Assembly (NCBI RefSeq): GCF_014874095.1
Contig: NZ_JADBEB010000001.1
Span: forward strand, 4,154,001 to 4,218,000
Length of the DNA: 64,000 bases
DNA from: Plantactinospora soyae
GTDB taxonomy: Bacteria; Actinomycetota; Actinomycetes; Mycobacteriales; Micromonosporaceae
Reading direction: 5' to 3'
Under the pieces are notes generated by a model that saw nothing but the letters and a program-made list of their open reading frames with translations, was not told the origin of the DNA and did not search any database. The translations under genes and the position numbers were made by a program. Below are positions 1 through 64,000 of this stretch, piece after piece. Each line of letters begins with the position of its first letter. Positions within the stretch are counted from its first letter, which is position 1.

Positions 1-620
1 AGGGCATGGCGGTCGACGTGGCGTACGACGGGTCCGCCGGGCACGAGATGGCCTTCGTCACCCGGTACGACGTGGTGGTGCTGGACCGGGACCTGCCCGG
101 CGTGCACGGCGACCAGATCTGCGCCGACCTGGTCACCTCGGGAACCCTGACCCGGGTGCTGATGCTCACCGCGAGCGGCACGGTCGCCGACCGGGTCGAG
201 GGGTTGCAGCTGGGCGCCGACGACTACCTGCCGAAACCCTTCGCCTTCGACGAACTGGTGGCCCGGGTGCAGGCCCTCGGCCGCCGCGCCACCCCGGTGA
301 CTCCGCCGGTGCTCGCCGTGGCCGACCTGGTGGTCGATCCGGCCAAACGGGTCGCCACCCGGGGCGGGGTGGTGGTGGACCTGGCCCGCAAGGAGTTCGG
401 CGTGCTGGAGGAGCTGCTCAAGGCGCGCGGCGCGGTGGTCTCCAGCGAGGAACTCCTCGAACGGGTCTGGGACGCCAACACCGACCCGTTCACCACGACC
501 GTCCGGGTGACCGTGATGACGCTGCGCAAGAAGCTCGGCGACCCACCGCTGATCGAGACGGTGGTCGGCGCCGGCTACCGGGTGCCCGACCCCTACATAC
601 CCGGCCAGGTGAGCGCGTGA
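1..620 (+). CDS. OmpR-family response regulator, 5' end cut by the window
   Basis: DNA-binding response regulator of a two-component system. The reading frame is open to the left edge and the first visible residues (GMAVDVAYDG) are the usual sequence about 20-25 residues into a receiver domain, so the true start lies outside the window and the ATG at 6 is internal. The phospho-acceptor Asp is in VVVLDRDLPG and the conserved Lys is in PKPF. A winged-helix output domain follows and ends at about YRVPDP. Its stop overlaps the GTG of the downstream kinase gene by 4 bases (617-620), so the two are almost certainly co-translated partners. The signal sensed is unknown. Confidence 0.93.
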   Translation, partial: GMAVDVAYDGSAGHEMAFVTRYDVVVLDRDLPGVHGDQICADLVTSGTLTRVLMLTASGTVADRVEGLQLGADDYLPKPFAFDELVARVQALGRRATPVTPPVLAVADLVVDPAKRVATRGGVVVDLARKEFGVLEELLKARGAVVSSEELLERVWDANTDPFTTTVRVTVMTLRKKLGDPPLIETVVGAGYRVPDPYIPGQVSA

Positions 621-1816
621 CCGTCTATCTGACCCGGCGCCGGCCCCGGCTGCGCCCGACCCTGCGGCTCCGGCTGACCCTGCTCAACGGGGTACTGCTG
701 ATCGGCGCCGGGGCGATCCTGCTGCTGCTCGCCTGGCTGCTGGTCGGCGACGCGCTGCGCCCGACCGAGCAGTTGCAGCCCGGCACGCTCGTCGAGCTGA
801 CCGACGGCCGGACGATCGACGCGAGACAGTGGCAGGAGCAGCTCGTCCAGGCCCATTCGCGGGAGTTGCTGGCCAAGGGCCTGGTGGCGCTGCTGGCGAT
901 CAGCATCGTCGGTGTCGCCGGGGCGTACGCGGTCGCCGGCCGGGCACTCCGGCCGCTGCACCAGGTCACCTCGACGGCGCGGCGGCTCGGTGAGGCCACC
1001 CTGGACCAGCGGATCCGCTACTCCGGGGCGGACGACGAGGTGGCCGAGCTGGCCGGCACCTTCGACGCCATGCTGGACCGGATCGGTGGCGCCTTCGAGG
1101 CGCAGAAACGCTTCGTCGCCAACGCCTCGCACGAGCTGCGTACGCCGCTGGCGGTGATGCGTACCGAGATCGACGTGACGATGGCCGACGACGAGGCGGA
1201 CGTGGCGGAGTACCGCCGGATGGCGACCGTGGTCCGGGACGCGTCCGAACGGGCCAACAACCTGGTCGACGCGCTTCTCGTGCTGGCGCGCAGTGAGGCC
1301 CAGGCCGGCCGCCGGCTGGCCCGCAAGGCGCCGACCGACCTCGCCGCCGGGGCGAGTTCGGCGCTCTCCGCGATGCGGGTCGAGGCGACCCGGCTCAAGC
1401 TCCAGGTCGACACGACCCTGGAACCGGCGCCGGTCGTCGGCGATCCGGGCCTGCTGGAGCGGCTGGCCGGCAACCTGGTGGAGAACGCGATCCGCTACAA
1501 CCACCTGCACGGCCGGTTGTGGGTGCGTACCGGTTCGGATCCCGAGCAGGCCTGGCTGGTGGTCGGCAACACCGGCTTCGAGGTGGAGCAGGTGGACGTA
1601 CCCGGGTTGTTCGAGGCGTTCCGGCGCGGCGGTCGGGAGCGAACCGGAGCCCGGGGTTCGGGGCTCGGGCTGTCGATCGTCCGGGCGGTCTGCGACGCGC
1701 ACGGCGGCACGGTCAGCGCGGTGGCCCAGAGCGGCGGCGGGTTGGAGGTCACCGTGACGCTGCCGGCGGCCGACACCACCCCGGTGGTGGCCGCCTCCGC
1801 AGTCGTCGGGGGGTAA
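617..1816 (+). CDS. Two-component sensor histidine kinase
   Basis: Membrane histidine kinase of 399 residues paired with the upstream regulator. Two transmembrane helices (about residues 21-43 and 88-110) enclose a short, roughly 45-residue extracytoplasmic loop, followed by a HAMP segment, the phospho-accepting His172 in ANASHELRTP, an N box (NLVENAIRYN) and a G box (GSGLGLSIV). The tiny sensor loop suggests detection of a membrane or small ligand signal, or help from another protein. The stop TAA (1814-1816) lies inside the first bases of a 54-bp dispersed repeat, so the repeat itself supplies the C-terminus (AVVGG). Confidence 0.93.
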   Translation: MTVYLTRRRPRLRPTLRLRLTLLNGVLLIGAGAILLLLAWLLVGDALRPTEQLQPGTLVELTDGRTIDARQWQEQLVQAHSRELLAKGLVALLAISIVGVAGAYAVAGRALRPLHQVTSTARRLGEATLDQRIRYSGADDEVAELAGTFDAMLDRIGGAFEAQKRFVANASHELRTPLAVMRTEIDVTMADDEADVAEYRRMATVVRDASERANNLVDALLVLARSEAQAGRRLARKAPTDLAAGASSALSAMRVEATRLKLQVDTTLEPAPVVGDPGLLERLAGNLVENAIRYNHLHGRLWVRTGSDPEQAWLVVGNTGFEVEQVDVPGLFEAFRRGGRERTGARGSGLGLSIVRAVCDAHGGTVSAVAQSGGGLEVTVTLPAADTTPVVAASAVVGG

Positions 1817-1866
1817 GGAAGGGCCCCTTCCTATCGTTTTCTGTAGAAGAAGGGCCCCTTCCTAAC
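1813..1866 (+). repeat. 54-bp dispersed palindromic element, copy 1
   Basis: Two arms containing AAGGAAGGGCCCCTTC-like palindromes flank the spacer TATCGTTTTCTGTAGAA. The whole unit appears identical, base for base in the other orientation, to 37215-37268, and is related to 53099-53152. It sits at the convergent end of the kinase gene and the DUF2637 gene, where it can act as a bidirectional terminator. It resembles REP-type elements; no transposase is nearby. Confidence 0.85.
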
Positions 1867-1898
1867 ACTTCTGCGACTCGGCGGCGGGTGCGGGCGGC

Positions 1899-2744
1899 TC
1901 AGGCGACCAGGTCGAGTTCGCGGACCTGACGCCGGATCGTCCGGAGCCGGGCGGCGGTGATTCCGAGTTCCTGGGCGACGTCGGCGTCGCTCGCCTCCGG
2001 CCGGGCCGCCTGGATCGCGGCGGCGAGCGCTGCCGTCTCGGTGATCGGTCGGCGGGGTCGGGCCGAGGTGGCGGTGCCGGCCGTGCTGCCGGAGGAGGCC
2101 CGTTTCCGGGGCGTACCGGAAACGGCCGCCGGGCGGGGACGGGCGGCGGCGATGGTCGGCCCGGTAGTTTCCGATCCGGGGTCGCCCGACCCGCGAGCTG
2201 CCGGAACGGAGAGGCCCGACCCGGAATCGCCGGACCCGGGGACGGCCGGTGTGGCCGGCACCGGAGCGACCCGAGGCGTCTTCCGGGAGGTGCCCGGCGC
2301 GGCGACGGTCGCGACGGCGGGTTCCTCGGCCCGCGCGGCCTTCTCGGCCTGCTCGATGGAGATCCGGCCACCCAACTCGACCAGGCAGATGCTGGCCACC
2401 ACGATCAGCCCGTCGACCGAGAGCGGCAGCAGGTACGGCGACGCGCCCGTCTCGCCGTACCGGGCGGCGACCCCGACCATGTGCCAGTACGACACCCAGG
2501 CGGCGATCCCGGCGATGGTGGCGGTGGCGGCCATCCTGGCGAACGCCAGCGAGCGGCGGTGCACCGGTACCCGGGAGATCAGCTCGACGGTGAGCAGGAG
2601 CGCCAGTGGGGGCCAGGCGGCGATGGCCTGGCTGATCGGGTTGTCCCGGGCGTGCAGGACGTTGGCCACCACCGAGGCCGCCACCCCGAGGGTCAGGGTC
2701 GCGCGTACGGCCCAGCGGACACGGCGAAGCTGTGGGAGGGGCAC
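1899..2744 (-). CDS. DUF2637 family membrane protein (SpdB-like)
   Basis: 281-residue protein with four predicted transmembrane helices in its first 130 residues (around 13-31, 42-63, 68-97 and 103-125), the layout of the DUF2637 family. That family is often found near actinomycete plasmid-transfer and integrative-element genes. A long Pro/Ala/Ser/Gly-rich linker follows, and the last 45 residues form a small helical, HTH-like domain (ASDADVAQELGITAARLRTI). The GTG start has a good ribosome-binding site (AAGGAGTGACAG). No transfer, replication or integrase gene is visible nearby, so a role in conjugation is not supported here; signalling or DNA binding at the membrane is equally possible. Confidence 0.8.
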   Translation of the reverse strand: MPLPQLRRVRWAVRATLTLGVAASVVANVLHARDNPISQAIAAWPPLALLLTVELISRVPVHRRSLAFARMAATATIAGIAAWVSYWHMVGVAARYGETGASPYLLPLSVDGLIVVASICLVELGGRISIEQAEKAARAEEPAVATVAAPGTSRKTPRVAPVPATPAVPGSGDSGSGLSVPAARGSGDPGSETTGPTIAAARPRPAAVSGTPRKRASSGSTAGTATSARPRRPITETAALAAAIQAARPEASDADVAQELGITAARLRTIRRQVRELDLVA

Positions 2745-3043
2745 CTGTCACTCCTTGCCTGTCGTCGTGCTTCCTCTCGGTCCAGCGGACCATTCGGCCC
2801 GACCGTCGATCATCCTTACGGTCAGCGGCGGCTAGCCGGTGCTATAACCGGATCTCCGGCGTGTCGCTCACGAAGGGTTTGCGTTCCGTGTGCTCACCGT
2901 GCGAGCCTCGGCCGTCGCGAGCGGCGGACGACGAGCATCGGGGTGCTCCGCGCCTCGTCCCGCCCCGGCCCGCTTTGTCCCGCCTCGCCCGGCCGACCGT
3001 CCGCCTCGGTGCGACAGGTTCATCCACTGTGGAGGTAGCGCAC
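2745..3043. promoter_or_regulatory. Divergent intergenic region with a candidate promoter
   Basis: 299 bases between the divergently read DUF2637 and VOC genes with no convincing gene. The first 16 bases hold the DUF2637 ribosome-binding site. A TATAAC hexamer near 2841-2846, inside the palindrome CCGGTGCTATAACCGG, is a plausible -10 element, but no good -35 was found. GGAGGT at 3031-3036 is the ribosome-binding site of the VOC gene. Confidence 0.4.
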
Positions 3044-3427
3044 GTGAGTTCTGTGATCCAAAACATCAGCTTCGACTCTGCCGACCCGTACGAGTTGTCC
3101 GGCTTCTGGGCCGAGGCGCTCGACCGCTCCCGCCACCCCGAGGACCAGCCCGGCGACGACGAGACGGTGCTGCTTCCACCCGACGGTGTCGGTCCGGACG
3201 TCTACTTCCAGCGGGTGCCGGAGGGCAGGTCGGGAAAGAACCGACTGCACATCTGCCTGCGACCGACCGACCGGAGCCGGGACGCGGAGGTCGATCGCCT
3301 GATCGGGCTGGGTGCCACCCACGTCGCCGACCACCGCGAGCCGGACGGCACCGGCTGGGCCGTACTCGCCGACCCGGAGGGCAACGAGTTCTGCGTTCTG
3401 CGCAGCGCCACCGAGCGGGCCGGCTGA
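3044..3427 (+). CDS. VOC family (glyoxalase/bleomycin resistance-like) protein
   Basis: Small 127-residue single-domain protein of the vicinal oxygen chelate fold. The segment NISFDSADPYELSGFWAEAL begins the first beta-alpha-beta-beta-beta repeat, and VLADPEGNEFCVL with its Glu (metal-ligand position) ends the second. The GTG start at 3044 was chosen because GGAGGT lies 7 bases upstream. Actinomycetes carry dozens of such proteins with unknown substrates, ranging from glyoxalases to antibiotic-binding proteins. It stands alone, convergent with the fad genes, so context gives no substrate. Confidence 0.85.
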   Translation: MSSVIQNISFDSADPYELSGFWAEALDRSRHPEDQPGDDETVLLPPDGVGPDVYFQRVPEGRSGKNRLHICLRPTDRSRDAEVDRLIGLGATHVADHREPDGTGWAVLADPEGNEFCVLRSATERAG

Positions 3428-3479
3428 CGGCGACCGCCTGACTCTCCCGTCCGGCGTCTCTCCCAGACCGTGCGAAGGA

Positions 3480-3565
3480 GGACCTGTCGATCGTGGTGAC
3501 CGGGAACCCTGGCGTACGGCGAGCGACGTGCCGCGAGCCGGGACAGGTCCCCGATCACCACGATC
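3480..3565. other. Interleaved inverted repeats between convergent genes
   Basis: Two perfect inverted repeats are interleaved rather than nested. GGACCTGTC (3480-3488) pairs with GACAGGTCC (3542-3550), and GATCGTGGTGA (3489-3499) pairs with TCACCACGATC (3555-3565). The second stem can extend to 20 positions with two mismatches (3489-3508 with 3546-3565), which then competes with the first. This could be a bidirectional terminator for the VOC and fadB-like genes, with either a pseudoknot or two alternative folds. Confidence 0.6.
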
Positions 3566-3584
3566 TGTGGGGGATGGACGACGA

Positions 3585-5687
3585 TCAGGAGGGCAGGCTG
3601 GCCGCGCCCCGGGGCAGGAAGCGGCGGCCGGTGACCCGTTCGGAGGTGCCGGTCCGGTCCAGGTACGGCGTGACGCCGCCGAGGTGGAACGGCCAGCCCG
3701 CGCCGAGCAGCATGCACAGGTCGATGTCCTGTGGCTCGGCCACCACGCCCTCGTCCAGCATCAGCCGGGTCTCCTGCGCGAGTGCGTCCAGCGCGCGTTG
3801 ACGTACCTGCTCGGGGGTCAGCGGCGACGAACCCACCTGGAGCAGCCCGGCGACCTCGGGGTTGACGGCGCCGTCGACCACCAGCGGCTGGCCGGACTCG
3901 GCGATCCGCCGCAGGTTGTCACTGACCCCGAACCGGTCCGGGAAGGCGGCGTGCAGCGTTCCGCCGACGTGGTACGCCACCGCCGGCCCGACGAGTTGGA
4001 GCAGTGCCAGCGGACGCATCGGCAGGCCGAGCGGGTCGAGGGCGGCGTCGGCCACCTCCGGCGGGGTGCCCGCGTCCACGGCCGCGAAGATCTCGCCGAG
4101 GAAGCGGGTGAGCAGCCGGTTCACCACGAACGCCGGGGCGTCGGCGACCAGTACGCAGGACTTGCGCAGCGCCTTGCCGACCGCGAACGCGGTGGCCAGG
4201 GTCACCTCGTCGGTCCGCTCGCCCCGGACGATCTCCAGCAGCGGCAGTACGGCGACCGGGTTGAAGAAGTGGAATCCGACCACCCGCTCCGGGTGCTCCA
4301 GGTCGGCGGCCATCGCGCTGACCGACAGCGACGACGTGTTGGTGGCGAGTACCGCCTCCGGCGAGACGATCTTCTCCAGTTCCGCCCACACCTGCTTCTT
4401 CACGGCGAGGTCCTCGAAGACGGCCTCGATCACGAAGTCGGCGTCGGCGAAGGCGCTCTTGTCGACCGAGCCGCTGACCAGACCGCGCAGCGTGGCGGCC
4501 GTACCCTCGGAAAGCCGGCGCTTGCCGACCAGCTTGTCGATCTCGGCGTGCACGTAGCCGACGCCCTTGTCCACCCTGGACTGGTCGAGGTCGGTCAGCA
4601 CCACCGGCACCTGGAGCCGGCGGGCGAAGAGCAGCGCGAGCTGCGAGGCCATCAGGCCGGCACCGACGATGCCGACCTTGGTCACCGGGCGGGCCAGCCC
4701 CTTGTCGGGTGCCCCGGCCGGCCGCTTGGCCCGGCGCTGCACCAGGTCGAAGGAGTACAGGCCGCTGCGCAGTTCCTCGCTGAAGATCAGCTCGGCCAGC
4801 GCGTCGACCTCGGCGACCATTCCGGCGGGCAGGTTGTCCGGGGCGTCGCCCGGGGTACGCCGGGCCGGCGCCTCCCGGGCCAGCTCCAGCAGTTCCAGCG
4901 CCTTGTACGCGGCCGGGACCGCGCCGTGCAACCGCTCGTCCAGCATCTGCCGGGCGAAGTAGAGCACGCCGTCCCACATCTCCCGGTCGACCTCCGGCCG
5001 GGTCACCTCGATCGTCCCGCCGACCACCCCGGCCGCCCACTCCAGCGAGCGCTCCAGGAAGTCGGCCGGCTCGAAGAGCACGTCGGCGAGGCCCAGCTCG
5101 GCGGCCTGCTTCGGCCTGAGCATCTTGTTCTGCATCAACGGGTTCTGGATGACCACCTGCGCGGCACCGGCGATCCCGATCAGGTTCGGCAGCAGTTGGG
5201 TGCCGCCCCAGCCGGGCACCAACCCGAGGGAGACCTCGGGCAGCGCCAGCGCCGCCGCGCCGCCGGAGAGCGTCCGGTAGTGGCAGTGCAGGGCCAGTTC
5301 CAGGCCGCCGCCCATGGCGGCGCCGTTGACGAAGGCGAACGTCGGCACGGTGCTGTCGCGCAGCCGGGCGAAGACCCGGTGCCCGAGCAGGCCGATCTCG
5401 CGGGCCTGGGCCCGGTCGGCGAGCAGCGGCAGGCCGGTCAGGTCGGCGCCGACACAGAAGATGTACGGCTTGCCGGTCACCGCGACGAACGCCGGATCGG
5501 CGGCCAGTGCCTCGGTGACGGCGTTGTCCAGGCTGGACAGTCCCGCCGGCCCGAAGGTGTTCGGCTTCGTGTGGTCGAAGCCGTTGTCCAGTGTGATCAG
5601 TGCGGCCGGCCGGTCCAGCCCGGGTACGTTCACCAGTCGCAGCAGCGACCGGGTGATCACCTCGTTCGGGTTACGCGGAACCGTCAT
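3585..5687 (-). CDS. fadB: Fatty-acid oxidation multifunctional protein: enoyl-CoA hydratase / 3-hydroxyacyl-CoA dehydrogenase
   Basis: 700-residue alpha subunit of the beta-oxidation complex. The N-terminal third is a crotonase-fold hydratase, with the oxyanion-hole segment MGGGLELALHC and the catalytic-region EVSLGLVPGWGGTQ. The middle is an NAD-binding Rossmann domain (KVGIVGAGLMASQ) with the dehydrogenase motif GFHFFNPV, and the end carries the paired 3HCDH C-terminal domains. The ATG at 5687 follows GGAGGTCGGTGCAGAA and is preferred to the in-frame codon at 5711. It lies 58 bases downstream of the thiolase gene on the same strand, so the two form one operon converting enoyl-CoA to chain-shortened acyl-CoA plus acetyl-CoA. 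Confidence 0.94.
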   Translation of the reverse strand: MTVPRNPNEVITRSLLRLVNVPGLDRPAALITLDNGFDHTKPNTFGPAGLSSLDNAVTEALAADPAFVAVTGKPYIFCVGADLTGLPLLADRAQAREIGLLGHRVFARLRDSTVPTFAFVNGAAMGGGLELALHCHYRTLSGGAAALALPEVSLGLVPGWGGTQLLPNLIGIAGAAQVVIQNPLMQNKMLRPKQAAELGLADVLFEPADFLERSLEWAAGVVGGTIEVTRPEVDREMWDGVLYFARQMLDERLHGAVPAAYKALELLELAREAPARRTPGDAPDNLPAGMVAEVDALAELIFSEELRSGLYSFDLVQRRAKRPAGAPDKGLARPVTKVGIVGAGLMASQLALLFARRLQVPVVLTDLDQSRVDKGVGYVHAEIDKLVGKRRLSEGTAATLRGLVSGSVDKSAFADADFVIEAVFEDLAVKKQVWAELEKIVSPEAVLATNTSSLSVSAMAADLEHPERVVGFHFFNPVAVLPLLEIVRGERTDEVTLATAFAVGKALRKSCVLVADAPAFVVNRLLTRFLGEIFAAVDAGTPPEVADAALDPLGLPMRPLALLQLVGPAVAYHVGGTLHAAFPDRFGVSDNLRRIAESGQPLVVDGAVNPEVAGLLQVGSSPLTPEQVRQRALDALAQETRLMLDEGVVAEPQDIDLCMLLGAGWPFHLGGVTPYLDRTGTSERVTGRRFLPRGAASLPS

Positions 5688-5745
5688 TTCTGCACCGACC
5701 TCCGATCGCACCGCGGGGCTCGCAACACCGGCTCACTCCTCGTGC

Positions 5746-6939
5746 TCACCTGTCACCGTCCCAGTTGGGGTTCTCCCAGATGACCGTGCCGCCCATGCCG
5801 ATCCCGATGCACATCGCCGTGACGCCGTACCGCACCTCGGGGTGCTCGGCGAACTGCCGGGAGAGCTGGGTCATCAGCCGTACCCCGGAGGAGGCGAGCG
5901 GGTGGCCGATGGCGATCGCGCCGCCCCACTGGTTGACCCGGGGGTCGTCGTCGGCGATGCCGAAGTGGTCGAGGAAGGCCAGCACCTGCACCGCGAACGC
6001 CTCGTTCAGCTCGAACAGGCCGATGTCCCCGATGGAGAGTCCGGCGATCCGCAGCGCCTTCTCGGTCGACGGGATCGGGCCGTAGCCCATCACCTCGGGC
6101 TCGACCCCGACGAAGCCGTACGACACCAGCCGCATCCCCACCGGCAGCCCCAGTTCCCGGGCCACCTCCTCGGCGGCGAGCAGGCTGGCGGTGGCGCCGT
6201 CGTTGAGCCCCGCCGCGTTGCCGGCGGTGACCCGCCCGTGTGGCCGGAACGGGGTCTTCAGGGTGGCGAGTTTCTCCAGCGACGTCTCTCGGGGAGCCTC
6301 GTCGACGCTGGCCAGCCCCCAGCCGGTCTCCGGGTCGCGTACCGCCACCGGCACCAGGTCGTCCTGGAGCTTGCCGTTGGCGTACGCCTTGGCGGTCTTG
6401 AGCTGCGAGGCGAGCGCGAACGCGTCGGCCCGGTCCTTGGTGATGTGCGGCACCCGGTCGTGCAGGTTCTCCGCCGTGGAGCCCATCACCAGGGCGGACG
6501 GGTCGACCAGCTTCTCGGCCAGGATCCTCGGGTTCGGGTCGACGCCCTCGCCCATCGGGTGCCGGCCCATGTGCTCGACCCCGCCGGCGATCGCCACGTC
6601 GTAGGCGCCCATGGCGATGCCGCCGGCCACGGTGGTGACCGCGGTCATCGCACCGGCACACATCCGGTCGATCGCGTACCCCGGCACGGTCTTCGGCAGG
6701 CCGGCCAGCAGCGCGGCGGTACGGCCGATGGTGAGTCCCTGGTCGCCGATCTGGGTGGTGGCCGCGATGGCCACCTCGTCGACCCGCTCCGGCGGCAGCT
6801 GCGGGTTACGGCGCAGCAGTTCGCGGATGCAGCGGATCACCAGATCGTCGGCGCGGGTGTGGGCGTACATCCCACCCGCCTTGCCGAACGGGGTGCGGAC
6901 GCCGTCGACGAAGACGACCTCCCGGACTTCACGGGGCAC
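5746..6939 (-). CDS. fadA: Acetyl-CoA C-acyltransferase (thiolase)
   Basis: 397-residue thiolase catalysing the last, CoA-dependent cleavage of 3-ketoacyl-CoA in beta-oxidation. The acyl-accepting Cys lies in IDRMCAGAMT, the catalytic His in GGAIAIGHPLASSG, and the second catalytic Cys in TAMCIGIGMG. Length and motif order match FadA-type beta subunits. It is the first gene of a two-gene operon with the hydratase/dehydrogenase. The 284-base divergent region to galE contains a CRP-like palindrome that could control it. Confidence 0.94.
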   Translation of the reverse strand: MPREVREVVFVDGVRTPFGKAGGMYAHTRADDLVIRCIRELLRRNPQLPPERVDEVAIAATTQIGDQGLTIGRTAALLAGLPKTVPGYAIDRMCAGAMTAVTTVAGGIAMGAYDVAIAGGVEHMGRHPMGEGVDPNPRILAEKLVDPSALVMGSTAENLHDRVPHITKDRADAFALASQLKTAKAYANGKLQDDLVPVAVRDPETGWGLASVDEAPRETSLEKLATLKTPFRPHGRVTAGNAAGLNDGATASLLAAEEVARELGLPVGMRLVSYGFVGVEPEVMGYGPIPSTEKALRIAGLSIGDIGLFELNEAFAVQVLAFLDHFGIADDDPRVNQWGGAIAIGHPLASSGVRLMTQLSRQFAEHPEVRYGVTAMCIGIGMGGTVIWENPNWDGDR

Positions 6940-7072
6940 TTGAGCCTCCTCTTCGACCAGAATCCGACCTTCGCGCCGACAGGCGGCACGACGGACCGGA
7001 TGAAGGTCGCCGGCACACGGGCATGTACCTCGGATGCTACTAGCCGGTAACTACTGTCGTTTGCGCCCCCCG

Positions 7073-7088
7073 TGTGGCCCGGGCCACA
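7073..7088. promoter_or_regulatory. CRP/GlxR-like palindrome between fadA and galE
   Basis: TGTGGCCCGGGCCACA is a perfect 16-base palindrome midway between the divergent fadA and galE starts. The length and TGTG-N8-CACA layout match CRP-family sites (TGTGA-N6-TCACA), with one changed base per half. The same half-sites recur at 54916-54931 in front of cebE. The assignment to a CRP-family regulator is inference. Confidence 0.5.
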
Positions 7089-7124
7089 TATGGTCCGGCT
7101 GGATGACCGTAATCCCCGCTATCT

Positions 7125-7137
7125 GCCGTTAAACGGC
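7125..7137. promoter_or_regulatory. Small inverted repeat upstream of galE
   Basis: GCCGTT-A-AACGGC is a perfect 6-base inverted repeat around one central base, in the relatively AT-rich stretch 7090-7160, 87 bases before the galE start. It could be an operator; the regulator is unknown. Confidence 0.35.
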
Positions 7138-7223
7138 CAGGAATACCGAAAAGCGGCTTAACCGGGGCGTGATCCGTCGCCGATGGTGGCCCGGACGCGG
7201 GCGGCGCGGGCGGAGGTACGGGG

Positions 7224-8258
7224 ATGAAGGTCCTGGTCGCGGGGGGTGCGGGCTTCATCGGCAGCACCATCGCCTCGGCCTGCCTGGACGACGGCATCGA
7301 GCCGGTGATCCTGGACAACCTCTGCACCGGACGGGTCGAGTTCACCCGGGGCCGCACCTTCTACCGGGGCGACATCGCGGACGGACCACTGGTCGACCGG
7401 ATCTTCGCCGAGCATCCCGAGATCAGTGCCGTGGTGCACGCGGCGGCGCTGATCGTGGTGCCGGAGTCGGTGGCCGAGCCGCTGCGCTACTACCGGGAGA
7501 ACGTCGCCAAGTCCCTGGACTTCGTCGACCACGTGCTGCGCAACGGGACACACCGGTACGTCTTCAGCTCGTCGGCCTCGATCTACCGCACCGGCGACGA
7601 CTTCTCCGTCGACGAGACGTCCCCGCTGGAGCCGACCAGCCCGTACGCCCGGACCAAGGCGTTGATGGAGATGGTGCTCGCCGACACCGCCGGGGCCACC
7701 CCGCTGCGGGTGCTGTCGCTGCGCTACTTCAACCCGATCGGCGCGGATCCCGAACTGCGTACCGGCCTCCAGGTGATCGAGCCCACCCACGCGCTGGGCA
7801 GGATGATCAGCGCCTGGGAGGACGACGAGGAGTTCCTGATCACCGGCACCGACTGGCCCACCCGGGACGGCTCCGGGATCCGTGACTACGTACACGTCTG
7901 GGATCTGGCGCGGGCGCACGTCCAGGCGCTGCGCCGGTTCGACGAGATCCTTCCGGTCGACGGCGACCGGTCGGTGGAGGTGGTCAACCTCGGCACCGGC
8001 GACGGCACCACCGTCCGGGAACTCGTCGCCGCCTTCGCCGAGGCCGTGGGGCCGCTGCGGATCCGGGAGGCGCCGGCCCGTCCGGGCGACGGCGCCGGCT
8101 CGTTCACCCGCAGCACCCGGTGCCGCACCCTGCTCGACTGGAAGCCCGAGTTCTCGGTAGCGGACGCGATCCGGCACTCGCTGGCCTGGGCCCGGGTCCG
8201 CGACCAGGTGCTCGGCACCCGGGCGGAGGTACCGGCCCCACCGGTGCCGGCACGCTGA
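7224..8258 (+). CDS. galE: UDP-glucose 4-epimerase
   Basis: 344-residue extended short-chain dehydrogenase/reductase that interconverts UDP-glucose and UDP-galactose with tightly bound NAD. It begins with the dinucleotide-binding motif GGAGFIGS, has the Ser-rich strand FSSSASIYR before the active site, and the catalytic pair Y-x3-K in YARTKALME. RYFNPIGA is typical of bacterial GalE. The start is the ATG at 7224, just after GGAGGTACGGGG. No other gal genes are adjacent, so a role in wall or exopolysaccharide precursors rather than galactose use is likely. Confidence 0.9.
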   Translation: MKVLVAGGAGFIGSTIASACLDDGIEPVILDNLCTGRVEFTRGRTFYRGDIADGPLVDRIFAEHPEISAVVHAAALIVVPESVAEPLRYYRENVAKSLDFVDHVLRNGTHRYVFSSSASIYRTGDDFSVDETSPLEPTSPYARTKALMEMVLADTAGATPLRVLSLRYFNPIGADPELRTGLQVIEPTHALGRMISAWEDDEEFLITGTDWPTRDGSGIRDYVHVWDLARAHVQALRRFDEILPVDGDRSVEVVNLGTGDGTTVRELVAAFAEAVGPLRIREAPARPGDGAGSFTRSTRCRTLLDWKPEFSVADAIRHSLAWARVRDQVLGTRAEVPAPPVPAR

Positions 8259-8318
8259 CCCCACCGGGGCCGGCACCGACCCGCTGGGGGAGCGACCCGC
8301 CGAGGTCCGGCGTGTCGA

Positions 8319-8352
8319 GGTCACCCGGCCGGTGGGATCCGGCCGGGTGACC
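8319..8352. terminator. Bidirectional terminator hairpin between galE and rnd
   Basis: Perfect 14-base stem GGTCACCCGGCCGG / CCGGCCGGGTGACC with a 6-base loop (8333-8338), between convergent genes. No U-tract follows, as is common in actinomycete terminators. Confidence 0.8.
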
Positions 8353-8362
8353 ATCGGGGACG

Positions 8363-9682
8363 TCAGGCCGGCTCGGCCAGCGCCACCGCGAGTTCCTCGG
8401 AGATCAGGCCGACCTGCCAGCTCCGGGCGCCGTACCCGCGCAGCGTCTCGGCGACCGTCCCCGGACTGATCTCCTCGGGCGGTATCCAGGCCAGCCGGCG
8501 TACCGAGTCGGGTGTGATCAAATTCTCCGGCGGCAGGGTGTGCCCGGCGGCGATCCGGGTGACCACCTCGCGACACCTTGCCAGCCGGGCCGCCGCCACC
8601 GGATCCCGCTCCGCCCACCGGTGCGGTGGCGGTGGGCCGTCGATCGTCGGGCTCACCGGCAACGCGTCGTCGGGCAGTTGCCGGGCGTCGGCCAACGCCT
8701 CCAGCCAGGTGCGGACCAGCCGGCGGACCGACCGCCCGCCGAAGCCGGGCAGCATCAGCAGGGTCCGCTCGTCCTTCGGATCCATCTCGGCCGCAGCGAT
8801 GATCGCGGCGTCGGGCAGTACCCGGCCGGGCGCGGAGTCGCGGCGGGAGGCGATCTCGTCCCGGGCGTACCACAGCGACCGGACCCGGGCCTGGGCCCGA
8901 GCCCCCCGCACCCGGTGGATACCGGAGGTACGACGCCACGGGTCGGGACGCTGCCGCAGCGGCTGGGAACCCCAGGCCACCAGCGCGGCGAACTCCTCCG
9001 CCGCCCACTTCTCCTTGCCCTGCCGTTCCAGTTCGACCGCCAGCGCGTCCCGCAGGTCCGTGAGCATCTCCACGTCGAGCGCGGCGTAGGTCAGCCAGGA
9101 CTCCGGCAGCGGCCGGCTGGACCAGTCGGCGGCGGAATGGTGCTTTTCCAGGGTGAAGCCGAGTAGCGCTTCGGTCAGCGCGGCCAGACCGACCCGTTCG
9201 AAGCCGGCCAGCCGGGCGGCCAGTTCGGTGTCGAAGAGCCGGCGTGGGCGTAGACCGAGATCGGCCAGGCAGGCGAGGTCCTGACTGGCGGCATGGAGTA
9301 CCCATTCGGCGTCGGCTATCGCCTCGTCGAGGGTACGGAGATCGCCCAGGGGCAGCGGGTCGATGAGTACGGTGCCCGCCCCGGCTCGCCGGAGCTGGAC
9401 CAGGTAGGCGCGTTGGCTGTAGCGATAGCCGGAGGCGCGTTCGGCGTCAACGGCGACCGGGCCGGTGCCCCCGGCAAATCGGGACACGAGCTCGGCCAGG
9501 CCGGCAGGTGTCTCGATCGGGGCCGGGGTGCCGTCACGAGGGGCGAGAAGCGGTACGGGCCCGCCGGGCGTTGGGTCGGGCCCCACGGTCTCGGGTTCCG
9601 ACGCGGGCGCCGGAAGGCTGTGCGGCTCGTCCCCTGCTCGGCGTTGCGCGGCCCGACGGCGCAGGGGTGGTTCGTCGGTCAC
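8363..9682 (-). CDS. rnd: Ribonuclease D family 3'-5' exonuclease with HRDC domain
   Basis: 439-residue protein with a disordered 55-residue N-terminus, a DEDD exonuclease domain and a C-terminal HRDC domain. Visible catalytic motifs are VAVDAERA (motif I, DxE), ASQDLACL (motif II) and YAALDVEMLTDL (motif III, Tyr and Asp). FERVGLAAL and LEKHHSAADWSSRPL are typical of actinobacterial RNase D. It probably trims 3' ends of structured RNAs such as tRNA precursors. DUF3000 lies upstream on the same strand, the usual actinobacterial pairing, separated by 146 bases. Confidence 0.92.
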   Translation of the reverse strand: MTDEPPLRRRAAQRRAGDEPHSLPAPASEPETVGPDPTPGGPVPLLAPRDGTPAPIETPAGLAELVSRFAGGTGPVAVDAERASGYRYSQRAYLVQLRRAGAGTVLIDPLPLGDLRTLDEAIADAEWVLHAASQDLACLADLGLRPRRLFDTELAARLAGFERVGLAALTEALLGFTLEKHHSAADWSSRPLPESWLTYAALDVEMLTDLRDALAVELERQGKEKWAAEEFAALVAWGSQPLRQRPDPWRRTSGIHRVRGARAQARVRSLWYARDEIASRRDSAPGRVLPDAAIIAAAEMDPKDERTLLMLPGFGGRSVRRLVRTWLEALADARQLPDDALPVSPTIDGPPPPHRWAERDPVAAARLARCREVVTRIAAGHTLPPENLITPDSVRRLAWIPPEEISPGTVAETLRGYGARSWQVGLISEELAVALAEPA

Positions 9683-9828
9683 CTGACAACCCTAGTCTTA
9701 GCCCCGATCGCCCCGACGCAGCCGGTCCGGCGAGTCGGGTCCGGTGCGACGGCTGGGGCTGTTGGCGCGATTGGGATTCCGGCCCGGCGCAGCGCGGAAG
9801 CGGCCGGTCGTACCGGAATGCCGACCGG

Positions 9829-10401
9829 TCAGGCGGCTCCGGCCGGACGGGACCGGGGCAGTGCGGTGACTCCGGGCGGCGGCAGGCCGGCGGTGGAGGC
9901 GAGCAGGGTGCACCAGGCCAGCAGGTGGGCCCGCAGGTCGTCGTCCGTCGGCGTCCAGGACGCGCGGATCTCGATGTCACCGGCGGCCGGCGGGCCGGCC
10001 AGGTCGCCGAACCGGGTCGACATGGTCTGCGTCACCGTGCCGCCGAGCGCCCGGTACGCCGCCTCCCGGGCCTGGAGCGCGTCGGTCAGCCAGGTCCAGC
10101 CGACGCCGGGCAGCAGCGGGTCGGCGGCGAGGTCGATCTCCAGCTCGGCGGTGACGTAGGTGACCAGGCGCAGGGTGCCCTGCCACGCCTCGTGTCCGGC
10201 GGGATCGTGCAGCAGGATCAGGCGTCCGGTGGCCACCTCCTCGCCGTCACGCGCAACGGTGGCGCTCAACGCGAAGGCGTACGGGGCGAGGCGCTGCGGG
10301 GCGCCCACCTCTTCGAGCAGGATCTCCTCGCGCGGCTCCGCCGAGCGCAACCCCGCCACCGCACGGGCGAAGGTCTCGGGTTGCACGATCGGGGACGCCA
10401 T
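9829..10401 (-). CDS. DUF3000 family protein
   Basis: 190-residue protein of the actinobacteria-specific DUF3000 family, recognisable from [19 protein letters not shown] at the N-terminus and the [16 protein letters not shown] segment near the end. No transmembrane helix, signal peptide or catalytic motif is apparent. In many actinobacteria this gene sits next to RNase D and the haem genes, as here, divergent from hemE across about 190 bases. The function is unknown; the conserved neighbourhood is the only clue. Confidence 0.85.
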
Positions 10402-10592
10402 ATCCGCAGCCTAAGCCGATCGTGTGCGTGGTGGTGGACCGCCGCGCCGGGCAGGTCCGGCCCTCGGGGCGCCGATGCCGGACCGACGGGCCCGGCAACG
10501 GCGGCCGGCGGTACGTCCAGCGCGGGCCGGGTACGCCACAAAACCCGGCGGTGCGCGTCACCGGCAGCGGGCCGCGTGGCACGATTGCGCCG

Positions 10593-11675
10593 ATGAGCAC
10601 CACGACTGCGGGCAACGCCGCCCGAGACGACAGACCGACCACGGGTGGGCCGGCGGATTCACCCTTCGTCCGGGCCTGCCGGCGCGAGCCGGTGCCGCAC
10701 ACCCCGGTCTGGTTCATGCGGCAGGCGGGCCGCTCGCTGCCGGAGTACCGCGAGGTCCGGGCCGGTATCGGCATGCTGGAGTCCTGTCGCCGGCCCGAGC
10801 TGGTCCGCGAGATCACCCTCCAGCCGGTGCGTCGGCACCACGTCGACGCGGCGATCCTGTTCAGCGACATCGTCGTACCGGTGGCCGCCGCCGGGGTGGA
10901 CCTGGACATCGTTCCCGGCACCGGTCCGGTGGTGGCCGAGCCGGTCCGCAGCCTCGCCGACGTCGAGCGGATCCGGCCGATCGACCCCGCTGATGTGTCC
11001 TACGTGGACGAGGCGGTTCGGCTGCTGGTCGCCGAACTCGGGAACACTCCGCTGATCGGGTTCGCCGGGGCGCCGTTCACCCTGGCCAGCTATCTCGTCG
11101 AGGGCGGGCCGTCGCGCAACCACGTCCGGACCAAGGCGCTGATGCACGGCGCTCCCGACGTCTGGCACGCGCTGCTCGCCCGGCTGGCCGAGATCACCCT
11201 GGCCTTCCTCCGGGTGCAGATCGCCGCGGGCGTCTCGGCGGTGCAGCTCTTCGACTCCTGGGCCGGCGCGCTCTCCGAGGCCGACTACCGCCGGTTCGTG
11301 CTGCCGCACTCGACGGCGGTGCTGACCGGGCTGGCCGACGCCGGGGTGCCGCGCATCCACTTCGGGGTCGGCACCGCCGAACTGCTCGGCGCGATGTCCG
11401 AGGCCGGGGCGGACGTGGTCGGGGTGGACTGGCGTACCCCGCTGGACGCGGCGACGGTGCGGATCGGGCCGGACAAGGCGGTGCAGGGAAACCTGGACCC
11501 GTCGATCCTGTTCGCCCCCTGGCCGGTGGTCGAGGCCGAGGTGCGGCGGGTGCTCGCCGAGGGCGTCAACACGCCGGGACACATCTTCAACCTCGGGCAC
11601 GGAGTGCTGCCGGAGACCGACCCCGAGGTGCTGACCCGGGTCGTCGCCCTGGTCCACGAGGTGTCCGCGAGCTGA
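10593..11675 (+). CDS. hemE: Uroporphyrinogen decarboxylase
   Basis: 360-residue enzyme converting uroporphyrinogen III to coproporphyrinogen III by four decarboxylations. The signature [14 protein letters not shown] lies near residue 40 and contains the substrate-binding Arg residues. ILFSDIVVP and [16 protein letters not shown] are further family motifs, and HFGVGT with [12 protein letters not shown] marks the C-terminal half of the TIM barrel. The ATG at 10593 was chosen over an in-frame codon at 10422 because family similarity begins there and the intervening sequence is not protein-like. It heads a hemE-hemY-chdC run. Confidence 0.94.
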
Positions 11676-11710
11676 GCGGGAAGGCGGGCACGCGTGAGCG
11701 AGGTGACGGC

Positions 11711-13186
11711 GTGAACGACACGACACGGGACGCTGGCCTGCGGATCGCCGTGGTCGGTGGCGGAATCACCGGGCTGGCCGCCGCCGTACGGCTGCGCGAC
11801 CGGCTTCCGCCGGACACCACGATCACCGTGTACGAGCAGTCCGGCGACCTCGGCGGCAAACTCCGGACCGGTTCGTTGGCCGGTTCGACGGTCGAGTTCG
11901 GTGCCGAGGCATTCCTGGTCCGTGACCCGGCCGGCGGGAACTCCGCCGCGGTGGCGCTGGCCCGTCGGGTCGGTCTGGCCGACGAGCTGGTGAATCCGGC
12001 GACCGGGCGGGCGGCACTGGCGATCGGTGGCGAGCTACGGCCGATGCCCCCGGGCACCCTGGTCGGCGTACCCGGGAATCTGGAGTCGGTGGCGACGGTC
12101 GCCCGGCCGGCGGCGGAGCGGGACCGCGACGGCGGCGGCCCGTTGCTCGGTCCGGACGAGGATCCGACGGTCGGTGACCTGGTCCGGCGCCGGCTCGGCG
12201 ACGAGGTGGTCGACCGGCTGGTCGACCCGATGCTCGGTGGGGTCTACGCCGGCCGGGCCGACGAGTTGTCGCTGGCGGCGACGATGCCCGGACTGGCCCG
12301 CGCGGCGCGGACCGAACCGACGCTGACCGGGGCGGTACGGGCGGCCCTGGCCGCGGCCCCGCGTCCCGCCGGTACGCCGGTCTTCGCGACCGTGCGGGGC
12401 GGGGTGAGCCGGCTGGTGGCCGCCGCCGCCGAGGCCAGCCGCGCCCAGATCAGACTGAACGCGGCGGTACGTGAACTCGCGCCCGTCCCGACCGGTTGGC
12501 GGCTGGTCATCGGCCCGACCCGCGACCCGGAACTGGTCGAGGTCGACGCGGTGGTGCTGGCCCTGCCGGCCCGTCCGGCCGCCCGGCTGCTGGCCGGGGT
12601 CGACGTCGCGATCGGCGCGCTGGTCGGCCGGCTCGACTACGCCAGCGTGGCGCTGGTCAGCCTGGCGCTGCCCGACGGCGCGCTGTCCGCCGCACCCGGT
12701 GGTGCCGGGCCGGCGGGCGCGGATCGCCTGGTGCCGGCGGAGCTGTCCGGTTTCCTGGTGCCGGCGACCGAGGGCACCCTGATCAAGGCGGCCACCTTCT
12801 TCACCAGCAAATGGGCGCACCTGCGCCGGCCGGACGGCACCGTACTGCTGCGTGCCTCGGTCGGCCGGTACGGCGAGGAACACCTGCTGCAACGCGCCGA
12901 CGACGAGCTGATCTCGGCCGTACACCGGGATCTGGCCACGCTGCTCGGGCCCGACCTGCCCGAGCCGGTCGCCGCCCACGTGCAACGCTGGGGCGGCGCG
13001 CTGCCGCAGTACGCCCCCGGTCATCTGGACCGGGTGGGCGCGGCCCGGGCGGCGCTGCGGACCGCACATCCCCGCCTCGCGCTGGCCGGCGCCGGCTACG
13101 ACGGGGTGGGCATCCCGATCTGCGTACGGTCCGGGGAGACCGCGGCGGAGGAGATCATCAAGGTGCTGGGAGTATCGAGGACATGA
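11711..13186 (+). CDS. hemY: Coproporphyrinogen III / protoporphyrinogen oxidase (HemY/CgoX type)
   Basis: 491-residue FAD enzyme. The N-terminal Rossmann motif [17 protein letters not shown] and the FAD-binding [11 protein letters not shown] are clear, and the C-terminal [16 protein letters not shown] is the usual end of HemY oxidases. Because a ChdC gene overlaps it, the physiological substrate is most likely coproporphyrinogen III (product coproporphyrin III), as in other Gram-positives. It starts with GTG at 11711, 35 bases after hemE, and its stop overlaps the chdC ATG by 4 bases (13183-13186). Confidence 0.93.
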
Positions 13187-13905
13187 GTGCGGAGCAGACC
13201 GGCGGCTCGGAGCAGAGCAACGCGGCGCGGTTGCGTGAACTGAACGAGAGCGTCCGGTACACGATGTGGTCGGTGTTCCGGGCCGCCGGCCCGCTGCCGG
13301 AGGTACGCGACGGCGTCGCCGCCGAGGTGGACTCGCTGTTCGAGGAGCTCGCCGGCAAGGACGTGGTGGTGCGGGGCAGCTACGACGTCTCCGGGCTGCG
13401 CGCCGACGCGGATCTGATGATCTGGTGGCACTCGGCGTCGAGCGACGCGCTCCAGGACGCGTACGGGCGACTGCGGCGGACCGCCCTCGGCCGGAACCTC
13501 ACCCCGGTCTGGTCCCAGATGGCGCTGCACCGGCCGGCCGAGTTCAACAAGAGCCACGTTCCGGCGTTCCTGGCCGGCGAGCCCGCCCGCGCCTACATCT
13601 GCGTCTACCCGTTCGTCCGCTCGTACGAGTGGTACCTGCTGCCCGACGCCGAGCGCCGGGAGATGCTGGCCGAGCACGGCAAGATGGCGCGCGGCTACCC
13701 CGACGTCCGGGCGAACACGGTGGCCTCGTTCGCACTCGGCGACTTCGAGTGGATGCTCGCCTTCGAGGCCGACGAACTGCACCGGATCGTCGACCTGATG
13801 CGCGACCTGCGGGCCTCCCGGGCCCGTCGGCACGTCCGCGAGGAGGTGCCGTTCTACACCGGTCGCCGTCGGAGCATCGGCGAACTGGTCAACGCGCTTC
13901 CGTAG
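13183..13905 (+). CDS. chdC: Coproheme decarboxylase
   Basis: 240-residue ChdC/HemQ, a dimeric-fold haem enzyme that oxidatively removes two propionate carboxyls from coproheme to give haem b with H2O2. The segment [13 protein letters not shown] holds the catalytic Tyr region of actinobacterial ChdC, and [12 protein letters not shown] supplies the proximal His. Its ATG is embedded in the hemY stop (ATGA), so translation is coupled. Together with hemE and hemY it marks the coproporphyrin-dependent route; the ferrochelatase CpfC is not in the window. Confidence 0.94.
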
Positions 13906-13931
13906 CCGGTTCGCTGGGATACGGCCCGTGC

Positions 13932-14417
13932 TCAGCGCGCCGGGTCGCGGCGCATCGGGACGTGCGGGATGCCGTCCTCGACGTACTCCGGGCCGCTGGG
14001 GGTGAAGCCGTACCGGGCGTAGAAGTCGACCAGGTACGACTGGGCCTCCAGTACGCACTCCCGGTCTCCGACCACGGTCAGCGCCTCGGCCATCAGCCGC
14101 CCGGCGTGCCCACCGCCCCGGTCGGACCGACCCACCGCGACCCGGCCGATCCGCTCCACGCCGTCCGGGTCGGAGAGCAGTCGCAGGTACGCGATCGGCA
14201 CTCCGTCCCGGGACAGCCACAGGTGCCGGGTGCCCGGCTCGACGTCCCGCCCGTCGAGTTCGGGGTAGGCGCACTCCTGCTCGACGACGAAGACGTCCAC
14301 CCGGAGCTTCAGCAGGTCGTACAGGGTCCGGGCGTCGAGGTCGGCGAACCCGGCGACCCGGAACCCGATCCGCTCCGCGGGTTGCGCCGACGGCGGCTGG
14401 GTCTGCCTCTGATGCAT
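13932..14417 (-). CDS. GNAT acetyltransferase, ElaA type
   Basis: 161-residue single-domain N-acetyltransferase of the ElaA group. LYDLLKLRVDVFVVEQECAY is the characteristic ElaA N-terminus, DVEPGTRHLW follows, and the acetyl-CoA-binding motif A is represented by RGGGHAGRLM. The C-terminal FYARYGFTPSGPEYVEDGIPH is also ElaA-like. The acceptor is unknown. It is convergent with chdC, with only 26 bases between them and no visible terminator. Confidence 0.88.
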   Translation of the reverse strand: MHQRQTQPPSAQPAERIGFRVAGFADLDARTLYDLLKLRVDVFVVEQECAYPELDGRDVEPGTRHLWLSRDGVPIAYLRLLSDPDGVERIGRVAVGRSDRGGGHAGRLMAEALTVVGDRECVLEAQSYLVDFYARYGFTPSGPEYVEDGIPHVPMRRDPAR

Positions 14418-14535
14418 CCCGCGATGCTAGTGCGACCGCGTCCGACCGGCGGCGGCGAGCCCTCGCTGACCGGCGCCACCGAGCGGTCGCCGACCGGGTC
14501 CGCCGACCGGGTCCGCCGGGCCGGGGGACCGGTGA

Positions 14536-14796
14536 TCAGGCCGGTCGGGCTCCTACCGCGTCCCGGATCTCCGCCCCGCGCTCGCCCTCGACCACCCGGG
14601 CGCAGTGCGCACAGCAGAAGAACCGGCCGGACACCTCGACGCCGTGTCCGATGATCCGGACCCCACAGTGTTCGCAGACCGGGGCGAGCTTGTGGGCCGC
14701 GCACTCGAACGAGTCGAACGTGTGCACGTCACCGCTCATGGTCCGGACCTCGAACGCCAGCCAGTAGTCGTTGCCGCAGACCTCGCAGGTTGCCAT
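14536..14796 (-). CDS. Small cysteine-rich, probably zinc-binding protein
   Basis: 86-residue hypothetical protein with CEVC at residues 4-7, a Cys and His at ECAAHK, CEHC near 41-44 and CCAHC near 61-65. That makes two treble-clef or zinc-ribbon-like metal sites. Proteins of this kind (MATCEVCGNDY starts) are widespread in actinomycetes and uncharacterised. It is 34 bases downstream of msrB on the same strand and may be co-transcribed with it, which would fit a role in thiol or metal homeostasis, but that is inference. Confidence 0.75.
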   Translation of the reverse strand: MATCEVCGNDYWLAFEVRTMSGDVHTFDSFECAAHKLAPVCEHCGVRIIGHGVEVSGRFFCCAHCARVVEGERGAEIRDAVGARPA

Positions 14797-14830
14797 GACA
14801 AACCCCCCGTTTCGGACATCTCCCCAGATC

Positions 14831-15265
14831 CTACGTGCCCAACGGGTCGAGGCGCATCGAGACCGAGTTGATGCAGTACCGGGCGTTCGTCGGGGTGTAC
14901 CCCTCGCCGTCGAAGCGGTGCCCGAGGTGGGAGTCACAGTTGGCACACCGGACCTCGACCCGGACCATTCCCAGCGAGCGGTCCTCCACGTAGCGGATCG
15001 CGCCGGGCAGCGCCTGGTCGAAGCTCGGCCAGCCGCAGTGCGAGTCGAACTTCGTGTCGCTGGCGAAGAGTTCCACGCCGCAGGCCCGGCAGTGGTAGGT
15101 GCCGGGGGTCGTCGTCTCCACGTACTCCCCGGTCCACGCACGTTCCGTGCCGGCCTGGCGCAACACCCGGAACTCCTCCGGGCTCAGCCGCACCCGCCAC
15201 TCTTCCTCGCTGGTCGCAAGCCCATGCTGCCCGTCGGTACGGGCACTGTTGTCGTCGACAGCCAT
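14831..15265 (-). CDS. msrB: Peptide-methionine (R)-S-oxide reductase
   Basis: 144-residue MsrB, which reduces the R-isomer of methionine sulfoxide in proteins. It carries the zinc-binding CxxC pairs CRAC and CANC, the substrate motif HCGWPSFDQAL, and the catalytic Cys in ARYCINSVSM near the C-terminus. The ATG at 15265 was preferred to an in-frame codon at 15328 because the intervening residues are basic and not conserved. It is divergent from the next gene across 80 bases. A stand-alone MsrB without MsrA is common. Confidence 0.93.
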   Translation of the reverse strand: MAVDDNSARTDGQHGLATSEEEWRVRLSPEEFRVLRQAGTERAWTGEYVETTTPGTYHCRACGVELFASDTKFDSHCGWPSFDQALPGAIRYVEDRSLGMVRVEVRCANCDSHLGHRFDGEGYTPTNARYCINSVSMRLDPLGT

Positions 15266-15345
15266 ACCTCTACGGTACGGCGCGGATCTTCGACCCGACC
15301 GGCAGCGGGTAATCACCGCTCGGGGCATCTGGTCGTTGACAGGAC

Positions 15346-15861
15346 ATGCGGGCGGCCACCAGGCCGGGCGGGAACAGTCGGAGGCGGCACCAGGGTCCGG
15401 TGCTGGCCGAGTTCCGGCTGACCTGGCGGCAGGCGCTGGTCCGGGGACTCCGCTGGGGTGGACTGGGCAGCGGAGTCGTGCTGGTGATCGCCACCGCCGT
15501 CCCCGGCGAGCGCGAACTGCCGGAACTGGTGTGGATCGCCGTTCTCGCCCCGCTGCCGCTCGGCGTGCTCTGTGGGGCCGCCACCCGGTTGCGGGTCTTC
15601 ACCCGGCTGGACCAGCGGGGGATCGTCAGCCGGTCGTTCGGGCCGCGCGTCTTCGTACCCTGGCACCGGGTGGACGAGGTCCGGGCGGAACGCCGGGGCG
15701 GCCGTACCCTCGTCGAGGTCTATCTCATCGACGGTGCCACGCTGCGGCTCCGGGCGCCGTACGACGGCGGGCCGCTGGACGGCGATCCACGGTTCGAGCA
15801 GAAGCTCGTGCTGTTCGGCCAGCTCCGGGAGGCACACCTGTACGGCAAACCGCAGAACTGA
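15346..15861 (+). CDS. PH-like domain membrane protein
   Basis: 171-residue protein with two closely spaced hydrophobic helices (about residues 34-52 and 60-80) and a C-terminal beta-rich region (LDQRGIVSRSFG, FVPWHRVDEVRAE, TLVEVYLIDGATLRL) typical of bacterial PH domains found after two membrane helices in actinobacteria. No enzymatic motif. It may be transcribed with the LigD-polymerase gene 46 bases downstream, but a functional link is not obvious. Confidence 0.65.
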   Translation: MRAATRPGGNSRRRHQGPVLAEFRLTWRQALVRGLRWGGLGSGVVLVIATAVPGERELPELVWIAVLAPLPLGVLCGAATRLRVFTRLDQRGIVSRSFGPRVFVPWHRVDEVRAERRGGRTLVEVYLIDGATLRLRAPYDGGPLDGDPRFEQKLVLFGQLREAHLYGKPQN

Positions 15862-15907
15862 TCCTCATCGGGCGACCGATGTCGGACCGGTGGCATAGGG
15901 TCGCGGA

Positions 15908-16939
15908 ATGGGTGCCAGCGCGAAGGCGAAGCCCGTCGAGGTCGAGGTGGCCGGACACACGGTACGGCTGAGCAGCCCGGACCGGGTCATCTTCCCGCGT
16001 CGGGGCTTCACCAAGAAGGACATGTTCGACTACTACCTCGCGGTCGGCGACGGGATCATGCGGGCCCTCGGCAACCGGCCGACGGCGTTGCAGCGCTTCC
16101 CCGAGGGCATCGAGGGGGAGATGTTCTACCAGAAGCGGGTGCCGGCCCGGGGCGTACCACCGTGGATCCAGACCGCGAAGATCCAGTTCCCGAGCGGCCG
16201 CAGCGCCGACGAACTCTGTCCGGCCGACCTGGCACACGTCGCCTGGGCCGCCCAGATGGGCACGGTGGTGTTCCACCCCTGGCCGGTCCGGGGCGCCGAC
16301 GTGGACCGGCCGGACGAGCTGCGGATCGACCTCGATCCACAGCCCGGCACCGACTTCGGCGACGCGGTGGAGGCGGCCGGTGAGGTGCGCGGGCTGCTGG
16401 ACGAGCTGGGCGCGATCGGCTACCCGAAGACCTCCGGCGGCCGGGGCGTACACATTTACCTGCGGATCGAGCCGCGCTGGACCTTCACCGAGGTACGCCG
16501 GGCCGTGATCGCCTTCGCCCGGGAGATCGAACGCCGCCGCCCGGAACTGGTCACCACGTCGTGGTGGAAGGAGCAGCGCGGCGAGAAGGTCTTCATCGAC
16601 TACAACCAGATGGCCCGGGACCGGACCATCGCCTGCGCCTACTCGCTGCGGGCCAACCCCCGGGCGACCGCCTCCACCCCGGTCACCTGGGACGAACTGC
16701 CGGACGTGGAGCCGGACGACTTCGACCTGCGTACCGTGCCGGAGCGGCTGGCGAAGATCGGTGATCCGCACGCCGGCATCGACGACACCCCGTGGGACAT
16801 CACACCGCTGCTGGAGTGGGCAGACCGCGACGACCACGGCGGCTCGGGAGACCTCCCCTACCCGCCCGACCACCCGAAGATGCCGGGCGAACCGAAGCGG
16901 GTCCAGCCGTCCAAGGACCGCGACCGCAAGGAGAGCTGA
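15908..16939 (+). CDS. LigD-type DNA polymerase/primase domain protein
   Basis: 343-residue stand-alone polymerase domain of the LigD family (archaeo-eukaryotic primase fold), used in non-homologous end joining to fill or extend ends with ribonucleotides. The metal-binding DxD is in ELRIDLDPQPG, and SGGRGVHIYLRIEP with ATPVTWDEL-like FDLRTVP are diagnostic. DRVIFPRRGFTKKDM is the usual start. No ligase or nuclease domain is fused. An ATP-dependent ligase is encoded 6.4 kb away on the other strand, while no Ku gene is seen in the window. Confidence 0.92.
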   Translation: MGASAKAKPVEVEVAGHTVRLSSPDRVIFPRRGFTKKDMFDYYLAVGDGIMRALGNRPTALQRFPEGIEGEMFYQKRVPARGVPPWIQTAKIQFPSGRSADELCPADLAHVAWAAQMGTVVFHPWPVRGADVDRPDELRIDLDPQPGTDFGDAVEAAGEVRGLLDELGAIGYPKTSGGRGVHIYLRIEPRWTFTEVRRAVIAFAREIERRRPELVTTSWWKEQRGEKVFIDYNQMARDRTIACAYSLRANPRATASTPVTWDELPDVEPDDFDLRTVPERLAKIGDPHAGIDDTPWDITPLLEWADRDDHGGSGDLPYPPDHPKMPGEPKRVQPSKDRDRKES

Positions 16940-16969
16940 CGGAAGCGGCCCCAGCGCGAGGTGCGCCGG

Positions 16970-17458
16970 TCAGGCGTCCACCGTCGACAGCCGGAGCCGC
17001 ATGGCGGGGTCCGGCGTACGGACGAAGCCCAGCGAGCGGTAGAGCGGCTCGGCCGCCTCGGACGCCCGAAGGTCGACGGTGCGGATGCCCCGATCGCGGT
17101 ACCAGTCGAGCAGCGCCGTCATGCAGCGCCGGGAATAGCCCCGCCGCCGGTGGTCCGGATCGGTGGCGACGTTGAAGACGTATCCGACCTCGCCGCCCGG
17201 GTTGCTCGGTCCGCCGAGCCGGTACTCGACCGTGCCGACCGCACAGGCTGCCAGGACGCCCGGCCGCTCCGACAGTTCGACGACGAAGGCGACCAGCGTC
17301 GGGTCGGTCTCGGACAGCCGGCTCCGGAGCGTTTCGGTCGTGGTCCGCCGCCACTCGTCGCCGATCGGCTCGCCCCCCGCGATGGCGCTCAGCAGCACCC
17401 CACGGAGCCGGACCAGTTCTGCGGTGTCTGTCGGGGTAGCCCTGCGTACCTCACCCAT
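16970..17458 (-). CDS. GNAT family N-acetyltransferase
   Basis: 162-residue acetyltransferase. The core motif VFNVATDPDHRRRGYSRRC gives the Q/R-x-x-G-x-G/A acetyl-CoA loop (here RRRGYS), and EPLYRSLGF is the usual C-terminal alpha4-beta7 segment. The ATG at 17458 follows the last plausible start; longer in-frame extensions to 17716 have poor coding character. It is convergent with the LigD-polymerase gene (30 bases). The substrate cannot be inferred. Confidence 0.87.
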   Translation of the reverse strand: MGEVRRATPTDTAELVRLRGVLLSAIAGGEPIGDEWRRTTTETLRSRLSETDPTLVAFVVELSERPGVLAACAVGTVEYRLGGPSNPGGEVGYVFNVATDPDHRRRGYSRRCMTALLDWYRDRGIRTVDLRASEAAEPLYRSLGFVRTPDPAMRLRLSTVDA

Positions 17459-17613
17459 TTGCCAGAGGCTAGCCGCGCCGGCCTGCCCGGAGCCAACGGA
17501 TTCCCGTTGGCTTCCGAGGCGTGTGCAGTCTCCCCGTACAGCCGGCGTCAGCGCGACGGTTTCGTACCCTCGTGGCTGGGCGGGAAGCCGGGCGAGACGC
17601 GATCCGTAAAGGC

Positions 17614-18201
17614 CTATCTCCTGCGGCGGCGCAGCGTCTCGCGCAGGAGCAGCACCCCGACCAGCGTGGGCAGCAGCGCGATCGCGCCGATCGCGTAGCC
17701 GATCCACTCCAGCCACGGCCGCGGCGCCACGTCGGCGCGGGCCAGCTCCCGGCGGCTACGGTCGTACCCCAGGTCACCGACGCGCACCGAGCTGCCGATG
17801 TCGGCGGAGTCGAACACCACGCTGATGGTCAAGCGCTCGACCCCGCCGCCGGACCAGGTGATCTCCGCCTCGCAGCTCTCCCAGTAACCGAAGCCACGGG
17901 TGGTGATCGGGCCATGCTTGACGCACGAACGGACCGTGGCCTGTCCCTCACGCTCGGCGTCGGCCATGTCCTCGGCGGACAGCCGGCCCAGGGTGACGGC
18001 CACCCCGAGCAGGCTGGCCGCCAGTACCAGCACCCCGACGAGGAACAGGAGCGACCGAAGGAAACCGCCATCCCGCCGTACGACCTGGGTGCCGAGGTCC
18101 CGCGCGTCGGCGTTCCGCTCGGCGGCCTTGCGATCCAGATCCGCCTCCTGCTCCCTGATCTCGGCGAGCCGCTTGGCGATCCGGTCATCCTGCGGTTCCA
18201 C
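17614..18201 (-). CDS. DUF3592-like two-helix membrane protein of the T7SS-linked operon
   Basis: 195-residue membrane protein. A charged, coiled-coil-prone N-terminus (residues 5-30, RLAEIREQEADLDRKAAER) precedes helix 1 (about 49-70), then a beta-rich domain of roughly 75 residues containing two Cys (VRSCVKHG and WESCEAEI) that could form a disulfide outside the membrane. Helix 2 (about 165-187) ends in a basic tail. The layout resembles DUF3592 proteins. The GTG start at 18201 follows GGGGGTGGCACC and is 13 bases after the WXG100-like gene, so it is the last gene of that operon. The role is unknown; it may anchor, cap or protect against the secreted protein. Confidence 0.7.
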   Translation of the reverse strand: MEPQDDRIAKRLAEIREQEADLDRKAAERNADARDLGTQVVRRDGGFLRSLLFLVGVLVLAASLLGVAVTLGRLSAEDMADAEREGQATVRSCVKHGPITTRGFGYWESCEAEITWSGGGVERLTISVVFDSADIGSSVRVGDLGYDRSRRELARADVAPRPWLEWIGYAIGAIALLPTLVGVLLLRETLRRRRR

Positions 18202-18214
18202 GGTGCCACCCCCG

Positions 18215-19219
18215 TCAGAGCGGAAGTTCGATGGGCTTCGGGGCCGGGTTGTCGCCACGCAGCGTATCGCCCGACTGTCCGGTGTTCTGCGCGGAGTTCG
18301 TCTGGCCCGCACTGCGCGCCGTGTTCTCGATCACCTGTCCGACCGTGCCGTGCACCGAGGTGTGGCCCTGGCCGATCGTGCTGACCGCCTGCCGGTAGCC
18401 GCTCCAACTGCGCGTGCTCTCACCGACGGACTGGAGGCGGAACGCCTCCAGACGCAGCGTGTTGCGGCTGGCCTGACCGATCTGCGCGAGAATGGCGTCG
18501 CACTGACGGGTGAGCACACCCATGCGCTTGATCGCCTCGAACAGGCGCTTGAGCAGATTGAGGATCTTGCTGCTGGTCTTGCCCACCAGGATGGCGATCT
18601 CGGCGGCGACCTTGGGGATCAGCACCACCGTGAGGGCCTGGAGCGCCTTGGAGATGCAGGCTCCGACGACCTCGGCCACGATGTCGCGGATGGTGTTGCG
18701 GATGATGCCGACCATGGCACCGACGATGGTGGTCGCCTTGCTCATGGCGTCGGCGACCGCGCCCAGGGCCTGCACCGACTCCGCGTGCGTACGGGCGCGC
18801 TGCCGGTACGCCGTGGCCGCCTGTGACGTCCACGCCGCGGTGCTCCGATTGACCTCATCGACGAAGAAGTCGGTGGCCTCGTAGATGCGCTGCTCGATGT
18901 TGTACCAGGTCTTGGCGTGCCCTTCGATGGCCTTCGGATCGCCGAGCAGCTTGTCCAGGGGCTCACGCAGGAAGCTGACGTGCTCCATCAGCCAACTGAC
19001 ACCGGCGGCGAACACGGCCTGTAGTGGATCCATGATCGCACCGATGGCGGACAGGCCGAATGCTACGGCGTTGCCCCCGGCACCCAGCCAGTCCCCGTTC
19101 TTGACGCTGTCCGCCACGCCACAGGCGGACTCGAAGATGCCGCCACCCTCGTAAATCTTGGTGGCACCCTCGGGGGCGATGACGGACGGGCGGCTCATAA
19201 CGGCATCCGTACTCATCAT
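18215..19219 (-). CDS. Large WXG100/PPE-like type VII secretion substrate
   Basis: 334-residue, Ala/Ile-rich helical protein. Residues 105-150 form a WXG100-like helical hairpin (YNIEQRIYEATDFF, then STAAWTSQAATAYRQRA with the Trp at the turn). It is preceded by a hydrophobic segment (GNAVAFGLSAIGAIMDPL) and followed by a long stretch of hydrophobic/amphipathic helices (about 163-225). The last 60 residues are polar, Gly/Asn/Ser-rich. No recognisable toxin domain is present. Its start overlaps the stop of the EspC-like gene. Best read as a membrane-interacting T7SS effector or translocation component; assignment is by architecture. Confidence 0.75.
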   Translation of the reverse strand: MMSTDAVMSRPSVIAPEGATKIYEGGGIFESACGVADSVKNGDWLGAGGNAVAFGLSAIGAIMDPLQAVFAAGVSWLMEHVSFLREPLDKLLGDPKAIEGHAKTWYNIEQRIYEATDFFVDEVNRSTAAWTSQAATAYRQRARTHAESVQALGAVADAMSKATTIVGAMVGIIRNTIRDIVAEVVGACISKALQALTVVLIPKVAAEIAILVGKTSSKILNLLKRLFEAIKRMGVLTRQCDAILAQIGQASRNTLRLEAFRLQSVGESTRSWSGYRQAVSTIGQGHTSVHGTVGQVIENTARSAGQTNSAQNTGQSGDTLRGDNPAPKPIELPL

Positions 19220-19524
19220 CGACCCCCGAGTCGCTGCGCCGCCGCCTGGTCCGTGATATCGACGTTGTCAGCCAGCGTCCTCAGCAGGTCCGCCAGGTGC
19301 GCGGTCGCGTCCGCCCCATTCCGGATCTCCGTCAAAGCCGTGTCCTGCAACGGTTGGATTATCGGTAGAAACAGTGGGCTGCACAGTATGCCGTACACCT
19401 CGTCATGCATGTCGACGTATTGCGCTCCGGAGACGGCCTCCTGGCACATCGCGGCAGCCTCGTCCACCATCCGGGAGTGGCTGCGGACTTCCTCGGTGGA
19501 CAGCTTGATGTCTGGCGCTGTCAT
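19216..19524 (-). CDS. EspC/WXG100-type small type VII secretion target
   Basis: 102-residue helical protein matching the ESX secretion-associated EspC group. IKLSTEEVRSHSRMVDEAA starts the first helix, a central segment has two Cys (AMCQEAV and ILCSPLF), and ADLLRTLADNVDITDQAAAQ is the typical last helix. It overlaps both neighbours by 4 bases (19521-19524 and 19216-19219), which argues for stoichiometric co-translation and likely heterodimer formation with the large WXG protein. No ESX ATPase or core membrane gene is nearby, so secretion would need a machine encoded elsewhere. Confidence 0.82.
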   Translation of the reverse strand: MTAPDIKLSTEEVRSHSRMVDEAAAMCQEAVSGAQYVDMHDEVYGILCSPLFLPIIQPLQDTALTEIRNGADATAHLADLLRTLADNVDITDQAAAQRLGGR

Positions 19525-19907
19525 CGCCGGTCATGCTCCTCTTCCTCGGGCTGTTCCGGAAATTGTCCTGTATAGACGTTGCCGATGAAGGAGGCCGTCT
19601 CCGAGTCCGAGCCGTAGAGACTGCTCACCACATCGACCATCTGCTGCGCCATCTTCGCCTGGGCGCGTCGGCTGGTGTCGAGAATGATCGAGGCGAGTTC
19701 GTCCGCGGACAGCCGCATCGCCCGTTCGGTGAGACGCAGCTCGGCCAAGCCCCCCGACGAGTCCACGGTCACCACTGCCTCGCCGCCTCTTGACTCGACC
19801 GACGCTCTGTTCTGCTCCATCCGCTGGCTCAGCTCGGTGGTGAGCATCGTCTGGTGCTCTACGCGGCGTTCCCAGTCAACGAGGAAGCCTTCCGGATCTT
19901 GCGGCAC
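19521..19907 (-). CDS. YbaB/EbfC family protein, first gene of the T7SS-linked operon
   Basis: 128-residue protein of the YbaB/EbfC fold. The core is AVVTVDSSGGLAELRLTERA followed by a long helix (LASIILDTSRRAQAKMAQQM). Family members are nucleoid-associated dimers, but in actinomycetes this gene very often opens type VII secretion substrate operons, where it may act as a chaperone. The GTG at 19907 was chosen because GGAGGGGGACGTT precedes it; the upstream in-frame ATG at 19928 lacks a ribosome-binding site. The C-terminal tail is acidic (PEEEEHD). Confidence 0.82.
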   Translation of the reverse strand: MPQDPEGFLVDWERRVEHQTMLTTELSQRMEQNRASVESRGGEAVVTVDSSGGLAELRLTERAMRLSADELASIILDTSRRAQAKMAQQMVDVVSSLYGSDSETASFIGNVYTGQFPEQPEEEEHDRR

Positions 19908-20024
19908 AACGTCCCCCTCCGTTGGCATCGACGCGGGGGAGTCTAGACAATGCGCGAGAGCCGTAGGGGGCCGCTCGTCCGAACAAGTACCTGACAAAGT
20001 TCAGCGGACCACAAAGGACAGAGG

Positions 20025-20492
20025 TCAGAGCGACAGTTTCATGCCCTCGTGGCTGGCCTGGAATCCGAGTGAGGCGTAGAAGCGGTGCGCGTCCGTACGC
20101 CGTTTGTCGGTGGTCAGCTGGACCAGCCCGTTGCCGCGCTCCCGTGCCTGGTCCACGGCCCAGGTGATCATCTGCCGGCCGATTCCGGCGCCGCGCAGGT
20201 CGGACCGGACCCGTACCGCCTCGATCTGGAGCCGTTCGGCGCCGCGTCGGCTCATCGACGGGATGAAGGTGAGCTGCATCGTGCCGACCAGTTCACCGTC
20301 GCGCTCGGCGACCACCAGTTCGTTGCGCGGATCGGCGTCGATCGCGTCGAACCCGGCCCAGTAGGCGGCGTCGATCTCCTCGCTGACCGGAGGTTCCGGG
20401 TACCGCGCGGCGCTGATCTCGTCGTCGTGCAGCATCGCCACGATCGCGGGTACGTCGGCCCGGCACGCCGTCCGGAGGATCAGGTCTGCCAT
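20025..20492 (-). CDS. GNAT family N-acetyltransferase
   Basis: 155-residue acetyltransferase with a clear motif A, EAVRVRSDLRGAGIGRQMI (R-G-A-G-I-G loop), and the C-terminal AHRFYASLGFQASHEGMKL. AERDGELVGTMQLTFIPS is the usual beta4 region. It begins at the ATG at 20492. It is upstream of, and on the same strand as, the T7SS-linked operon but separated from it by 117 bases, so co-transcription is uncertain. Substrate unknown. Confidence 0.88.
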   Translation of the reverse strand: MADLILRTACRADVPAIVAMLHDDEISAARYPEPPVSEEIDAAYWAGFDAIDADPRNELVVAERDGELVGTMQLTFIPSMSRRGAERLQIEAVRVRSDLRGAGIGRQMITWAVDQARERGNGLVQLTTDKRRTDAHRFYASLGFQASHEGMKLSL

Positions 20493-20560
20493 GTCAACAG
20501 CCTGGCACACCGGCCCGGATGACTGCCCGACCCGGCGTGCCGTTTGCGCGTACGCTGCCG

Positions 20561-21562
20561 TCACACCGTGATGACGACCTTCGCGCGGGCGTGCTCCACC
20601 TCGAGGTACCGGATCGCCTCCGGGGCCTCGACCAACGGGTACGTCTGGTCGATGACCGGGACGACCTTGCCCGACTCGACGAGTTCCCGGAGTGCCGCCA
20701 GCTTCTCGCTGCTCCGGGGCACGTCGGTGAGGGTGAGCACCCGATGGCGGACGAAGCGGGACCGGAGCATCCCGCTGAGGGTGAGCCCCATCGGCCCGAC
20801 CAGGCGGGGACGGCTGCCGGAGACGCCGCCGCCGGCGAGGATCAGCGTTCCGGTGGGGGTCAGCACCCGTCGGAACTCGGCCAACGAACGGTTCGCCACC
20901 AGGTCGAACAGGACGTCGTACCGCTGGCTGCTGCGGGTGAAGTCCTCCCGGGTGTAGTCGATGACGTGGTCGGCGCCGATCGACCGGACCAGATCCACGT
21001 TTCTGGTACTGCACACGGCGGTCACCTCCGCGCCGAACGCCCTGGCGATCTGGATGGCGAACGTTCCCACGCCGCCCGACGCGCCATTGATCAGCACCTG
21101 CTGCCCGGGTAGTACCCCTGCCGCGTCGCGGAGGCCGACCAGGGCTGTGGTCCCGGCCAGCGGGATCGCGGCAGCCTGCTCGAACGTCAGATTGGTCGGC
21201 TTGCGCTCCACCACGTCCTCCGAGGCGCAGACGTACTCGGCGAACGCGCCGTCGACGTCGCCGACGTCGCCGTACACCTCGTCGCCGGGCTGGAACCGGG
21301 TCACCCGGCTGCCGACCGCTGCCACCCGACCCGCGAAGTCGCTGCCCCGGATCTTCATCTTCGGCCCGCCGAATCCGAACACCGGCCGGAACATCAGCCG
21401 CGCCAGGTACGGGTCGCCCCGCATGATGTGCCAGTCCCGGGCGTTGACGGCAGCGGCGTGTACCCGGACCAACACCTCGTTGTCGGCCGGTACCGGCTGC
21501 TCGACGTCCCGTAGTTCCAAGAGATCGGATGAGCCGTACCGGTCCTGGAAGATCGCCTTCAT
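20561..21562 (-). CDS. Medium-chain NAD(P)-dependent oxidoreductase (quinone oxidoreductase-like)
   Basis: 333-residue MDR-superfamily protein. It starts MKAIFQDRYGSSDLLELR, has the GroES-like N-terminal domain (AAAVNARDWHIMRGDP, GSDFAGRVAAVG) and a Rossmann domain with INGASGGVGTFAIQIARAFGA. The structural-zinc Cys cluster of classical alcohol dehydrogenases is absent, so it is a zinc-independent, NADPH-preferring enone or quinone reductase type. It is a single gene; the substrate is unknown. Confidence 0.88.
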   Translation of the reverse strand: MKAIFQDRYGSSDLLELRDVEQPVPADNEVLVRVHAAAVNARDWHIMRGDPYLARLMFRPVFGFGGPKMKIRGSDFAGRVAAVGSRVTRFQPGDEVYGDVGDVDGAFAEYVCASEDVVERKPTNLTFEQAAAIPLAGTTALVGLRDAAGVLPGQQVLINGASGGVGTFAIQIARAFGAEVTAVCSTRNVDLVRSIGADHVIDYTREDFTRSSQRYDVLFDLVANRSLAEFRRVLTPTGTLILAGGGVSGSRPRLVGPMGLTLSGMLRSRFVRHRVLTLTDVPRSSEKLAALRELVESGKVVPVIDQTYPLVEAPEAIRYLEVEHARAKVVITV

Positions 21563-21700
21563 GGTGTCTCCGTAAGTCGCGGGAGCCTGTCGGCCCGTGC
21601 CCTGAGATCAGGGTAGGAACGCCCGCGCCCCGCCGGATCGGCCCAAAGTACGCTCCGGAAGGTCAGCCCAAAGTACGAGGACCGAACCGTCCCCGGCCGT

Positions 21701-23272
21701 TCACCGGGCCGGGCAGCTCGTGCCCTCGCGTGGTTCCTGAAGATCGATCAGGTAGGCGTCGACGGCGTTGGTGATGCACCTCGTCTGGGGGTAGGCGGTG
21801 TGCCCCTCGCCCTGCCAGGTCAGCACTACCCCGACGTCGAGCATCTCGGCCAGCTTCGGCGTCTGCTCGTACGGGGTGGCCGGGTCGCCGGTGGTGCCGA
21901 CGACCACGATCGGCGGCGCCCCGGTCGCCGGTCCGGTCGGGTACGGGTCGCGCTGCCCCGGCCAGAACTCACAGCTCAGCATCCCGGTCGCGAGCGGGGC
22001 GCCGAACAGCGGGTACTTCTTGCGCCAGTCCGACTGGAGGGTGCGGATCCGGTCGACGCCGACCTTCGTCTCCTCATCGGCGCAGTTGACCGCGAGGTTG
22101 GCGTCGAAGAGGTTGGTGTACTTGCCGTCGGCGTCCCGCTCGGCGTACGCGTCGGCCAGTTCGAAGGTGCCCTTCGGGTTGCCGTCGGCGAGGGTGTCGA
22201 TGGCGGCGGCCAGCTTCTCCCAGCCCGCCTCGGTGTAGAGCGACGAGATCACCGCGTAGAAGATCCAGCCGGGGGTCGCCTCGCGGCCCTTCGCGTCGCG
22301 TACCGGCGAGACCCGGGCCTTCTCGATCGCCTCGGTCACCGCCGTGCGGGCGTCCGGCGCGATCGGGCAGCGGCCGGGCGTCCGCTCGCACCAGTCGGTG
22401 AAGTTGGTGAAGGCGCGCTCGAAGCCCTTGGCCTGGCTCTCCGAGCCGGCCACCATGTCCTGCTTCGGGTCGACCGCGCCGTCGAGCACGAACGCCCGGA
22501 CGTTGCGCGGAAAGAGCTGCGCGTACGTCGCCCCGAGCAGCGTTCCGTAGGAGTAGCCGAGGTAGCTCAGCTTCTCGTCGCCGACCGCGGTCCGGATCGC
22601 GTCCATGTCCCGGGCCGCCTGCTCGGTGGAGAACAGGCGCAGCCGGTCGCCGTACTTCTCGCCGCAGCCTGCGCCGATCTTGCGGTTGAGCGCCACCAGC
22701 TCGTCGAAGTCGGCCTGGCTCTCCGGGTCGGGTTCGAAGCCGAAGGTGGCGTCCAGGTCGGCGTCCGGCACGCACTTCACCGGGGAGGACCGGGAGACCC
22801 CGCGCGGGTCGAAGCCGACGATGTCGAACCGCCGGGTCACGTCGTCGGGCAGCCCGCCGAAGGCCGCTCCGAACGACAGGTAGACCGCCGAGTCCACGCC
22901 CGAACCGCCCGGCCCGCCCGGGTTGACCAGCAGCGAGCCGATCCGGTCCTGCTGTTTGCTCGACCGGATCCGCAGCAGGGCGATCTCGACCTTGTCGCCG
23001 CCGCTTCCGCCGGCCGCGCCGCCCGCGTTCCAGTCCCCGGGTACGGAGATGGTGGCGCAGTCGTACCGCATGTTGGCCGCACCCCGCCCGACGAGCTTGC
23101 GCGGCACCTCCGGGCAGGGCTTCCAGTTCGGGCCGGCGCCGCTCGACGCCTTCGGACGGGTCCGGTCGCCCTCCCCGCCCCGGTCGAACACCGGAAGGCT
23201 GCACCCGGCGGCGAGCAGGACGACGGCGACGAAACCGACCAGGGGCAGTCGGCGAAGATGCGTGCGGGCCAA
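21701..23272 (-). CDS. Secreted lipoprotein alpha/beta hydrolase, tripeptidyl aminopeptidase (SlpD/E-like)
   Basis: 523-residue exported peptidase. Residues 1-24 form a lipoprotein signal with lipobox LAAGC (Cys24). The alpha/beta-hydrolase core has the oxyanion segment NPGGPGGSG, the nucleophile Ser in LGYSYGTLLG, an Asp in GTTGDPATPYEQ and the His in GEGHTAYPQ; the last 120 residues are the TAP-like C-terminal domain. The TTG start at 23272 was chosen for its GGAGG six bases upstream and because it begins the signal peptide directly. It is probably surface-anchored and removes N-terminal tripeptides from extracellular peptides. Confidence 0.88.
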   Translation of the reverse strand: MARTHLRRLPLVGFVAVVLLAAGCSLPVFDRGGEGDRTRPKASSGAGPNWKPCPEVPRKLVGRGAANMRYDCATISVPGDWNAGGAAGGSGGDKVEIALLRIRSSKQQDRIGSLLVNPGGPGGSGVDSAVYLSFGAAFGGLPDDVTRRFDIVGFDPRGVSRSSPVKCVPDADLDATFGFEPDPESQADFDELVALNRKIGAGCGEKYGDRLRLFSTEQAARDMDAIRTAVGDEKLSYLGYSYGTLLGATYAQLFPRNVRAFVLDGAVDPKQDMVAGSESQAKGFERAFTNFTDWCERTPGRCPIAPDARTAVTEAIEKARVSPVRDAKGREATPGWIFYAVISSLYTEAGWEKLAAAIDTLADGNPKGTFELADAYAERDADGKYTNLFDANLAVNCADEETKVGVDRIRTLQSDWRKKYPLFGAPLATGMLSCEFWPGQRDPYPTGPATGAPPIVVVGTTGDPATPYEQTPKLAEMLDVGVVLTWQGEGHTAYPQTRCITNAVDAYLIDLQEPREGTSCPAR

Positions 23273-23366
23273 GAGAATCCTCCGTGATCTTCTCGATCGC
23301 CAGGCTACGCGGTCGGGGCGGACGGCGTGGGGGCGCCGGGCGACCGGGACCGGCCTCGGCGAGGGG

Positions 23367-24458
23367 TCAGGCGGTGGCCGCCGGATCGCCCCGGAGCACC
23401 TGGTCGACGTCGAACCTGATCGGCCGGTCGAGTTGGTCGTACCCGCAGGAACGCGGCTGGCGGTCGGGCCGCCAGCGGACGAACTGCGCGGTGTGCCGGA
23501 ACCGGTCCCCCTCCATCGCGTCGTAGCCGACCTCGACCACGAGTTCGGGCCGCAGCGGCTCCCACTCCAGGCTCTTGGTACCGGACCACCGGCTCGGGCC
23601 GCCCGGAATCCGCTGCCCACTGGTGTGGTCGCCGTGGATCCACGGATGGTCGGCCATCTCACCCCGGTACGGCGCCAGTTCGTCGAGGAGTTCGGCCCGG
23701 CGCGCGGCGGTGAACGACGCCGAGACGCCGACGTGGTGCAGCGTGCCCGCGTCGTCGTAGAGCCCGAGCAGCAGCGAGCCGACCACCGGGCCGGACTTGT
23801 GCCAGCGGAACCCGGCGACGACGACGTCCGCGGTGCGGGTGTGCTTGACCTTGAACATGAGCCGCTTCCCCGGCTCGTACGGGATGTCGGCCGCCTTGGC
23901 GACCAGCCCGTCCAGCCCGGCCCCCTCGAAGATCTCGAACCAGCGGCGGGCGGTCTCCGGATCGTCGGTGGTCTGGGTGACGTGTACCGGCGGGACGACT
24001 CCGCTCAGCGCCTCGACGAGCCGGGCCCGACGCCGGGCGTACGGCTGGTCCAGCAGCGCCTCGTCGCCGATCGCGAGCAGGTCGAAGGCGACGAGGTCGG
24101 CCGGGGTGGTCTCGGCCAGCATGGCGACCCGGGAGGCGGCCGGATGGATGCGCTGGCTCAGCAACTCGAAGTCCAGCCGGGGTGCACCGTCCGGGCCGTC
24201 CCGGCGGATCACGATCAGCTCACCGTCGACCGCGCAGCGCGTCGGCAACTGTTGCCGGGCCTGGGCGACGACCTCGGGAAAGTAGCGGGTCAGGGTCTTG
24301 CCGCCCCGGCTGGCCAGCTCGACCTCGTCCCCGTCGCGGAACACGATGCACCGGAAACCGTCCCACTTCGGCTCATAGGTCATCCCCTCGGCGGTGGGGA
24401 TCTTCGGCACGCTCCGGGCCAGCATCGGCTCGACCGGCGGGTTGATCGGCAGGTCCAC
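23367..24458 (-). CDS. ATP-dependent DNA ligase (LigC/LigD ligase-domain type)
   Basis: 363-residue ligase. The AMP-accepting Lys31 is in the motif I sequence EPKWDGFR. Further nucleotidyltransferase motifs are AVDGELIV, LVAFDLLAIG, GLDGLVAKA and MFKVKHTRTADVVV, followed by an OB-fold domain ending RPDRQPRSCGYDQL. It is of LigC/LigD-lig size, without fused polymerase or phosphoesterase domains. With the separate LigD polymerase at 15.9 kb it could supply a split NHEJ system, or act in excision repair as mycobacterial LigC does. The gene 94 bases downstream (secreted peptidase) appears unrelated. Confidence 0.92.
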   Translation of the reverse strand: MDLPINPPVEPMLARSVPKIPTAEGMTYEPKWDGFRCIVFRDGDEVELASRGGKTLTRYFPEVVAQARQQLPTRCAVDGELIVIRRDGPDGAPRLDFELLSQRIHPAASRVAMLAETTPADLVAFDLLAIGDEALLDQPYARRRARLVEALSGVVPPVHVTQTTDDPETARRWFEIFEGAGLDGLVAKAADIPYEPGKRLMFKVKHTRTADVVVAGFRWHKSGPVVGSLLLGLYDDAGTLHHVGVSASFTAARRAELLDELAPYRGEMADHPWIHGDHTSGQRIPGGPSRWSGTKSLEWEPLRPELVVEVGYDAMEGDRFRHTAQFVRWRPDRQPRSCGYDQLDRPIRFDVDQVLRGDPAATA

Positions 24459-24590
24459 CCGGCCAAGTCAACCAGATCGTCGCCGGCCCGTGGTGCTCCT
24501 CGTTCGTCTCAACCGTCCCGGTGGTCCCAGCAGCACCGCGTATGCCCCGAGCGAGTCGGAGTTTCCGCAGGTCAGAGCTATGTTCGCCGG

Positions 24591-24815
24591 ATGCGGGACT
24601 GGGTCTGCGTCTGCTGCGGCCGGTGGCAGGTGAGCGTCGAGCGGATCGGCGGGAGATACCTCTACCGGCTGGCGTACCGCTATCGCCGGGAGGTCGGTGG
24701 GCTGGACGTACTGGGCGAGGTGGGCAGCGTCGCCGCGCTGGAGCGGCTGCTGCGCAGCCGTACCCCGGTCACCCTGGCCGACCTCCGCGAGCTGCCGGCC
24801 GGGCGCGGTGCGTGA
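24591..24815 (+). CDS. Small hypothetical protein with N-terminal CxCC
   Basis: 74-residue basic protein starting MRDWVCVCCGRWQ, with three Cys in the first ten residues, then an aromatic, Arg-rich middle (RYLYRLAYRYRREVG) and a helical C-terminus (VAALERLLRSRTPVTLADLREL). Third-position GC is high and consistent with real coding. There is no transmembrane helix. The N-terminal cysteines could bind metal only with a partner. It is divergent from the ligase gene across 132 bases. I do not recognise the family. Confidence 0.55.
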   Translation: MRDWVCVCCGRWQVSVERIGGRYLYRLAYRYRREVGGLDVLGEVGSVAALERLLRSRTPVTLADLRELPAGRGA

Positions 24816-24831
24816 ATCCTGTTCCTGAGGT

Positions 24832-24892
24832 CGATCGGCTCACCACTTCGGGTCTGCGGCAGGGCCTCCGCACGTGCCCGGTGAGCCGATCG
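24832..24892. terminator. Two-tier hairpin between convergent small genes
   Basis: A perfect 13-base outer stem (CGATCGGCTCACC / GGTGAGCCGATCG) encloses an inner TGCGG/CCGCA hairpin within a 35-base loop. It lies between the convergent genes ending at 24815 and 24961, consistent with a bidirectional terminator. Confidence 0.6.
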
Positions 24893-24960
24893 GCCGATGT
24901 TCTACAGGGCCTTGTTGGTGCGCGGCCGTCCAGTCGGCTGTCCGGCCGTCGAATGGTTAC

Positions 24961-25164
24961 CTACAGTGTCTTCGCAATCTCCGCGAGCACATCGGCCGGA
25001 ACTTCGACGGCCGTCTCGTGTGCCGGAATGTCGAGCTGGGCGAGCGCCTCGGGGTCGGAGATTCGCCAGCCCTGCACGACGAAGGTGCCACGATCGGTGC
25101 GGTACAGCGACGGGCAATTGTTGACCTGGGACTGCGCGGTCTTGCGAACAAAGGTGAGCTTCAC
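24961..25164 (-). CDS. Small conserved actinomycete protein (KLTFVRK type)
   Basis: 67-residue protein. The VKLTFVRKTAQSQVNNCPSL start, YRTDRGTFVVQGW centre and AHETAVEVPADVLAEI end are the pattern of a small family common in Streptomyces-like actinomycetes, where it usually sits beside an XRE-type regulator with DUF5753 and/or a DUF397 protein. Neither partner is adjacent here. The GTG at 25164 was chosen from the family start; GGAGCGAGAGG lies upstream. Codon use is less GC-biased than in its neighbours, which suggests an accessory, mobile history. Function unknown. Confidence 0.7.
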   Translation of the reverse strand: MKLTFVRKTAQSQVNNCPSLYRTDRGTFVVQGWRISDPEALAQLDIPAHETAVEVPADVLAEIAKTL

Positions 25165-25356
25165 GTTTGTGCCTCTCGCTCCTTTTAAGCCACTTTGGGC
25201 CTGATGCCTAGTGGTGCTGTGATGCATTATGAGGCTATTCAGGACGATCGGGCACGGATCGCGGCGGCACAGTCGGATGAATGTAGGTGAACGGTGGATT
25301 CATCTCGCGTCGAATCCGGGGATCTCTCGGAAATCGATTTCGAGTGCTACCCAGAG

Positions 25357-26538
25357 TCAGATCTCGCCGGGCGCCGGAGGTCGCCAGTCGGTGTACCGGG
25401 ACATCGAGCGGAGGGCGGTGCGGGGCGGGGCGAGCCGGAGCAGACTGTTACGCAACGTAACCGCCACTGGGTTTCGGAGCTGCTGGCCGAACCGGCCGAC
25501 CCGGTAGGAGGCCCGGGCCACCTGCTGGCTCCGGGGACGGCGCTGTCGGTCGTACCGGACCAGCGCGGCAGCCAGGTCGCCCGAGCCCCCGCCGACCGCC
25601 GTACCGAGCACCACCGCGTCCTCGATCGCCTGGGCGGCGCCCTGGCCCAGGTTCGGGGTCATCGCGTGGGCGGCGTCGCCGAGCAGCGCGACCGCCCCGC
25701 GCAGGTAACTCGGCAGCGGCTTGCCGAGGTGGTAGATGTCGTTCCGGAGCACCGTCTCGGCGCTGGTGGCGGCCAGCAGGTCCGGGATCGGCGCGTGCCA
25801 CGCCCCGAACCGCTTCCGGACGGCCCGCAACTCGTCCGGGTCGCGCCCGCCGGCCCTGGCGTTGACCGCGCCGAACCAGTAGACCCGACCGTCGCCGAGC
25901 GGGACCATGCCGAACTCCGCGCCCGGCCCCCAGCTGATCGCCACGTACAGCTCGCCGTCCCAGGGCTGGTCGGTGACACCGCGCCAGGCGGTCGACCCGG
26001 CGTACACCGGCGGCGGGACGTCCGGCCACAACCGGTTCCGTACGGTGCTGCGGAGCCCGTCCGCGCCCACCACCAGGTCGGCGCCGATCGTGGTCCGGGT
26101 GCCGTCGGCCAGGTAGCTGATCTCGGCGGGCGGCCCGGCGACGACCTCGACCACCTCCGCCCCGGTGACCAGCGTCGTGCCGGCCGGCAACGCGTCGCGG
26201 AGGATGCCGTGCAACGTCGCCCGGTGGATGCCGAGCGATTCCGTGCCGAGCCGGTCGCTCAGGTCGACGGCCTCGACCCGGAACAGCCAGCGGCCGTCGG
26301 CGGTACGGCTGCCGCCGGGCGCCTCCACCCGGCCGCCCGCCCGGACCTGCTCGCCCACCCCGAGCGCGTCGAGCCCGGCCAGCGCGTTGGACATCAGCGT
26401 GAGCCCGGCGCCCACCGCACCGAACGCCGGCGCCCGCTCCAGGATGGTGACCCGCCAGCCCTGCCGGGACAACGCCAACCCGGCGCTGAGTCCTCCGATG
26501 CCGGCGCCGACGACCACGGCGGTTCGGTCCTGCGTCAT
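25357..26538 (-). CDS. FAD-dependent aromatic-type monooxygenase
   Basis: About 393-residue flavoprotein of the PHBH/UbiH class. It has the FAD-binding GAGIGGLSAGLAL at the N-terminus, the mid-protein DG motif VVGADGLRSTVR and the second FAD motif GDAAHAMTPNLGQGAAQAIED. Such enzymes hydroxylate aromatic or polyketide substrates with NAD(P)H and O2. Of two candidate starts (26544 GTG, 26538 ATG) the ATG has the better GGAGGGGTGAGG spacing. It is divergent from a TetR regulator with two operators in the 92-base gap, so expression is probably inducible, as in detoxification. Confidence 0.9.
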   Translation of the reverse strand: MTQDRTAVVVGAGIGGLSAGLALSRQGWRVTILERAPAFGAVGAGLTLMSNALAGLDALGVGEQVRAGGRVEAPGGSRTADGRWLFRVEAVDLSDRLGTESLGIHRATLHGILRDALPAGTTLVTGAEVVEVVAGPPAEISYLADGTRTTIGADLVVGADGLRSTVRNRLWPDVPPPVYAGSTAWRGVTDQPWDGELYVAISWGPGAEFGMVPLGDGRVYWFGAVNARAGGRDPDELRAVRKRFGAWHAPIPDLLAATSAETVLRNDIYHLGKPLPSYLRGAVALLGDAAHAMTPNLGQGAAQAIEDAVVLGTAVGGGSGDLAAALVRYDRQRRPRSQQVARASYRVGRFGQQLRNPVAVTLRNSLLRLAPPRTALRSMSRYTDWRPPAPGEI

Positions 26539-26572
26539 CCTCACCCCTCCACGGGATCCGTCGTACCCACTC

Positions 26573-26588
26573 TTCTACAGGTGTAGAA
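26573..26588. promoter_or_regulatory. Probable TetR operator 1
   Basis: TTCTAC-AGGT-GTAGAA is a perfect 6-base inverted repeat with a 4-base spacer in the gap between the divergent monooxygenase and TetR genes. It is placed to overlap the monooxygenase promoter or leader, whose start codon is 35 bases away. Confidence 0.7.
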
Positions 26589-26593
26589 AGGCA

Positions 26594-26609
26594 TACTACA
26601 GCCGTAGAA
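26594..26609. promoter_or_regulatory. Probable TetR operator 2
   Basis: TACTAC-AGCC-GTAGAA is a near-perfect repeat of operator 1 (one half-site mismatch), exactly 21 bases downstream. That is two helical turns, so two regulator dimers would bind the same DNA face. It lies just before the tetR ribosome-binding site (GAAGGAGG), consistent with autoregulation. Confidence 0.65.
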
Positions 26610-26630
26610 GAGCCTGGTGAAGGAGGGCGG

Positions 26631-27476
26631 ATGGCTGTCCGGCGGGACCGGTTCGCCGTCATCACCGACGCCGCGATCGAACTCCTGGCGGAACTCGGCA
26701 TGCGGGGCCTGACCCACCGGGCGGTCGACGCCCGCGCCGGACTGCCGCTCGGTTCCACGTCGGCGTACTTCCGGACCAGGAAGGCGCTCATCGAGGCGGT
26801 CGTACGCCGACTCGCCGACCTCGACCGGGCCGACCTCGAAGCCACCGAACTCCCCACCGAGGAGCCGACGACCCCCGGATCGGCGGGCCCAGCATCGCCG
26901 GCCCCAGCATCGGCGGGCCCAGCATCGGCGACTGCCGGATCGGCTGTCTCCATCAGCGGAACGGAACCGCTCGGTCCCCGGGACCTCGACCTGCTCGCCG
27001 GCCGGATCGCCGGCCTGCTCGACCAGTGGCTGACCGTCGGCCGTACCCGGACGCTGGCCCGGTACGCCTGCCTGCTGGAGGCCACCCACCACCCCGAACT
27101 GCGGGACATCCTGGCGTACGGGACCGCCTCCCGGACCCAGGCCCGTGCGCTGCTCAGCCGGGCGGGTGCGGCAGATCCGGAGCAGCGCGGCAACCACCTC
27201 GTGGCCTGCGTCGACGGCCTGCTCTTCGACCGCCTCGTCGGCGCCGGTTCTCTCACCGCCCCGGCGCCGGGCAGCGAGCAGAGCCGCCGCGACCTTCACC
27301 AGGCCGTCCGGACCGTCCTCTTCGCGATGGCCGGCATCGACCCCGGGTCGACCGGCACCGAGCCCCCGTCGACCGCTGATCCCCCGTCGACCGGCACCGG
27401 CACCGGTACCGGCGCCCCGCCGACCGCTGACCTCCCGCCGACCGGCGCCTCGACCGGCGCCTCGACCGGTCGCTGA
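26631..27476 (+). CDS. TetR family transcriptional regulator with low-complexity insert and tail
   Basis: 281-residue regulator. The HTH is in residues 8-50 (ITDAAIELLAELGMRGLTHRAVDARAGLPLGSTSAYF). The ligand-binding domain resumes near residue 105 and contains ARYACLLEATHHPELRDIL and ACVDGLLFDRLV. Two unusual low-complexity stretches are present: an Ala/Pro/Ser/Gly insert (residues 80-105) made by 15-bp tandem repeats, and a Thr/Gly/Pro tail of about 45 residues. A typical TetR of this type has about 190-210 residues. It likely represses the divergent monooxygenase and itself through the two 16-bp operators. Confidence 0.9.
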   Translation: MAVRRDRFAVITDAAIELLAELGMRGLTHRAVDARAGLPLGSTSAYFRTRKALIEAVVRRLADLDRADLEATELPTEEPTTPGSAGPASPAPASAGPASATAGSAVSISGTEPLGPRDLDLLAGRIAGLLDQWLTVGRTRTLARYACLLEATHHPELRDILAYGTASRTQARALLSRAGAADPEQRGNHLVACVDGLLFDRLVGAGSLTAPAPGSEQSRRDLHQAVRTVLFAMAGIDPGSTGTEPPSTADPPSTGTGTGTGAPPTADLPPTGASTGASTGR

Positions 27477-27522
27477 GCCGGGGACGGCCAACCGGAGGAC
27501 CGGGTGATCAGGACCGGCGACG

Positions 27523-27681
27523 TCACCGACCGGGTACGCCGGGCAGCCACGCCGATCGTCGACCCGCTCGGCGGCGGGAGCGGCGCCCGTCCGGAACGTC
27601 CCGCCGGGCGGCGAGGATGGCGGCGGCACAGGTGCTGAGCACGATGCCGGCGAACGGCAGGTACTTCGTCACGGATCTCAC
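27523..27681 (-). CDS. Small single-helix membrane protein at the end of the formate dehydrogenase operon
   Basis: 52-residue protein missed by size-limited gene finders. Its GTG start overlaps the NrfD-like stop by 4 bases (27678-27681) and is preceded by GGAGGCGACGACC, a good ribosome-binding site. It begins MRSVTKYLPFAGIVLSTCAA, a membrane helix (about residues 8-25) with one Cys, followed by a strongly basic cytoplasmic tail (RRDVPDGRRSRRRAGRR). The position suggests an accessory subunit or assembly factor of the membrane complex. The family is not recognised; the call rests on coupling, ribosome-binding site and topology. Confidence 0.6.
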   Translation of the reverse strand: MRSVTKYLPFAGIVLSTCAAAILAARRDVPDGRRSRRRAGRRSAWLPGVPGR

Positions 27682-28703
27682 GGTCGTCGCCTCCGCCGTC
27701 CGGTGCGGGCTTCCAGCCGCTTCCGCTGCGGCGTCACGGTGTACTTCGGGTCCCGGGCCGAGGCCAGACCGGCCTGGAAGATCCCGAACCGGAGGCAGAT
27801 GGAACCCGCGAGCATCGCCGCCGCGCCCACCCTCGTCGCCACCCGGCTCCGTACCGGAATGGTCAGGGCCAGGGCGCCGCCGGCCACCAGCAGGCGGCTG
27901 GTCCGCAGCAGCGCGCCACCGAGACCCTGGCGCAGCGGCTCGGCCACCATGCCGAGCCGACGCTCCATCCGGCTGGCCGTCGCCAGTTCGGTGACGGCGC
28001 CGAGCAGGGCGGCGCGGCGGGCCGGGCCGGCCTCCGACTCCGGCGCCACGAGCAGGCCGAGCGCGCCGGCCGAGGCTGCGGCCGAGCCCACGAAGAGGAC
28101 CGGCAGTTCCCGGTACGCCTCGTGCCAGACCGGCATGGCGGTGTCGGAGACCAGCGTCGCCGTGTACGAGGCGACGGCCGGGCCGAGGACGCCGGCGCCG
28201 AGGGTGCCGAGCCGGCCGAGCCGGGGCAGCCACCCGGTTACGGCACTTCCGGCGGCGAGCATCGCGAGCGGGCCGTACCCGGCCAGTAGCCAGGAACCGA
28301 TGTTCATCGGCGAGGTCACCTTGACCACCCGGAGCATGTGGAGAAAGCGTTCGGGGCGGCCCAGGTCGTGCACCAGCGAGTAGAGCGATCCGGTGAGGGC
28401 GACGGCGGCACCGGCCTTGAGCCCCCGGGCCAGGTGCGGCCGGCCGGTGAGTTCGGCGGCGGCGGCCAGCGTCGAGGAGGCGCCGGCCAGCCCGCCGAAG
28501 AACAGGTAGCCGGCGATGTCGGCCGCCTCCCAGGGCGGCGCCTTGAGCACAGGTTGGCCGTAGTACGACCGGAACTCGGCCTTGGCCACCATCAGCCGCT
28601 CGCCGCGTTGCCGGCGCTCCGGCCGCCCGGCCGAGCCGATCAGGGCGTCCCGTTCCACCGGCAGGTCGACCGAGGTGTCGAGTCGGACATCGGTGTGGCT
28701 CAT
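27678..28703 (-). CDS. NrfD/PsrC-type membrane subunit of formate dehydrogenase
   Basis: 341-residue integral membrane protein of the polysulfide reductase NrfD family, the quinone-interacting subunit replacing cytochrome b in many actinobacterial formate dehydrogenases. After a 60-residue hydrophilic N-terminus (FRSYYGQPVLKAPPWEA is characteristic), about eight membrane helices follow; HDLGRPERFLHMLRVVKVTSPMNIGSW is the family signature. It is 97 bases downstream of the iron-sulfur subunit gene. Electrons from formate would pass through the iron-sulfur subunit to menaquinone here. Confidence 0.9.
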   Translation of the reverse strand: MSHTDVRLDTSVDLPVERDALIGSAGRPERRQRGERLMVAKAEFRSYYGQPVLKAPPWEAADIAGYLFFGGLAGASSTLAAAAELTGRPHLARGLKAGAAVALTGSLYSLVHDLGRPERFLHMLRVVKVTSPMNIGSWLLAGYGPLAMLAAGSAVTGWLPRLGRLGTLGAGVLGPAVASYTATLVSDTAMPVWHEAYRELPVLFVGSAAASAGALGLLVAPESEAGPARRAALLGAVTELATASRMERRLGMVAEPLRQGLGGALLRTSRLLVAGGALALTIPVRSRVATRVGAAAMLAGSICLRFGIFQAGLASARDPKYTVTPQRKRLEARTGRRRRRP

Positions 28704-28800
28704 GCCATCTCCTCGCAGTGCCGGTCACTGTGCCCGCCGCCGTGCTCGTCGACGTCAGGCGCTTCGGAACCGAGCCGGCGGAATCGCCCGCCGCGCCCGC

Positions 28801-29772
28801 TCACCGGCGGGCTCCCGGAACGGCGACGGCGACGAGGACGGCCAGCAGGCCCACGGCGGCCAGCCCGGCCCGCCGCCACATCGCGGGCAGGTCCCGGGTG
28901 GTGACGACCGGATCCGGCGGCAGGCCGTAGACCTCGGGCTCGTCGAGCAGCAGGAAGAACGCGCCGGCACCGCCGACCCCGTCGTTCGGGTCGGCGCCGT
29001 AGAGCCGGGCGCTGGTCACCCCGGCGTCGTGCAGGTCCCGTACCCGACCGGCGGCCCGCTCGCGAAGCTCGGAGAGTTCGCCGAACTGGATCGAGTCGGT
29101 GGGGCAGCTCTTGGCACAGGCGGGCTCCTGGCCGACCGAGAGCCGGTCGTAGCAGAGGGTGCACTTCGAGACCAGCCCGTTCGAGGGGCGCTTGTCGATC
29201 ACCCCGTACGGGCAGGCCGGTACGCAGTAACCGCAGCCGTTGCAGATGTCCTCCTGCACCACCACCGTGCCGAACTCGGTCCGGAACAACGAGCCGGTCG
29301 GGCAGACGTCCAGACACGCGGCGTGGGTGCAGTGCTTGCACACGTCGGAGGACATCAACCAGCGGAAGTCCATCTCGGCCGCGGCGGCGACGTGTCCGTC
29401 CGGCGGTGCCGCGGCGGGCATGCCGAGCGAGACCGCCGTGCGTCCGCCGGCCGAGCGGAGCAGGTCGGGCGGCAGCTCGGTCGGGGCCAGGTGGGTCTCC
29501 TGCCGGCCGAGGCGGCGGGGCTGCTCGATGAAGGCGACGTGCCGCCAACTGTTGGCACCGAGGCTGCCGGTGTTGTCGTACGACATGCCGGTGAAGAGCA
29601 GCCCGTCCTCCGGGACCGCGTTCCACTCCTTGCACGCCACCTCACACGCCTTGCAGCCGATGCAGACGCTGGTGTCGGTGAAGAAGCCGACCCGTTCCGG
29701 GGGTTCGACGTAGCCTCCGGCGGTGGCCGGATCCCGCTCCCCGCCGGTCCCCTCGCGCAGATCGAGTGCCAT
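28801..29772 (-). CDS. Formate dehydrogenase iron-sulfur subunit (four 4Fe-4S)
   Basis: 323-residue electron-transfer subunit with sixteen Cys in four ferredoxin-like motifs: CIGCKACEVAC, CKHCTHAACLDVC, CNGCGYCVPAC and CTLCYDRLSVGQEPACAKSC. A single hydrophobic helix near the C-terminus (about residues 300-320, GLAAVGLLAVLVAVAV) anchors it in the membrane, as in FdnH. It lies 6 bases after the catalytic subunit gene, so it is co-translated with it. Confidence 0.93.
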   Translation of the reverse strand: MALDLREGTGGERDPATAGGYVEPPERVGFFTDTSVCIGCKACEVACKEWNAVPEDGLLFTGMSYDNTGSLGANSWRHVAFIEQPRRLGRQETHLAPTELPPDLLRSAGGRTAVSLGMPAAAPPDGHVAAAAEMDFRWLMSSDVCKHCTHAACLDVCPTGSLFRTEFGTVVVQEDICNGCGYCVPACPYGVIDKRPSNGLVSKCTLCYDRLSVGQEPACAKSCPTDSIQFGELSELRERAAGRVRDLHDAGVTSARLYGADPNDGVGGAGAFFLLLDEPEVYGLPPDPVVTTRDLPAMWRRAGLAAVGLLAVLVAVAVPGARR

Positions 29773-29778
29773 TGCTGC

Positions 29779-32700
29779 TCACGCCTCCGTTCCGGTGCGT
29801 TCGGTGATCCCGGCCCGGCGCTGGTAGTCCCGGACCAGCGCCAGCCGGTCCGTCCCGCGTGGCCGGCGCCCCGGGCGGATGTCCGCCGACAGCGCCTTGC
29901 TCTCCTGGATGTGCGAGTTGGGGTCGAGCGAGATCGAGGTGAGTTCGTTGGCGGCGTCGCCCCGGCTGTAGCCGTTCGGTCCCCAGTGGAACGGCAGCCC
30001 GATCTGGTGGATGATCCGCCCGTCGACGTGCAGCGGCGCCACCCGCTCGGTGACCAGGACCCGGGCCTCGATCGCGCTGCGGGCGGTGACGATGGTGGCC
30101 CAGTCGGCGTGCACGAGACCCCGCTCGGCGGCCAGTTCGGGGGAGACCTCGCAGAAGAACTCCGGTTGCAGCTCGGCCAGGTACGGCGTGTGCCGGCTCA
30201 TCCCGCCCGCCGTGAAGTGCTCGGTCAGCCGGTAGGTGGTGACCACGTACGGGAAGATCTGCGCGCCGCGCTGGGAGCCGTTCGGGTGGTACCGGTTGAG
30301 GTCGTGCGGCCGGAGCAGCCGGGCCGGATTGCGCTGCTGGCGGTAGAGCAGGTTGTCCATCGGGGAGTCCTGCGGCTCGTAGTGGGTGGGCATCGGCCCG
30401 TCGCCCACCCCGGTCGGCGCGTAGAGCCAGCCGAGCCCGTCGGCCTGCATGATGAAGGCGTCGGTGCCACGCAGTGCGGCGATTCCCCGGGCGCCCTCCG
30501 GCGGCTGGTAGTCCGGTCGCTTCGTCGGCTCGAAGTCGGGTACGTCGTACCCGGTCCATCGGCCGGCCTCGTCGTCCCACCAGACGAACTTCTTGCGTTC
30601 GCTCCACGGTGTGCCGTCCGGTCGGGCGGAGGCCCGGTTGTAGAGCATCCGGCGGTTCGCCGGCCAGGCCCAGGCCCACTCGGGGGAGACCCAGTGCTGC
30701 TCCTCCGCCGGTTTGCGCCGCGCGGCCTGGTTCACCCCGTCCTTGTAGACCCCGCAGTAGATCCAGCAGCCGCAGGCGGTCGAGCCGTCGTCGCGCAGTT
30801 CGGGGTACTCGGAGAGCGGCCGGCCGTCGGCGTCCCAACCGTTGATCTCGGCGAGCACCGCCTCGGCGCTCGGCTCGGCGGTCGAGCCGCTCGTCGGGTA
30901 GTCCCAGGTCAGGTCGAGGATCGGCCGATCCATCGGATCTGTCGAACCGGCCAGTTTCTGCCGGATGATCCGGCCCAGGTGGTACATGAACCACAGGTCG
31001 CTGCGCCGGTCGTCGGCCGGCTCCACGGCCTGGTGGTGCCATTGCAGCAACCGGTTGGTGTTGGTGAAGCTGCCGGCCTTCTCGGTGTGCGCGGCGGCCG
31101 GCAGTACGAAGACCTCCGTGCCGATCCGTTCGGTGACCAGCTCGCCCGATTCGATCTCGGGGCCGTCCTTCCACCAGGTGGCGCTCTCGATCATGGTGAG
31201 GTCCCGGACGACCAGCCAGTCCAGGTTGGCCATCCCGAACCGCTGCATCCGGGCGTTCGCCGAGCCGACCGCCGGGTTCTCCCCGAGCAGGAAGTAGCCC
31301 TTGCAGGTGCCGCCGAGCTGTTCCAGCGTGGTGTCGTAGTGGGAGTGGCTGCCGGTGATTCGGGGCAGGTAGTTGAAGCAGAAGTCGTTCTCGGGCTGGG
31401 CGACCGGCCCCCACCAGGCCTTGAGCAGGCTCACCGTGTAGGCCCGCATGTTCGCCCAGAACCCCTTGCGGGCGGCGTCCGCGACGATGAAGTCGTCGAG
31501 GGTCTGTGCCTTGTGCGCGTGCGGCATCGGGATGTAGCCGGGCAGCAGGTTGAACAGGGTCGGGATGTCGGTAGAGCCCTGGATGCTGGCGTGCCCGCGC
31601 AGTGCCTGGATGCCGCCGCCGGGCCGGCCGATGTTGCCCAGCAGCAGTTGCAGGATGCTGGCCGAGCGGATGAACTGCGAACCGTCGGTGTGCTGGGTCC
31701 AGCCGACCGCGTAGACGAACTCGCTGGTGCGTTCGGGCCCGGAGTTGTCGACCAGGTGCCGGCAGACCTCGGCGAAGACCTCCGGTGGGATGCCGCAGAT
31801 CCGTTCCACCATCTCCGGGGTGTAGCGGGAGAAGTGCCGCTTGAGGATCTGGTAGACGCAGCGGGGGTCCTGCAGCGTCGGGTCCCGCCGGGGTTGGCCG
31901 TCCAGCGCGGCGCTGCCGGAGCCGTGCTTCTCACCCTGGCCGGATCCGTGCTCGCCGGTGTCGCGTCCGGGGGAACCGGGCCGGTCGATCTGGGCCGCCT
32001 GCCGGGCCATGTACTGGTTGTCGCGCTCGCCGCTGGCCGAGACCAACTGGACGCCCTCGTACTGCCAGGTCTCCTCGGCGTACTGGTGGCCGTTCGGGTC
32101 GAAGCCGGAGAAGAGCCCGTCCAGGTCCTCGGTGTCCTGGAACTGCTCGTTGATGATCGTGGAGGCGTTCGTGTACGCCAGCACGTACTCCCGGAAGTCC
32201 TTCTCCTCGGTCAGTACGTGGTTGATGATCCCGCCGAGGAAGGCGACATCGGTGCCGGCGCGGATCGGCACGAACAGGTCGGCCAGGGCGCTGGTCCGGG
32301 TGAACCGGGGGTCGACGTGGATCACCGTGGCGCCCCGGGCCTTGGCCGCCAGCACCCACTGGAAGCCCACCGGGTGCGCCTCGGCGAAGTTGGAACCCTC
32401 GATCACGATGCAGTCGGCGTGCTGCATGTCCTGCATGAAGGTGGTGGCGCCGCCGCGCCCGAACGACGTACCGAGGCCGATCACCGTGGAGCTGTGGCAG
32501 ATCCGGGCCTGGTTCTCCACCTGGACGACCCCGAGCGCGGAGAACAGCTTCTTGATCAGGTAGTTCTCCTCGTTGTCCAGTGTCGCGCCGCCCAGGCTGG
32601 CGATTCCCATCGTCCGGGCCAGCAGGCCGCCGTCCTCCTCCTCCCACTGCCAGGTTTCCCGCCGGGTCCGGATCACCCGGTCGGCGATCATGTCCATCGC

Positions 32701-33063
32701 GGTGGCCAGGTCGAGGTCCTGCCACTGGGTGCCGTGCGGCGGGCGGTAGCGGACCTTGTCCAACCGGTTCGAGGCGGTGGTCAGTTGCAGCGAGGCGGCA
32801 CCCTTCGGACAGAGTCGCCCCCGGCTCACCGGCGAGTCGGGATCTCCCTCGATCTGCACGACCCGCTCGTCGCGGACGTACACGTTCTGCGCGCAGCCCA
32901 CGGCGCAGTAGGGGCAGACGGACTTGACCACCCGATCCGCGGTGGCGGTGCGGGCCTGGAGGGTGTCGCTCTGCGGCGACTTCACCGAGGCTGCCCGGCC
33001 GGTCCGGTCCGCCCCGGTGAGCTGGCGCCACACCGGCCACGAACCGATCGGAATCTGGGGCAC
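29779..33063 (-). CDS. Formate dehydrogenase catalytic subunit, Mo/W-bisMGD, Cys-type
   Basis: 1094-residue molybdopterin oxidoreductase. Residues 45-75 hold the N-terminal 4Fe-4S motif (CPYCAVGCAQNVYV with a further Cys in RLCPKGA). The metal-ligand position in ENQARICHSSTV is encoded TGC, so this is a cysteine, not selenocysteine, enzyme. NRLLQWHHQAVEP and the C-terminal dinucleotide-binding domain (ATIVTARSAIEARV) follow the FdnG/FdhA pattern. No twin-arginine signal is present at the N-terminus, unlike E. coli FdnG, so the site may face the cytoplasm. A polar insert near residues 365-400 is rich in Gly/Ser/His/Asp. It catalyses formate oxidation to CO2. Confidence 0.92.
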   Translation of the reverse strand: MPQIPIGSWPVWRQLTGADRTGRAASVKSPQSDTLQARTATADRVVKSVCPYCAVGCAQNVYVRDERVVQIEGDPDSPVSRGRLCPKGAASLQLTTASNRLDKVRYRPPHGTQWQDLDLATAMDMIADRVIRTRRETWQWEEEDGGLLARTMGIASLGGATLDNEENYLIKKLFSALGVVQVENQARICHSSTVIGLGTSFGRGGATTFMQDMQHADCIVIEGSNFAEAHPVGFQWVLAAKARGATVIHVDPRFTRTSALADLFVPIRAGTDVAFLGGIINHVLTEEKDFREYVLAYTNASTIINEQFQDTEDLDGLFSGFDPNGHQYAEETWQYEGVQLVSASGERDNQYMARQAAQIDRPGSPGRDTGEHGSGQGEKHGSGSAALDGQPRRDPTLQDPRCVYQILKRHFSRYTPEMVERICGIPPEVFAEVCRHLVDNSGPERTSEFVYAVGWTQHTDGSQFIRSASILQLLLGNIGRPGGGIQALRGHASIQGSTDIPTLFNLLPGYIPMPHAHKAQTLDDFIVADAARKGFWANMRAYTVSLLKAWWGPVAQPENDFCFNYLPRITGSHSHYDTTLEQLGGTCKGYFLLGENPAVGSANARMQRFGMANLDWLVVRDLTMIESATWWKDGPEIESGELVTERIGTEVFVLPAAAHTEKAGSFTNTNRLLQWHHQAVEPADDRRSDLWFMYHLGRIIRQKLAGSTDPMDRPILDLTWDYPTSGSTAEPSAEAVLAEINGWDADGRPLSEYPELRDDGSTACGCWIYCGVYKDGVNQAARRKPAEEQHWVSPEWAWAWPANRRMLYNRASARPDGTPWSERKKFVWWDDEAGRWTGYDVPDFEPTKRPDYQPPEGARGIAALRGTDAFIMQADGLGWLYAPTGVGDGPMPTHYEPQDSPMDNLLYRQQRNPARLLRPHDLNRYHPNGSQRGAQIFPYVVTTYRLTEHFTAGGMSRHTPYLAELQPEFFCEVSPELAAERGLVHADWATIVTARSAIEARVLVTERVAPLHVDGRIIHQIGLPFHWGPNGYSRGDAANELTSISLDPNSHIQESKALSADIRPGRRPRGTDRLALVRDYQRRAGITERTGTEA

Positions 33064-33126
33064 GGCAGGCTCCTGTCCTCGATGGCTGTCCGGGGGCGCG
33101 GGTCGGGGCTCGGGCGGCGGTCCGGG

Positions 33127-33417
33127 TTACCGGCCCGGCCGGTTCGGCCGGTCGTCGCGGGCCCGGGTCCGAATCCAGTCGTGCACCGGTCCGGCCGGAG
33201 GCGGCGGCGCCTCGCGCGGGTTGACCAGGCACTGGGTCCGGGACGGCAGGATCCCCGGGCGCTCGCGCTGCGCCCTGGTCACCGTGCCGCCGCCGTCGGC
33301 CGGGATCCCGGTTCCGATCAGGTACGCCTGACCGGGTGGGATGCCCAGCGTCGCGCCGATCTCCTGGTAGCTCCGACCGAGCCCGATCAGGTGCAGCACC
33401 GCCGCCTTGCTCGCCAT
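33127..33417 (-). CDS. Small helix-turn-helix protein preceding the formate dehydrogenase genes
   Basis: 96-residue protein. Residues 3-32 form a helix-turn-helix of the resolvase/sigma-like type (KAAVLHLIGLGRSYQEIGATLGIPPGQAYLI). The C-terminal half is Pro/Arg-rich and may be disordered. The ATG at 33417 follows GGGAGGCGGC. It is 63 bases upstream of the catalytic subunit gene and the first gene of the operon, so it may be an operon-specific regulator. Similar short proteins precede fdh genes in other actinomycetes, from memory. Confidence 0.7.
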   Translation of the reverse strand: MASKAAVLHLIGLGRSYQEIGATLGIPPGQAYLIGTGIPADGGGTVTRAQRERPGILPSRTQCLVNPREAPPPPAGPVHDWIRTRARDDRPNRPGR

Positions 33418-33538
33418 GCCGCCTCCCGTCGGGCTCCGGGCCGGCGTCCCAGCACCGCCGACCAGCAACTGCCAATAAGCCTCTCATTTCGCCTATATCG
33501 GTGCAGCCGGTTTGGCCCTGCTGGTGCCACGTACAACG

Positions 33539-33573
33539 CCGGTACCGGCCGGGGAAGCCTCGGCCGGTACCGG
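33539..33573. terminator. Terminator hairpin after the GST gene
   Basis: Perfect 13-base stem CCGGTACCGGCCG / CGGCCGGTACCGG with a 9-base loop, 15 bases beyond the GST stop codon on the minus strand. It insulates the formate dehydrogenase operon promoter, which must lie in 33418-33538; TATAGG on the minus strand near 33493-33498 is a possible -10. Confidence 0.75.
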
Positions 33574-33587
33574 TGGGAGATCGGCGG

Positions 33588-34616
33588 TCAGTCCGCCAGC
33601 GGGGTGTGCCCGGCCGGAACGGTCTCGTTGGCCCGGGTCGGTGCCGGCGGGCTGCCGGCGCCGAAGGGGCGTCCGCCGAGCGCCTCCCGACCGTGCGGGT
33701 CAAGCCAGTTGGACAGGTCCGGGCCCTCCGGCACGACGCCGCTCGGATTGATGTCCCGGTGCACCTCGTAGTAGTGCCGCTTGATGTCGTCGAAGTCGAT
33801 GGTGTCGCCGAACCCCGGCGTCTGGAACAGGTCCCGGGCGTACGCCCACAGCACCGGCTGCTCGGTGAGCTTCTGCCGGTTGCACTTGAAGTGGCCGTGG
33901 TAGACGGCGTCGAACCGGACCAGCGTGGTGAAGAGCCGGACGTCGGCCTCGGTGATGGTGTCGCCGACCAGGTAGCGCTGGTCCGCCAGCCGGGCCGACA
34001 GCCAGTCGAGCCGGTTGAAGAGCCGGTGGTACGCCTTCGCGTACGCCTCCTGGCTGCCGGCGAAGCCGCACCGGTAGACCCCGTTGTTCACGTCGGCGAA
34101 GACCACGCCGTTCACCTCGTCGATCTCGGCCCGCAGCGCCTCGGGATAGAGGTCGGGAGCGCCGGACCGGTGGTGCGCCCGCCACTGCGTCGACAGGTCG
34201 AGGGTGATCTGGGCGTAGTCGTTCGTCACCACCTGCCCGGTCGGTACGTCCACGATCGCCGGCACGGTGATCCCGCGCTCGTACCCGGGGAACCGGGCGA
34301 AGAACGCCTCCTGGAGGCGCTCGATGCCGAGCACCGGATCGCGACCTCCGGGGTCGAGGTCGAAGGTCCAGCTCCGGGCGTCGTGGGTCGGCCCGGCTAC
34401 CCCCATCGACAGCACGTCCTCCAGGCCGAGCAGCCGGCGGACGATGATGACCCGGTTCGCCCACGGGCAGGCCCGACTCACCACCAGCCGGTACCGGCCG
34501 GGCTCCACCGGGTAGCCGTCCCGCCCGTCGCTGGTGATCCGGGTCGCGATGTAGCGCTGGTCGCGGGTGAACTCCCCGCCGGGATTGACGTAGCTGCCGT
34601 CTTTGCTGTTCGACAT
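33588..34616 (-). CDS. Xi-class glutathione S-transferase / glutathionyl- (mycothiol-) hydroquinone reductase
   Basis: 342-residue protein of the YqjG/ECM4 xi-GST family. The catalytic Cys50 is in VVSRACPWANRVIIVR, and the conserved SYVNPGGEFTRDQRYI start, TVPAIVD and ADVRLFTTLVRFDAVYHGHFKCN are diagnostic. These enzymes reduce glutathionyl-hydroquinones. Actinomycetes use mycothiol rather than glutathione, so the physiological thiol is uncertain. Single gene with its own terminator; the ATG at 34616 was chosen from the family start. Confidence 0.92.
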   Translation of the reverse strand: MSNSKDGSYVNPGGEFTRDQRYIATRITSDGRDGYPVEPGRYRLVVSRACPWANRVIIVRRLLGLEDVLSMGVAGPTHDARSWTFDLDPGGRDPVLGIERLQEAFFARFPGYERGITVPAIVDVPTGQVVTNDYAQITLDLSTQWRAHHRSGAPDLYPEALRAEIDEVNGVVFADVNNGVYRCGFAGSQEAYAKAYHRLFNRLDWLSARLADQRYLVGDTITEADVRLFTTLVRFDAVYHGHFKCNRQKLTEQPVLWAYARDLFQTPGFGDTIDFDDIKRHYYEVHRDINPSGVVPEGPDLSNWLDPHGREALGGRPFGAGSPPAPTRANETVPAGHTPLAD

Positions 34617-34722
34617 GCCCCCATCGTTCCCCAGCCACCCCGCCGCGCAACCGCCGACCCGGGCCACCGGACCCGGCGAAGGGCCGCTCCGACCGGGGCT
34701 GACCGGCCCGTCGCCGTGCTGG

Positions 34723-35541
34723 TCAGCGCCGCAGTAGCCGGTTGACCGTCCCGTAGTCCAGGGCACCGGCGAGTGCCCCGTACGTGCCCGCCCCGAACGC
34801 CTCGTCGGCGGCCCGACGCGCCACCGCGTACGCGCCCTCGGCCACCGAGGAGCCGAGGCTGACCCGGGCCACGCCGAGCCTGGCGAGTTCCGGCACCGCC
34901 GGAGCGCCCGGTCCGGCGAGGATGTTGACCGGCGCCGGAACGTTCGCCACGAGCTTTCCGATCGTCTCCGGGTCCACCAGTCCGGGCACGAACACCCCGT
35001 CGGCACCGGCCACGAGGTAGGCGGTCGCCCGGGCGACGGTCTCGGCGACGTTCCCCGGGCCACGCAGGAAGGTGTCGATCCGGGCGTTGACGAACAGCGG
35101 CACCCCGGCCCGGTCGGCGGCGGCCCGGGCGGCGGACAGCCGGGCCGACTGCTCGGCGACGTCGCGCAGCGCCGGGACGTCGCCGGGAGCCGCGTCCTCG
35201 ATGTTCACCCCCACCGCGCCGACGGCGAGTACCGCGCTGACCGTCTCCGCCACCTGCTCCGGCGTCGCCCCGTAACCGGCCTCGATGTCGGCGCTCACCG
35301 GCACCGACACCGTACCGACGATCCGGCCGACGGCGTCGGCGGCCAGCTCGCGGCCGAGGACGTCGCCGTCGGGCGCACCGAGGCTCCACGCCACCCCGGC
35401 GCTGGTCGTCGCGACCGCGTGGGCACCGGCCGCCTCCACGATCCGGGCGCTCGCCGCGTCCCACGCGTTGACCAGGACAACCGGGGTACCGGGGACGTGC
35501 AGCGAATGGAACAGTTCGGCTCGGGCCAGCTGATCAGTCAT
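34723..35541 (-). CDS. Isocitrate lyase/PEP mutase superfamily protein
   Basis: 272-residue TIM-barrel protein of the PEP mutase branch. LVNAWDAASARIVEAAGAHAVATTSAG is the usual start, with metal-binding Asp/Glu in SADIEAGYG and VNIEDA and the substrate-region NARIDTFL. The Cys-containing catalytic loop of true isocitrate lyases is absent. Family members include 2-methylisocitrate lyase, oxaloacetate hydrolase and phosphonopyruvate enzymes; the reaction cannot be fixed from sequence. It is divergent from an ArsR-like regulator across 90 bases, which may regulate it. Confidence 0.85.
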   Translation of the reverse strand: MTDQLARAELFHSLHVPGTPVVLVNAWDAASARIVEAAGAHAVATTSAGVAWSLGAPDGDVLGRELAADAVGRIVGTVSVPVSADIEAGYGATPEQVAETVSAVLAVGAVGVNIEDAAPGDVPALRDVAEQSARLSAARAAADRAGVPLFVNARIDTFLRGPGNVAETVARATAYLVAGADGVFVPGLVDPETIGKLVANVPAPVNILAGPGAPAVPELARLGVARVSLGSSVAEGAYAVARRAADEAFGAGTYGALAGALDYGTVNRLLRR

Positions 35542-35631
35542 GCCAGGTAGTTTCCGAGGTCAGCGACGATCGCCGTACTCTTTGAGTCCTGACTAAAACG
35601 TGAGCGGCTCGGACCGGAACGGGAGGTCGTC

Positions 35632-36636
35632 GTGGTTGCCATCGGTTTGTCGGCCGGCGCCGTCGCCCGGATCCGGTTCGCGGTCTCCTGCCTCTGGGAG
35701 GTCGCCGCCAGCGTCCGGGTGCTGCGGGACACCGGTGACCACGCCGTACACCTGCCGTGGGTGAACCGGGTACGCCCCCGGCTCCGCTCCGCCGGCCTCG
35801 TCGGCGCCGACGGCACCCACGGTGCCGACGGTGCCGGCCTGCTCTCGCAGCTCATCCCGGCCCGGCCCGGCTACCTGCCCGACTTTCTCACCCCGCCACC
35901 CGGCGGCCTGACGCCGGACCTCGACGCCGAACTCGCCGTGCTGCGGGCCACCCCGCCCGAGATCGTCCGCGCCGACCTCGACCTGTACGACGGAGGTACG
36001 CGGTCACCGGCGATCCGCGCCCTGTACGCCGACCCGGCGGCCGGGCTGCGTCGGCTCGCCGAGGAGATCGCCGGGTACTGGCGGATCGCGCTCGCGCCGG
36101 ACTGGCCCCGGATCCGGCTGCTGCTGGACGCCGACGTGCAGCACCGGGCCCGGCTACTGGCCGAGAACGGCGCCGCCGGGCTCCTCAACGATCTCCATCA
36201 ACAGGTGCGCTGGGAGGGCGAGACCCTCTCGATCGCCCAACGCCACTGCACCGCCGCCGACGTCGCGGACGGTGGCGGTCTGGTGCTGATCCCGTCGGTC
36301 TTCGTCTGGCCGTCCGTGCTCAGCGTCCCCGGTGGCACCGCCGCGCAGCTCGGTTACCCGGCCCGGGGTATCGGCACCCTCTGGGAGGCGCCCCGGCAGG
36401 CATCCGACACCCTGAGCGCGGTGCTCGGGCGGGGTCGGGCCCGGTTGCTCGTCGAGATGCGGGCACCGATCTCCACCACCGAGCTGGCCCGACGTACCGG
36501 GATCTCCGCGGGCGGGGTGTCCCAGCACCTCGCCGTGCTCCGGGCCGCCGGGCTGGTGTCGACCCACCGGAGCGGCCGTACGGTCCTGAACACCCGGACC
36601 ACCGTCGCCGACGCGCTGCTCACCGTCGCCGGCTGA
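35632..36636 (+). CDS. ArsR-type winged-helix regulator with N-terminal DUF5937-like domain
   Basis: 334-residue regulator. A roughly 240-residue N-terminal domain (LSAGAVARIRFAVSCLWEVAASVRVL start, YWRIALAPDWPRIR in the middle) precedes a C-terminal winged helix (ARLLVEMRAPISTTELARRTGISAGGVSQHLAVLRAAGLVSTHRSGR). This order is typical of a large actinobacterial ArsR-like group. No metal-binding Cys pair is seen in the winged helix. The GTG at 35632 follows GGGAGGTCGTC. It may control the divergent PEP-mutase-like gene. Confidence 0.85.
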   Translation: MVAIGLSAGAVARIRFAVSCLWEVAASVRVLRDTGDHAVHLPWVNRVRPRLRSAGLVGADGTHGADGAGLLSQLIPARPGYLPDFLTPPPGGLTPDLDAELAVLRATPPEIVRADLDLYDGGTRSPAIRALYADPAAGLRRLAEEIAGYWRIALAPDWPRIRLLLDADVQHRARLLAENGAAGLLNDLHQQVRWEGETLSIAQRHCTAADVADGGGLVLIPSVFVWPSVLSVPGGTAAQLGYPARGIGTLWEAPRQASDTLSAVLGRGRARLLVEMRAPISTTELARRTGISAGGVSQHLAVLRAAGLVSTHRSGRTVLNTRTTVADALLTVAG

Positions 36637-36663
36637 GAACGGCGGCCCGGGTCGGCAGGACTC

Positions 36664-37155
36664 CTACCGGTGCTTCTCCAGGTACAGCAGTCCCGGACCG
36701 ACGTCGAGCGGGCGGTGCGCGAACACGACGTACCCGTGTCGGCGGTAGAGCCGTACGGTGTCCTCGCTGTCGGCCCCGGTGAACAGCTCGAATCGGCGTA
36801 CCGGGTCCGGACAGGCGGCCTCCACGGCGCGCAGCAGTTCGCTGCCGATGCCCCGGCCGTGCAGATCGGGTGCGACGGCGAGCCGGCCGATGTGGCCGGT
36901 GCCGTCCTCGATCCTGGCCCGGACCGCGCCGACGAGCCGGGTACCGAGCCGCGCCGCCAGCACGATGCCGCCACCGGCCAGTACGGCGCGCAGCTCGTCC
37001 AGCGTCTCGGTGAGCGGTGGCAGCAGCGGCTCCCGGTAGCGCTGCGCCTCGCTGACGTACGCGGCCCGCTGGACGGTCAGGATCTCACCGGCGTCACCGC
37101 GCCCGGCCGGTACGACGCTGACCGCGAGGGAGGAATCGGAGCGGGAAGTGGACAC
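36664..37155 (-). CDS. GNAT family N-acetyltransferase
   Basis: About 163-residue acetyltransferase with motif A IGRLAVAPDLHGRGIGSELLRAVE (G-R-G-I-G loop) and a C-terminal EDTVRLYRRHGYVVFAHR. The start is uncertain: GTG at 37155 begins just before the conserved domain, while an upstream GTG at 37197 directly abuts GGAGG and is too close to be used. It is convergent with the ArsR-like gene and divergent from DUF1990. Confidence 0.83.
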   Translation of the reverse strand: MSTSRSDSSLAVSVVPAGRGDAGEILTVQRAAYVSEAQRYREPLLPPLTETLDELRAVLAGGGIVLAARLGTRLVGAVRARIEDGTGHIGRLAVAPDLHGRGIGSELLRAVEAACPDPVRRFELFTGADSEDTVRLYRRHGYVVFAHRPLDVGPGLLYLEKHR

Positions 37156-37214
37156 GTCCGTCAGGCAACCACACCGACTCCAGCCCGGTGCCCGCACCCT
37201 CCTAGCCTCTAGGG

Positions 37215-37268
37215 GTTAGGAAGGGGCCCTTCTTCTACAGAAAACGATAGGAAGGGGCCCTTCCTTAC
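37215..37268 (-). repeat. 54-bp dispersed palindromic element, copy 2 (inverted)
   Basis: On the minus strand this appears identical to 1813-1866 across the unit (the terminal base of each arm allows T/A variation only as expected from the palindrome). Here it lies in a divergent gap, 17 bases before the DUF1990 start and within the region where promoters of both genes should be, so it cannot simply be a gene-end terminator. Confidence 0.85.
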
Positions 37269-37285
37269 AGCTGACGGGAGGACGT

Positions 37286-37789
37286 GTGGGATTCACCTAC
37301 CCCGAGGTGGGGGCCACCGGTACGGGTCGACTTCCGGCCGGGTACCGGCACCTGCGGTGGCGTACCGAGCTGGCGCCGGGCGTGTTCGAGGCTGCCGGGG
37401 CGGCCGTACTGACCTGGCGGATGCACCGGGCGATGGGCGTACGGATGACGACCGATGCGCCGTCGGCCGCGCCGGGGGTCGCGGTCACCGCCGGGCTCGG
37501 GCTCGGTCGGCTGCGCCTGGCCGCGCCGTGCGAGGTGGTCTGGGCGGTACGCGACCAGCGGCGGATCGGCTTCGGCTACGGAACGCTGCCCGGCCATCCG
37601 ATGCGGGGCGAGGAGGCGTTCCTGGTGGAGCTCGCCGACGACGGGAGGGTCTGGTTCACCGTGATCGCGTTCAGCGCACCGGCCAGCCGACTGACCCGAC
37701 TCGCCGGGCCGGTGGTGCCCGTCCTGCAACGGGCGTACGCCTGGTGGTGCGGCACGGTGCTGCGCCGGTTGACCGCGCTTCGCCGCTGA
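37286..37789 (+). CDS. DUF1990 family protein
   Basis: 167-residue protein of the DUF1990 family. GFTYPEVGATGTGRLPAGY is the diagnostic N-terminus, AAPCEVVWAVRDQRRIGFGYGTLPGHPMRGEEAF the central motif and VWFTVIAFSAPASRLTRLAGP the C-terminal part. The family is related to lipocalin-like plant and bacterial proteins of unknown function, so no reaction can be given. The GTG at 37286 follows GGGAGGAC. The stop codon lies in the first unit of a 28-bp tandem repeat. Confidence 0.87.
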   Translation: MGFTYPEVGATGTGRLPAGYRHLRWRTELAPGVFEAAGAAVLTWRMHRAMGVRMTTDAPSAAPGVAVTAGLGLGRLRLAAPCEVVWAVRDQRRIGFGYGTLPGHPMRGEEAFLVELADDGRVWFTVIAFSAPASRLTRLAGPVVPVLQRAYAWWCGTVLRRLTALRR

Positions 37790-37895
37790 TCGCCGGCTGA
37801 CCGAGCCGCGACGCTGATCGGCGGCTGACCGCGCCGCGACGCTGATCGCCGGCTGACCGAGCCGCGACGCTGATCGCCGGCTGACCGCGTCCCGA
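37784..37895. repeat. 28-bp tandem repeat, four units
   Basis: Four head-to-tail units of 28 bases (37784, 37812, 37840, 37868), consensus CGCTGATCGCCGGCTGACCG followed by MGCCGCGA. Units 1 and 3 are identical; units 2 and 4 differ at 2-4 positions. Each unit can fold a small hairpin (CGGCT-GACCG-AGCCG, or shorter in units 2 and 4). The array fills the gap between the convergent DUF1990 and alkA genes and includes the last two codons of DUF1990. Confidence 0.9.
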
Positions 37896-37901
37896 TGCCG
37901 A

Positions 37902-38822
37902 TCAGAAGCGGGCGAAGGAGCGGATCGGCATCCGGGGCCCGAACCGGGGCGCGTGCAGGCCAGCGGCCGCCAGCAGGAGACAGACCCGGCCCCGGTGTCC
38001 CCGGAACGGCTCCAGCAGATCCAGCATCCGCGCGTCGTCGCCCCGGGCCTCGCCGGCCAGTGCCCAGGCGACCGTGTTCGGGATGTGGTAGTCGCCGACA
38101 CTCACCGCGTCCGGGTCACCGAAGGCGATCCGGACCACCTCGGCCGCCGTCCACGGGCCGATCCCGACGATCGCGGTGAGCCGGCGGGTCGCCTCGACCG
38201 GATCGCCGCAACGTTCGAGCCGGTCCGCGACGGCCGCCGCCCGGCGCAGGGTGTCGGCGCGCCGCTGCTCCACCCCGAACGGATGGAACACCCAGTACGG
38301 CGCGGCGGCGATCACCGCCGGTTCCGGCGGTGCCCAGAGCCCTCGTACCGGGCCGGGGGCGGGGGCGCCGAAGTGCCGTACCGTCGCCGCGTACGCCCGG
38401 AACGCCTCCTTGCCGGTGACCTTCTGTTCGAAGATCGCGCGGAGCAGTCGGGGGAAGATCTGGCCGGTGGCCGGCAGCCGCAGTCCCCGGTGGTCGCGGG
38501 CCAACCGGGCCACCACCGGATGGCCGGCGGCGAGCCCGTCGAAGCCCGTCAGGTCGTCCCGGAGCCCGGCCACGGCGTCGGCCCGCTCCAGTACCCAGTC
38601 CGCGCCCGGTCCGTAGCCGTCGGCGACCAGTTCGTCGGCGCGTCGGCGCAGTGCGAGGGTTCCGGGGCCGGCCGGGCTACGGGTGGCCCACCAGAAGGTG
38701 CCGTCGACGAACCGGGCACAGGGGTCGTGCGCTCCCATCGCCAGCGGCCGGACCGAGCCGGCGAGGTGGTAACCCGCCGGTGGGTGCAGCACCCGACTCG
38801 CCGTCGGCCCGGTTTCGGTCAC
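37902..38822 (-). CDS. DNA-3-methyladenine glycosylase, AlkA-like
   Basis: 306-residue base-excision glycosylase of the HhH-GPD superfamily. The helix-hairpin-helix is LTAIVGIGPWTAAEVVRIAF, and the catalytic Asp follows in AVSVGDYHIP. ATGQIFPRLLRAIFEQKVTGKEAF is the usual DNA-binding helix region. It releases alkylated purines from DNA. It overlaps the upstream acetyltransferase gene by 4 bases (38819-38822), so the two are co-translated. Confidence 0.9.
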   Translation of the reverse strand: MTETGPTASRVLHPPAGYHLAGSVRPLAMGAHDPCARFVDGTFWWATRSPAGPGTLALRRRADELVADGYGPGADWVLERADAVAGLRDDLTGFDGLAAGHPVVARLARDHRGLRLPATGQIFPRLLRAIFEQKVTGKEAFRAYAATVRHFGAPAPGPVRGLWAPPEPAVIAAAPYWVFHPFGVEQRRADTLRRAAAVADRLERCGDPVEATRRLTAIVGIGPWTAAEVVRIAFGDPDAVSVGDYHIPNTVAWALAGEARGDDARMLDLLEPFRGHRGRVCLLLAAAGLHAPRFGPRMPIRSFARF

Positions 38823-39697
38823 CGGGACACTCTGTCACGCCGAGGGCGGTAGCTGACCGTCCGGGCGTGCGGGGCGAAGCCGAGCGCGGCGTAGAGCCGC
38901 TTCGGAACCGGATAGGCGTCGTCGCCCCGGGCGTACACCACGGCCGTCTCGGCGCCGGCTTCGCGGAACGCCCGCAGCACCGCGATCCCGGCGGCGCGGC
39001 CCAGGCCCTGCCGGCGGAACTCCGCGACCGTGCCGACCGGCTCGAACAGCCCGGCCCGGTTCACCTCGTCGTACCAGCCCAGGCAGTACGCGACGAACCG
39101 GCCGTCCGGCGCCTCGACGACCACGTCATACTCGGACCGGTACGGCCAGCGCCGGACGAGGGTGCGGTACCGCTCCTCGGTCACCGCCGAGGGATGCCAG
39201 ACCTCCCGGTGTACGGCGACCCGGCGGGTCAGGTCGTCCTCGCCGCGTACCGGACGGACCAGGAAACCGCTCGGCAGGCTCGGCATCGCCGGCAGTACGG
39301 CGAGGTCACGGCGATGGGCGAGGAAGTACGGCCCGTCCCCGTCGGCCGAGTACCCCCGGCTGCGCAGCGCGGCCTCGAGGTGCCGTTCGGTGTCGAAGAC
39401 GGTGACGCTGGGCGGTGTGGCCGTCACGTCCTCGGCCCAGTCCAGCACCTGTCCGGCGAGTTCCGGACGGGCGGGGTCGACCAGCAGGGCCAGTTCGTCC
39501 GGCGCCTCCAGCCAGCCCCACGCCACCACTTCGGCGCCGATCCGCCACAGCGCCATCGGCCGCTTGGCGGCGGTCGGCTCCTGGCCGAGGTTCCAGGCCA
39601 GGTCACCGACGTGCCAACGGCTGCCCGGCGACCAGATCCGCTGCGCGAACCGTTGCAACTCCGCAAGATCGGCCTCGCCGTCGTAGTCCCGTCGCAT
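38819..39697 (-). CDS. Tandem-domain GNAT acetyltransferase
   Basis: 292-residue protein with two GNAT-like halves. The N-terminal half (about 1-130) is degenerate, without a clear acetyl-CoA loop. The C-terminal half has motif A EPVGTVAEFRRQGLGRAAGIAVL and KRLYAALGFAPHART. This duplicated layout resembles mycothiol synthase-like and Eis-like acetyltransferases, but MshD identity is not supported strongly. The ATG at 39697 begins the recognisable domain. Coupling to alkA suggests joint regulation, perhaps by DNA damage or stress. Confidence 0.82.
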   Translation of the reverse strand: MRRDYDGEADLAELQRFAQRIWSPGSRWHVGDLAWNLGQEPTAAKRPMALWRIGAEVVAWGWLEAPDELALLVDPARPELAGQVLDWAEDVTATPPSVTVFDTERHLEAALRSRGYSADGDGPYFLAHRRDLAVLPAMPSLPSGFLVRPVRGEDDLTRRVAVHREVWHPSAVTEERYRTLVRRWPYRSEYDVVVEAPDGRFVAYCLGWYDEVNRAGLFEPVGTVAEFRRQGLGRAAGIAVLRAFREAGAETAVVYARGDDAYPVPKRLYAALGFAPHARTVSYRPRRDRVSR

Positions 39698-39793
39698 CGG
39701 GCCACCATGCCCGGCTCGCCGGCCGGCGGACAAGCACGATTCCGACCGATCGCCATCGCCCGCCTTTCGGTGGTCGGGGGCCGGACAAAGACG

Positions 39794-39833
39794 GGACGGC
39801 ACCGGAACGCCCGTGCGCGTTCCGGTGCCGTCC
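39794..39833. terminator. Strong hairpin terminator
   Basis: Perfect 17-base stem beginning GGACGGCACCGGAACGC with its exact complement GCGTTCCGGTGCCGTCC and a 6-base loop (39811-39816). It is downstream of the secreted-protein gene on the minus strand and upstream of the acetyltransferase-alkA operon, so it separates the two transcription units. Confidence 0.8.
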
Positions 39834-39987
39834 GGCCTGTAGCGGTTCAGGTGTTTCCCGACCTGGCCCTCGTGCCGTCGTCCTCCCTTCGGATCGACGT
39901 CGTCGGATTCACCTGGCGGCGGTGGGTTGGGGACCAGTCACCACCGGTTCGTGCGGGATTGGCGGGAGCGTCGACCGCTCAGGCCGT

Positions 39988-40009
39988 CGGCCGGCGTTCC
40001 AGCCGGCCG
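39988..40009 (-). terminator. Hairpin at the stop codon of the secreted-protein gene
   Basis: Perfect 8-base all-GC stem CGGCCGGC / GCCGGCCG with a 6-base loop, immediately after the stop codon at 40014-40016. It is probably the first of two terminators for this gene. Confidence 0.6.
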
Positions 40010-40013
40010 GGGA

Positions 40014-40994
40014 TCACCGGACGGTGAGCCGGATTACGTCGAACGCCGGCACCTGGTTGGCGCGGGCCATCATCGGGATCCGGTGCGAGCCGTCGCCGGC
40101 CCAGACCGCGCACTGCGCCTGGCCCCGCTGGGTCAGACCGGGGACGGTCACCGTGACGGTGTCCGGCGTCGCGCCGCCGTTGCCGTCCTCGGTCGCCACG
40201 AAGAACGCCGGGACCGGCGCCGGGTCGGGCGCGTTGCGGTTGCTGGTCAGCATCCGGCAGGCCGAGTGGAAGTGGCCGCGGACCAGGCCGTCCTCGTTGA
40301 GGAACGAGCTTTCCTTGTAGTAGCCACCGGCGGCGGCGCCCAGGAAGCGGTCCCGGACCAGGTTGCGGGTGCTGACCCGGAGCGTGAACTGCTGGTTGAC
40401 CCGGACCGAGGTCGGCGCCTGGGTGATCAGCAGGGTGGGGTTGTCCTCCGGAGCGCCGACCTCGCCGAACTCGGTTCCGACGCAACGCTCGCCGTTCTGG
40501 AAGCCGTCGTGCGCCTGCAGGTCACTGCCGGAGCAGTCGGCGCCCAGCGGTTCGAGGGCGGTCGGGTTGCCCGGCGCGGTGCTCGTCGACGGGCCGGTGC
40601 TCGGCGTGCAGTTGCCGCTGCCGTTCTGGTTGCCGCGCCCACGCTGGGCCAGGGTGCCCGGCTGCTGCCCGTCGCCGGGGTGCTGGATCGCGCCGTGGTC
40701 GTGGTACGACCGGGTCTCCGGCTTGGCGGCGGTGCCCGGCCCGGTGGCCGTGCCGGTGGGCGCCGGGGTCGCGCTCCCGCCGGCCGACGGAGTCGCCGTG
40801 GGCGCGCCGGTGGCGGGCGCGGCCGTGGTCGGGCACGCCTTCGCCTTCGTCTGACCGCCCCGGGTGCCGGCGTTGGAGACCTGGTTCACGGCAACGATCG
40901 CACCGAAGACGCCGAGCGTGGCAAGCACGGCAATCAGGCGCTTGTTACGTGGCGGGCGGTTCGAGCGCCGTGAGGAGCGGACGGGGGTGTTCAC
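40014..40994 (-). CDS. Membrane-anchored or secreted protein with Thr/Pro-rich linker
   Basis: 326-residue exported protein. Basic residues 8-19 (RSSRRSNRPPRNKR) and a hydrophobic helix (about 20-38) form an N-terminal signal anchor. Residues 50-95 are a Pro/Thr/Ala/Gly linker, and the rest is a globular extracellular domain with four Cys (two likely disulfides), including NPTLLITQAPTSVRVNQQFTL and GHFHSACRMLTSNRN. The family is not recognised. The GTG start follows GAGGTGGCACCAC. It is downstream of the ECF sigma/anti-sigma/lipoprotein genes on the same strand but 629 bases away, so it may be part of that regulon. Confidence 0.75.
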   Translation of the reverse strand: MNTPVRSSRRSNRPPRNKRLIAVLATLGVFGAIVAVNQVSNAGTRGGQTKAKACPTTAAPATGAPTATPSAGGSATPAPTGTATGPGTAAKPETRSYHDHGAIQHPGDGQQPGTLAQRGRGNQNGSGNCTPSTGPSTSTAPGNPTALEPLGADCSGSDLQAHDGFQNGERCVGTEFGEVGAPEDNPTLLITQAPTSVRVNQQFTLRVSTRNLVRDRFLGAAAGGYYKESSFLNEDGLVRGHFHSACRMLTSNRNAPDPAPVPAFFVATEDGNGGATPDTVTVTVPGLTQRGQAQCAVWAGDGSHRIPMMARANQVPAFDVIRLTVR

Positions 40995-41623
40995 GTGGTG
41001 CCACCTCTTTCTGGAGAGGGTTCGGTCAGCGAGGTCGGATCAGCGGACCAGGCTGGGGGTGCCAACGACCAGGAGGTCGTCAGCCTGGGCGGGTGCTGGA
41101 CGGGCCGATGTGATGGACCCGGATGTCGGTGCCGGCGATCGGCGCGCCGTTGACCCGGCGGGGGTCGCCTTATATGGCGCTGACCAGGGGTAGCGACGGA
41201 TCGGGTGACGATCCTGGCCGCCAGCGGGCAGCCCGTCTATCGTCACCATCTTCCTGCCTTTCCGAATAATCAACCGGTAACACTGCGAAAAACCGTACGG
41301 AATGCGTTGCCTGAGAGTCAAACCGTGGTAGAGAAGATAGGAATCTCTTGAGGCCCACTTAAAGGGAATTTATGTTTCCGGTGGTGAACGAGCGGCATCA
41401 GCCGTTCGGACGATGCCCGGGGTTCGACGGTCGGGTGGACGAAGTGGACCAAGTTGCCGGTCGGTTCGGCGGCGGACGGACCGCGACGCCGGCCCGAACG
41501 GGGCCGGCGTCGCAGCCGGAAGGCGACCGTTGCCGCGCGCCGCATTCCGGATCACGGCGGCGACCGACCGCGCCTACCCTGGCAACGGCCGGCCGCCGGG
41601 TCTGTGGGGTGACGGCGGTCGGG
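40995..41623. promoter_or_regulatory. 629-base region, AT-rich centre, promoter of the secreted-protein gene
   Basis: The stretch 41250-41380 is markedly more AT-rich than its surroundings and is the likely promoter/leader of the gene starting at 40994. An open frame of 69 codons on the minus strand (41249 to 41040, starting MVTIDGLPAGGQDRHP after GGCAGGAAG) could be a leader peptide, but its third-position GC (about 74%) is well below that of neighbouring genes, so I do not call it. Nothing else is recognisable. Confidence 0.5.
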
Positions 41624-42259
41624 TCAGTAACTGGGAGCCCCGGTGTCGCCGTCCTGTTCGTCCGCGACCGGTGGCGGGGCGACCGCCTTGGGGGTTCCGG
41701 TCGGCAGACAGCTCAGGTTCTTCGTGCCGGTCGGCGTCACCACGAACCAGGTGCCGGCGACGCCCTGCCCGCGCCACTGTCCGGGCTTCTTGTCGCCGAT
41801 GTAGCGGTAGATCGGCCAGTCGCCGATGGTGACCTGCTTGGTGCCGTCCGGTCGGGTCACCGTGTCGACCTTCTCGTCGGCAATGCCTTTGAGATCCGGC
41901 TTTCCGTCGGTGAGCACCGGCGGCCAGACCCGGGCGCAGTCGCCGACGCACGTGGTCTTCGACGGCTTCGCCGAGTCCCGGTCGAACCGGTAGAGGACCC
42001 AGCCCTTGTCGTCGGTCACGACCTGACCCATCCGGGCGACCTTCTTGCCGATCAGCCCGTCGGTGAGGTTGACGTCGGCGACCTCGACGGGTTCGGGGGT
42101 GGGTGAGGCGCCCGGCTCCGGAGTGGACTCGGCTCCGGCGTTGGCCACCGGCTTGACGTCGGCGGCCTTGTTCGGGTTGGCCGGCGTCGGCGCGCAGGCC
42201 GTCAACGCCGCCAGTGCTCCACCGACGATGACGACGCCGGCCCGCTTCATCAGTGCCAC
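41624..42259 (-). CDS. Secreted lipoprotein of the COG4315 / PF03640 repeat family
   Basis: 211-residue exported lipoprotein. Signal peptide with lipobox LTAC (Cys22), then a Pro/Glu-rich linker (residues 25-55), then two 'secreted repeat' units: VVTDDKGWVLYRFDRDSAKPS with CVGDCARVWPPVLTDGKP, and VTIGDWPIYRYIGDKKPGQW. The family is extracytoplasmic and of unknown function, with a conserved Cys pair that may be redox- or metal-related. The GTG at 42259 was chosen for AAGGAGGGCAC; an ATG at 42250 is the alternative. It lies downstream of the sigma/anti-sigma pair and is a plausible target of that sigma factor. Confidence 0.88.
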   Translation of the reverse strand: MALMKRAGVVIVGGALAALTACAPTPANPNKAADVKPVANAGAESTPEPGASPTPEPVEVADVNLTDGLIGKKVARMGQVVTDDKGWVLYRFDRDSAKPSKTTCVGDCARVWPPVLTDGKPDLKGIADEKVDTVTRPDGTKQVTIGDWPIYRYIGDKKPGQWRGQGVAGTWFVVTPTGTKNLSCLPTGTPKAVAPPPVADEQDGDTGAPSY

Positions 42260-42533
42260 GTGCCCTCCTTCGTTGGACAGGTCGCCGGGAAGTACGGGCC
42301 GTGGGGGCGGCCGGATGAGGCAATTGGCAGTGGACAATTTCACAGGGAATCGTTGAACCGGGTCGATGCGAGGTACGTGGGAAACTGAAGCGGCGCCGTT
42401 TTCCCGCTTCCGTACCGGGGTTGTCGAGTGACGCCCCGTCGATTGTGGCCCGCGCAATTATTCGGGCTGTGGTCGCCCGGGGACATTCCGTGTCTCCGGC
42501 GGCGTCCGGCCGTCGGGAATCGTCGCGAACCGA

Positions 42534-43292
42534 TCAGAGCGGAACGGTCACCAGTTCGCTGGTCACCTTGCCGTCGTCGCCGAGCACCTGGACCCGCAAC
42601 TGGTCGATCTCGCCCAGCGGGGTGGCGGTGGTCTCCTGCAACGTCAGCGGTCGGGGCTGGGCCGCCGTGCCGTATCCGGCGGGCGGCACCTTCCAACTGG
42701 AGATGACCTCCGGCGGACTGCCGTCGCGGAGCAGTACGAGCCGGCAGACCCGGGGGCCGGTCAGCTTGCTCAGTGCGAAGGAGACCTGGGTGCCGTACGG
42801 CGTCGAGGCGAGGATCATGTCGGCCTGCACGCCGCTGCGCGGGTCGGTGACGCTGAACCGCTCACCCTTGGGCAGGTCCGGGCCACCGATACCGGGCAGG
42901 GCGGAACCGCTGGCCGAGGGACCCGGCTGGGCGGTCGTTCCCGGCGGGCCGGCCACCCGGGTCCCGACGAACAACGCCAGGCCGGTCAACATCACCAGGA
43001 GTACGACGCTCGCCGCGAGGCTGTAGAGCCGCCTGCTCCGGTCCCGTCGCCGCTCCGCGCCCACCGCCGCCACGACCCGGTCGAAGAGTGCCTCGTCCAC
43101 CTCGGCGCGCTCGACAATCAGAAGATCGCGGCTGTCGACCTCGGCGAGCAGGTCCACCACCGGCAGGAACGACTCCAGTTCCTCGATGCACTGGGTGCAG
43201 GTCGCCAGGTGTTCCTCGAACCGTTCGGCGTCCCGCTCGTCGAGGACGCCGAGGGCGTACGACGCGACCTCCCGGTGGCTCTCCCCGGTCAT
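42534..43292 (-). CDS. Anti-sigma factor with zinc-binding (ZAS) domain
   Basis: 252-residue membrane anti-sigma factor. The ZAS motif HLATCTQC gives His28, Cys32 and Cys35. One transmembrane helix lies at about residues 90-110. The C-terminal extracytoplasmic domain (about 140 residues) is of the anti-sigma-K C-terminal type (GERFSVTDPRSGVQADMILASTPYGTQVSF, WKVPPAG). Its ATG overlaps the sigma gene stop by 4 bases (43289-43292), as usual for sigma/anti-sigma pairs. It would hold the ECF sigma factor inactive until an envelope or redox signal arrives. Confidence 0.92.
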   Translation of the reverse strand: MTGESHREVASYALGVLDERDAERFEEHLATCTQCIEELESFLPVVDLLAEVDSRDLLIVERAEVDEALFDRVVAAVGAERRRDRSRRLYSLAASVVLLVMLTGLALFVGTRVAGPPGTTAQPGPSASGSALPGIGGPDLPKGERFSVTDPRSGVQADMILASTPYGTQVSFALSKLTGPRVCRLVLLRDGSPPEVISSWKVPPAGYGTAAQPRPLTLQETTATPLGEIDQLRVQVLGDDGKVTSELVTVPL

Positions 43293-43861
43293 TCCGTCAC
43301 CCCCCGCTCCCGCAGGGCCGTGCGTAACGCCCGGAGGGCGTAGTAGACCCGGGACTTGGCGGTGCCGAGCGGAAGCCCCAACTCCTCGGCGGCCTCCGGC
43401 ACCGTGCGTCCCCGGAAGTACGTCGCCACCAGCACTTCACGGTGTGGCTGACTCAACGTCCGGAGCGCGTCGGTGATCGTCATCATCCGGAGCACCCGCT
43501 CGGTGTCGTCGGACTCGGAGAACGCCTCGAGATCGCGGTCGTACGTCTCGGCCGGCCGGGCCTGCTCGCTGCGGTGGTCGTCGATGACGATCCGGCGGGC
43601 GACGGTTACCAACCAGGGACGTAGCGAGGACTGCCCCTGCGCGCCTAGCCGGTGTGCGTTGCGCCAGGCACGCAGCAGCGTCTCCTGCACGACGTCCTCG
43701 GCCCGCTGGCGGTCGCCGCCGGTCAGCCGCAACACGAACATCAGCAGGGGCTTGGCGTGTTCCTGGTAGAGCAGTCGTACGAGTTCGTCTGAATGCCTCG
43801 TCTCGGCCCTCGTCTCGGCGGGTTCGGCATGGTGGCGGCCGGCAGCCGATCGCGGCGTCAC
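43289..43861 (-). CDS. ECF RNA polymerase sigma factor
   Basis: About 190-residue extracytoplasmic-function sigma factor. Region 2 is LVRLLYQEHAKPLLMFVLRL through AEDVVQETLLRAWRNAHRL, and region 4 is LRTLSQPHREVLVATYFRGRTVPEAAEELGLPLGTAKSRVYYAL. The start is uncertain: GTG at 43861 gives a typical length, whereas ATG at 43993 has a better ribosome-binding site (GGAGGT ten bases away) but adds 44 residues with non-coding-like codon use. It is coupled to the anti-sigma gene; likely targets include its own operon and the downstream lipoprotein. Confidence 0.9.
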   Translation of the reverse strand: MTPRSAAGRHHAEPAETRAETRHSDELVRLLYQEHAKPLLMFVLRLTGGDRQRAEDVVQETLLRAWRNAHRLGAQGQSSLRPWLVTVARRIVIDDHRSEQARPAETYDRDLEAFSESDDTERVLRMMTITDALRTLSQPHREVLVATYFRGRTVPEAAEELGLPLGTAKSRVYYALRALRTALRERGVTE

Positions 43862-44182
43862 CGGCCCATCATTGCGGTCCGCGGGCCGCGCGTCGAGACT
43901 TTTCCGGTACCGATTTGACCGCCGTTGCGACGTGGCGCACATTCGCCCCGGCATGGTCAGGTCGCCATGCCAACCGCCGGCTACCGCCTGCATCGCACCC
44001 ATACCTCCGCGTCGAACGCGTCGCACCCGGGGCACCGGCGATCCGGGCCGAGTTGAGCCGCCGGCGAGAGGTACGGATTTCGTACCCGGCCGGATCAACG
44101 CGGGTCGGGGAAGTTGCCGGGTCACCGGGTCGGCCTGCCCGATCGGCCGGATCGGCCGGTTGTGCCGGGGCGCCCGGATGGG
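43862..44182. promoter_or_regulatory. 321-base region upstream of the ECF sigma gene
   Basis: No gene is called here apart from a possible N-terminal extension of the sigma factor to 43993. It contains the inverted repeat GGTACG-GATTT-CGTACC (44070-44086), an operator- or hairpin-like element in the likely promoter zone, and GGCATGG/CCATGCC near 43950-43970. No ECF-type -35/-10 pair could be assigned. Confidence 0.45.
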
Positions 44183-45040
44183 TTAAATCGCGACCCCGAA
44201 GGTCCCCGGCGGGGGCGGAGCCGACGGCCGGGCGGCGGCGTCGCCGACCACTCGCGCGCCACCGGCGAAGCGGTCCAGGTCGGCGCCGTACAGCACCCGG
44301 CCGGGGAACCAGTCACCGGCGGTACGCCGGATCAGATCGGCCACCGGCAGTTGGGTCCGGCCGGCGACCAGCACCAGATTGCCGTAGCGCCGGCCGCGCA
44401 GCACCGCCGAATCGGCGATCAGGCAGGCCTCGGGCAGCACGCTGCGGACCGTGGCGACCTGGGCCCGGGCGTGCCCGAGCGGCGGCCCGTCCGCGATGTT
44501 CACCAGGTAGGTGCCGCCCGGCCGGAGCACCCGGGCCGCCTCGGCGGCGAACTCCACCGAGGTCAGGTGCGCGGGGGTCCGGGCACCGGCGAAGACGTCG
44601 GCGACGATCAGGTCGTACCCGGCGTCGGGGGACGAGCCGAGGACCGCCCGGGCGTCGCCGACCCGGACCCGCAGCCGTGGGTCGGCCGGCCAGGGCAGTT
44701 CCCGGCGGACCAGCTCCACCAGGGCGGCGTCGATCTCGACCACCCGCTGGGTGGAACCGGGCCGGGTCGCGCAGACGTACCGGGGCAGGGTCAGCGCCCC
44801 GCCGCCGAGGTGCAGCACCCGCAGCGGCGCCCCGCTCGGGGCGACGAGGTCGACGACGATGGCGAACCGGCGGACGTACTCGAATTCGAGATGGGTCGGG
44901 TCGGCGAGGTCGACGTGCGACTGCGGCGCCCCGTCGACCAGCAGGGTGTACGAGCGGGGCCGGTCCGGATCCGGGCTCACCTCCGCCAGCCCGGTGTCGA
45001 CCTTGGCCGCGATCAGATCACTACGTCGTTTCCGGCCCAC
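44183..45040 (-). CDS. Spermidine synthase-like SAM-dependent enzyme
   Basis: 285-residue Rossmann-fold protein of the spermidine/spermine synthase superfamily. PRSYTLLVDGAPQSHVDLADPTHLEFEYVRR is the N-terminal beta region, VLHLGGGALTLPRYV the SAM/dcSAM-binding loop, RVVEIDAALVEL the acidic ribose-binding strand, and VADVFAGARTPAHLTS the region where polyamine synthases have catalytic Asp residues. Actinobacterial members like this often lack polyamine-binding residues, so methyltransferase activity is also possible. The GTG at 45040 has no ribosome-binding site; a GATACT -10 at the exact distance suggests a leaderless transcript. Confidence 0.82.
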   Translation of the reverse strand: MGRKRRSDLIAAKVDTGLAEVSPDPDRPRSYTLLVDGAPQSHVDLADPTHLEFEYVRRFAIVVDLVAPSGAPLRVLHLGGGALTLPRYVCATRPGSTQRVVEIDAALVELVRRELPWPADPRLRVRVGDARAVLGSSPDAGYDLIVADVFAGARTPAHLTSVEFAAEAARVLRPGGTYLVNIADGPPLGHARAQVATVRSVLPEACLIADSAVLRGRRYGNLVLVAGRTQLPVADLIRRTAGDWFPGRVLYGADLDRFAGGARVVGDAAARPSAPPPPGTFGVAI

Positions 45041-45046
45041 CCGACA

Positions 45047-45052
45047 AGTATC
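45047..45052 (-). promoter_or_regulatory. Candidate -10 of a leaderless promoter
   Basis: On the minus strand GATACT occupies -12 to -7 relative to the GTG start at 45040. There is no Shine-Dalgarno sequence between, which is the arrangement of leaderless actinobacterial genes. Confidence 0.4.
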
Positions 45053-45105
45053 AGGGAAGGACCCCCGCCCACCGCATCCGGTCGGGGAACGGCCCTTTCC
45101 GACCC

Positions 45106-46056
45106 CTACGACGCGTTGCTGGCGAAGGTGAGGGCGCGGTGCAGCAGCCGGCCGTCGCCGAGCCGGGCCCGCAGCCGGCGCTCCAGTCCGGCGATCGGGA
45201 TCAGGTTCTGTGGCGCCCTCGGATCCTTGTACGGGGTGGAGGCGAACCGGGGCAGCGTGGCCAGGGACAGGTGGGCGAGTTCGACCGCCTGCTGTTCGGC
45301 CAGCTCGGCCGAGCACTCGACCCGGACGATTCCGGCCCAGGGCCCCCGGCCGCCCCCGGGGAGCCGGAGGTACCAGGAGTAGCCGCCCCAGGCCGTACCG
45401 AGCCGGAACACCGGGGAGCGTTCACCGGCGTGCAGCCCGGTGACCAGCGCGGTGTGCCGGGCGTCGAGATACTGGCTGTGCTGCGTCTTGATGTAGCCGA
45501 GGGTGCGGGGGAGTTGTCGCCGGTTCCGCAGCGGTCCGTCCACCACCAGCAGGTCACCGTCGTCCCGGACGGCGCCGGAGACCTTCACCTCCAGCGCGGT
45601 CAGCGGCCCCTGTACGGCGGCCGGCAGCTTGCTCAGCTCGCCGGTGCCGCCGACCCGGTGTACGGCGTACCGGATCTGCCCGGCGACGACGTCCCCGGCG
45701 GACGGGCTGGCGGTGAAGAGTCCCCGTTCGACCTCCGCGCCGGCCAGTTCGGCGACTCCCCGGCGCAGGTCGCACCGGACCACCCCGGCGGCGTACGACG
45801 CGGCGACGCCGGGAAACGATCCGCCGTCCGGCTCCTCGGTCCAGACGCTGGCGTCGATCCGGCGCACCCCGTCGACCAGCAGTACGACGTCGGGCGGCTC
45901 GATCCCGTCCGGGGCGCGCAGCGGTCGCCACTCGTCCGGCGGCAGTTCGACGTCGGTCTGCACCTGCGCGCTGCTCGGCGCGGCGGGACCGCCGGCAGCC
46001 TCGAACGAGGCCCCGTACGCCGGGTCCCAGGCGTCGACGAAGAGCCGGGCGCTCAC
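45106..46056 (-). CDS. nurA: NurA-like nuclease domain protein, last gene of the HerA-SbcCD operon
   Basis: 316-residue protein that I assign to the NurA fold by motif order. LLVDGVRRIDAS (Asp62) matches the first metal-binding strand, LLVVDGPLRNRR (Asp173) the second, and GYIKTQHSQYL (Lys190) the conserved Lys strand. The end, DPRAPQNLIPIAGLERRLRA, matches the NurA C-terminal motif. NurA is a 5'-3' and endonuclease working with the HerA translocase. The GTG start overlaps the sbcC stop by 4 bases (46053-46056). The same operon carries a HerA ATPase and SbcCD, which strongly supports the call. Confidence 0.75.
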   Translation of the reverse strand: MSARLFVDAWDPAYGASFEAAGGPAAPSSAQVQTDVELPPDEWRPLRAPDGIEPPDVVLLVDGVRRIDASVWTEEPDGGSFPGVAASYAAGVVRCDLRRGVAELAGAEVERGLFTASPSAGDVVAGQIRYAVHRVGGTGELSKLPAAVQGPLTALEVKVSGAVRDDGDLLVVDGPLRNRRQLPRTLGYIKTQHSQYLDARHTALVTGLHAGERSPVFRLGTAWGGYSWYLRLPGGGRGPWAGIVRVECSAELAEQQAVELAHLSLATLPRFASTPYKDPRAPQNLIPIAGLERRLRARLGDGRLLHRALTFASNAS

Positions 46057-48536
46057 CGGCCGGTCCGCTCGACCCGGGAGCTGCGGGCGTCCTTGCGGAC
46101 CTCGAACCGCACCGGTATCCGTTCGGCGAGCGCCGGTACGTGGGTCACCACCCCGACCATCCGGTCGCCCCGGGCGGCCAGGTTCTCCAGGGTGGCGGCG
46201 ACGGTGTCCAGGGTCGCCGCGTCCAGGGTGCCGAAGCCCTCGTCGAGGACGATCGACTCCAGGCTCGCGGTGGTGGTGGAGAGGCCGGCGAGCTGTTCGG
46301 AGAGCGCCAGCGCCAGCGCCAGCGACGCCTGGAAGGTCTCGCCGCCGGAGAGGGTCCGCACCCCCCGGCGCAGCCCGGCGTCGTGGTGGTCGACCACGAA
46401 GAACTCGCCCTTGTCGTGCCCGAGGTCGTACTGGCCGCCGGTGAGTTCGCGGAGGATCCCGGAGGCGCCGTCGACGAGCAGGTCGAGCGCCTCCGCGAGC
46501 AGCCACCGTTCGAAGTTGTTGGCCCGCAGGTGCCCGGCCAGGGCCCGAGCGACCCGACCCTCGCGTTCGTGGCCGGTCCGCTGTTCGGTCAGCTCCCGGG
46601 CCTGCTCCCGACGCTCGACCAGCCGGTCGTGCGCGGACTCGGCCCGCTCCACCGCGATCGCCGCCAGCCGGACCGGGTCGTCGTCGCCGACCGGCCCACC
46701 GAGCCCGACGGCGCCGAACAGCCCGGCGATCCGGGCCGCGACCGCCGCCACGGAGTCGTGCGCCCCGGCCACCGCCGAGGCCACCTCGACCCGGTCGCGC
46801 CGCCGTTCCCCGGTCGCCCGGGCCGCCCAGTCGCAGAGGCCGGCCCAGGCGACGGAGACGTCGTCGCGGTCGGCGGCGGGTGGGCCGAGCCGGGCCACCC
46901 CGTCCCGGACGGTGTCGAAGGCCCGCCAGGCGCCCCGGAGCCGTTCCTGCGCCGCCTCGGCCCCGGCCCGGGCCCGGCGGGCCGCCTCGCGGGCGGTCCG
47001 GACCGCCGTACCGGCGCTCTCCAGGTCGCGGCGGAGCCGGGTGAGCAGGTCGAGTTCCTGGCGCAGCGCGGCCGGTCCGGGGGAGTCGGCCAGCCGGACG
47101 TCCAGCTCGGCCAGCCGGGCGGTGAGCTGTTCGTGCCGGGCACGGACCTGGTCGAGGTTGCGTTCCAGCTCCCGGGCGGCCCGCTCCCGCTCGCCGACCA
47201 GTCGCACGGCGGCATCGGCGGCGGTGCGGGCGGTCTTGCCGGCCGCCTCGGCGGCGGCCACCGAGGAGCCCTTCGGCATCGCCGGCACCTCGGCGACCGG
47301 CTGGGTGCAGACCGGGCAGGGCGCTCCGGCGTGCAGGTGGGCCCGGAGCGCGGCGGCCCGGTCGGCGGTCTGCGCCTCCTGGTAGGCGGCCCGGGCCGCC
47401 TCCAGTTCCGTGTCGGCCCGCTGCGCCGCCGTGCGGGCCTGCTCGAGGGCGGCCAGCGCCGCGTCGTGGTCGGTGCCGGCGCCGGCCAGGGCCCCGGCCA
47501 GGGCACCGACCTCGTCGGCGACCTGCTTCCGGTCGGCGTGCGCCTGCTGCAACAGCCGCAGCGCGGCCGGGTCGCCGGCCCCGGCCAACTCGCCGCGGAG
47601 CTTCTCCTCGCGTTCCTCGGCGACGGTCACCGCGGCCATCGCCTCGGTCGCCTCGCCCCGGGCGGTCGCGACCGCCTCGGCGAGCCGGGCGAGGTCGGTC
47701 GGGGGCCGGACCCCGGCCAGTTCCGCGAGTTCGGCGTCGAGGGCGGCCAGCCTCGCCTCCACCGCCGTCGCGGCCGTCCGGGCCTGCCGGAGTTCGGGTA
47801 CGGCGGCGTCGACCTCGCCGGCCAGCTTCCGCATCGCCTCGACCCGGTCGGTGGCGGTGCCGAGCGCCTCGTCGTCGATCCCGGTCAGCCCCTCGAGTAC
47901 CCGGTCGACGGCGGCCAGCGCGGCGTCGGCCCGACCGCCCCGAGCGGTGGCCAGCTTCTGGACCTCCTCGTAGACGCCGAGTCCGAGCAGGTTGACCAGG
48001 ATCTGCTGCCGGGTCGCCGGTTTGGCGTGCAGGAAGTCGGCGAACTGCCCCTGCGGCAGCAGTACGCAGCTGGTGAACTGCTCGTAAGGCAGCCCGACCG
48101 CCTCCAGCACCGCCTCTTCCATCTCGGCCGGGGTGCCGGCGACGACCTCGCCGAGATCCTCCGGGGTCAGCCCGGTGTCCAGCTTGGTCACGTCGAAGCC
48201 GGGAGGCATGAGCTGGAGCCCGGCGTTACCGGTCTTCACGTTGCCCCGGCCGTCCCGCCGGACCACCCGGGTCGCCACGTACCGGGCGCCGGCCGACTCG
48301 AAGACCAGCCGGACCCGGGCCTCGTTCGCCGACGGGGCCAGCGCGTTGGCGATGCCCCGGGCACCGCCCCAGCGTGGCACCGTGCCGTAGAGGGCGAAGC
48401 AGATCGCGTCGAGCACGCTGGACTTGCCCGAACCGGTCGGCCCGACCAGGGCGAAGAAGTCCGCGTCGGTGAAGTCGACGGTGGTGGCGTCCCGGAAGGC
48501 GGTGAAGCCGGCCAGGTCGAGCCGGAGCGGACGCAC
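46053..48536 (-). CDS. sbcC: SbcC/Rad50-type exonuclease ATPase subunit
   Basis: 827-residue SMC-like ATPase. Walker A is GPTGSGKSS (near residue 38), with Q-loop FTSCVLLPQGQFADFL. Long coiled coils flank the zinc hook CPVC (near residue 407), the ABC signature is RTLSGGETFQASLALAL and Walker B is SIVLDEGFGTLD. With SbcD it forms the Mre11-Rad50-like complex that trims DNA ends and cleaves hairpins. The GTG start shares one base with the sbcD TAG stop. The coiled coils are shorter than in E. coli SbcC (1048 residues), as usual for actinobacteria. Confidence 0.95.
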   Translation of the reverse strand: MRPLRLDLAGFTAFRDATTVDFTDADFFALVGPTGSGKSSVLDAICFALYGTVPRWGGARGIANALAPSANEARVRLVFESAGARYVATRVVRRDGRGNVKTGNAGLQLMPPGFDVTKLDTGLTPEDLGEVVAGTPAEMEEAVLEAVGLPYEQFTSCVLLPQGQFADFLHAKPATRQQILVNLLGLGVYEEVQKLATARGGRADAALAAVDRVLEGLTGIDDEALGTATDRVEAMRKLAGEVDAAVPELRQARTAATAVEARLAALDAELAELAGVRPPTDLARLAEAVATARGEATEAMAAVTVAEEREEKLRGELAGAGDPAALRLLQQAHADRKQVADEVGALAGALAGAGTDHDAALAALEQARTAAQRADTELEAARAAYQEAQTADRAAALRAHLHAGAPCPVCTQPVAEVPAMPKGSSVAAAEAAGKTARTAADAAVRLVGERERAARELERNLDQVRARHEQLTARLAELDVRLADSPGPAALRQELDLLTRLRRDLESAGTAVRTAREAARRARAGAEAAQERLRGAWRAFDTVRDGVARLGPPAADRDDVSVAWAGLCDWAARATGERRRDRVEVASAVAGAHDSVAAVAARIAGLFGAVGLGGPVGDDDPVRLAAIAVERAESAHDRLVERREQARELTEQRTGHEREGRVARALAGHLRANNFERWLLAEALDLLVDGASGILRELTGGQYDLGHDKGEFFVVDHHDAGLRRGVRTLSGGETFQASLALALALSEQLAGLSTTTASLESIVLDEGFGTLDAATLDTVAATLENLAARGDRMVGVVTHVPALAERIPVRFEVRKDARSSRVERTGR

Positions 48537-49684
48537 TATTTGGTCGCCTCCTCGAACAGATCGTCGAACAGCTCCCGGACGCCGTCGTCGGCCTGTCCCC
48601 GGGTGTCCAGGTAGTCGCCGAACAGCTCCCGGGGTGACCGCCCGGCCCGCTGGGCGGCCCGGGCGGCGGCACCGGTACTCGGCAGCATCTCGGGATCGAT
48701 CCGCACCTCCAGGGCCCGGGGCAGCAGGTCCTGTACCTCCTCGCGCAGCCCGGCCCGGGGCGCCTCCCGGACGTACACCCGGAGCCAGGCCGTGGTGTCG
48801 GTCAGCTCCGCGAGTTCGGCGATCGTTCCGCGTACGGTGCGCAGCGGCGCGGCGGCGGTGATCGGGATCTCGCGTACCCGGGCGGCGGTCCGCGCGGTCA
48901 CCTCGACGATGGTGACCGAGGGGCGGTTCTCCTCCTCGCCGAAGTCGACGGCGAGCGGGCTGCCGCTGTAGCGGATCGGGCACGGCCCCAGCACCTGCTG
49001 GGCCCGGTGCAGGTGACCCAGTGCCACGTAGTGCGCGCCGGTCGGAAAGACGGTGGCCGGTACGGCGTAGTTGAGCACCGTGTGCGCCTCCCGCTCGCCG
49101 CCGCCGGCCTGGGCGCCGACGACGGTCAGGTGACCGGTGACCAGGTGTACCCGGTCGGGTTCGTCGAAGCCCTCGGTGAGCCGGCCGAGCACCCGCCCGA
49201 CGTGGTCGGCGTACGTCTGGACGGCCTCGGCGGCGGTCAGCTCGTACATCTCGACGGCCCGGACGGCGTACCGCTGGGACAGGAACGGCAGCGCGACCAG
49301 CCGCCACGCCTCGCCGTCGGCGGTGCTGCCGTCGATCACGTGCTCGGCCGGGTTGTCCCGGACACTGCCGCGCAGCGCCACCCCGGCCGCCTCCGCCCAC
49401 GGCCGCAGCGCGTCCAGGGCCGGGCCGTTGTCGTGGTTGCCGCCGATCGCGACGACCTGTGCCCCGGTCCGGCGCAGCGCGGAGAGCGCCCGGGTGACCA
49501 GCCGGGTGGACTCCGGGGTCGGCGCCGCGGTGTCGTAGAGGTCACCGGCGACGATTACCAGGTCCGGGGACTCGGCCTGGGCGACCTCGACCACCTGGGC
49601 CAGCGCGTCCCGGTGCTCGCCGACCCGGGACTGTCCCTTGAGGACCTTGCCGACGTGCCAGTCGGAGGTGTGCAGGATCTTCAC
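48536..49684 (-). CDS. sbcD: SbcD/Mre11-type exonuclease subunit
   Basis: 382-residue metallophosphoesterase nuclease. All phosphoesterase motifs are visible: MKILHTSDWHVG (I), VIVAGDLYDTAAP (II), GGNHDNGPAL (III), LVTGHLTVVGAQ (IV) and YVALGHLHRAQ (V). A DNA-binding capping domain follows. It forms the heterotetramer with SbcC. It lies 22 bases after the HerA-like gene in the same operon; transcription order is herA-sbcD-sbcC-nurA. Confidence 0.95.
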   Translation of the reverse strand: MKILHTSDWHVGKVLKGQSRVGEHRDALAQVVEVAQAESPDLVIVAGDLYDTAAPTPESTRLVTRALSALRRTGAQVVAIGGNHDNGPALDALRPWAEAAGVALRGSVRDNPAEHVIDGSTADGEAWRLVALPFLSQRYAVRAVEMYELTAAEAVQTYADHVGRVLGRLTEGFDEPDRVHLVTGHLTVVGAQAGGGEREAHTVLNYAVPATVFPTGAHYVALGHLHRAQQVLGPCPIRYSGSPLAVDFGEEENRPSVTIVEVTARTAARVREIPITAAAPLRTVRGTIAELAELTDTTAWLRVYVREAPRAGLREEVQDLLPRALEVRIDPEMLPSTGAAARAAQRAGRSPRELFGDYLDTRGQADDGVRELFDDLFEEATK

Positions 49685-49706
49685 GGGGCAACCGGCCTAA
49701 CGGGTA

Positions 49707-51464
49707 CTAGAAGGGGATGTCGTCGTCGGAGAGCGCGTTGGCCCGGGAGCCGACCACCGCGAACGGATCGGCCGCCTGGGTGATCGAGCGCAGCGTCTCC
49801 GACGGGGCGGCGCCGGCCTCCGACACCCGGGTCGCCCAGGCCGGGAACGGGAAGTCCAGGCAGAGCGGCACCGGGATGTCCGGCTGGTTGACGAACATGG
49901 TGCCGGGCTTGGCCAGCAGCGCCCGCTGCCGCTGGGCGGCCGGCAGGAAGCCGTACTCCGGGCGGGACGCCTCGGCCGGGTCGAGCCGGCCGACCACCCG
50001 GATCGCCGAGTTGGTGACGATCCGCCGTTCCACCTCGCTCGCCGTCTGCTGCGCCCCGATCAGGATCACCCCGAGCGAACGGCCCCGCTCGGCGATGTCG
50101 AGCAGCACCTCCTTGATCGGGGAGGAGCCCTCCCGGGGGGCGTACTTGTTGAGCTCGTCGAGGACCACGAAGAGCAGCGGCTTCGCCGTGCCGGCCTTCT
50201 CCTTGCGCTCGAACTCGGTCTTCAGGGTCACCCCGACCACGAACCGCTGCGCCCGGTCCGGCAGGTTGTGCAGGTCGACGACGGTCACCTGGGCGCTCTC
50301 GGCGGTGTTCACGCTGTGCGGCCGGCGGGTCGCCAAGTCTCCCCGGATCAGCCGGGCCAGGTCCTTCTTGCTGCCGATCATGCGGCGGGCGAACGCGTTG
50401 ACCGTGCCCATGTTGACCGCGCTGCCGGCCCAGTCCGTCCGGGTCTCGTCGTCGGTGAGCTGCTCGACGACGTGGTCCACCAGGTCGGGGTAGGAGTTGA
50501 TCCGGACCCCGTCGATGCTCACCCCGCCGTCGGCGGGTTGGGCGTACCGGGCCAGGTGGGCGGCGACCGAGTGCACCACCATCGTGTACTGCTGGCGTTC
50601 GTCGTCGGCGTCGGCGAAGACGTACGGCAGCAGGCGGTCGGCGCAGAACTCGGTGAGCGTCCAGTAGAAGCTGTCGACCCCGGCGAGCCGGCTGCTCACG
50701 TCCGGGGTGCCGGAGGAGTCCCCGGGCCGGGGCGGCGCGTAGACCCTGACATCCGGGAACGCCCCGGCGGTCAGCCCCAGTTTCGCGTACGTCGCCCGGG
50801 TGGGGTCGTCGAGCCGGCTGTTGGGGTGGTCGAGGAAGAGCAGGTCCTCGCCCTTGACGTTGAAGATCAGCGCCTTGGCGTTGACCGCGTCGCCACCGAG
50901 GACGCCGGAGCGGAACACCGAGTAGAGCAGGAAGGTGGCGAAGCTGGTCTTGGTCGCCACCCCGGAGATGCCGGAGATCGAGACGTGTGCGCCCCGGCTG
51001 CCGTCCAGGAAGTCGGCGTTGAGGTAGACCGGCACGCCGTCCCGGCCCATGCCCATCGGCACCCGCCGTTCCATCCGGTCGAAGTGCAGCGCCGCCGAGC
51101 GGGCCTCACCCTCGGCCCGGTAGACCAGCGCACCGGGGGAGGGCGGCACGTAGAACTCCGGGTCGACCCGGGTGGTGGTGATCTCGGCCGCCTCCTGCAC
51201 CAGCGCCGGCAGCGTGCCGTCGGCGATGGCGAAGACGTCGGAGTCGAACTGGGCACCCTCGTGCCGGGCCCGGACCTGGGTGACCACTCCGGCGATGGTG
51301 ACCGGTTCCCGGTCCGGCAGCTCGCGCCGGGTCACCACCACGTCGTCGAGTTGCAGGTAACAGCCGGGTGTGACGGCGGTCCAGAACTGCAGCGGGGTGG
51401 CGTCGGCGGTGCCGAGCACCCGGCCGACCTCCGCGCCGGGGGCCTCCGGTCGGGTGTCGGTCAC
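49707..51464 (-). CDS. herA: HerA-like hexameric DNA translocase ATPase
   Basis: 585-residue FtsK/HerA-superfamily ATPase. Residues 12-70 form the HAS-barrel (VGRVLGTADATPLQFW, EPVTIAGVVTQV). The P-loop is the variant GISGVATKTSF (Lys172) instead of GxxGxGKS/T, Walker B is FVVLDELNKYAP, and a catalytic arginine-like VVGRLDPAE segment follows. HerA rings translocate on DNA and stimulate NurA. It is the first gene of the four-gene operon. The GTG start at 51464 has no clear ribosome-binding site, so a leaderless start or an alternative upstream promoter is possible. Confidence 0.88.
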   Translation of the reverse strand: MTDTRPEAPGAEVGRVLGTADATPLQFWTAVTPGCYLQLDDVVVTRRELPDREPVTIAGVVTQVRARHEGAQFDSDVFAIADGTLPALVQEAAEITTTRVDPEFYVPPSPGALVYRAEGEARSAALHFDRMERRVPMGMGRDGVPVYLNADFLDGSRGAHVSISGISGVATKTSFATFLLYSVFRSGVLGGDAVNAKALIFNVKGEDLLFLDHPNSRLDDPTRATYAKLGLTAGAFPDVRVYAPPRPGDSSGTPDVSSRLAGVDSFYWTLTEFCADRLLPYVFADADDERQQYTMVVHSVAAHLARYAQPADGGVSIDGVRINSYPDLVDHVVEQLTDDETRTDWAGSAVNMGTVNAFARRMIGSKKDLARLIRGDLATRRPHSVNTAESAQVTVVDLHNLPDRAQRFVVGVTLKTEFERKEKAGTAKPLLFVVLDELNKYAPREGSSPIKEVLLDIAERGRSLGVILIGAQQTASEVERRIVTNSAIRVVGRLDPAEASRPEYGFLPAAQRQRALLAKPGTMFVNQPDIPVPLCLDFPFPAWATRVSEAGAAPSETLRSITQAADPFAVVGSRANALSDDDIPF

Positions 51465-51678
51465 CGCGCGGACCCGGTCAAAGCGAGAATCTGGTCAAGG
51501 CACACGAGTCGCATCCTGCCTCACTAGTACGACACCATGCCACGCGACGCGGCGATGGAGCCGGGGGATCGGGTCGGCCCGCCCGGTTCGTCCGTGGTCG
51601 GCGGTACACGACTCCTTTCCGCCGCATTCACCAAATCTTGCCGGTTGGCGCCAGATCGCCCCCGTAACCTGCTGGACC

Positions 51679-53094
51679 ATGACGATCTTCCATATTCGGG
51701 CGTCCGTCGCGTCCCTCGTCCTGGCCGCCTCCCTCGGTACGGTCACCGCCTCGGTCACCGCCGTCGGGCCGGCGTCGGCGCAGCCGGGTCGGGTGCACGT
51801 GTCGGAGAACTTCGACTCCGGGGTACTGCCGGCGGGCTGGCGGGCGATCGACGGCACCTGGCGGGTGCAGAACGGCCGGCTCTACGGCACCTCCGCCAGT
51901 TCCAGCCAGAACAACAAGATCACCTTTGGTGCCCATCTGGAGCACTTCCGGTTCGAGGCGACCGTACGCTTCGAGTCGGTCAGCGCGAGCACCAGGTGGG
52001 CGGCCCTCGGCCTGGACGTACCGGCCGGCGGTGCCACCCCGTGGTGGATCGCCACCATGCGCAGTGGCACGACGGCGGCCAACGGGCTGGAGTTCGCCGA
52101 GCGCACCACCGGGAACACCTGGAACGTGACCGACACCGCCGCCGCGCCGACGGCCGCCGGCACCGGACGGGACGTACAGGTCGCCGCCGAGGTGCACGGC
52201 AGCCAGGCGCGGTGGTTCTTCGCCGGCCGGGAGGTGCTGCGGACCGGCAGCCTGCGCCGGTCCGGCACCGCCGGTCAGGCGCTGTTCGTCAACGGCGCCA
52301 CCGTCTCCTTCGACAACGTCCGGGTGACCGAGCTGGCCCCGAGCGCCCTGATCCGCCCACCGGGCACCCCGCTGACGGTGATCGCGCACCGGGGCGCCTC
52401 GGCGGCGGCGCCGGAGAACACCCTGGTCGCCCAGGACCTCGCCCGGCGCGGCGGCGCGGACTGGATCGAGAACGACGTGCAGCCGAGCAGCGACGGCGTG
52501 CCGTTCGTGCTGCACGACGCCACCGTCGACCGGACCACCAACGGCACCGGAAGAATCCGCGCGCTGACCAGCGCCCAGCTCAAGGCGCTGGACGCCGGTT
52601 CCTGGTTCGCCCCGCAGTACGCCGGGGTCCGGATGCCGACCCTGGCCGAGCAGTTGGCGGACCTGCGTACCCGGGGCGGTCGGCTGCTGCTGGAGATCAA
52701 GGGTGCGCACACCCGGGCCGAGGTGTCCCGGATCGTCTCGCTGGTCCGCGAGCAGCAGATGGCCGACCGGGTACTGGTGCAGAGTTTCGAGGTCGACGTC
52801 CTGCGGTACACCCGCGAACTGGCTCCGGAGCTTCCGCTCGGGCTGCTCCGCAGCACCCTCGACGCCAATCCGGTGGCGATCTCCGCCCAGCTCGGCCTGG
52901 CCGCGTACAACCCCTCCTCGGCCGCCCTGCTGACCCGGCCGGCGGTCGTCGCCGACCTGCACCGGGCCGGGATCGCCACGATGGTCTGGACCGTCGACAC
53001 CGCCAGCGCCTGGCAGCAGCTCGACTCGCTCGGGGTCGACGGCGTCATCACCAACCGCCCCGCCGAGCTGGTGGCGTGGAACGCCACGCACTAG
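51679..53094 (+). CDS. Secreted glycerophosphodiester phosphodiesterase with N-terminal LamG-like domain
   Basis: 471-residue exported enzyme. A Sec signal peptide spans residues 1-35 (cleavage after ASA-QP). A beta-sandwich domain (about 40-215; [30 protein letters not shown]) resembles concanavalin/3-keto-disaccharide hydrolase-like modules and may bind wall glycans. The GDPD TIM barrel follows: VIAHRGASAAAPENT (catalytic His-Arg), WIENDVQPSSDGVPFVLHD (metal Glu/Asp and His) and MVWTVDT at the end. It probably hydrolyses glycerophosphodiesters or teichoic-acid-like polymers outside the cell. The ATG at 51679 lacks a strong ribosome-binding site. Confidence 0.92.
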   Translation: MTIFHIRASVASLVLAASLGTVTASVTAVGPASAQPGRVHVSENFDSGVLPAGWRAIDGTWRVQNGRLYGTSASSSQNNKITFGAHLEHFRFEATVRFESVSASTRWAALGLDVPAGGATPWWIATMRSGTTAANGLEFAERTTGNTWNVTDTAAAPTAAGTGRDVQVAAEVHGSQARWFFAGREVLRTGSLRRSGTAGQALFVNGATVSFDNVRVTELAPSALIRPPGTPLTVIAHRGASAAAPENTLVAQDLARRGGADWIENDVQPSSDGVPFVLHDATVDRTTNGTGRIRALTSAQLKALDAGSWFAPQYAGVRMPTLAEQLADLRTRGGRLLLEIKGAHTRAEVSRIVSLVREQQMADRVLVQSFEVDVLRYTRELAPELPLGLLRSTLDANPVAISAQLGLAAYNPSSAALLTRPAVVADLHRAGIATMVWTVDTASAWQQLDSLGVDGVITNRPAELVAWNATH

Positions 53095-53098
53095 AGAT

Positions 53099-53152
53099 GT
53101 AAGGAAGGGCCCCCCATTAGCGCTTTCGGCAGATGAAGGGGCCCTTTTTAAC
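53099..53152 (+). repeat. 54-bp dispersed palindromic element, copy 3 (diverged)
   Basis: Same length and layout as copies at 1813-1866 and 37215-37268, with arms GTAAGGAAGGGCCCC and GAAGGGGCCCTTTTTAAC but a different centre (CATTAGCGCTTTCGGCAGAT). It lies between the convergent phosphodiesterase and RibD-like genes. Read rightward, its second arm ends in TTTTT, as in an intrinsic terminator. Confidence 0.8.
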
Positions 53153-53155
53153 ACC

Positions 53156-53899
53156 TCAGGCGCGGGTGTAGCGGAGCATCAGCGAGTCCTGCACGGTGAG
53201 TACGTGCCGGAGCGCCATGCCCCGCAACTCGGTCGTCGGTCCGGCGGTGATCCGCCCGGCGCCCGGGCCGGTGACCAGCGGCGCCACCGTCAGGCACACC
53301 TCGTCGACCAGATCGGCCGCGGTGAGCGAGCCGAACAGGTGCGGGCCGCCCTCGCAGAGCAGTTGCCGGTGGCCCCGGCGGTGCAGTTCGGCCAGGCCGG
53401 CGGTGAGGTCGACCCGGTCGTCGCCGACCCGGACCAGTTCGGCGACGTCGGCGAGCCCGGCCGGTGCGGTGGCGTGCGCGGAGGTCAGCACCACCGGCCG
53501 GACCGGCGCGTCGGCGAAGACCGCCGACTCCGGGTCGAGGTTCAGCGCCAGGGAGACCACGACCAGGGTCGGGTACTCGGCCAGCCCCTGTTCGCGTCGC
53601 CAGGCGCGGCGCGGCTCGTTGAGCCGGACCGCCCGGTAACCCTCGTGGCGTAGCGTCCCGGCGCCGACCACCAGCGCGTCGCAGAGCATCCGCAGCAGGC
53701 CGAAGACCCGCTTGTCGGGCTTACCGGAGAGCCCCTCGGAATGGCCCTCCACCTCCACCGCGCCGTCGATGCTGGCCACGAAGTTCATCCGCAGCCGGGG
53801 CCCCTGGCCGCGTGGATAGAGCGCGATCAGTTCCTCGTCGTCCAGCGACGTCGCCGTCGGAGCGGGCCAGAGGCGGGTTATTCCGACATTCCCGGTCAT
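53156..53899 (-). CDS. RibD C-terminal / dihydrofolate reductase-like pyrimidine reductase
   Basis: 247-residue NADPH-dependent reductase of the RibD-C/DHFR-like fold. LRMNFVASIDGAVEVEG is the substrate-binding start, LLRMLCDALVVGAGTLRHEGY the central helix, and QLLCEGGPHLFGSLTAADLVDEVCLTVAPLVTG the C-terminal signature. The deaminase domain of bifunctional RibD is absent, so it may be a stand-alone 5-amino-6-(ribosylamino)uracil phosphate reductase or a paralogue. Its ATG overlaps the stop of a 39-residue Cys-rich ORF by 4 bases. Confidence 0.88.
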   Translation of the reverse strand: MTGNVGITRLWPAPTATSLDDEELIALYPRGQGPRLRMNFVASIDGAVEVEGHSEGLSGKPDKRVFGLLRMLCDALVVGAGTLRHEGYRAVRLNEPRRAWRREQGLAEYPTLVVVSLALNLDPESAVFADAPVRPVVLTSAHATAPAGLADVAELVRVGDDRVDLTAGLAELHRRGHRQLLCEGGPHLFGSLTAADLVDEVCLTVAPLVTGPGAGRITAGPTTELRGMALRHVLTVQDSLMLRYTRA

Positions 53900-54015
53900 T
53901 CGCTGGCCGGACCGGTGACCGGAGGGACGGGTGCGGGGGTACGGTGCTGGCAGTCGCACCAGTTGCGACCCCGGCAGTCGTCGTGCCTGCTGTCCCGGCA
54001 CGCTCGGCAGATCAT
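53896..54015 (-). CDS. 39-residue cysteine-rich mini-protein coupled to the RibD-like gene
   Basis: Small ORF, ATG at 54015, translating MICRACRDSRHDDCRGRNWC and continuing DCQHR, with a Pro-rich end. Five Cys (positions 3, 6, 14, 20, 22) plus His residues make a compact metal- or cluster-binding knuckle. Its stop overlaps the RibD-like ATG (53896-53899, ATGA), so translation of the reductase depends on it. Similar tiny proteins occur widely in actinomycetes, as far as I recall, without a known function. It is divergent from the pRiA4b ORF-3 gene, 30 bases away. Confidence 0.7.
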   Translation of the reverse strand: MICRACRDSRHDDCRGRNWCDCQHRTPAPVPPVTGPASE

Positions 54016-54045
54016 GCCGGTAAGCCTATGCCGAGAGGATGGGAG

Positions 54046-54591
54046 ATGCGTCGTCAGATCTTCCAGCTCAAGGTGTCCCTTGCCGACGTCACGCCGCCGG
54101 TCTGGCGGCGGGTGCTCGTGCCGGGCGGGTACACCCTGGACCGGGTGCACCGGCTGTTCCAGTGCGTGCTGGGCTGGCAGGACTGTCACCTGCACTCGTT
54201 CGACATCGACGGCTCCCAGTACGGCGAGCCGGATCCCGAGGGGGAGTTGACACTGCGCGACGAGCTGGACACCCGGCTCGACGCGGTGGCGACCAAGGGT
54301 GGCCGCTTCCTCTACACGTACGACTTCGGCGACTGGTGGGAGCACGAGGTCACCGTCGAGGACGCGTTCGGGGCCGATCCCGAGGAGCGGTACCCGCTCT
54401 GCTCGGCCGGCGAGGGTGCCTGCCCGCCCGAGGACGTGGGCGGTCCGTTCGGCTACCGCCAGTTCCTGGCCGCGCTGGCCGATCCGGGGCATCCGGAGCA
54501 CGAGTCGATGCGCGGCTGGCTGGGCCGGTCCTTCGATCCGTCGGTCTTCGATCCCGGCCGGGCGACGACTCTGGCGCGCTGGCTCAGCTGA
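54046..54591 (+). CDS. Plasmid pRiA4b ORF-3 family protein
   Basis: 181-residue protein of the pRiA4b ORF-3 / IS1096 TnpR-like family. RQIFQLKVSLADVTPPVWRR, the central HLHSFDIDGSQYG, FLYTYDFGDWWEHEVTVED and CPPEDVGGPFGY are all diagnostic. Despite the family name no transposase is nearby. The fold is uncharacterised; a nucleic-acid-related role has been suggested. The ATG at 54046 follows AGAGGATGGGAG; an in-frame ATG at 54028 has no ribosome-binding site. Confidence 0.9.
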   Translation: MRRQIFQLKVSLADVTPPVWRRVLVPGGYTLDRVHRLFQCVLGWQDCHLHSFDIDGSQYGEPDPEGELTLRDELDTRLDAVATKGGRFLYTYDFGDWWEHEVTVEDAFGADPEERYPLCSAGEGACPPEDVGGPFGYRQFLAALADPGHPEHESMRGWLGRSFDPSVFDPGRATTLARWLS

Positions 54592-54842
54592 GTCCGGCCG
54601 TACTGCCCGAGGACGCGAAGACCGCCGGCCCGCGCCGGTGCCGAGGCGACCACTGTGGATCGATCGTACGTCGTTGTCCCGTCGGCGGGCCGCGAGGCGT
54701 CGTACCTGTGCGGTGCGGGGGATTTCGGGCTGGTTTGCGCCCTCGGACGGCGGTCGGCCGGTGACCGAACAACGGCCCGTTCATTACCTCGGGGATAACG
54801 TCCGCTTTGCGGGTGAGTGACCCCGCGCGGTCGGTAACGAAA

Positions 54843-54856
54843 TGGGAACGCTCCCA
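54843..54856. promoter_or_regulatory. CebR-type operator 1
   Basis: TGGGAACGCTCCCA matches 13 of 14 bases of the Streptomyces CebR box TGGGAGCGCTCCCA. It lies 8 bases upstream of the -35 hexamer. Confidence 0.85.
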
Positions 54857-54864
54857 TCCGCCCA

Positions 54865-54893
54865 TTGACACCCTGGAAACCCGCCGGCAATCT
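54865..54893 (+). promoter_or_regulatory. cebE promoter
   Basis: A perfect -35, TTGACA (54865-54870), is followed after 17 bases by CAATCT (54888-54893), an acceptable actinomycete -10. Transcription should begin near 54900, within operator 2. Confidence 0.6.
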
Positions 54894-54895
54894 CA

Positions 54896-54909
54896 TGGGA
54901 GCGCTCCCG
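54896..54909. promoter_or_regulatory. CebR-type operator 2
   Basis: TGGGAGCGCTCCCG matches 13 of 14 bases of the CebR box and covers the expected transcription start. Its centre is 53 bases from that of operator 1, about five helical turns, so two repressor dimers would face the same side and bracket the promoter. Confidence 0.85.
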
Positions 54910-54915
54910 GAGGTT

Positions 54916-54931
54916 TGTGGCCCAGGCCACA
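54916..54931. promoter_or_regulatory. CRP/GlxR-like palindrome or leader hairpin
   Basis: TGTGGCC-CA-GGCCACA extends to a 20-base palindrome, TTTGTGGCCCAGGCCACAAA (54914-54933). The half-sites are the same as at 7073-7088. Being just downstream of the start site, it could block elongation when bound or fold as an RNA hairpin. Confidence 0.5.
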
Positions 54932-55134
54932 AATCTGCTGGCGTGGCGTCACACGATCCCCACCGCACGGCGCCGGGCCCGCTCTCCCGTGCCGGTCGGC
55001 GGGCAGGGCGCACCGCGAACCTGAGACACCGGAAACCCTGAGGAACGCACGGCAGCACCGGCACCACCAGCACCGTCAGGCACACCAATCTCAGCCACCA
55101 CAAAAACGAGTTACCCACCTGAGAGGGGTCAGGG

Positions 55135-56448
55135 ATGAGCGTCATCAGGCGCCGGCTCCGCACTGTCGCGGTCGCCGCGCTCGCCGCGGGCGTGGCTCTC
55201 GGCAGCACGGCGTGCAGTAAGAGCAACGACAATGAGGGGTCGACCGGCGAGGGAGGGGAGGTCAAGCTCGTTCTGCAGACCTTCCAGAACTTCGGCTACG
55301 ACCAGGCCCTCAAGGACTTCGAGGCGGCCAACCCGACCATCAAGGTCGAGCACCAGAAGATGGGCGAGCTGCGGGACTTCCAGCCCAAGCTGGTGCAGTG
55401 GCTCGCGGCGGGCAGCGGCGCCGGCGATGTGGTCGGTCTGGAAGAGGGCGTGCTGCTGCAGTACGTGCAGAACCACGACAAGTTCGCCAACCTGCTGGAA
55501 CTCGGCGCCGACGAACTGAAGACCACCTTCCCGGAGTGGAAGTGGAACAACGCCCTGACCCCGGACGGCAAGAAGCTGATCGGGCTCGGCACCGACGTCG
55601 GCGGACTCGCCATGTGCTACCGCAAGGACCTGTTCGGGGCGGCCGGCCTGCCGACCGACCGCGAAGAGGTGTCCAAGCGGATCGGCACCTGGCAGGACTA
55701 CATCGCGCTGGGCAAGGAGTTCAAGGCCAGCGGTAAGGCCAAGGCAGCCTGGCTGGACAGCGGGACGAGCCTGATGCAGCCGTACATCATGCAGAACTCG
55801 GAGACCTTCTTCTTCGACAAGGACAACAAGTTCATCGGCGACACCAACCCGGTGATCAAGCAGACCTGGGACATGGGCCTGCAGATGGCGGCCGACGGCC
55901 TGACCGCCAAGGCGCAGCGCTGGAGCGGTGACTGGGACGCGGCGTTCAAGAACAACGCCTTCGCGACCCTGCCCTGCCCGGCCTGGATGACCGAGGGTGT
56001 CATCAAGCCGCGGTCCGGCCCGGCCAACGCCGGCAAGTGGGACATCGCCAAGATCCCCGGTGGTGGCGGCAACTGGGGCGGTTCCTACCTCGCGGTGCCG
56101 GCGCAGACCAAGCACCCGAAGGAGGCGTACCTGCTGGCGAAGTACCTGACCAGCAAGGCGGGCCACCTGGCGGCGTTCAAGGAGGCCGGTGCGATGCCGT
56201 CCGACATCGCCGGCATCGAGGACCCGGCGTTCAAGGACCAGAAGAGCGAGTACTTCAGCGGCGCCCCCACCGGCCAGATCTTCGGCGAGAGCGTCAAGAA
56301 CATGAAGCCGGTCTTCCTCGGCCCCAAGCACCAGCAGGTCTGGGAGACCATCGTCGAGCCGCAGATGCAGGCGGCCGAGCGTGGCCAGCTCAGTTCCGCT
56401 GCCGCCTGGAAGAAGGCGATGGACGAGGCCAAGAAGGCGACGAGCTGA
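55135..56448 (+). CDS. cebE: Cellobiose/cellotriose ABC transporter substrate-binding lipoprotein
   Basis: 437-residue extracellular sugar-binding protein. The lipoprotein signal ends at Cys27 (GSTACSKSND). VKLVLQTFQNFGYDQALKDFEAANP is the typical start of carbohydrate-family 1 binding proteins; EGVLLQYV, GTDVGGLAMCYRKDLF and GNWGGSYLAVPAQTKHPKEA follow. Identity as CebE rests on context: two CebR boxes upstream, two MalFG-type permeases, a GH1 beta-glucosidase and a LacI regulator in the order of the Streptomyces ceb locus. The ATPase is not encoded here; ceb systems share MsiK from elsewhere. Confidence 0.88.
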   Translation: MSVIRRRLRTVAVAALAAGVALGSTACSKSNDNEGSTGEGGEVKLVLQTFQNFGYDQALKDFEAANPTIKVEHQKMGELRDFQPKLVQWLAAGSGAGDVVGLEEGVLLQYVQNHDKFANLLELGADELKTTFPEWKWNNALTPDGKKLIGLGTDVGGLAMCYRKDLFGAAGLPTDREEVSKRIGTWQDYIALGKEFKASGKAKAAWLDSGTSLMQPYIMQNSETFFFDKDNKFIGDTNPVIKQTWDMGLQMAADGLTAKAQRWSGDWDAAFKNNAFATLPCPAWMTEGVIKPRSGPANAGKWDIAKIPGGGGNWGGSYLAVPAQTKHPKEAYLLAKYLTSKAGHLAAFKEAGAMPSDIAGIEDPAFKDQKSEYFSGAPTGQIFGESVKNMKPVFLGPKHQQVWETIVEPQMQAAERGQLSSAAAWKKAMDEAKKATS

Positions 56449-56467
56449 GTCGTCGGTGACCCGCCGA

Positions 56468-56494
56468 GCCCACGGGCAGCCCGTGCCCGTGGGC
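56468..56494. other. Hairpin 1 in the cebE-cebF gap
   Basis: Perfect 11-base stem GCCCACGGGCA / TGCCCGTGGGC with a 5-base loop. Probably attenuates read-through or protects cebE mRNA 3' ends so that binding protein exceeds permease. Confidence 0.7.
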
Positions 56495-56501
56495 CGGCGC
56501 T

Positions 56502-56531
56502 GGCGCCCACACCCGCCCGGGTGTGGGCGCC
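56502..56531. other. Hairpin 2 in the cebE-cebF gap
   Basis: Perfect 14-base stem GGCGCCCACACCCG / CGGGTGTGGGCGCC with only two loop bases, 7 bases after hairpin 1 and 43 bases before the cebF start. Confidence 0.75.
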
Positions 56532-56573
56532 GCCGCGAGGTCACCCGCCGCCCACCCTCCGGAAGGACCTGCA

Positions 56574-57557
56574 ATGAGTTCTGCTGTCGGCGCGGCACCG
56601 CCACGGCACGCTGCCACGCCATCCCCCTCCGACCCGGTGCATCGCCGGCGGTCGTACCGCCTCGGCCGCTGGGACATCAAGTACTCCCCATACCTCTACG
56701 TCGCCCCGTTCTTCGTCCTCTTCGGGATCTTCGGGCTCTTCCCGGTCCTGTACACGGTCTGGGTCTCGCTCTTCGAGTACGACCTGCTCAGCGACACCAA
56801 AGAGTTCGTCGGCATGGAGAACTACCGCGTCGTCCTGGGTGACGCCCAGTTCTGGAACGCGGCGTACAACACCGTCGGCATGTTCGTGGTCAGCACGGTG
56901 CCCCAGCTCATCGTGGCGCTGATGATCGCCAACCTGCTGAACCGCCAGATGCGGGCCCGCACCCTGCTCCGGATGGGGATCGTCATCCCCAACATCACCT
57001 CGGTCGCGGCGGTCGGCATCATCTTCGCGCTGATCTTCGCCGATCGGTACGGCCTGGTGAACTGGGTGCTCGGCACCGTCGGCATCGATCCGATCGCCTG
57101 GCGGGACAACCGGTACGCCTCCTGGTTCGCGATCGCCACGATGGTCGACTGGCGGTGGACCGGCTACAACGCGTTGATCTACCTGGGCGCCATGCAGGCC
57201 ATTCCCAAGGACCTGTACGAGTCGGCCGCCCTGGACGGCGCCTCGACCTGGCGGCAGTTCTGGAAGATCACCGTCCCGCTGATCCGGCCGACCATCCTCT
57301 TCACGATCATCATCTCGACCATCGGCGGTCTCCAGCTCTTCACCGAGCCCCTGATGTACGGGTACGGCCTGATCCGTGGTGGCGCGTCGAACGAGTTCCA
57401 GACGCTGGCCATGTACATCTACGAACGGACCTTCACCGGCAACTTCGAGTACGGGTCGGGTGCGGCCATGTCCTGGCTGCTCTTCCTGATGATCATCGTA
57501 TTCGCGCTGATCAACTTCGCGCTGGTCCGCCGCTCGGTCAAGGGGGAGAAGAAGTGA
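56574..57557 (+). CDS. cebF: Cellobiose/cellotriose ABC transporter permease (MalF type)
   Basis: 327-residue inner-membrane permease with six predicted helices; [20 protein letters not shown] is the first. The EAA loop contacting the ATPase is [20 protein letters not shown]. It begins at the ATG at 56574 after GGAAGGACCTGCA and overlaps cebG by 4 bases (57554-57557). Two strong hairpins lie just upstream. It forms a heterodimer with CebG for import of cellulose-derived oligosaccharides. Confidence 0.9.
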
Positions 57558-58456
57558 CCACCACCCAGACCCTGCCCCGGTCGGTGGCCCCGATCTCGTC
57601 GCCGCCGCCCCGCCGTCGCCGTGCCCCCGGTGCCCGGCTCTGGGAGGCCAGCCCGCTGACCTACCTTGCGCTGATCCTCGGCTCTGTGCTCTCGATCTTC
57701 CCGATCGTCTGGTCGTTCATCATCGCCTCCCGGGACAACGGCGCGGTGTACGAGATGCCGCCGACCCCGGGCGGAGAACTGTTCAACAACATCGACCGGA
57801 TGCTGGCCAACGAGGACGCCGCGTTCGTCTACGGCCTGGTCAACTCGGTCGTGGTGTCGAGTGTGGTCACCATCTCGGTGATCTTCTTCTCCACCCTGGC
57901 CGGCTTCGCCTTCGCGAAGCTCAAGTTCCGGGGCAGCAACGCACTCCTGCTGCTCATCATCCTGACCATGATGGTGCCGACCCAGCTCGGCATCATCCCG
58001 CTCTACCTGATGATGGTGGAGTTCGGCTGGACGGGCACGCTACAGGCGGTCATCGTGCCGTTCCTGGTCCAGGGCTTCGGCGTGTTCATGATGCGCCAGT
58101 ACGCGATGTCCGCGATCAGCGACGAGCTGATCGAGGCGGCCCGGCTCGACGGCTGTTCCACCTGGCGGGTCTACTGGAACGTGGTGCTTCCGGCGCTGCG
58201 TCCGGCGGCGGCGGTGCTGGGTCTGTTGATCTTCATGCAGACCTGGAACGAGTTCCTCTGGCCGTTCGTCGTGCTCACCCCCGACACGCCGACCGTGCAG
58301 TACTCGTTGAAGATCCTTTCGTCGGGGCCGTACCAGACGGATTATGTAGCTCTGTTCGCCGGTACCGCGCTGGCGACTCTGCCACTGCTCGTCGTGTTCA
58401 TCATTTTCGGCCGCCAGATCATCGGCGGCATCATGGAAGGCGCCGTCAAGTCGTGA
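57554..58456 (+). CDS. cebG: Cellobiose/cellotriose ABC transporter permease (MalG type)
   Basis: 300-residue permease. A Pro/Arg-rich cytoplasmic N-terminus is followed by six helices; the EAA loop is [42 protein letters not shown] is typical of MalG-type partners. It starts with GTG overlapping the cebF stop, and its own stop overlaps the bglC GTG (58453-58456), so cebF-cebG-bglC are translationally coupled. Confidence 0.9.
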
Positions 58457-59883
58457 GCAACCCCGCAAGCCCACAGTCCACGCAACTGCTTGAGGGCGTC
58501 GGGTCGACCTTCCCGCCCGGCTTCGTCTGGGGCGCGGCGACCGCGGCGTACCAGATCGAGGGTGCCGTGGCCGAGGGTGGCCGTACCCCCTCGATCTGGG
58601 ACACCTTCAGCCACGCCCCGGGCCGGGTCCTCCAGGGGCACACCGGGGACGTCGCCTGCGACCACTACCACCGGTTCTCCGACGACGTGAAGCTGATGGC
58701 CGAGCTGGGGCTGAAGGCGTACCGGCTCTCGGTGGCGTGGCCCCGGATCCAGCCCGACGGAGTCGGTCCCGGCAACCAGGAGGGCCTGGACTTCTACCGC
58801 CGGCTGGTCGACGAGCTGCTGGAACACGACATCGAGCCCTGGGTGACCCTCTACCACTGGGACCTGCCCCAGGCGATCGAGGACGCCGGTGGCTGGCCGG
58901 CCCGGGACACCGCGTCCCGGTTCGCCGAGTACGCCGCCCTGACCCACGCCGCCCTCGGCGACCGGGTCCGGAACTGGATCACCCTCAACGAGCCGTGGTG
59001 CTCGGCCTTCCTCGGCTACGGCTCCGGGGTGCACGCGCCCGGTCGTACCGTTCCGGCCGAGTCGGTACGGGCGGCGCACCACCTGATGCTCGGGCACGGA
59101 CTGGCCACCCAGGCGATGCGGGCGGCCCGGCCGGACCACGAGGTCGGGGTGACCCTGAACCTGTACGCGGTCTCCCCGCAGACCGACTCGCCCGGCGACG
59201 CCGACGCGGCCCGCCGGATCGACGGGCTGGCCAACCGGTTCTTCCTGGACCCGATCCTGCGCGGCAGCTACCCGGCCGACGTCGTCTCCGACCTCGACGC
59301 GGTGACCGACTTCGGGCACGTCCGGGACGGCGATCTCGACACCATCGCCACCCCGCTGTCGTTCCTCGGGATCAACTACTACAGCCGGCACGTCGTCGCC
59401 GCACCGCTCGAAGGGGTGGCGCCGGAGCCGTACTGGCGGGCGCAGTCGTGCTGGCCCGGCAGCGAGCAGGTCCGGTTCGTCACCCGGGGTGTGCCGGTGA
59501 CCGACATGAACTGGGAGATCGACGCCCCGGGTCTGGTGGAGATCCTCCAGCTCGTCCACCGGGACTACCCGGAGCTGCCGCTCTACATCACCGAGAACGG
59601 GTCGGCGTTCGTCGACGAGCTGGTCGACGGCCAGGTCGACGACAGCGACCGGCTGGGCTACTTCGACGCCCACCTGCGGGCCTGCCACACGGCGATCGCC
59701 TCCGGGGTGCCGCTGCGGGGCTATTTCGCCTGGTCGTTGCTTGACAACTACGAGTGGGCGTGGGGCTACACGAAGCGCTTCGGCATGGTCTACGTCGACT
59801 ACGACAGCCAGCTTCGGATCCCCAAGGCGAGCGCCAGGTGGTACGCCGGCGTGATCCGACGTAACGGTCTGACCGCACAATAG
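58453..59883 (+). CDS. bglC: GH1 beta-glucosidase
   Basis: 476-residue cytoplasmic family 1 glycoside hydrolase. The acid/base Glu180 is in NWITLNEPW and the nucleophile Glu381 in [29 protein letters not shown] is the diagnostic N-terminus, and [23 protein letters not shown] the conserved C-terminal aglycone region. No signal peptide, consistent with intracellular hydrolysis of imported cellobiose to glucose, as for Streptomyces BglC. Its stop is 28 bases before a strong terminator. Confidence 0.94.
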
Positions 59884-59910
59884 GCGTGGTCAGCCAGTAT
59901 TGGGGGTGCT

Positions 59911-59939
59911 CGGCACCGACCCGCCCCGGGTCGGTGCCG
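59911..59939 (+). terminator. Terminator between bglC and cebR
   Basis: Perfect 13-base stem CGGCACCGACCCG / CGGGTCGGTGCCG with a 3-base loop, 28 bases after the bglC stop and 27 bases before the cebR start. It limits read-through into the regulator gene. Confidence 0.85.
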
Positions 59940-59965
59940 GGTGCCCGACGTCGGAGGGACAGACG

Positions 59966-61009
59966 ATGACAACCCAGCGCACCCGCTCGCTCGGGCGGCC
60001 CACCCTGGATGCGGTCGCCGCCCGCGCCGGCGTGGGACGGGGCACCGTGTCCCGCGTCGTCAACGGCTCACCCCAGGTGAGTCCCGAGGCCCGGGCCGCG
60101 GTCCAGCGCGCGATCGCCGAGTTGGGCTACGTGCCGAACCGGGCCGCCCGCGCACTGGTGACCCAACGGACCGACTCGGTGGCCCTCGTGGTCTCCGAGT
60201 CGGAGGAACGTGTCTTCGGCGAGCCGTTCTTCGCCGGCATCGTCCGGGGGATCAGCTCCGCGCTGCTGGAGACCCCGATGCAGCTGTGGCTGGCGATGGC
60301 GCAGTCCCCGGCCGAGCGGGAACGGGTCGAGCACCACCTCACCAACCAGCACGTGGACGGCGTACTCCTGCTCTCCCTGCACGACGCCGACCCGCTGCCC
60401 ACGCTGCTGGAGCAGCGCGGGCTGCCGACCGTGCTCGGCGGCCGGCCGGCCCGGATGCTGGGCGACCCGTCCGGGGCGTACTTCGTCGACGTGGACAACG
60501 CCGGTGGCGCCCGGCAGGCGGTGGACTACCTGGTCGGCCAGGGCCGCAAGCGGGTGGCCACCATCGCCGGCCCGCAGGACATGGGCGTGGGCGTGGCCCG
60601 GCTGACCGGCTACCAGGACGCCGTCCGGAACAGCGGCGGGATGGTCAGCGACACCCTGATCGCGTACGGCGACTTCAGCGAGAGCAGCGGCGCCGCGGCG
60701 ATGCGGCGGTTGCTGGACAGCTGTCCCGATCTCGACGCCGTCTTCGTCGCCTCCGACCTGATGGCCTGTGGCGCGTTGCGGGCGCTGCGCGAGGCCGGCC
60801 GTCGGGTGCCCGAGGACGTGGCGGTGGTCGGCTTCGAGGACGCCCCGATCGCCCGCCAGACCGAGCCACCGCTGACCACGGTCTTCCAGCCGATGGAGGA
60901 GATGGGTCGGCAGATGGCCCGGCTGCTGGTCTCGCGTATCCGCCGCGAGGAGCGCGAGGTGCCGTACGTCCTGCTCGACACCCATCTGGTGCACCGGACC
61001 TCGGCCTGA
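59966..61009 (+). CDS. cebR: LacI family repressor of the ceb operon
   Basis: 347-residue LacI-type regulator. The HTH and hinge are PTLDAVAARAGVGRGTVSRV through LGYVPNRAARALVTQRT. The periplasmic-binding-protein-like core includes GVLLLSLHDADPLPTLL and VDNAGGARQAVDYLVGQG, and the end is DVAVVGFEDAPIARQTEPPLTTV. The ATG at 59966 follows CGGAGGGAC. It presumably binds the two TGGGAnCGCTCCC boxes and is released by cellobiose. Unlike Streptomyces, where cebR lies upstream, here it is the distal gene behind a terminator. Confidence 0.9.
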   Translation: MTTQRTRSLGRPTLDAVAARAGVGRGTVSRVVNGSPQVSPEARAAVQRAIAELGYVPNRAARALVTQRTDSVALVVSESEERVFGEPFFAGIVRGISSALLETPMQLWLAMAQSPAERERVEHHLTNQHVDGVLLLSLHDADPLPTLLEQRGLPTVLGGRPARMLGDPSGAYFVDVDNAGGARQAVDYLVGQGRKRVATIAGPQDMGVGVARLTGYQDAVRNSGGMVSDTLIAYGDFSESSGAAAMRRLLDSCPDLDAVFVASDLMACGALRALREAGRRVPEDVAVVGFEDAPIARQTEPPLTTVFQPMEEMGRQMARLLVSRIRREEREVPYVLLDTHLVHRTSA

Positions 61010-61029
61010 CCTCCGGTACGCCACCTGAG

Positions 61030-62265
61030 TCAGGCGGGGGCCCAGCGCCGCAACTCGCGCCGGGCCAGCGCGGCCCGGTGCACCTCGTCCGGGCCGTCCG
61101 CCAGCCGGAGGGTACGGGCCTGGGCCCAGAGCGCGGCCAGCGGCGTGTCCTGACTGACACCGGCCCCGCCGTGCGCCTGGATCGCCTTGTCGATCACCCA
61201 CTCGGCCATCGCCGGTGTGACGATCTTGATTGCCTGGATCTCGGTGTGCGCGCCCTTGTTGCCCACCGTGTCCATCAGCCAGGCGGTCTTCAGCACCAGC
61301 AGCCGGGCCTGCTCGATCCGGATCCGCGACTCGGCGATCCAGTCCTGCACCACGCCCTGCTCGGCCAGCGGGCGGCCGAACGCGACCCGTCCGGCGGCGC
61401 GCTGGCAGAGGAGTTCGAGCGCGCGTTCGGCCATCCCGATCAGCCGCATGCAGTGGTGGATCCGGCCGGGGCCGAGCCGCGCCTGCGCGATCGCGAAGCC
61501 GTCACCGGCCTCGCCGATCAGGTGGTCCGCCGGCACCCGTACGTTGTCGAAGCTCACCTCGGCGTGCCCGCCGTGCGCGCCGTCGGTGTAGCCGAAGACC
61601 GTCAGGCCGCGTCGTACCGTCACCCCCGGGGTGTCCCGGGGCACCAGCACCATGCTCTGCTGCCGGTGCCGGGGCGCCTCCGGATCGGTCTTGCCCATCA
61701 CGATGAAGATCCCGCAGCGCGGGTCCATCGCCCCGGTCGACCACCACTTGCGCCCGGTGACCACGTAGTCGTCTCCGTCGGCGACGATCCGGGTGGCGAT
61801 GTTGGTCGCGTCCGAGGAGGCGACCTCGGGCTCGGTCATGCAGAACGCGGACCGTAGTTCGCCGTCGAGCAGCGGTCGCAGCCAGCGCTCCCGCTGGGCG
61901 GGGCTGCCGAACTCGGCCAGCAGTTCCATGTTGCCGGTGTCCGGGGCGGCACAGTTGAGCGCCTCCGGTGCGAGGTGCGGGCTGCGGCCGGTCAGTTCGG
62001 CCAGCGGCGCGTACTGGAGGTTGGTCAGTCCGGCGCCGTGCTCGGGGTCCGGCAGGAAGAGGTTCCACAGGCCACGCCGCCGGGCCTCGGCCTTGAGCTC
62101 GTCCAGCACCGGAGGGCGGCTCCACGGGTCGGCCGGGGTCGACGGGTCGGCCGCGGCGGCGACCTGCTCCTCGTACACCGCCTCGGCCGGGTGGACGCGG
62201 TCGAGCATGAAGTCGTGCAGCGCCTCGTGCAGTTCGGCGGTACGCGCGTCGAACCCGAAGTCCAT
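61030..62265 (-). CDS. Acyl-CoA dehydrogenase, ACAD10/11 type
   Basis: 411-residue flavoenzyme. [20 protein letters not shown] starts the helical domain. [20 protein letters not shown] is the FAD/substrate-binding strand, [25 protein letters not shown] is the distinctive ACAD10/11-like insertion, and [16 protein letters not shown] the C-terminal FAD-binding helix. It begins at the ATG at 62265 after GAGGAGTAGCG. A phosphotransferase gene lies 64 bases upstream; in ACAD10/11 the two domains are fused, so these two proteins probably act on the same 4-hydroxyacyl-CoA or related substrate. Confidence 0.9.
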
Positions 62266-62329
62266 CGCTACTCCTCGACAGTCAGCTTGGTGGCGGTGCA
62301 CCGGGGAGCGGTGTCGCCCCGGCGGTGGG

Positions 62330-63427
62330 TCAACCCCGTCTGATCGCGGTCAGGCCGTGCTCGACCAGCGGGGCGACCAGGTCGCCGATCCGGTCGAATC
62401 CCTCGCCCACGGTCTGGCCGAGCGAGTGGCGGTAGTGGATGCCCTCGCAGATGACGGCGAGCTTGAAACAGCCCAGGGCGATGTGCCAGTGCAGCGGACC
62501 GACGTCGACGTCGCTGCGGCCGGCGTACCGGTCGATGAGTTCGGCGCCGGACGGGAAGCCGGCGCGCGGCCCCAGCCCGTCCGCGACCGCGTTGCCGTCC
62601 GCCGCGTCGGAGTCGCCCAGCACCTCCCAGTACGTCAGCAGCAGGCCGAGGTCGGCGAGCGGATCGCCGAGGGTGGCCATCTCCCAGTCCAGCACCGCCC
62701 GGATCGTCACCGGTCCGGACGCCGGGTCATCTGGACACCGCGCGATCAGGTTGTCGAGCCGGTAGTCGCCGTGCACGATCCGGCCCGCGTTGGCGCCGTC
62801 GGGCGCGGTCGCGGCCAGTCGCTCGCGCAGCTCGTCGATGCCGGGCAGCGCCCGGCTCCGGGAGCGGTCGAGCTGGCCACCCCAGCGGCGTACCTGCCGG
62901 CCGAGGAAGCCCTCCGGCCGGCCGAAGTCGGCCAACCCGACGGCCGCCGGATCGACGGTGTGCAGCGTGGCCAGCACGTCCATCATGACCAGCGCGAGTT
63001 CGCGGCGCTGGGCCGGTGCGAGCGGGTCGGTCTGGGTCCGGCTCCGGTAGACCACCCCGGATACCCGTTCCATCAGGTAGAACGGGGCACCGAGCACTGT
63101 CTCGTCGGCGCAGTGCAGCAGGGCGGCGGGCACCGGGACCTCGGTACCGGCCAGCGCGGAGATCACCCGGAACTCCCGGCCCATGTCGTGCGCGGTGGCC
63201 AGGACGTGCCCGAGCGGCGGCCGGCGCAGCACGAAGTCCTGGTCCCCGGTGCGGACGAGATAGGTCAGGTTCGACTTGCCGCCGGCGATGAGCGAGGCCT
63301 GGGGCGGGCCGGCCAGCAGGTCGGGCCGGTGCTCGGCGAGGTACCCGACCAGACGGTCGAGGTCGAGCCCGGACGGCGACCCGGAGGGCGGCTCCGGCCG
63401 GACGGCGGTGGCCGGCGGATCGGTCAT
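62330..63427 (-). CDS. APH-fold phosphotransferase partnered with the acyl-CoA dehydrogenase
   Basis: 365-residue aminoglycoside-phosphotransferase-fold kinase. It has a glycine-rich start [16 protein letters not shown], an ATP-Lys region VLRRPPLG, the catalytic loop [12 protein letters not shown] (Asp base) and metal-binding [21 protein letters not shown]. Its adjacency to an ACAD10/11-type dehydrogenase indicates it is not a drug-resistance enzyme but a hydroxyacyl-CoA kinase of the LvaA / ACAD11 N-domain kind. Start uncertain: ATG at 63427, or ATG at 63445. Confidence 0.88.
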
Positions 63428-63558
63428 CCGGACAGTTGATGGCATCTGGGCCATCGAGTCAAGTGCGGGACACGCCGGGCTAGAGTCGCCCGGGTATGCC
63501 GCCCACCGCCGGACGTACCAGCCGGGCCCGGTCGAGGGCCCGATCCAGGGGAGGATCC

Positions 63559-64000
63559 GTGGAAACGACGCCCGCCGCCGCGCCACCACTTCGACTGGTA
63601 CCGATGACCGACGAGGAGTACGCGCCCCGCCGCGCGGCGATGATCGAGGCACACGCGCAGGGGGTCGCGGCGGCCGGCGGGCTTCCGGTCGACGAGACCC
63701 GGCAGGCCTCCGAGCGGCAGAGCGACGAGTTGCTGCCGCAGGGCGTACAGACCCCGGACATGCTGCTGTTCCTCGGCATGGTCGCCGAGCAGTCGGTCGG
63801 CTGGCTCTGGATCGGGCTGCCCCGGACGCCGGACCGGCCGGAGATGGCCTGGATCTACTACGTCGCGGTCGATCCCGGGCACCGCGCCAAGGGGTACGGC
63901 CGGGCGCTCCTGCTCGCCGCCGAGCGGGAGCTGACCCGGCGCGGCGTGCCCCGGCTGGGACTGAACGTCTACGGGCACAACACGGTCGCGATCGGCCTCT
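63559..64000 (+). CDS. GNAT family N-acetyltransferase, 3' end cut by the window
   Basis: Gene running off the right edge; 147 codons are visible. The GTG at 63559 follows GGGGAGGATCC. The translation starts METTPAAAPPLRLVPMTDEE. Motif A is YYVAVDPGHRAKGYGRALLLAAERELTRRG (loop RAKGYG), then GLNVYGHNTVA, the usual CoA-binding beta5-alpha4 of GNAT proteins. The C-terminal part is missing from the window only. Divergent from the phosphotransferase gene. Confidence 0.85.
   Translation, partial: METTPAAAPPLRLVPMTDEEYAPRRAAMIEAHAQGVAAAGGLPVDETRQASERQSDELLPQGVQTPDMLLFLGMVAEQSVGWLWIGLPRTPDRPEMAWIYYVAVDPGHRAKGYGRALLLAAERELTRRGVPRLGLNVYGHNTVAIGL

Follow-up and report, generated by a model that had tools for sequence, protein, structure and literature searches.

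The genome of Plantactinospora soyae contains a chromosomal four-gene operon which, with a probability that we put at about 70%, serves DNA-end processing, with SbcCD acting first and HerA-NurA second, beside an AdnAB-like system. The genes lie on the minus strand of the window, the whole stretch of 64,000 nucleotides analysed here from a genome of 9.7 Mb in one contig, and are transcribed in the order HerA, SbcD, SbcC, NurA. The open reading frame coordinates reproduced exactly the spacings of 22, -1 and -4 bases given in the first-pass annotation for four same-strand genes. The last two junctions are overlaps, the nurA start overlapping the sbcC end by 4 bases.

The operon and its four products

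The first gene, herA (49707-51464, minus strand, GTG start), encodes a predicted HerA/FtsK-superfamily ATPase of the Deinococcus type with 585 amino acids. A phmmer search against solved structures aligned its residues 11-309 and 317-550 with chain B of PDB 7f6d, the HerA of Deinococcus radiodurans (drHerA; E-value 1.8e-148), a homology over nearly the whole length. Both proteins contain the identical non-canonical Walker A motif SGVATKTS, with Thr where Gly usually precedes Lys. Residues K172, T173, D207, D436, E437 and R444 align with K175, T176, D220, D487, E488 and R495 of drHerA and do not vary among 27 aligned homologues, which together with the structural match indicates that the protein has a RecA-like ATPase core bearing Walker A and B motifs. 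As described in the text of PMC9960219, the Walker A Lys and Thr of drHerA touch ADP and Mg, and mutation of this Lys or of the Walker B acids weakened ATPase activity and resection.

The assignment as HerA is thus based on alignment to the D. radiodurans protein and not on Pfam, which gave no HAS-barrel match at E ≤ 1. Of the HAS-barrel HerA-like ATPase proposed in the first-pass annotation, the HerA part stands, and an N-terminal HAS barrel may be present, as residues 11-112 align with residues 13-114 of the drHerA chain. The archaeal HerA model NF040819, whose cut-off is 970, gave 16 bits. Only the first of the three NurA-binding acids of drHerA (D78, E80 and D81, as given in PMC9960219) is kept, as D76, the other two being F78 and A79 in our reading of the alignment; therefore, the HerA-NurA interface may differ from that of Deinococcus. 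The nearest HerA proteins among the best 80 of at least 587 relatives were those of Plantactinospora alkalitolerans (98%) and P. mayteni (95%).

The two middle genes had been identified as SbcD (Mre11) and SbcC (Rad50 with a CPVC hook), and profile scores and motifs agree. SbcD (48536-49684, minus strand, GTG start, 382 amino acids), a predicted Mre11-type metallophosphoesterase, scored 175.3 bits with TIGR00619, above the cut-off, and at most 52.2 bits with archaeal Mre11 models. It contains the phosphoesterase motifs SDWH, GDLYD, GNHD, TGHL and LGHLH, and is the only SbcD encoded in the genome (E ≤ 1e-15). SbcC (46053-48536, minus strand, GTG start, 827 amino acids), a predicted Rad50-type ATPase, scored 260.2 bits (3.8e-77) with TIGR00618, below the cut-off of 478.5, and at most 82.6 bits with archaeal Rad50 models. 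The motifs of its ATPase head (GPTGSGKSS, LSGGE and VLDEGF) are accompanied by a CxxC hook, CPVC, starting at residue 407. By these profile scores, both proteins are of the bacterial type.

The last gene, nurA (45106-46056, minus strand, GTG start), encodes a protein of 316 amino acids predicted to be a bacterial-type NurA nuclease. All NurA motifs quoted for it earlier were found in the translation, and the best match in sequence, profile and fold comparisons was NurA rather than an unrelated family, with homology across the RNase H-like NurA domain. As for the HAS-barrel of HerA, the Pfam check proposed previously fell short: the standard NurA model scores the protein below its cut-off and so misses it, and the identification is based on the alignment, profile and fold evidence. 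Conserved acidic residues, whose absence from homologues would have spoken against the proposal, are present: D62, E156 and D173 do not vary among 33 homologues, nor do K190 and R280. D62, K190 and R280 align with D53, K201 and R309 of D. radiodurans NurA (drNurA), each of which is reported in PMC9960219 to be required for cleavage. These residues make it highly improbable that the protein has the NurA fold and is inactive as a nuclease, serving as a structural or regulatory subunit, a reading to which the low Pfam score could be taken to point. The basic motif-3 is partly kept by our reading, with R270 and K277 in place of drNurA K299 and K306. In the predicted monomer, residues 4-7 form a strand; in bacterial-type NurA, an N-terminal strand ahead of beta-1 makes the dimer, according to PMC9960219.

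Four functions in one co-directional cluster correspond to the gene layout of the archaeal mre11-rad50-herA-nurA operon, and the Sulfolobus operon, as written in PMC10470591 (herA-mre11-rad50-nurA), has the order found in the window. The earlier description of the operon as equivalent to the archaeal cluster therefore holds for functions and gene order, but not for the proteins. All four window proteins belong to bacterial branches, the archaeal HerA, Mre11 and Rad50 models scoring far below the bacterial models or the cut-off.

Distribution, gene order and inheritance

NurA was found in 120 of 121 Micromonosporaceae genomes, representing 41 of 42 genera, and is thus a core gene of this family. 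A typical defence gene has a patchy distribution. This argues against the operon being chiefly an anti-phage or anti-plasmid nuclease, in which HerA would pump foreign linear DNA into NurA and SbcCD would sense ends, as in HerA-Sir2, HerA-DUF4297 or TdpAB. Such a role is kept open by PADLOC matches of SbcC and HerA to MADS proteins and by TdpAB, which also combines a HerA-like ATPase with a nuclease and whose chain G has the NurA fold and matches the window NurA. However, the PADLOC models named HerA matched weakly (2.7e-5 or worse), NurA had no PADLOC match at E ≤ 0.01, the mad3 match probably reflects a general SMC-type ATPase, and the cluster carries the only SbcD of the genome. We consider a chiefly defensive function clearly unlikely and retain DNA-end processing as the preferred reading.

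In a sample of 296 genomes from the phylum Actinomycetota, NurA was present in 55 and had no match in 241, and HerA was present in 65. After nine distant HerA matches (family f18) had been set aside, HerA and NurA occurred together in 54 genomes, HerA alone in two, and NurA alone in one, with a weak match and an internal stop. SbcD was found in all 20 NurA-positive genomes tried (of the 55), the copy in the cluster being the only SbcD in 18 of them, versus 8 of 20 NurA-negative genomes tried (of the 241).

The linkage survey used 52 stretches fetched from 51 NurA-positive genomes (of 55); the window itself (G000), the weak match with the internal stop (G006), a fragment (G179) and a locus at a contig edge (G271) stand outside this count. 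This is the survey of operon conservation called for by the first-pass annotation. All four genes share a strand in 44 of the 52 loci, 18 with the window order and 26 with the order NurA-HerA-SbcD-SbcC. Thirteen of the 44 complete loci contain a computed gap of more than 300 bases, and some of these gaps may reflect start choice or frameshifts. Contig ends truncate four of the eight remaining loci (L038, L040, L057 and L068), one of them (L057) with an SbcC-like AAA_23 protein at the expected place. The other four (L043, L047, L048 and L074) are real departures: HerA lies at a distance of 14-18 kb in two of them, and the other two have it on a different contig; L043 also has no SbcD or SbcC nearby. 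In a scan of named genomes, from which the best 80 of at least 587 HerA relatives were kept, all 80 were Micromonosporales by title, with Glycomyces and Stackebrandtia counted as members of this order. The window order was present in 67 of these 80 HerA loci. Eleven of the other 13 leave the contig before NurA, one stops at HerA (L086), and one (L161), with no partner within 6.1 kb of HerA, is a true exception. The linkage of the four genes exceeds chance. A fifth constant gene was sought among the open reading frames in the intervals of some loci with order A, and no shared gene was apparent.

Quick maximum-likelihood trees, all unrooted, were built for HerA (43 rows), NurA (42) and SbcD (43), omitting 13 incomplete or fragmentary loci (L037, L038, L040, L043, L047, L048, L057, L063, L068, L069, L070, L074 and L080) and, for NurA, also L073. 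Each tree contains one change of gene order, with SH-aLRT values of 97, 99 and 98 for HerA, NurA and SbcD, respectively, and the four genes are inherited together. Three families (f9, f31 and f47) are represented on either side of the split, and one genome (G281) carries one cluster of each order, suggesting transfer of the whole cluster from lineage to lineage, or its duplication.

The agreement of the trees bears on whether SbcCD and HerA-NurA are merely co-expressed, SbcCD acting on hairpins and HerA-NurA doing another job, so that no ends are passed between them. Such a division would suit Thermus, where nurA-hepA is described as separate from SbcCD (PMC5448004), Deinococcus, whose pair was predicted in PMC12977600 to be a minimal end-resection machine, and the 13 loci with large gaps. 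Nevertheless, the four genes stay grouped on a single strand in both permuted orders, the three trees agree on the gene-order split, and Mre11 is reported to interact with HerA in Sulfolobus acidocaldarius (PMC2288612). We therefore regard mere co-expression as rather unlikely, and favour a coupled operon. Counted against the coupled operon are the four of 52 loci where NurA is not near HerA, the solitary HerA of L161, and the 241 phylum-sample genomes with no NurA match.

The cluster is also found on plasmids. HerA relatives occur in six of 72,556 plasmid records, and a direct search returned NurA relatives in four; one of these records, assigned to Nonomuraea and 11.85 Mb long, is more probably a chromosome. 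Four-gene sets are present on a linear plasmid of Streptomyces (L165, with a NurA-like protein 44% identical), a Sphaerospermopsis conjugative plasmid (L167) and a Chloroflexota plasmid (L168), whose NurA-like protein was missed by the direct search and recognised by hhalign (E-value 2.5e-20). As the first-pass annotation had anticipated for this gene, NurA is labelled hypothetical in these three annotated records, and the cluster suggests a likely function for such genes. Phage records gave two HerA matches with 24-27% identity.

NurA-first order occurs on the cyanobacterial and Chloroflexota plasmids, and the cluster of Oceanithermus profundus is also given NurA-first in PMC5448004, which suggests, on unrooted trees with long plasmid branches, that this is the older order. 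If this rooting is right, the likeness of the window order to that of Sulfolobus would be convergent.

A conserved element upstream of herA

A conserved element, TGTCGTAC-N8-CAGGATG, lies on the minus strand at 51512-51534, 48-70 bases upstream of the herA start, and by its position could be promoter-like. The exact element occurs once in the genome, and with up to two mismatches it has 124 genomic places versus 22 for the reversed control, so that near-matches are common. A looser form (TGTCGTAC-N8-CANNAT or near) was found upstream of herA in 43 of 80 Micromonosporales regions (79 loci and the window); 200 shuffles of the bases gave 0.0 regions on average. Since the pattern was picked after the alignment had been viewed and the loci are related, this count speaks for conservation and not for function. 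No full SOS box was found in the 80 upstream regions, and a shorter form occurred in one (L110). The element shares its spacing and a TGTC core with the RecA-NDp consensus, and the remainder is different. This consensus had no match in the 80 regions; with one mismatch it had 24 places in the genome versus 13 for the reversed control, none of them at the operon.

Coexistence with AdnAB and the proposed role

The P. soyae genome also encodes an adjacent UvrD-helicase/PDDEXK_1 pair of 1190 and about 1224 amino acids, an AdnAB-like system. PDDEXK_1 (PF12705) matches were present in 54 of the 55 NurA-positive and 222 of the 241 NurA-negative phylum genomes (Fisher p 0.14). Because PF12705 also marks small nucleases, the family was searched with the AdnA-like protein of this genome (the second of the pair), and a relative was found in 40 of 41 family genomes (E ≤ 1e-100). 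One genome without NurA has AdnA (G325) and one without AdnA has NurA (G297), both assemblies being fragmented. With an AdnA-like protein in 40 of 41 and NurA in 120 of 121 family genomes, replacement of AdnAB or AddAB by the operon was rejected. The "alternative" resection machine of the first-pass annotation is better described as additional, since the operon stands alongside the AdnAB-like pair and does not substitute for it.

In the proposed mechanism, SbcC-SbcD, the bacterial Mre11-Rad50, would recognise a DNA end and open or clear it, hairpin and blocked ends included. A HerA hexamer would then pump the duplex via its channel to a docked dimer of NurA, and the dimer would degrade the 5' strand and leave a 3' tail for RecA, the operon acting beside the AdnAB-like system and not in its place. 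For its HerA-NurA half, this mechanism has good support in the homology to an enzyme already characterised, and the window proteins keep most of the residues that were tested in Deinococcus (PMC9960219). By analogy with these relatives, the two proteins may form a 6:2 HerA-NurA assembly capable of pumping and 5' resection, and gene linkage and archaeal precedent suggest that SbcCD hands ends over to it. In Sulfolobus, a DNA-damaging agent was reported to induce the operon (PMC10470591), all four genes of which are reported as essential (PMC4351679).

Other reports cast doubt on a role in resection. Mutants of D. radiodurans or Thermus that lack nurA or herA are described in PMC9960219 as showing modest or even improved damage resistance, although UV sensitivity is reported in PMC5448004, and a 2026 paper (PMC12977600) states that HerA-NurA of T. 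kodakarensis may not act in resection and argues for an antiviral role. Also counted against the preferred reading is the AdnAB-like system, by which the cell would already be served with resection.

Bacterial HerA-NurA is already known, and the bacterial four-gene cluster has been noted at least once, as nurA-hepA-sbcD-sbcC of O. profundus (PMC5448004). That cluster comprises the same four families but places NurA first and is mentioned in passing for one species, within which its authors inferred recruitment of SbcCD, whereas the set described here is widespread in another phylum. In Deinococcus, the proteins were studied as a nurA-herA pair, SbcC and SbcD being absent from the main text of PMC9960219. 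No report of an actinobacterial four-gene cluster came up in searches of open-licence literature on HerA and NurA. Relative to the literature searched, the near-universality in Micromonosporaceae, the breadth in Actinomycetota, the two gene orders with a single change, the plasmid sets and the coexistence with AdnAB may be new.

More tentatively, it is possible that Micromonosporaceae, other Actinomycetota and plasmids of three phyla share a self-contained, transferable SbcCD-HerA-NurA machine combining end clearing and 5' resection in one assembly. It would work in parallel to AdnAB and take ends that AdnAB cannot start, such as hairpins and protein-blocked ends. On this broader account, the window order would have arisen once, by movement of nurA from the front to the back and independently of Sulfolobus, and a damage-responsive element upstream of herA may drive expression. 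Whether Mre11-Rad50 hands ends over to HerA-NurA is still debated for archaea, and the essentiality of the four genes in Sulfolobus islandicus makes it hard to study there by deletion. The hand-over would become testable by gene removal with a mesophilic operon from bacteria, such as this one, which nearly all Micromonosporaceae have and which stands beside AdnAB.

HerA genes outside the four-gene cluster

Nine of the 296 sampled Actinomycetota genomes, all from the family f18 (G011, G026, G041, G062, G084, G106, G115, G145 and G208), encode a distantly related HerA with 27-32% identity, in open frames of 682-1073 aa, and give no NurA match. The same family contributes 12 of the 20 genomes lacking a match to PDDEXK_1 (PF12705), the nuclease domain used as the AdnAB/AddAB marker. 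In a Micromonosporaceae MAG (L161:9950-17847), HerA is followed by a helix-turn-helix protein, and the 6.1 kb after HerA contains no SbcD, SbcC or NurA match. Marinitoga camini virus 1 also encodes a HerA-like protein (KP836355.1:38522-40087, 24% identity), which is annotated as bipolar DNA helicase HerA.

Additional copies and plasmid-borne clusters

Both gene orders of the cluster are present in one genome (G281, loci L071 and L076), which has a third SbcD besides these two clusters. Another genome seems to carry NurA-HerA-SbcD a second time, as a divergent version with all three genes on the same strand (G140:C15:13743-16809). On plasmids, IrrE/ImmA-like metallopeptidases matching Peptidase_M78 are encoded close to the HerA-SbcD-SbcC-NurA set in Streptomyces (L165:1-6316) and Chloroflexota (L168:5062-5796). 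The Streptomyces plasmid also has a TIGR02680/TIGR02678/DUF2397 set near these genes, which we take to be Wadjet-like.

Flanks of the Plantactinospora soyae operon

The region upstream of herA contains the element TGTCGTAC-N8-CAGGATG (window positions 51512-51534), which is conserved in many Micromonosporaceae. It shares its spacing and TGTC core with the presumed RecA-NDp (PafBC) motif, but differs from it in the rest. Downstream of the operon lies a likely sigma/anti-sigma pair on the minus strand (window positions 42534-44125), in which the gene for a sigma-70-family (ECF-like) factor precedes that for a zf-HC2 zinc-finger protein.
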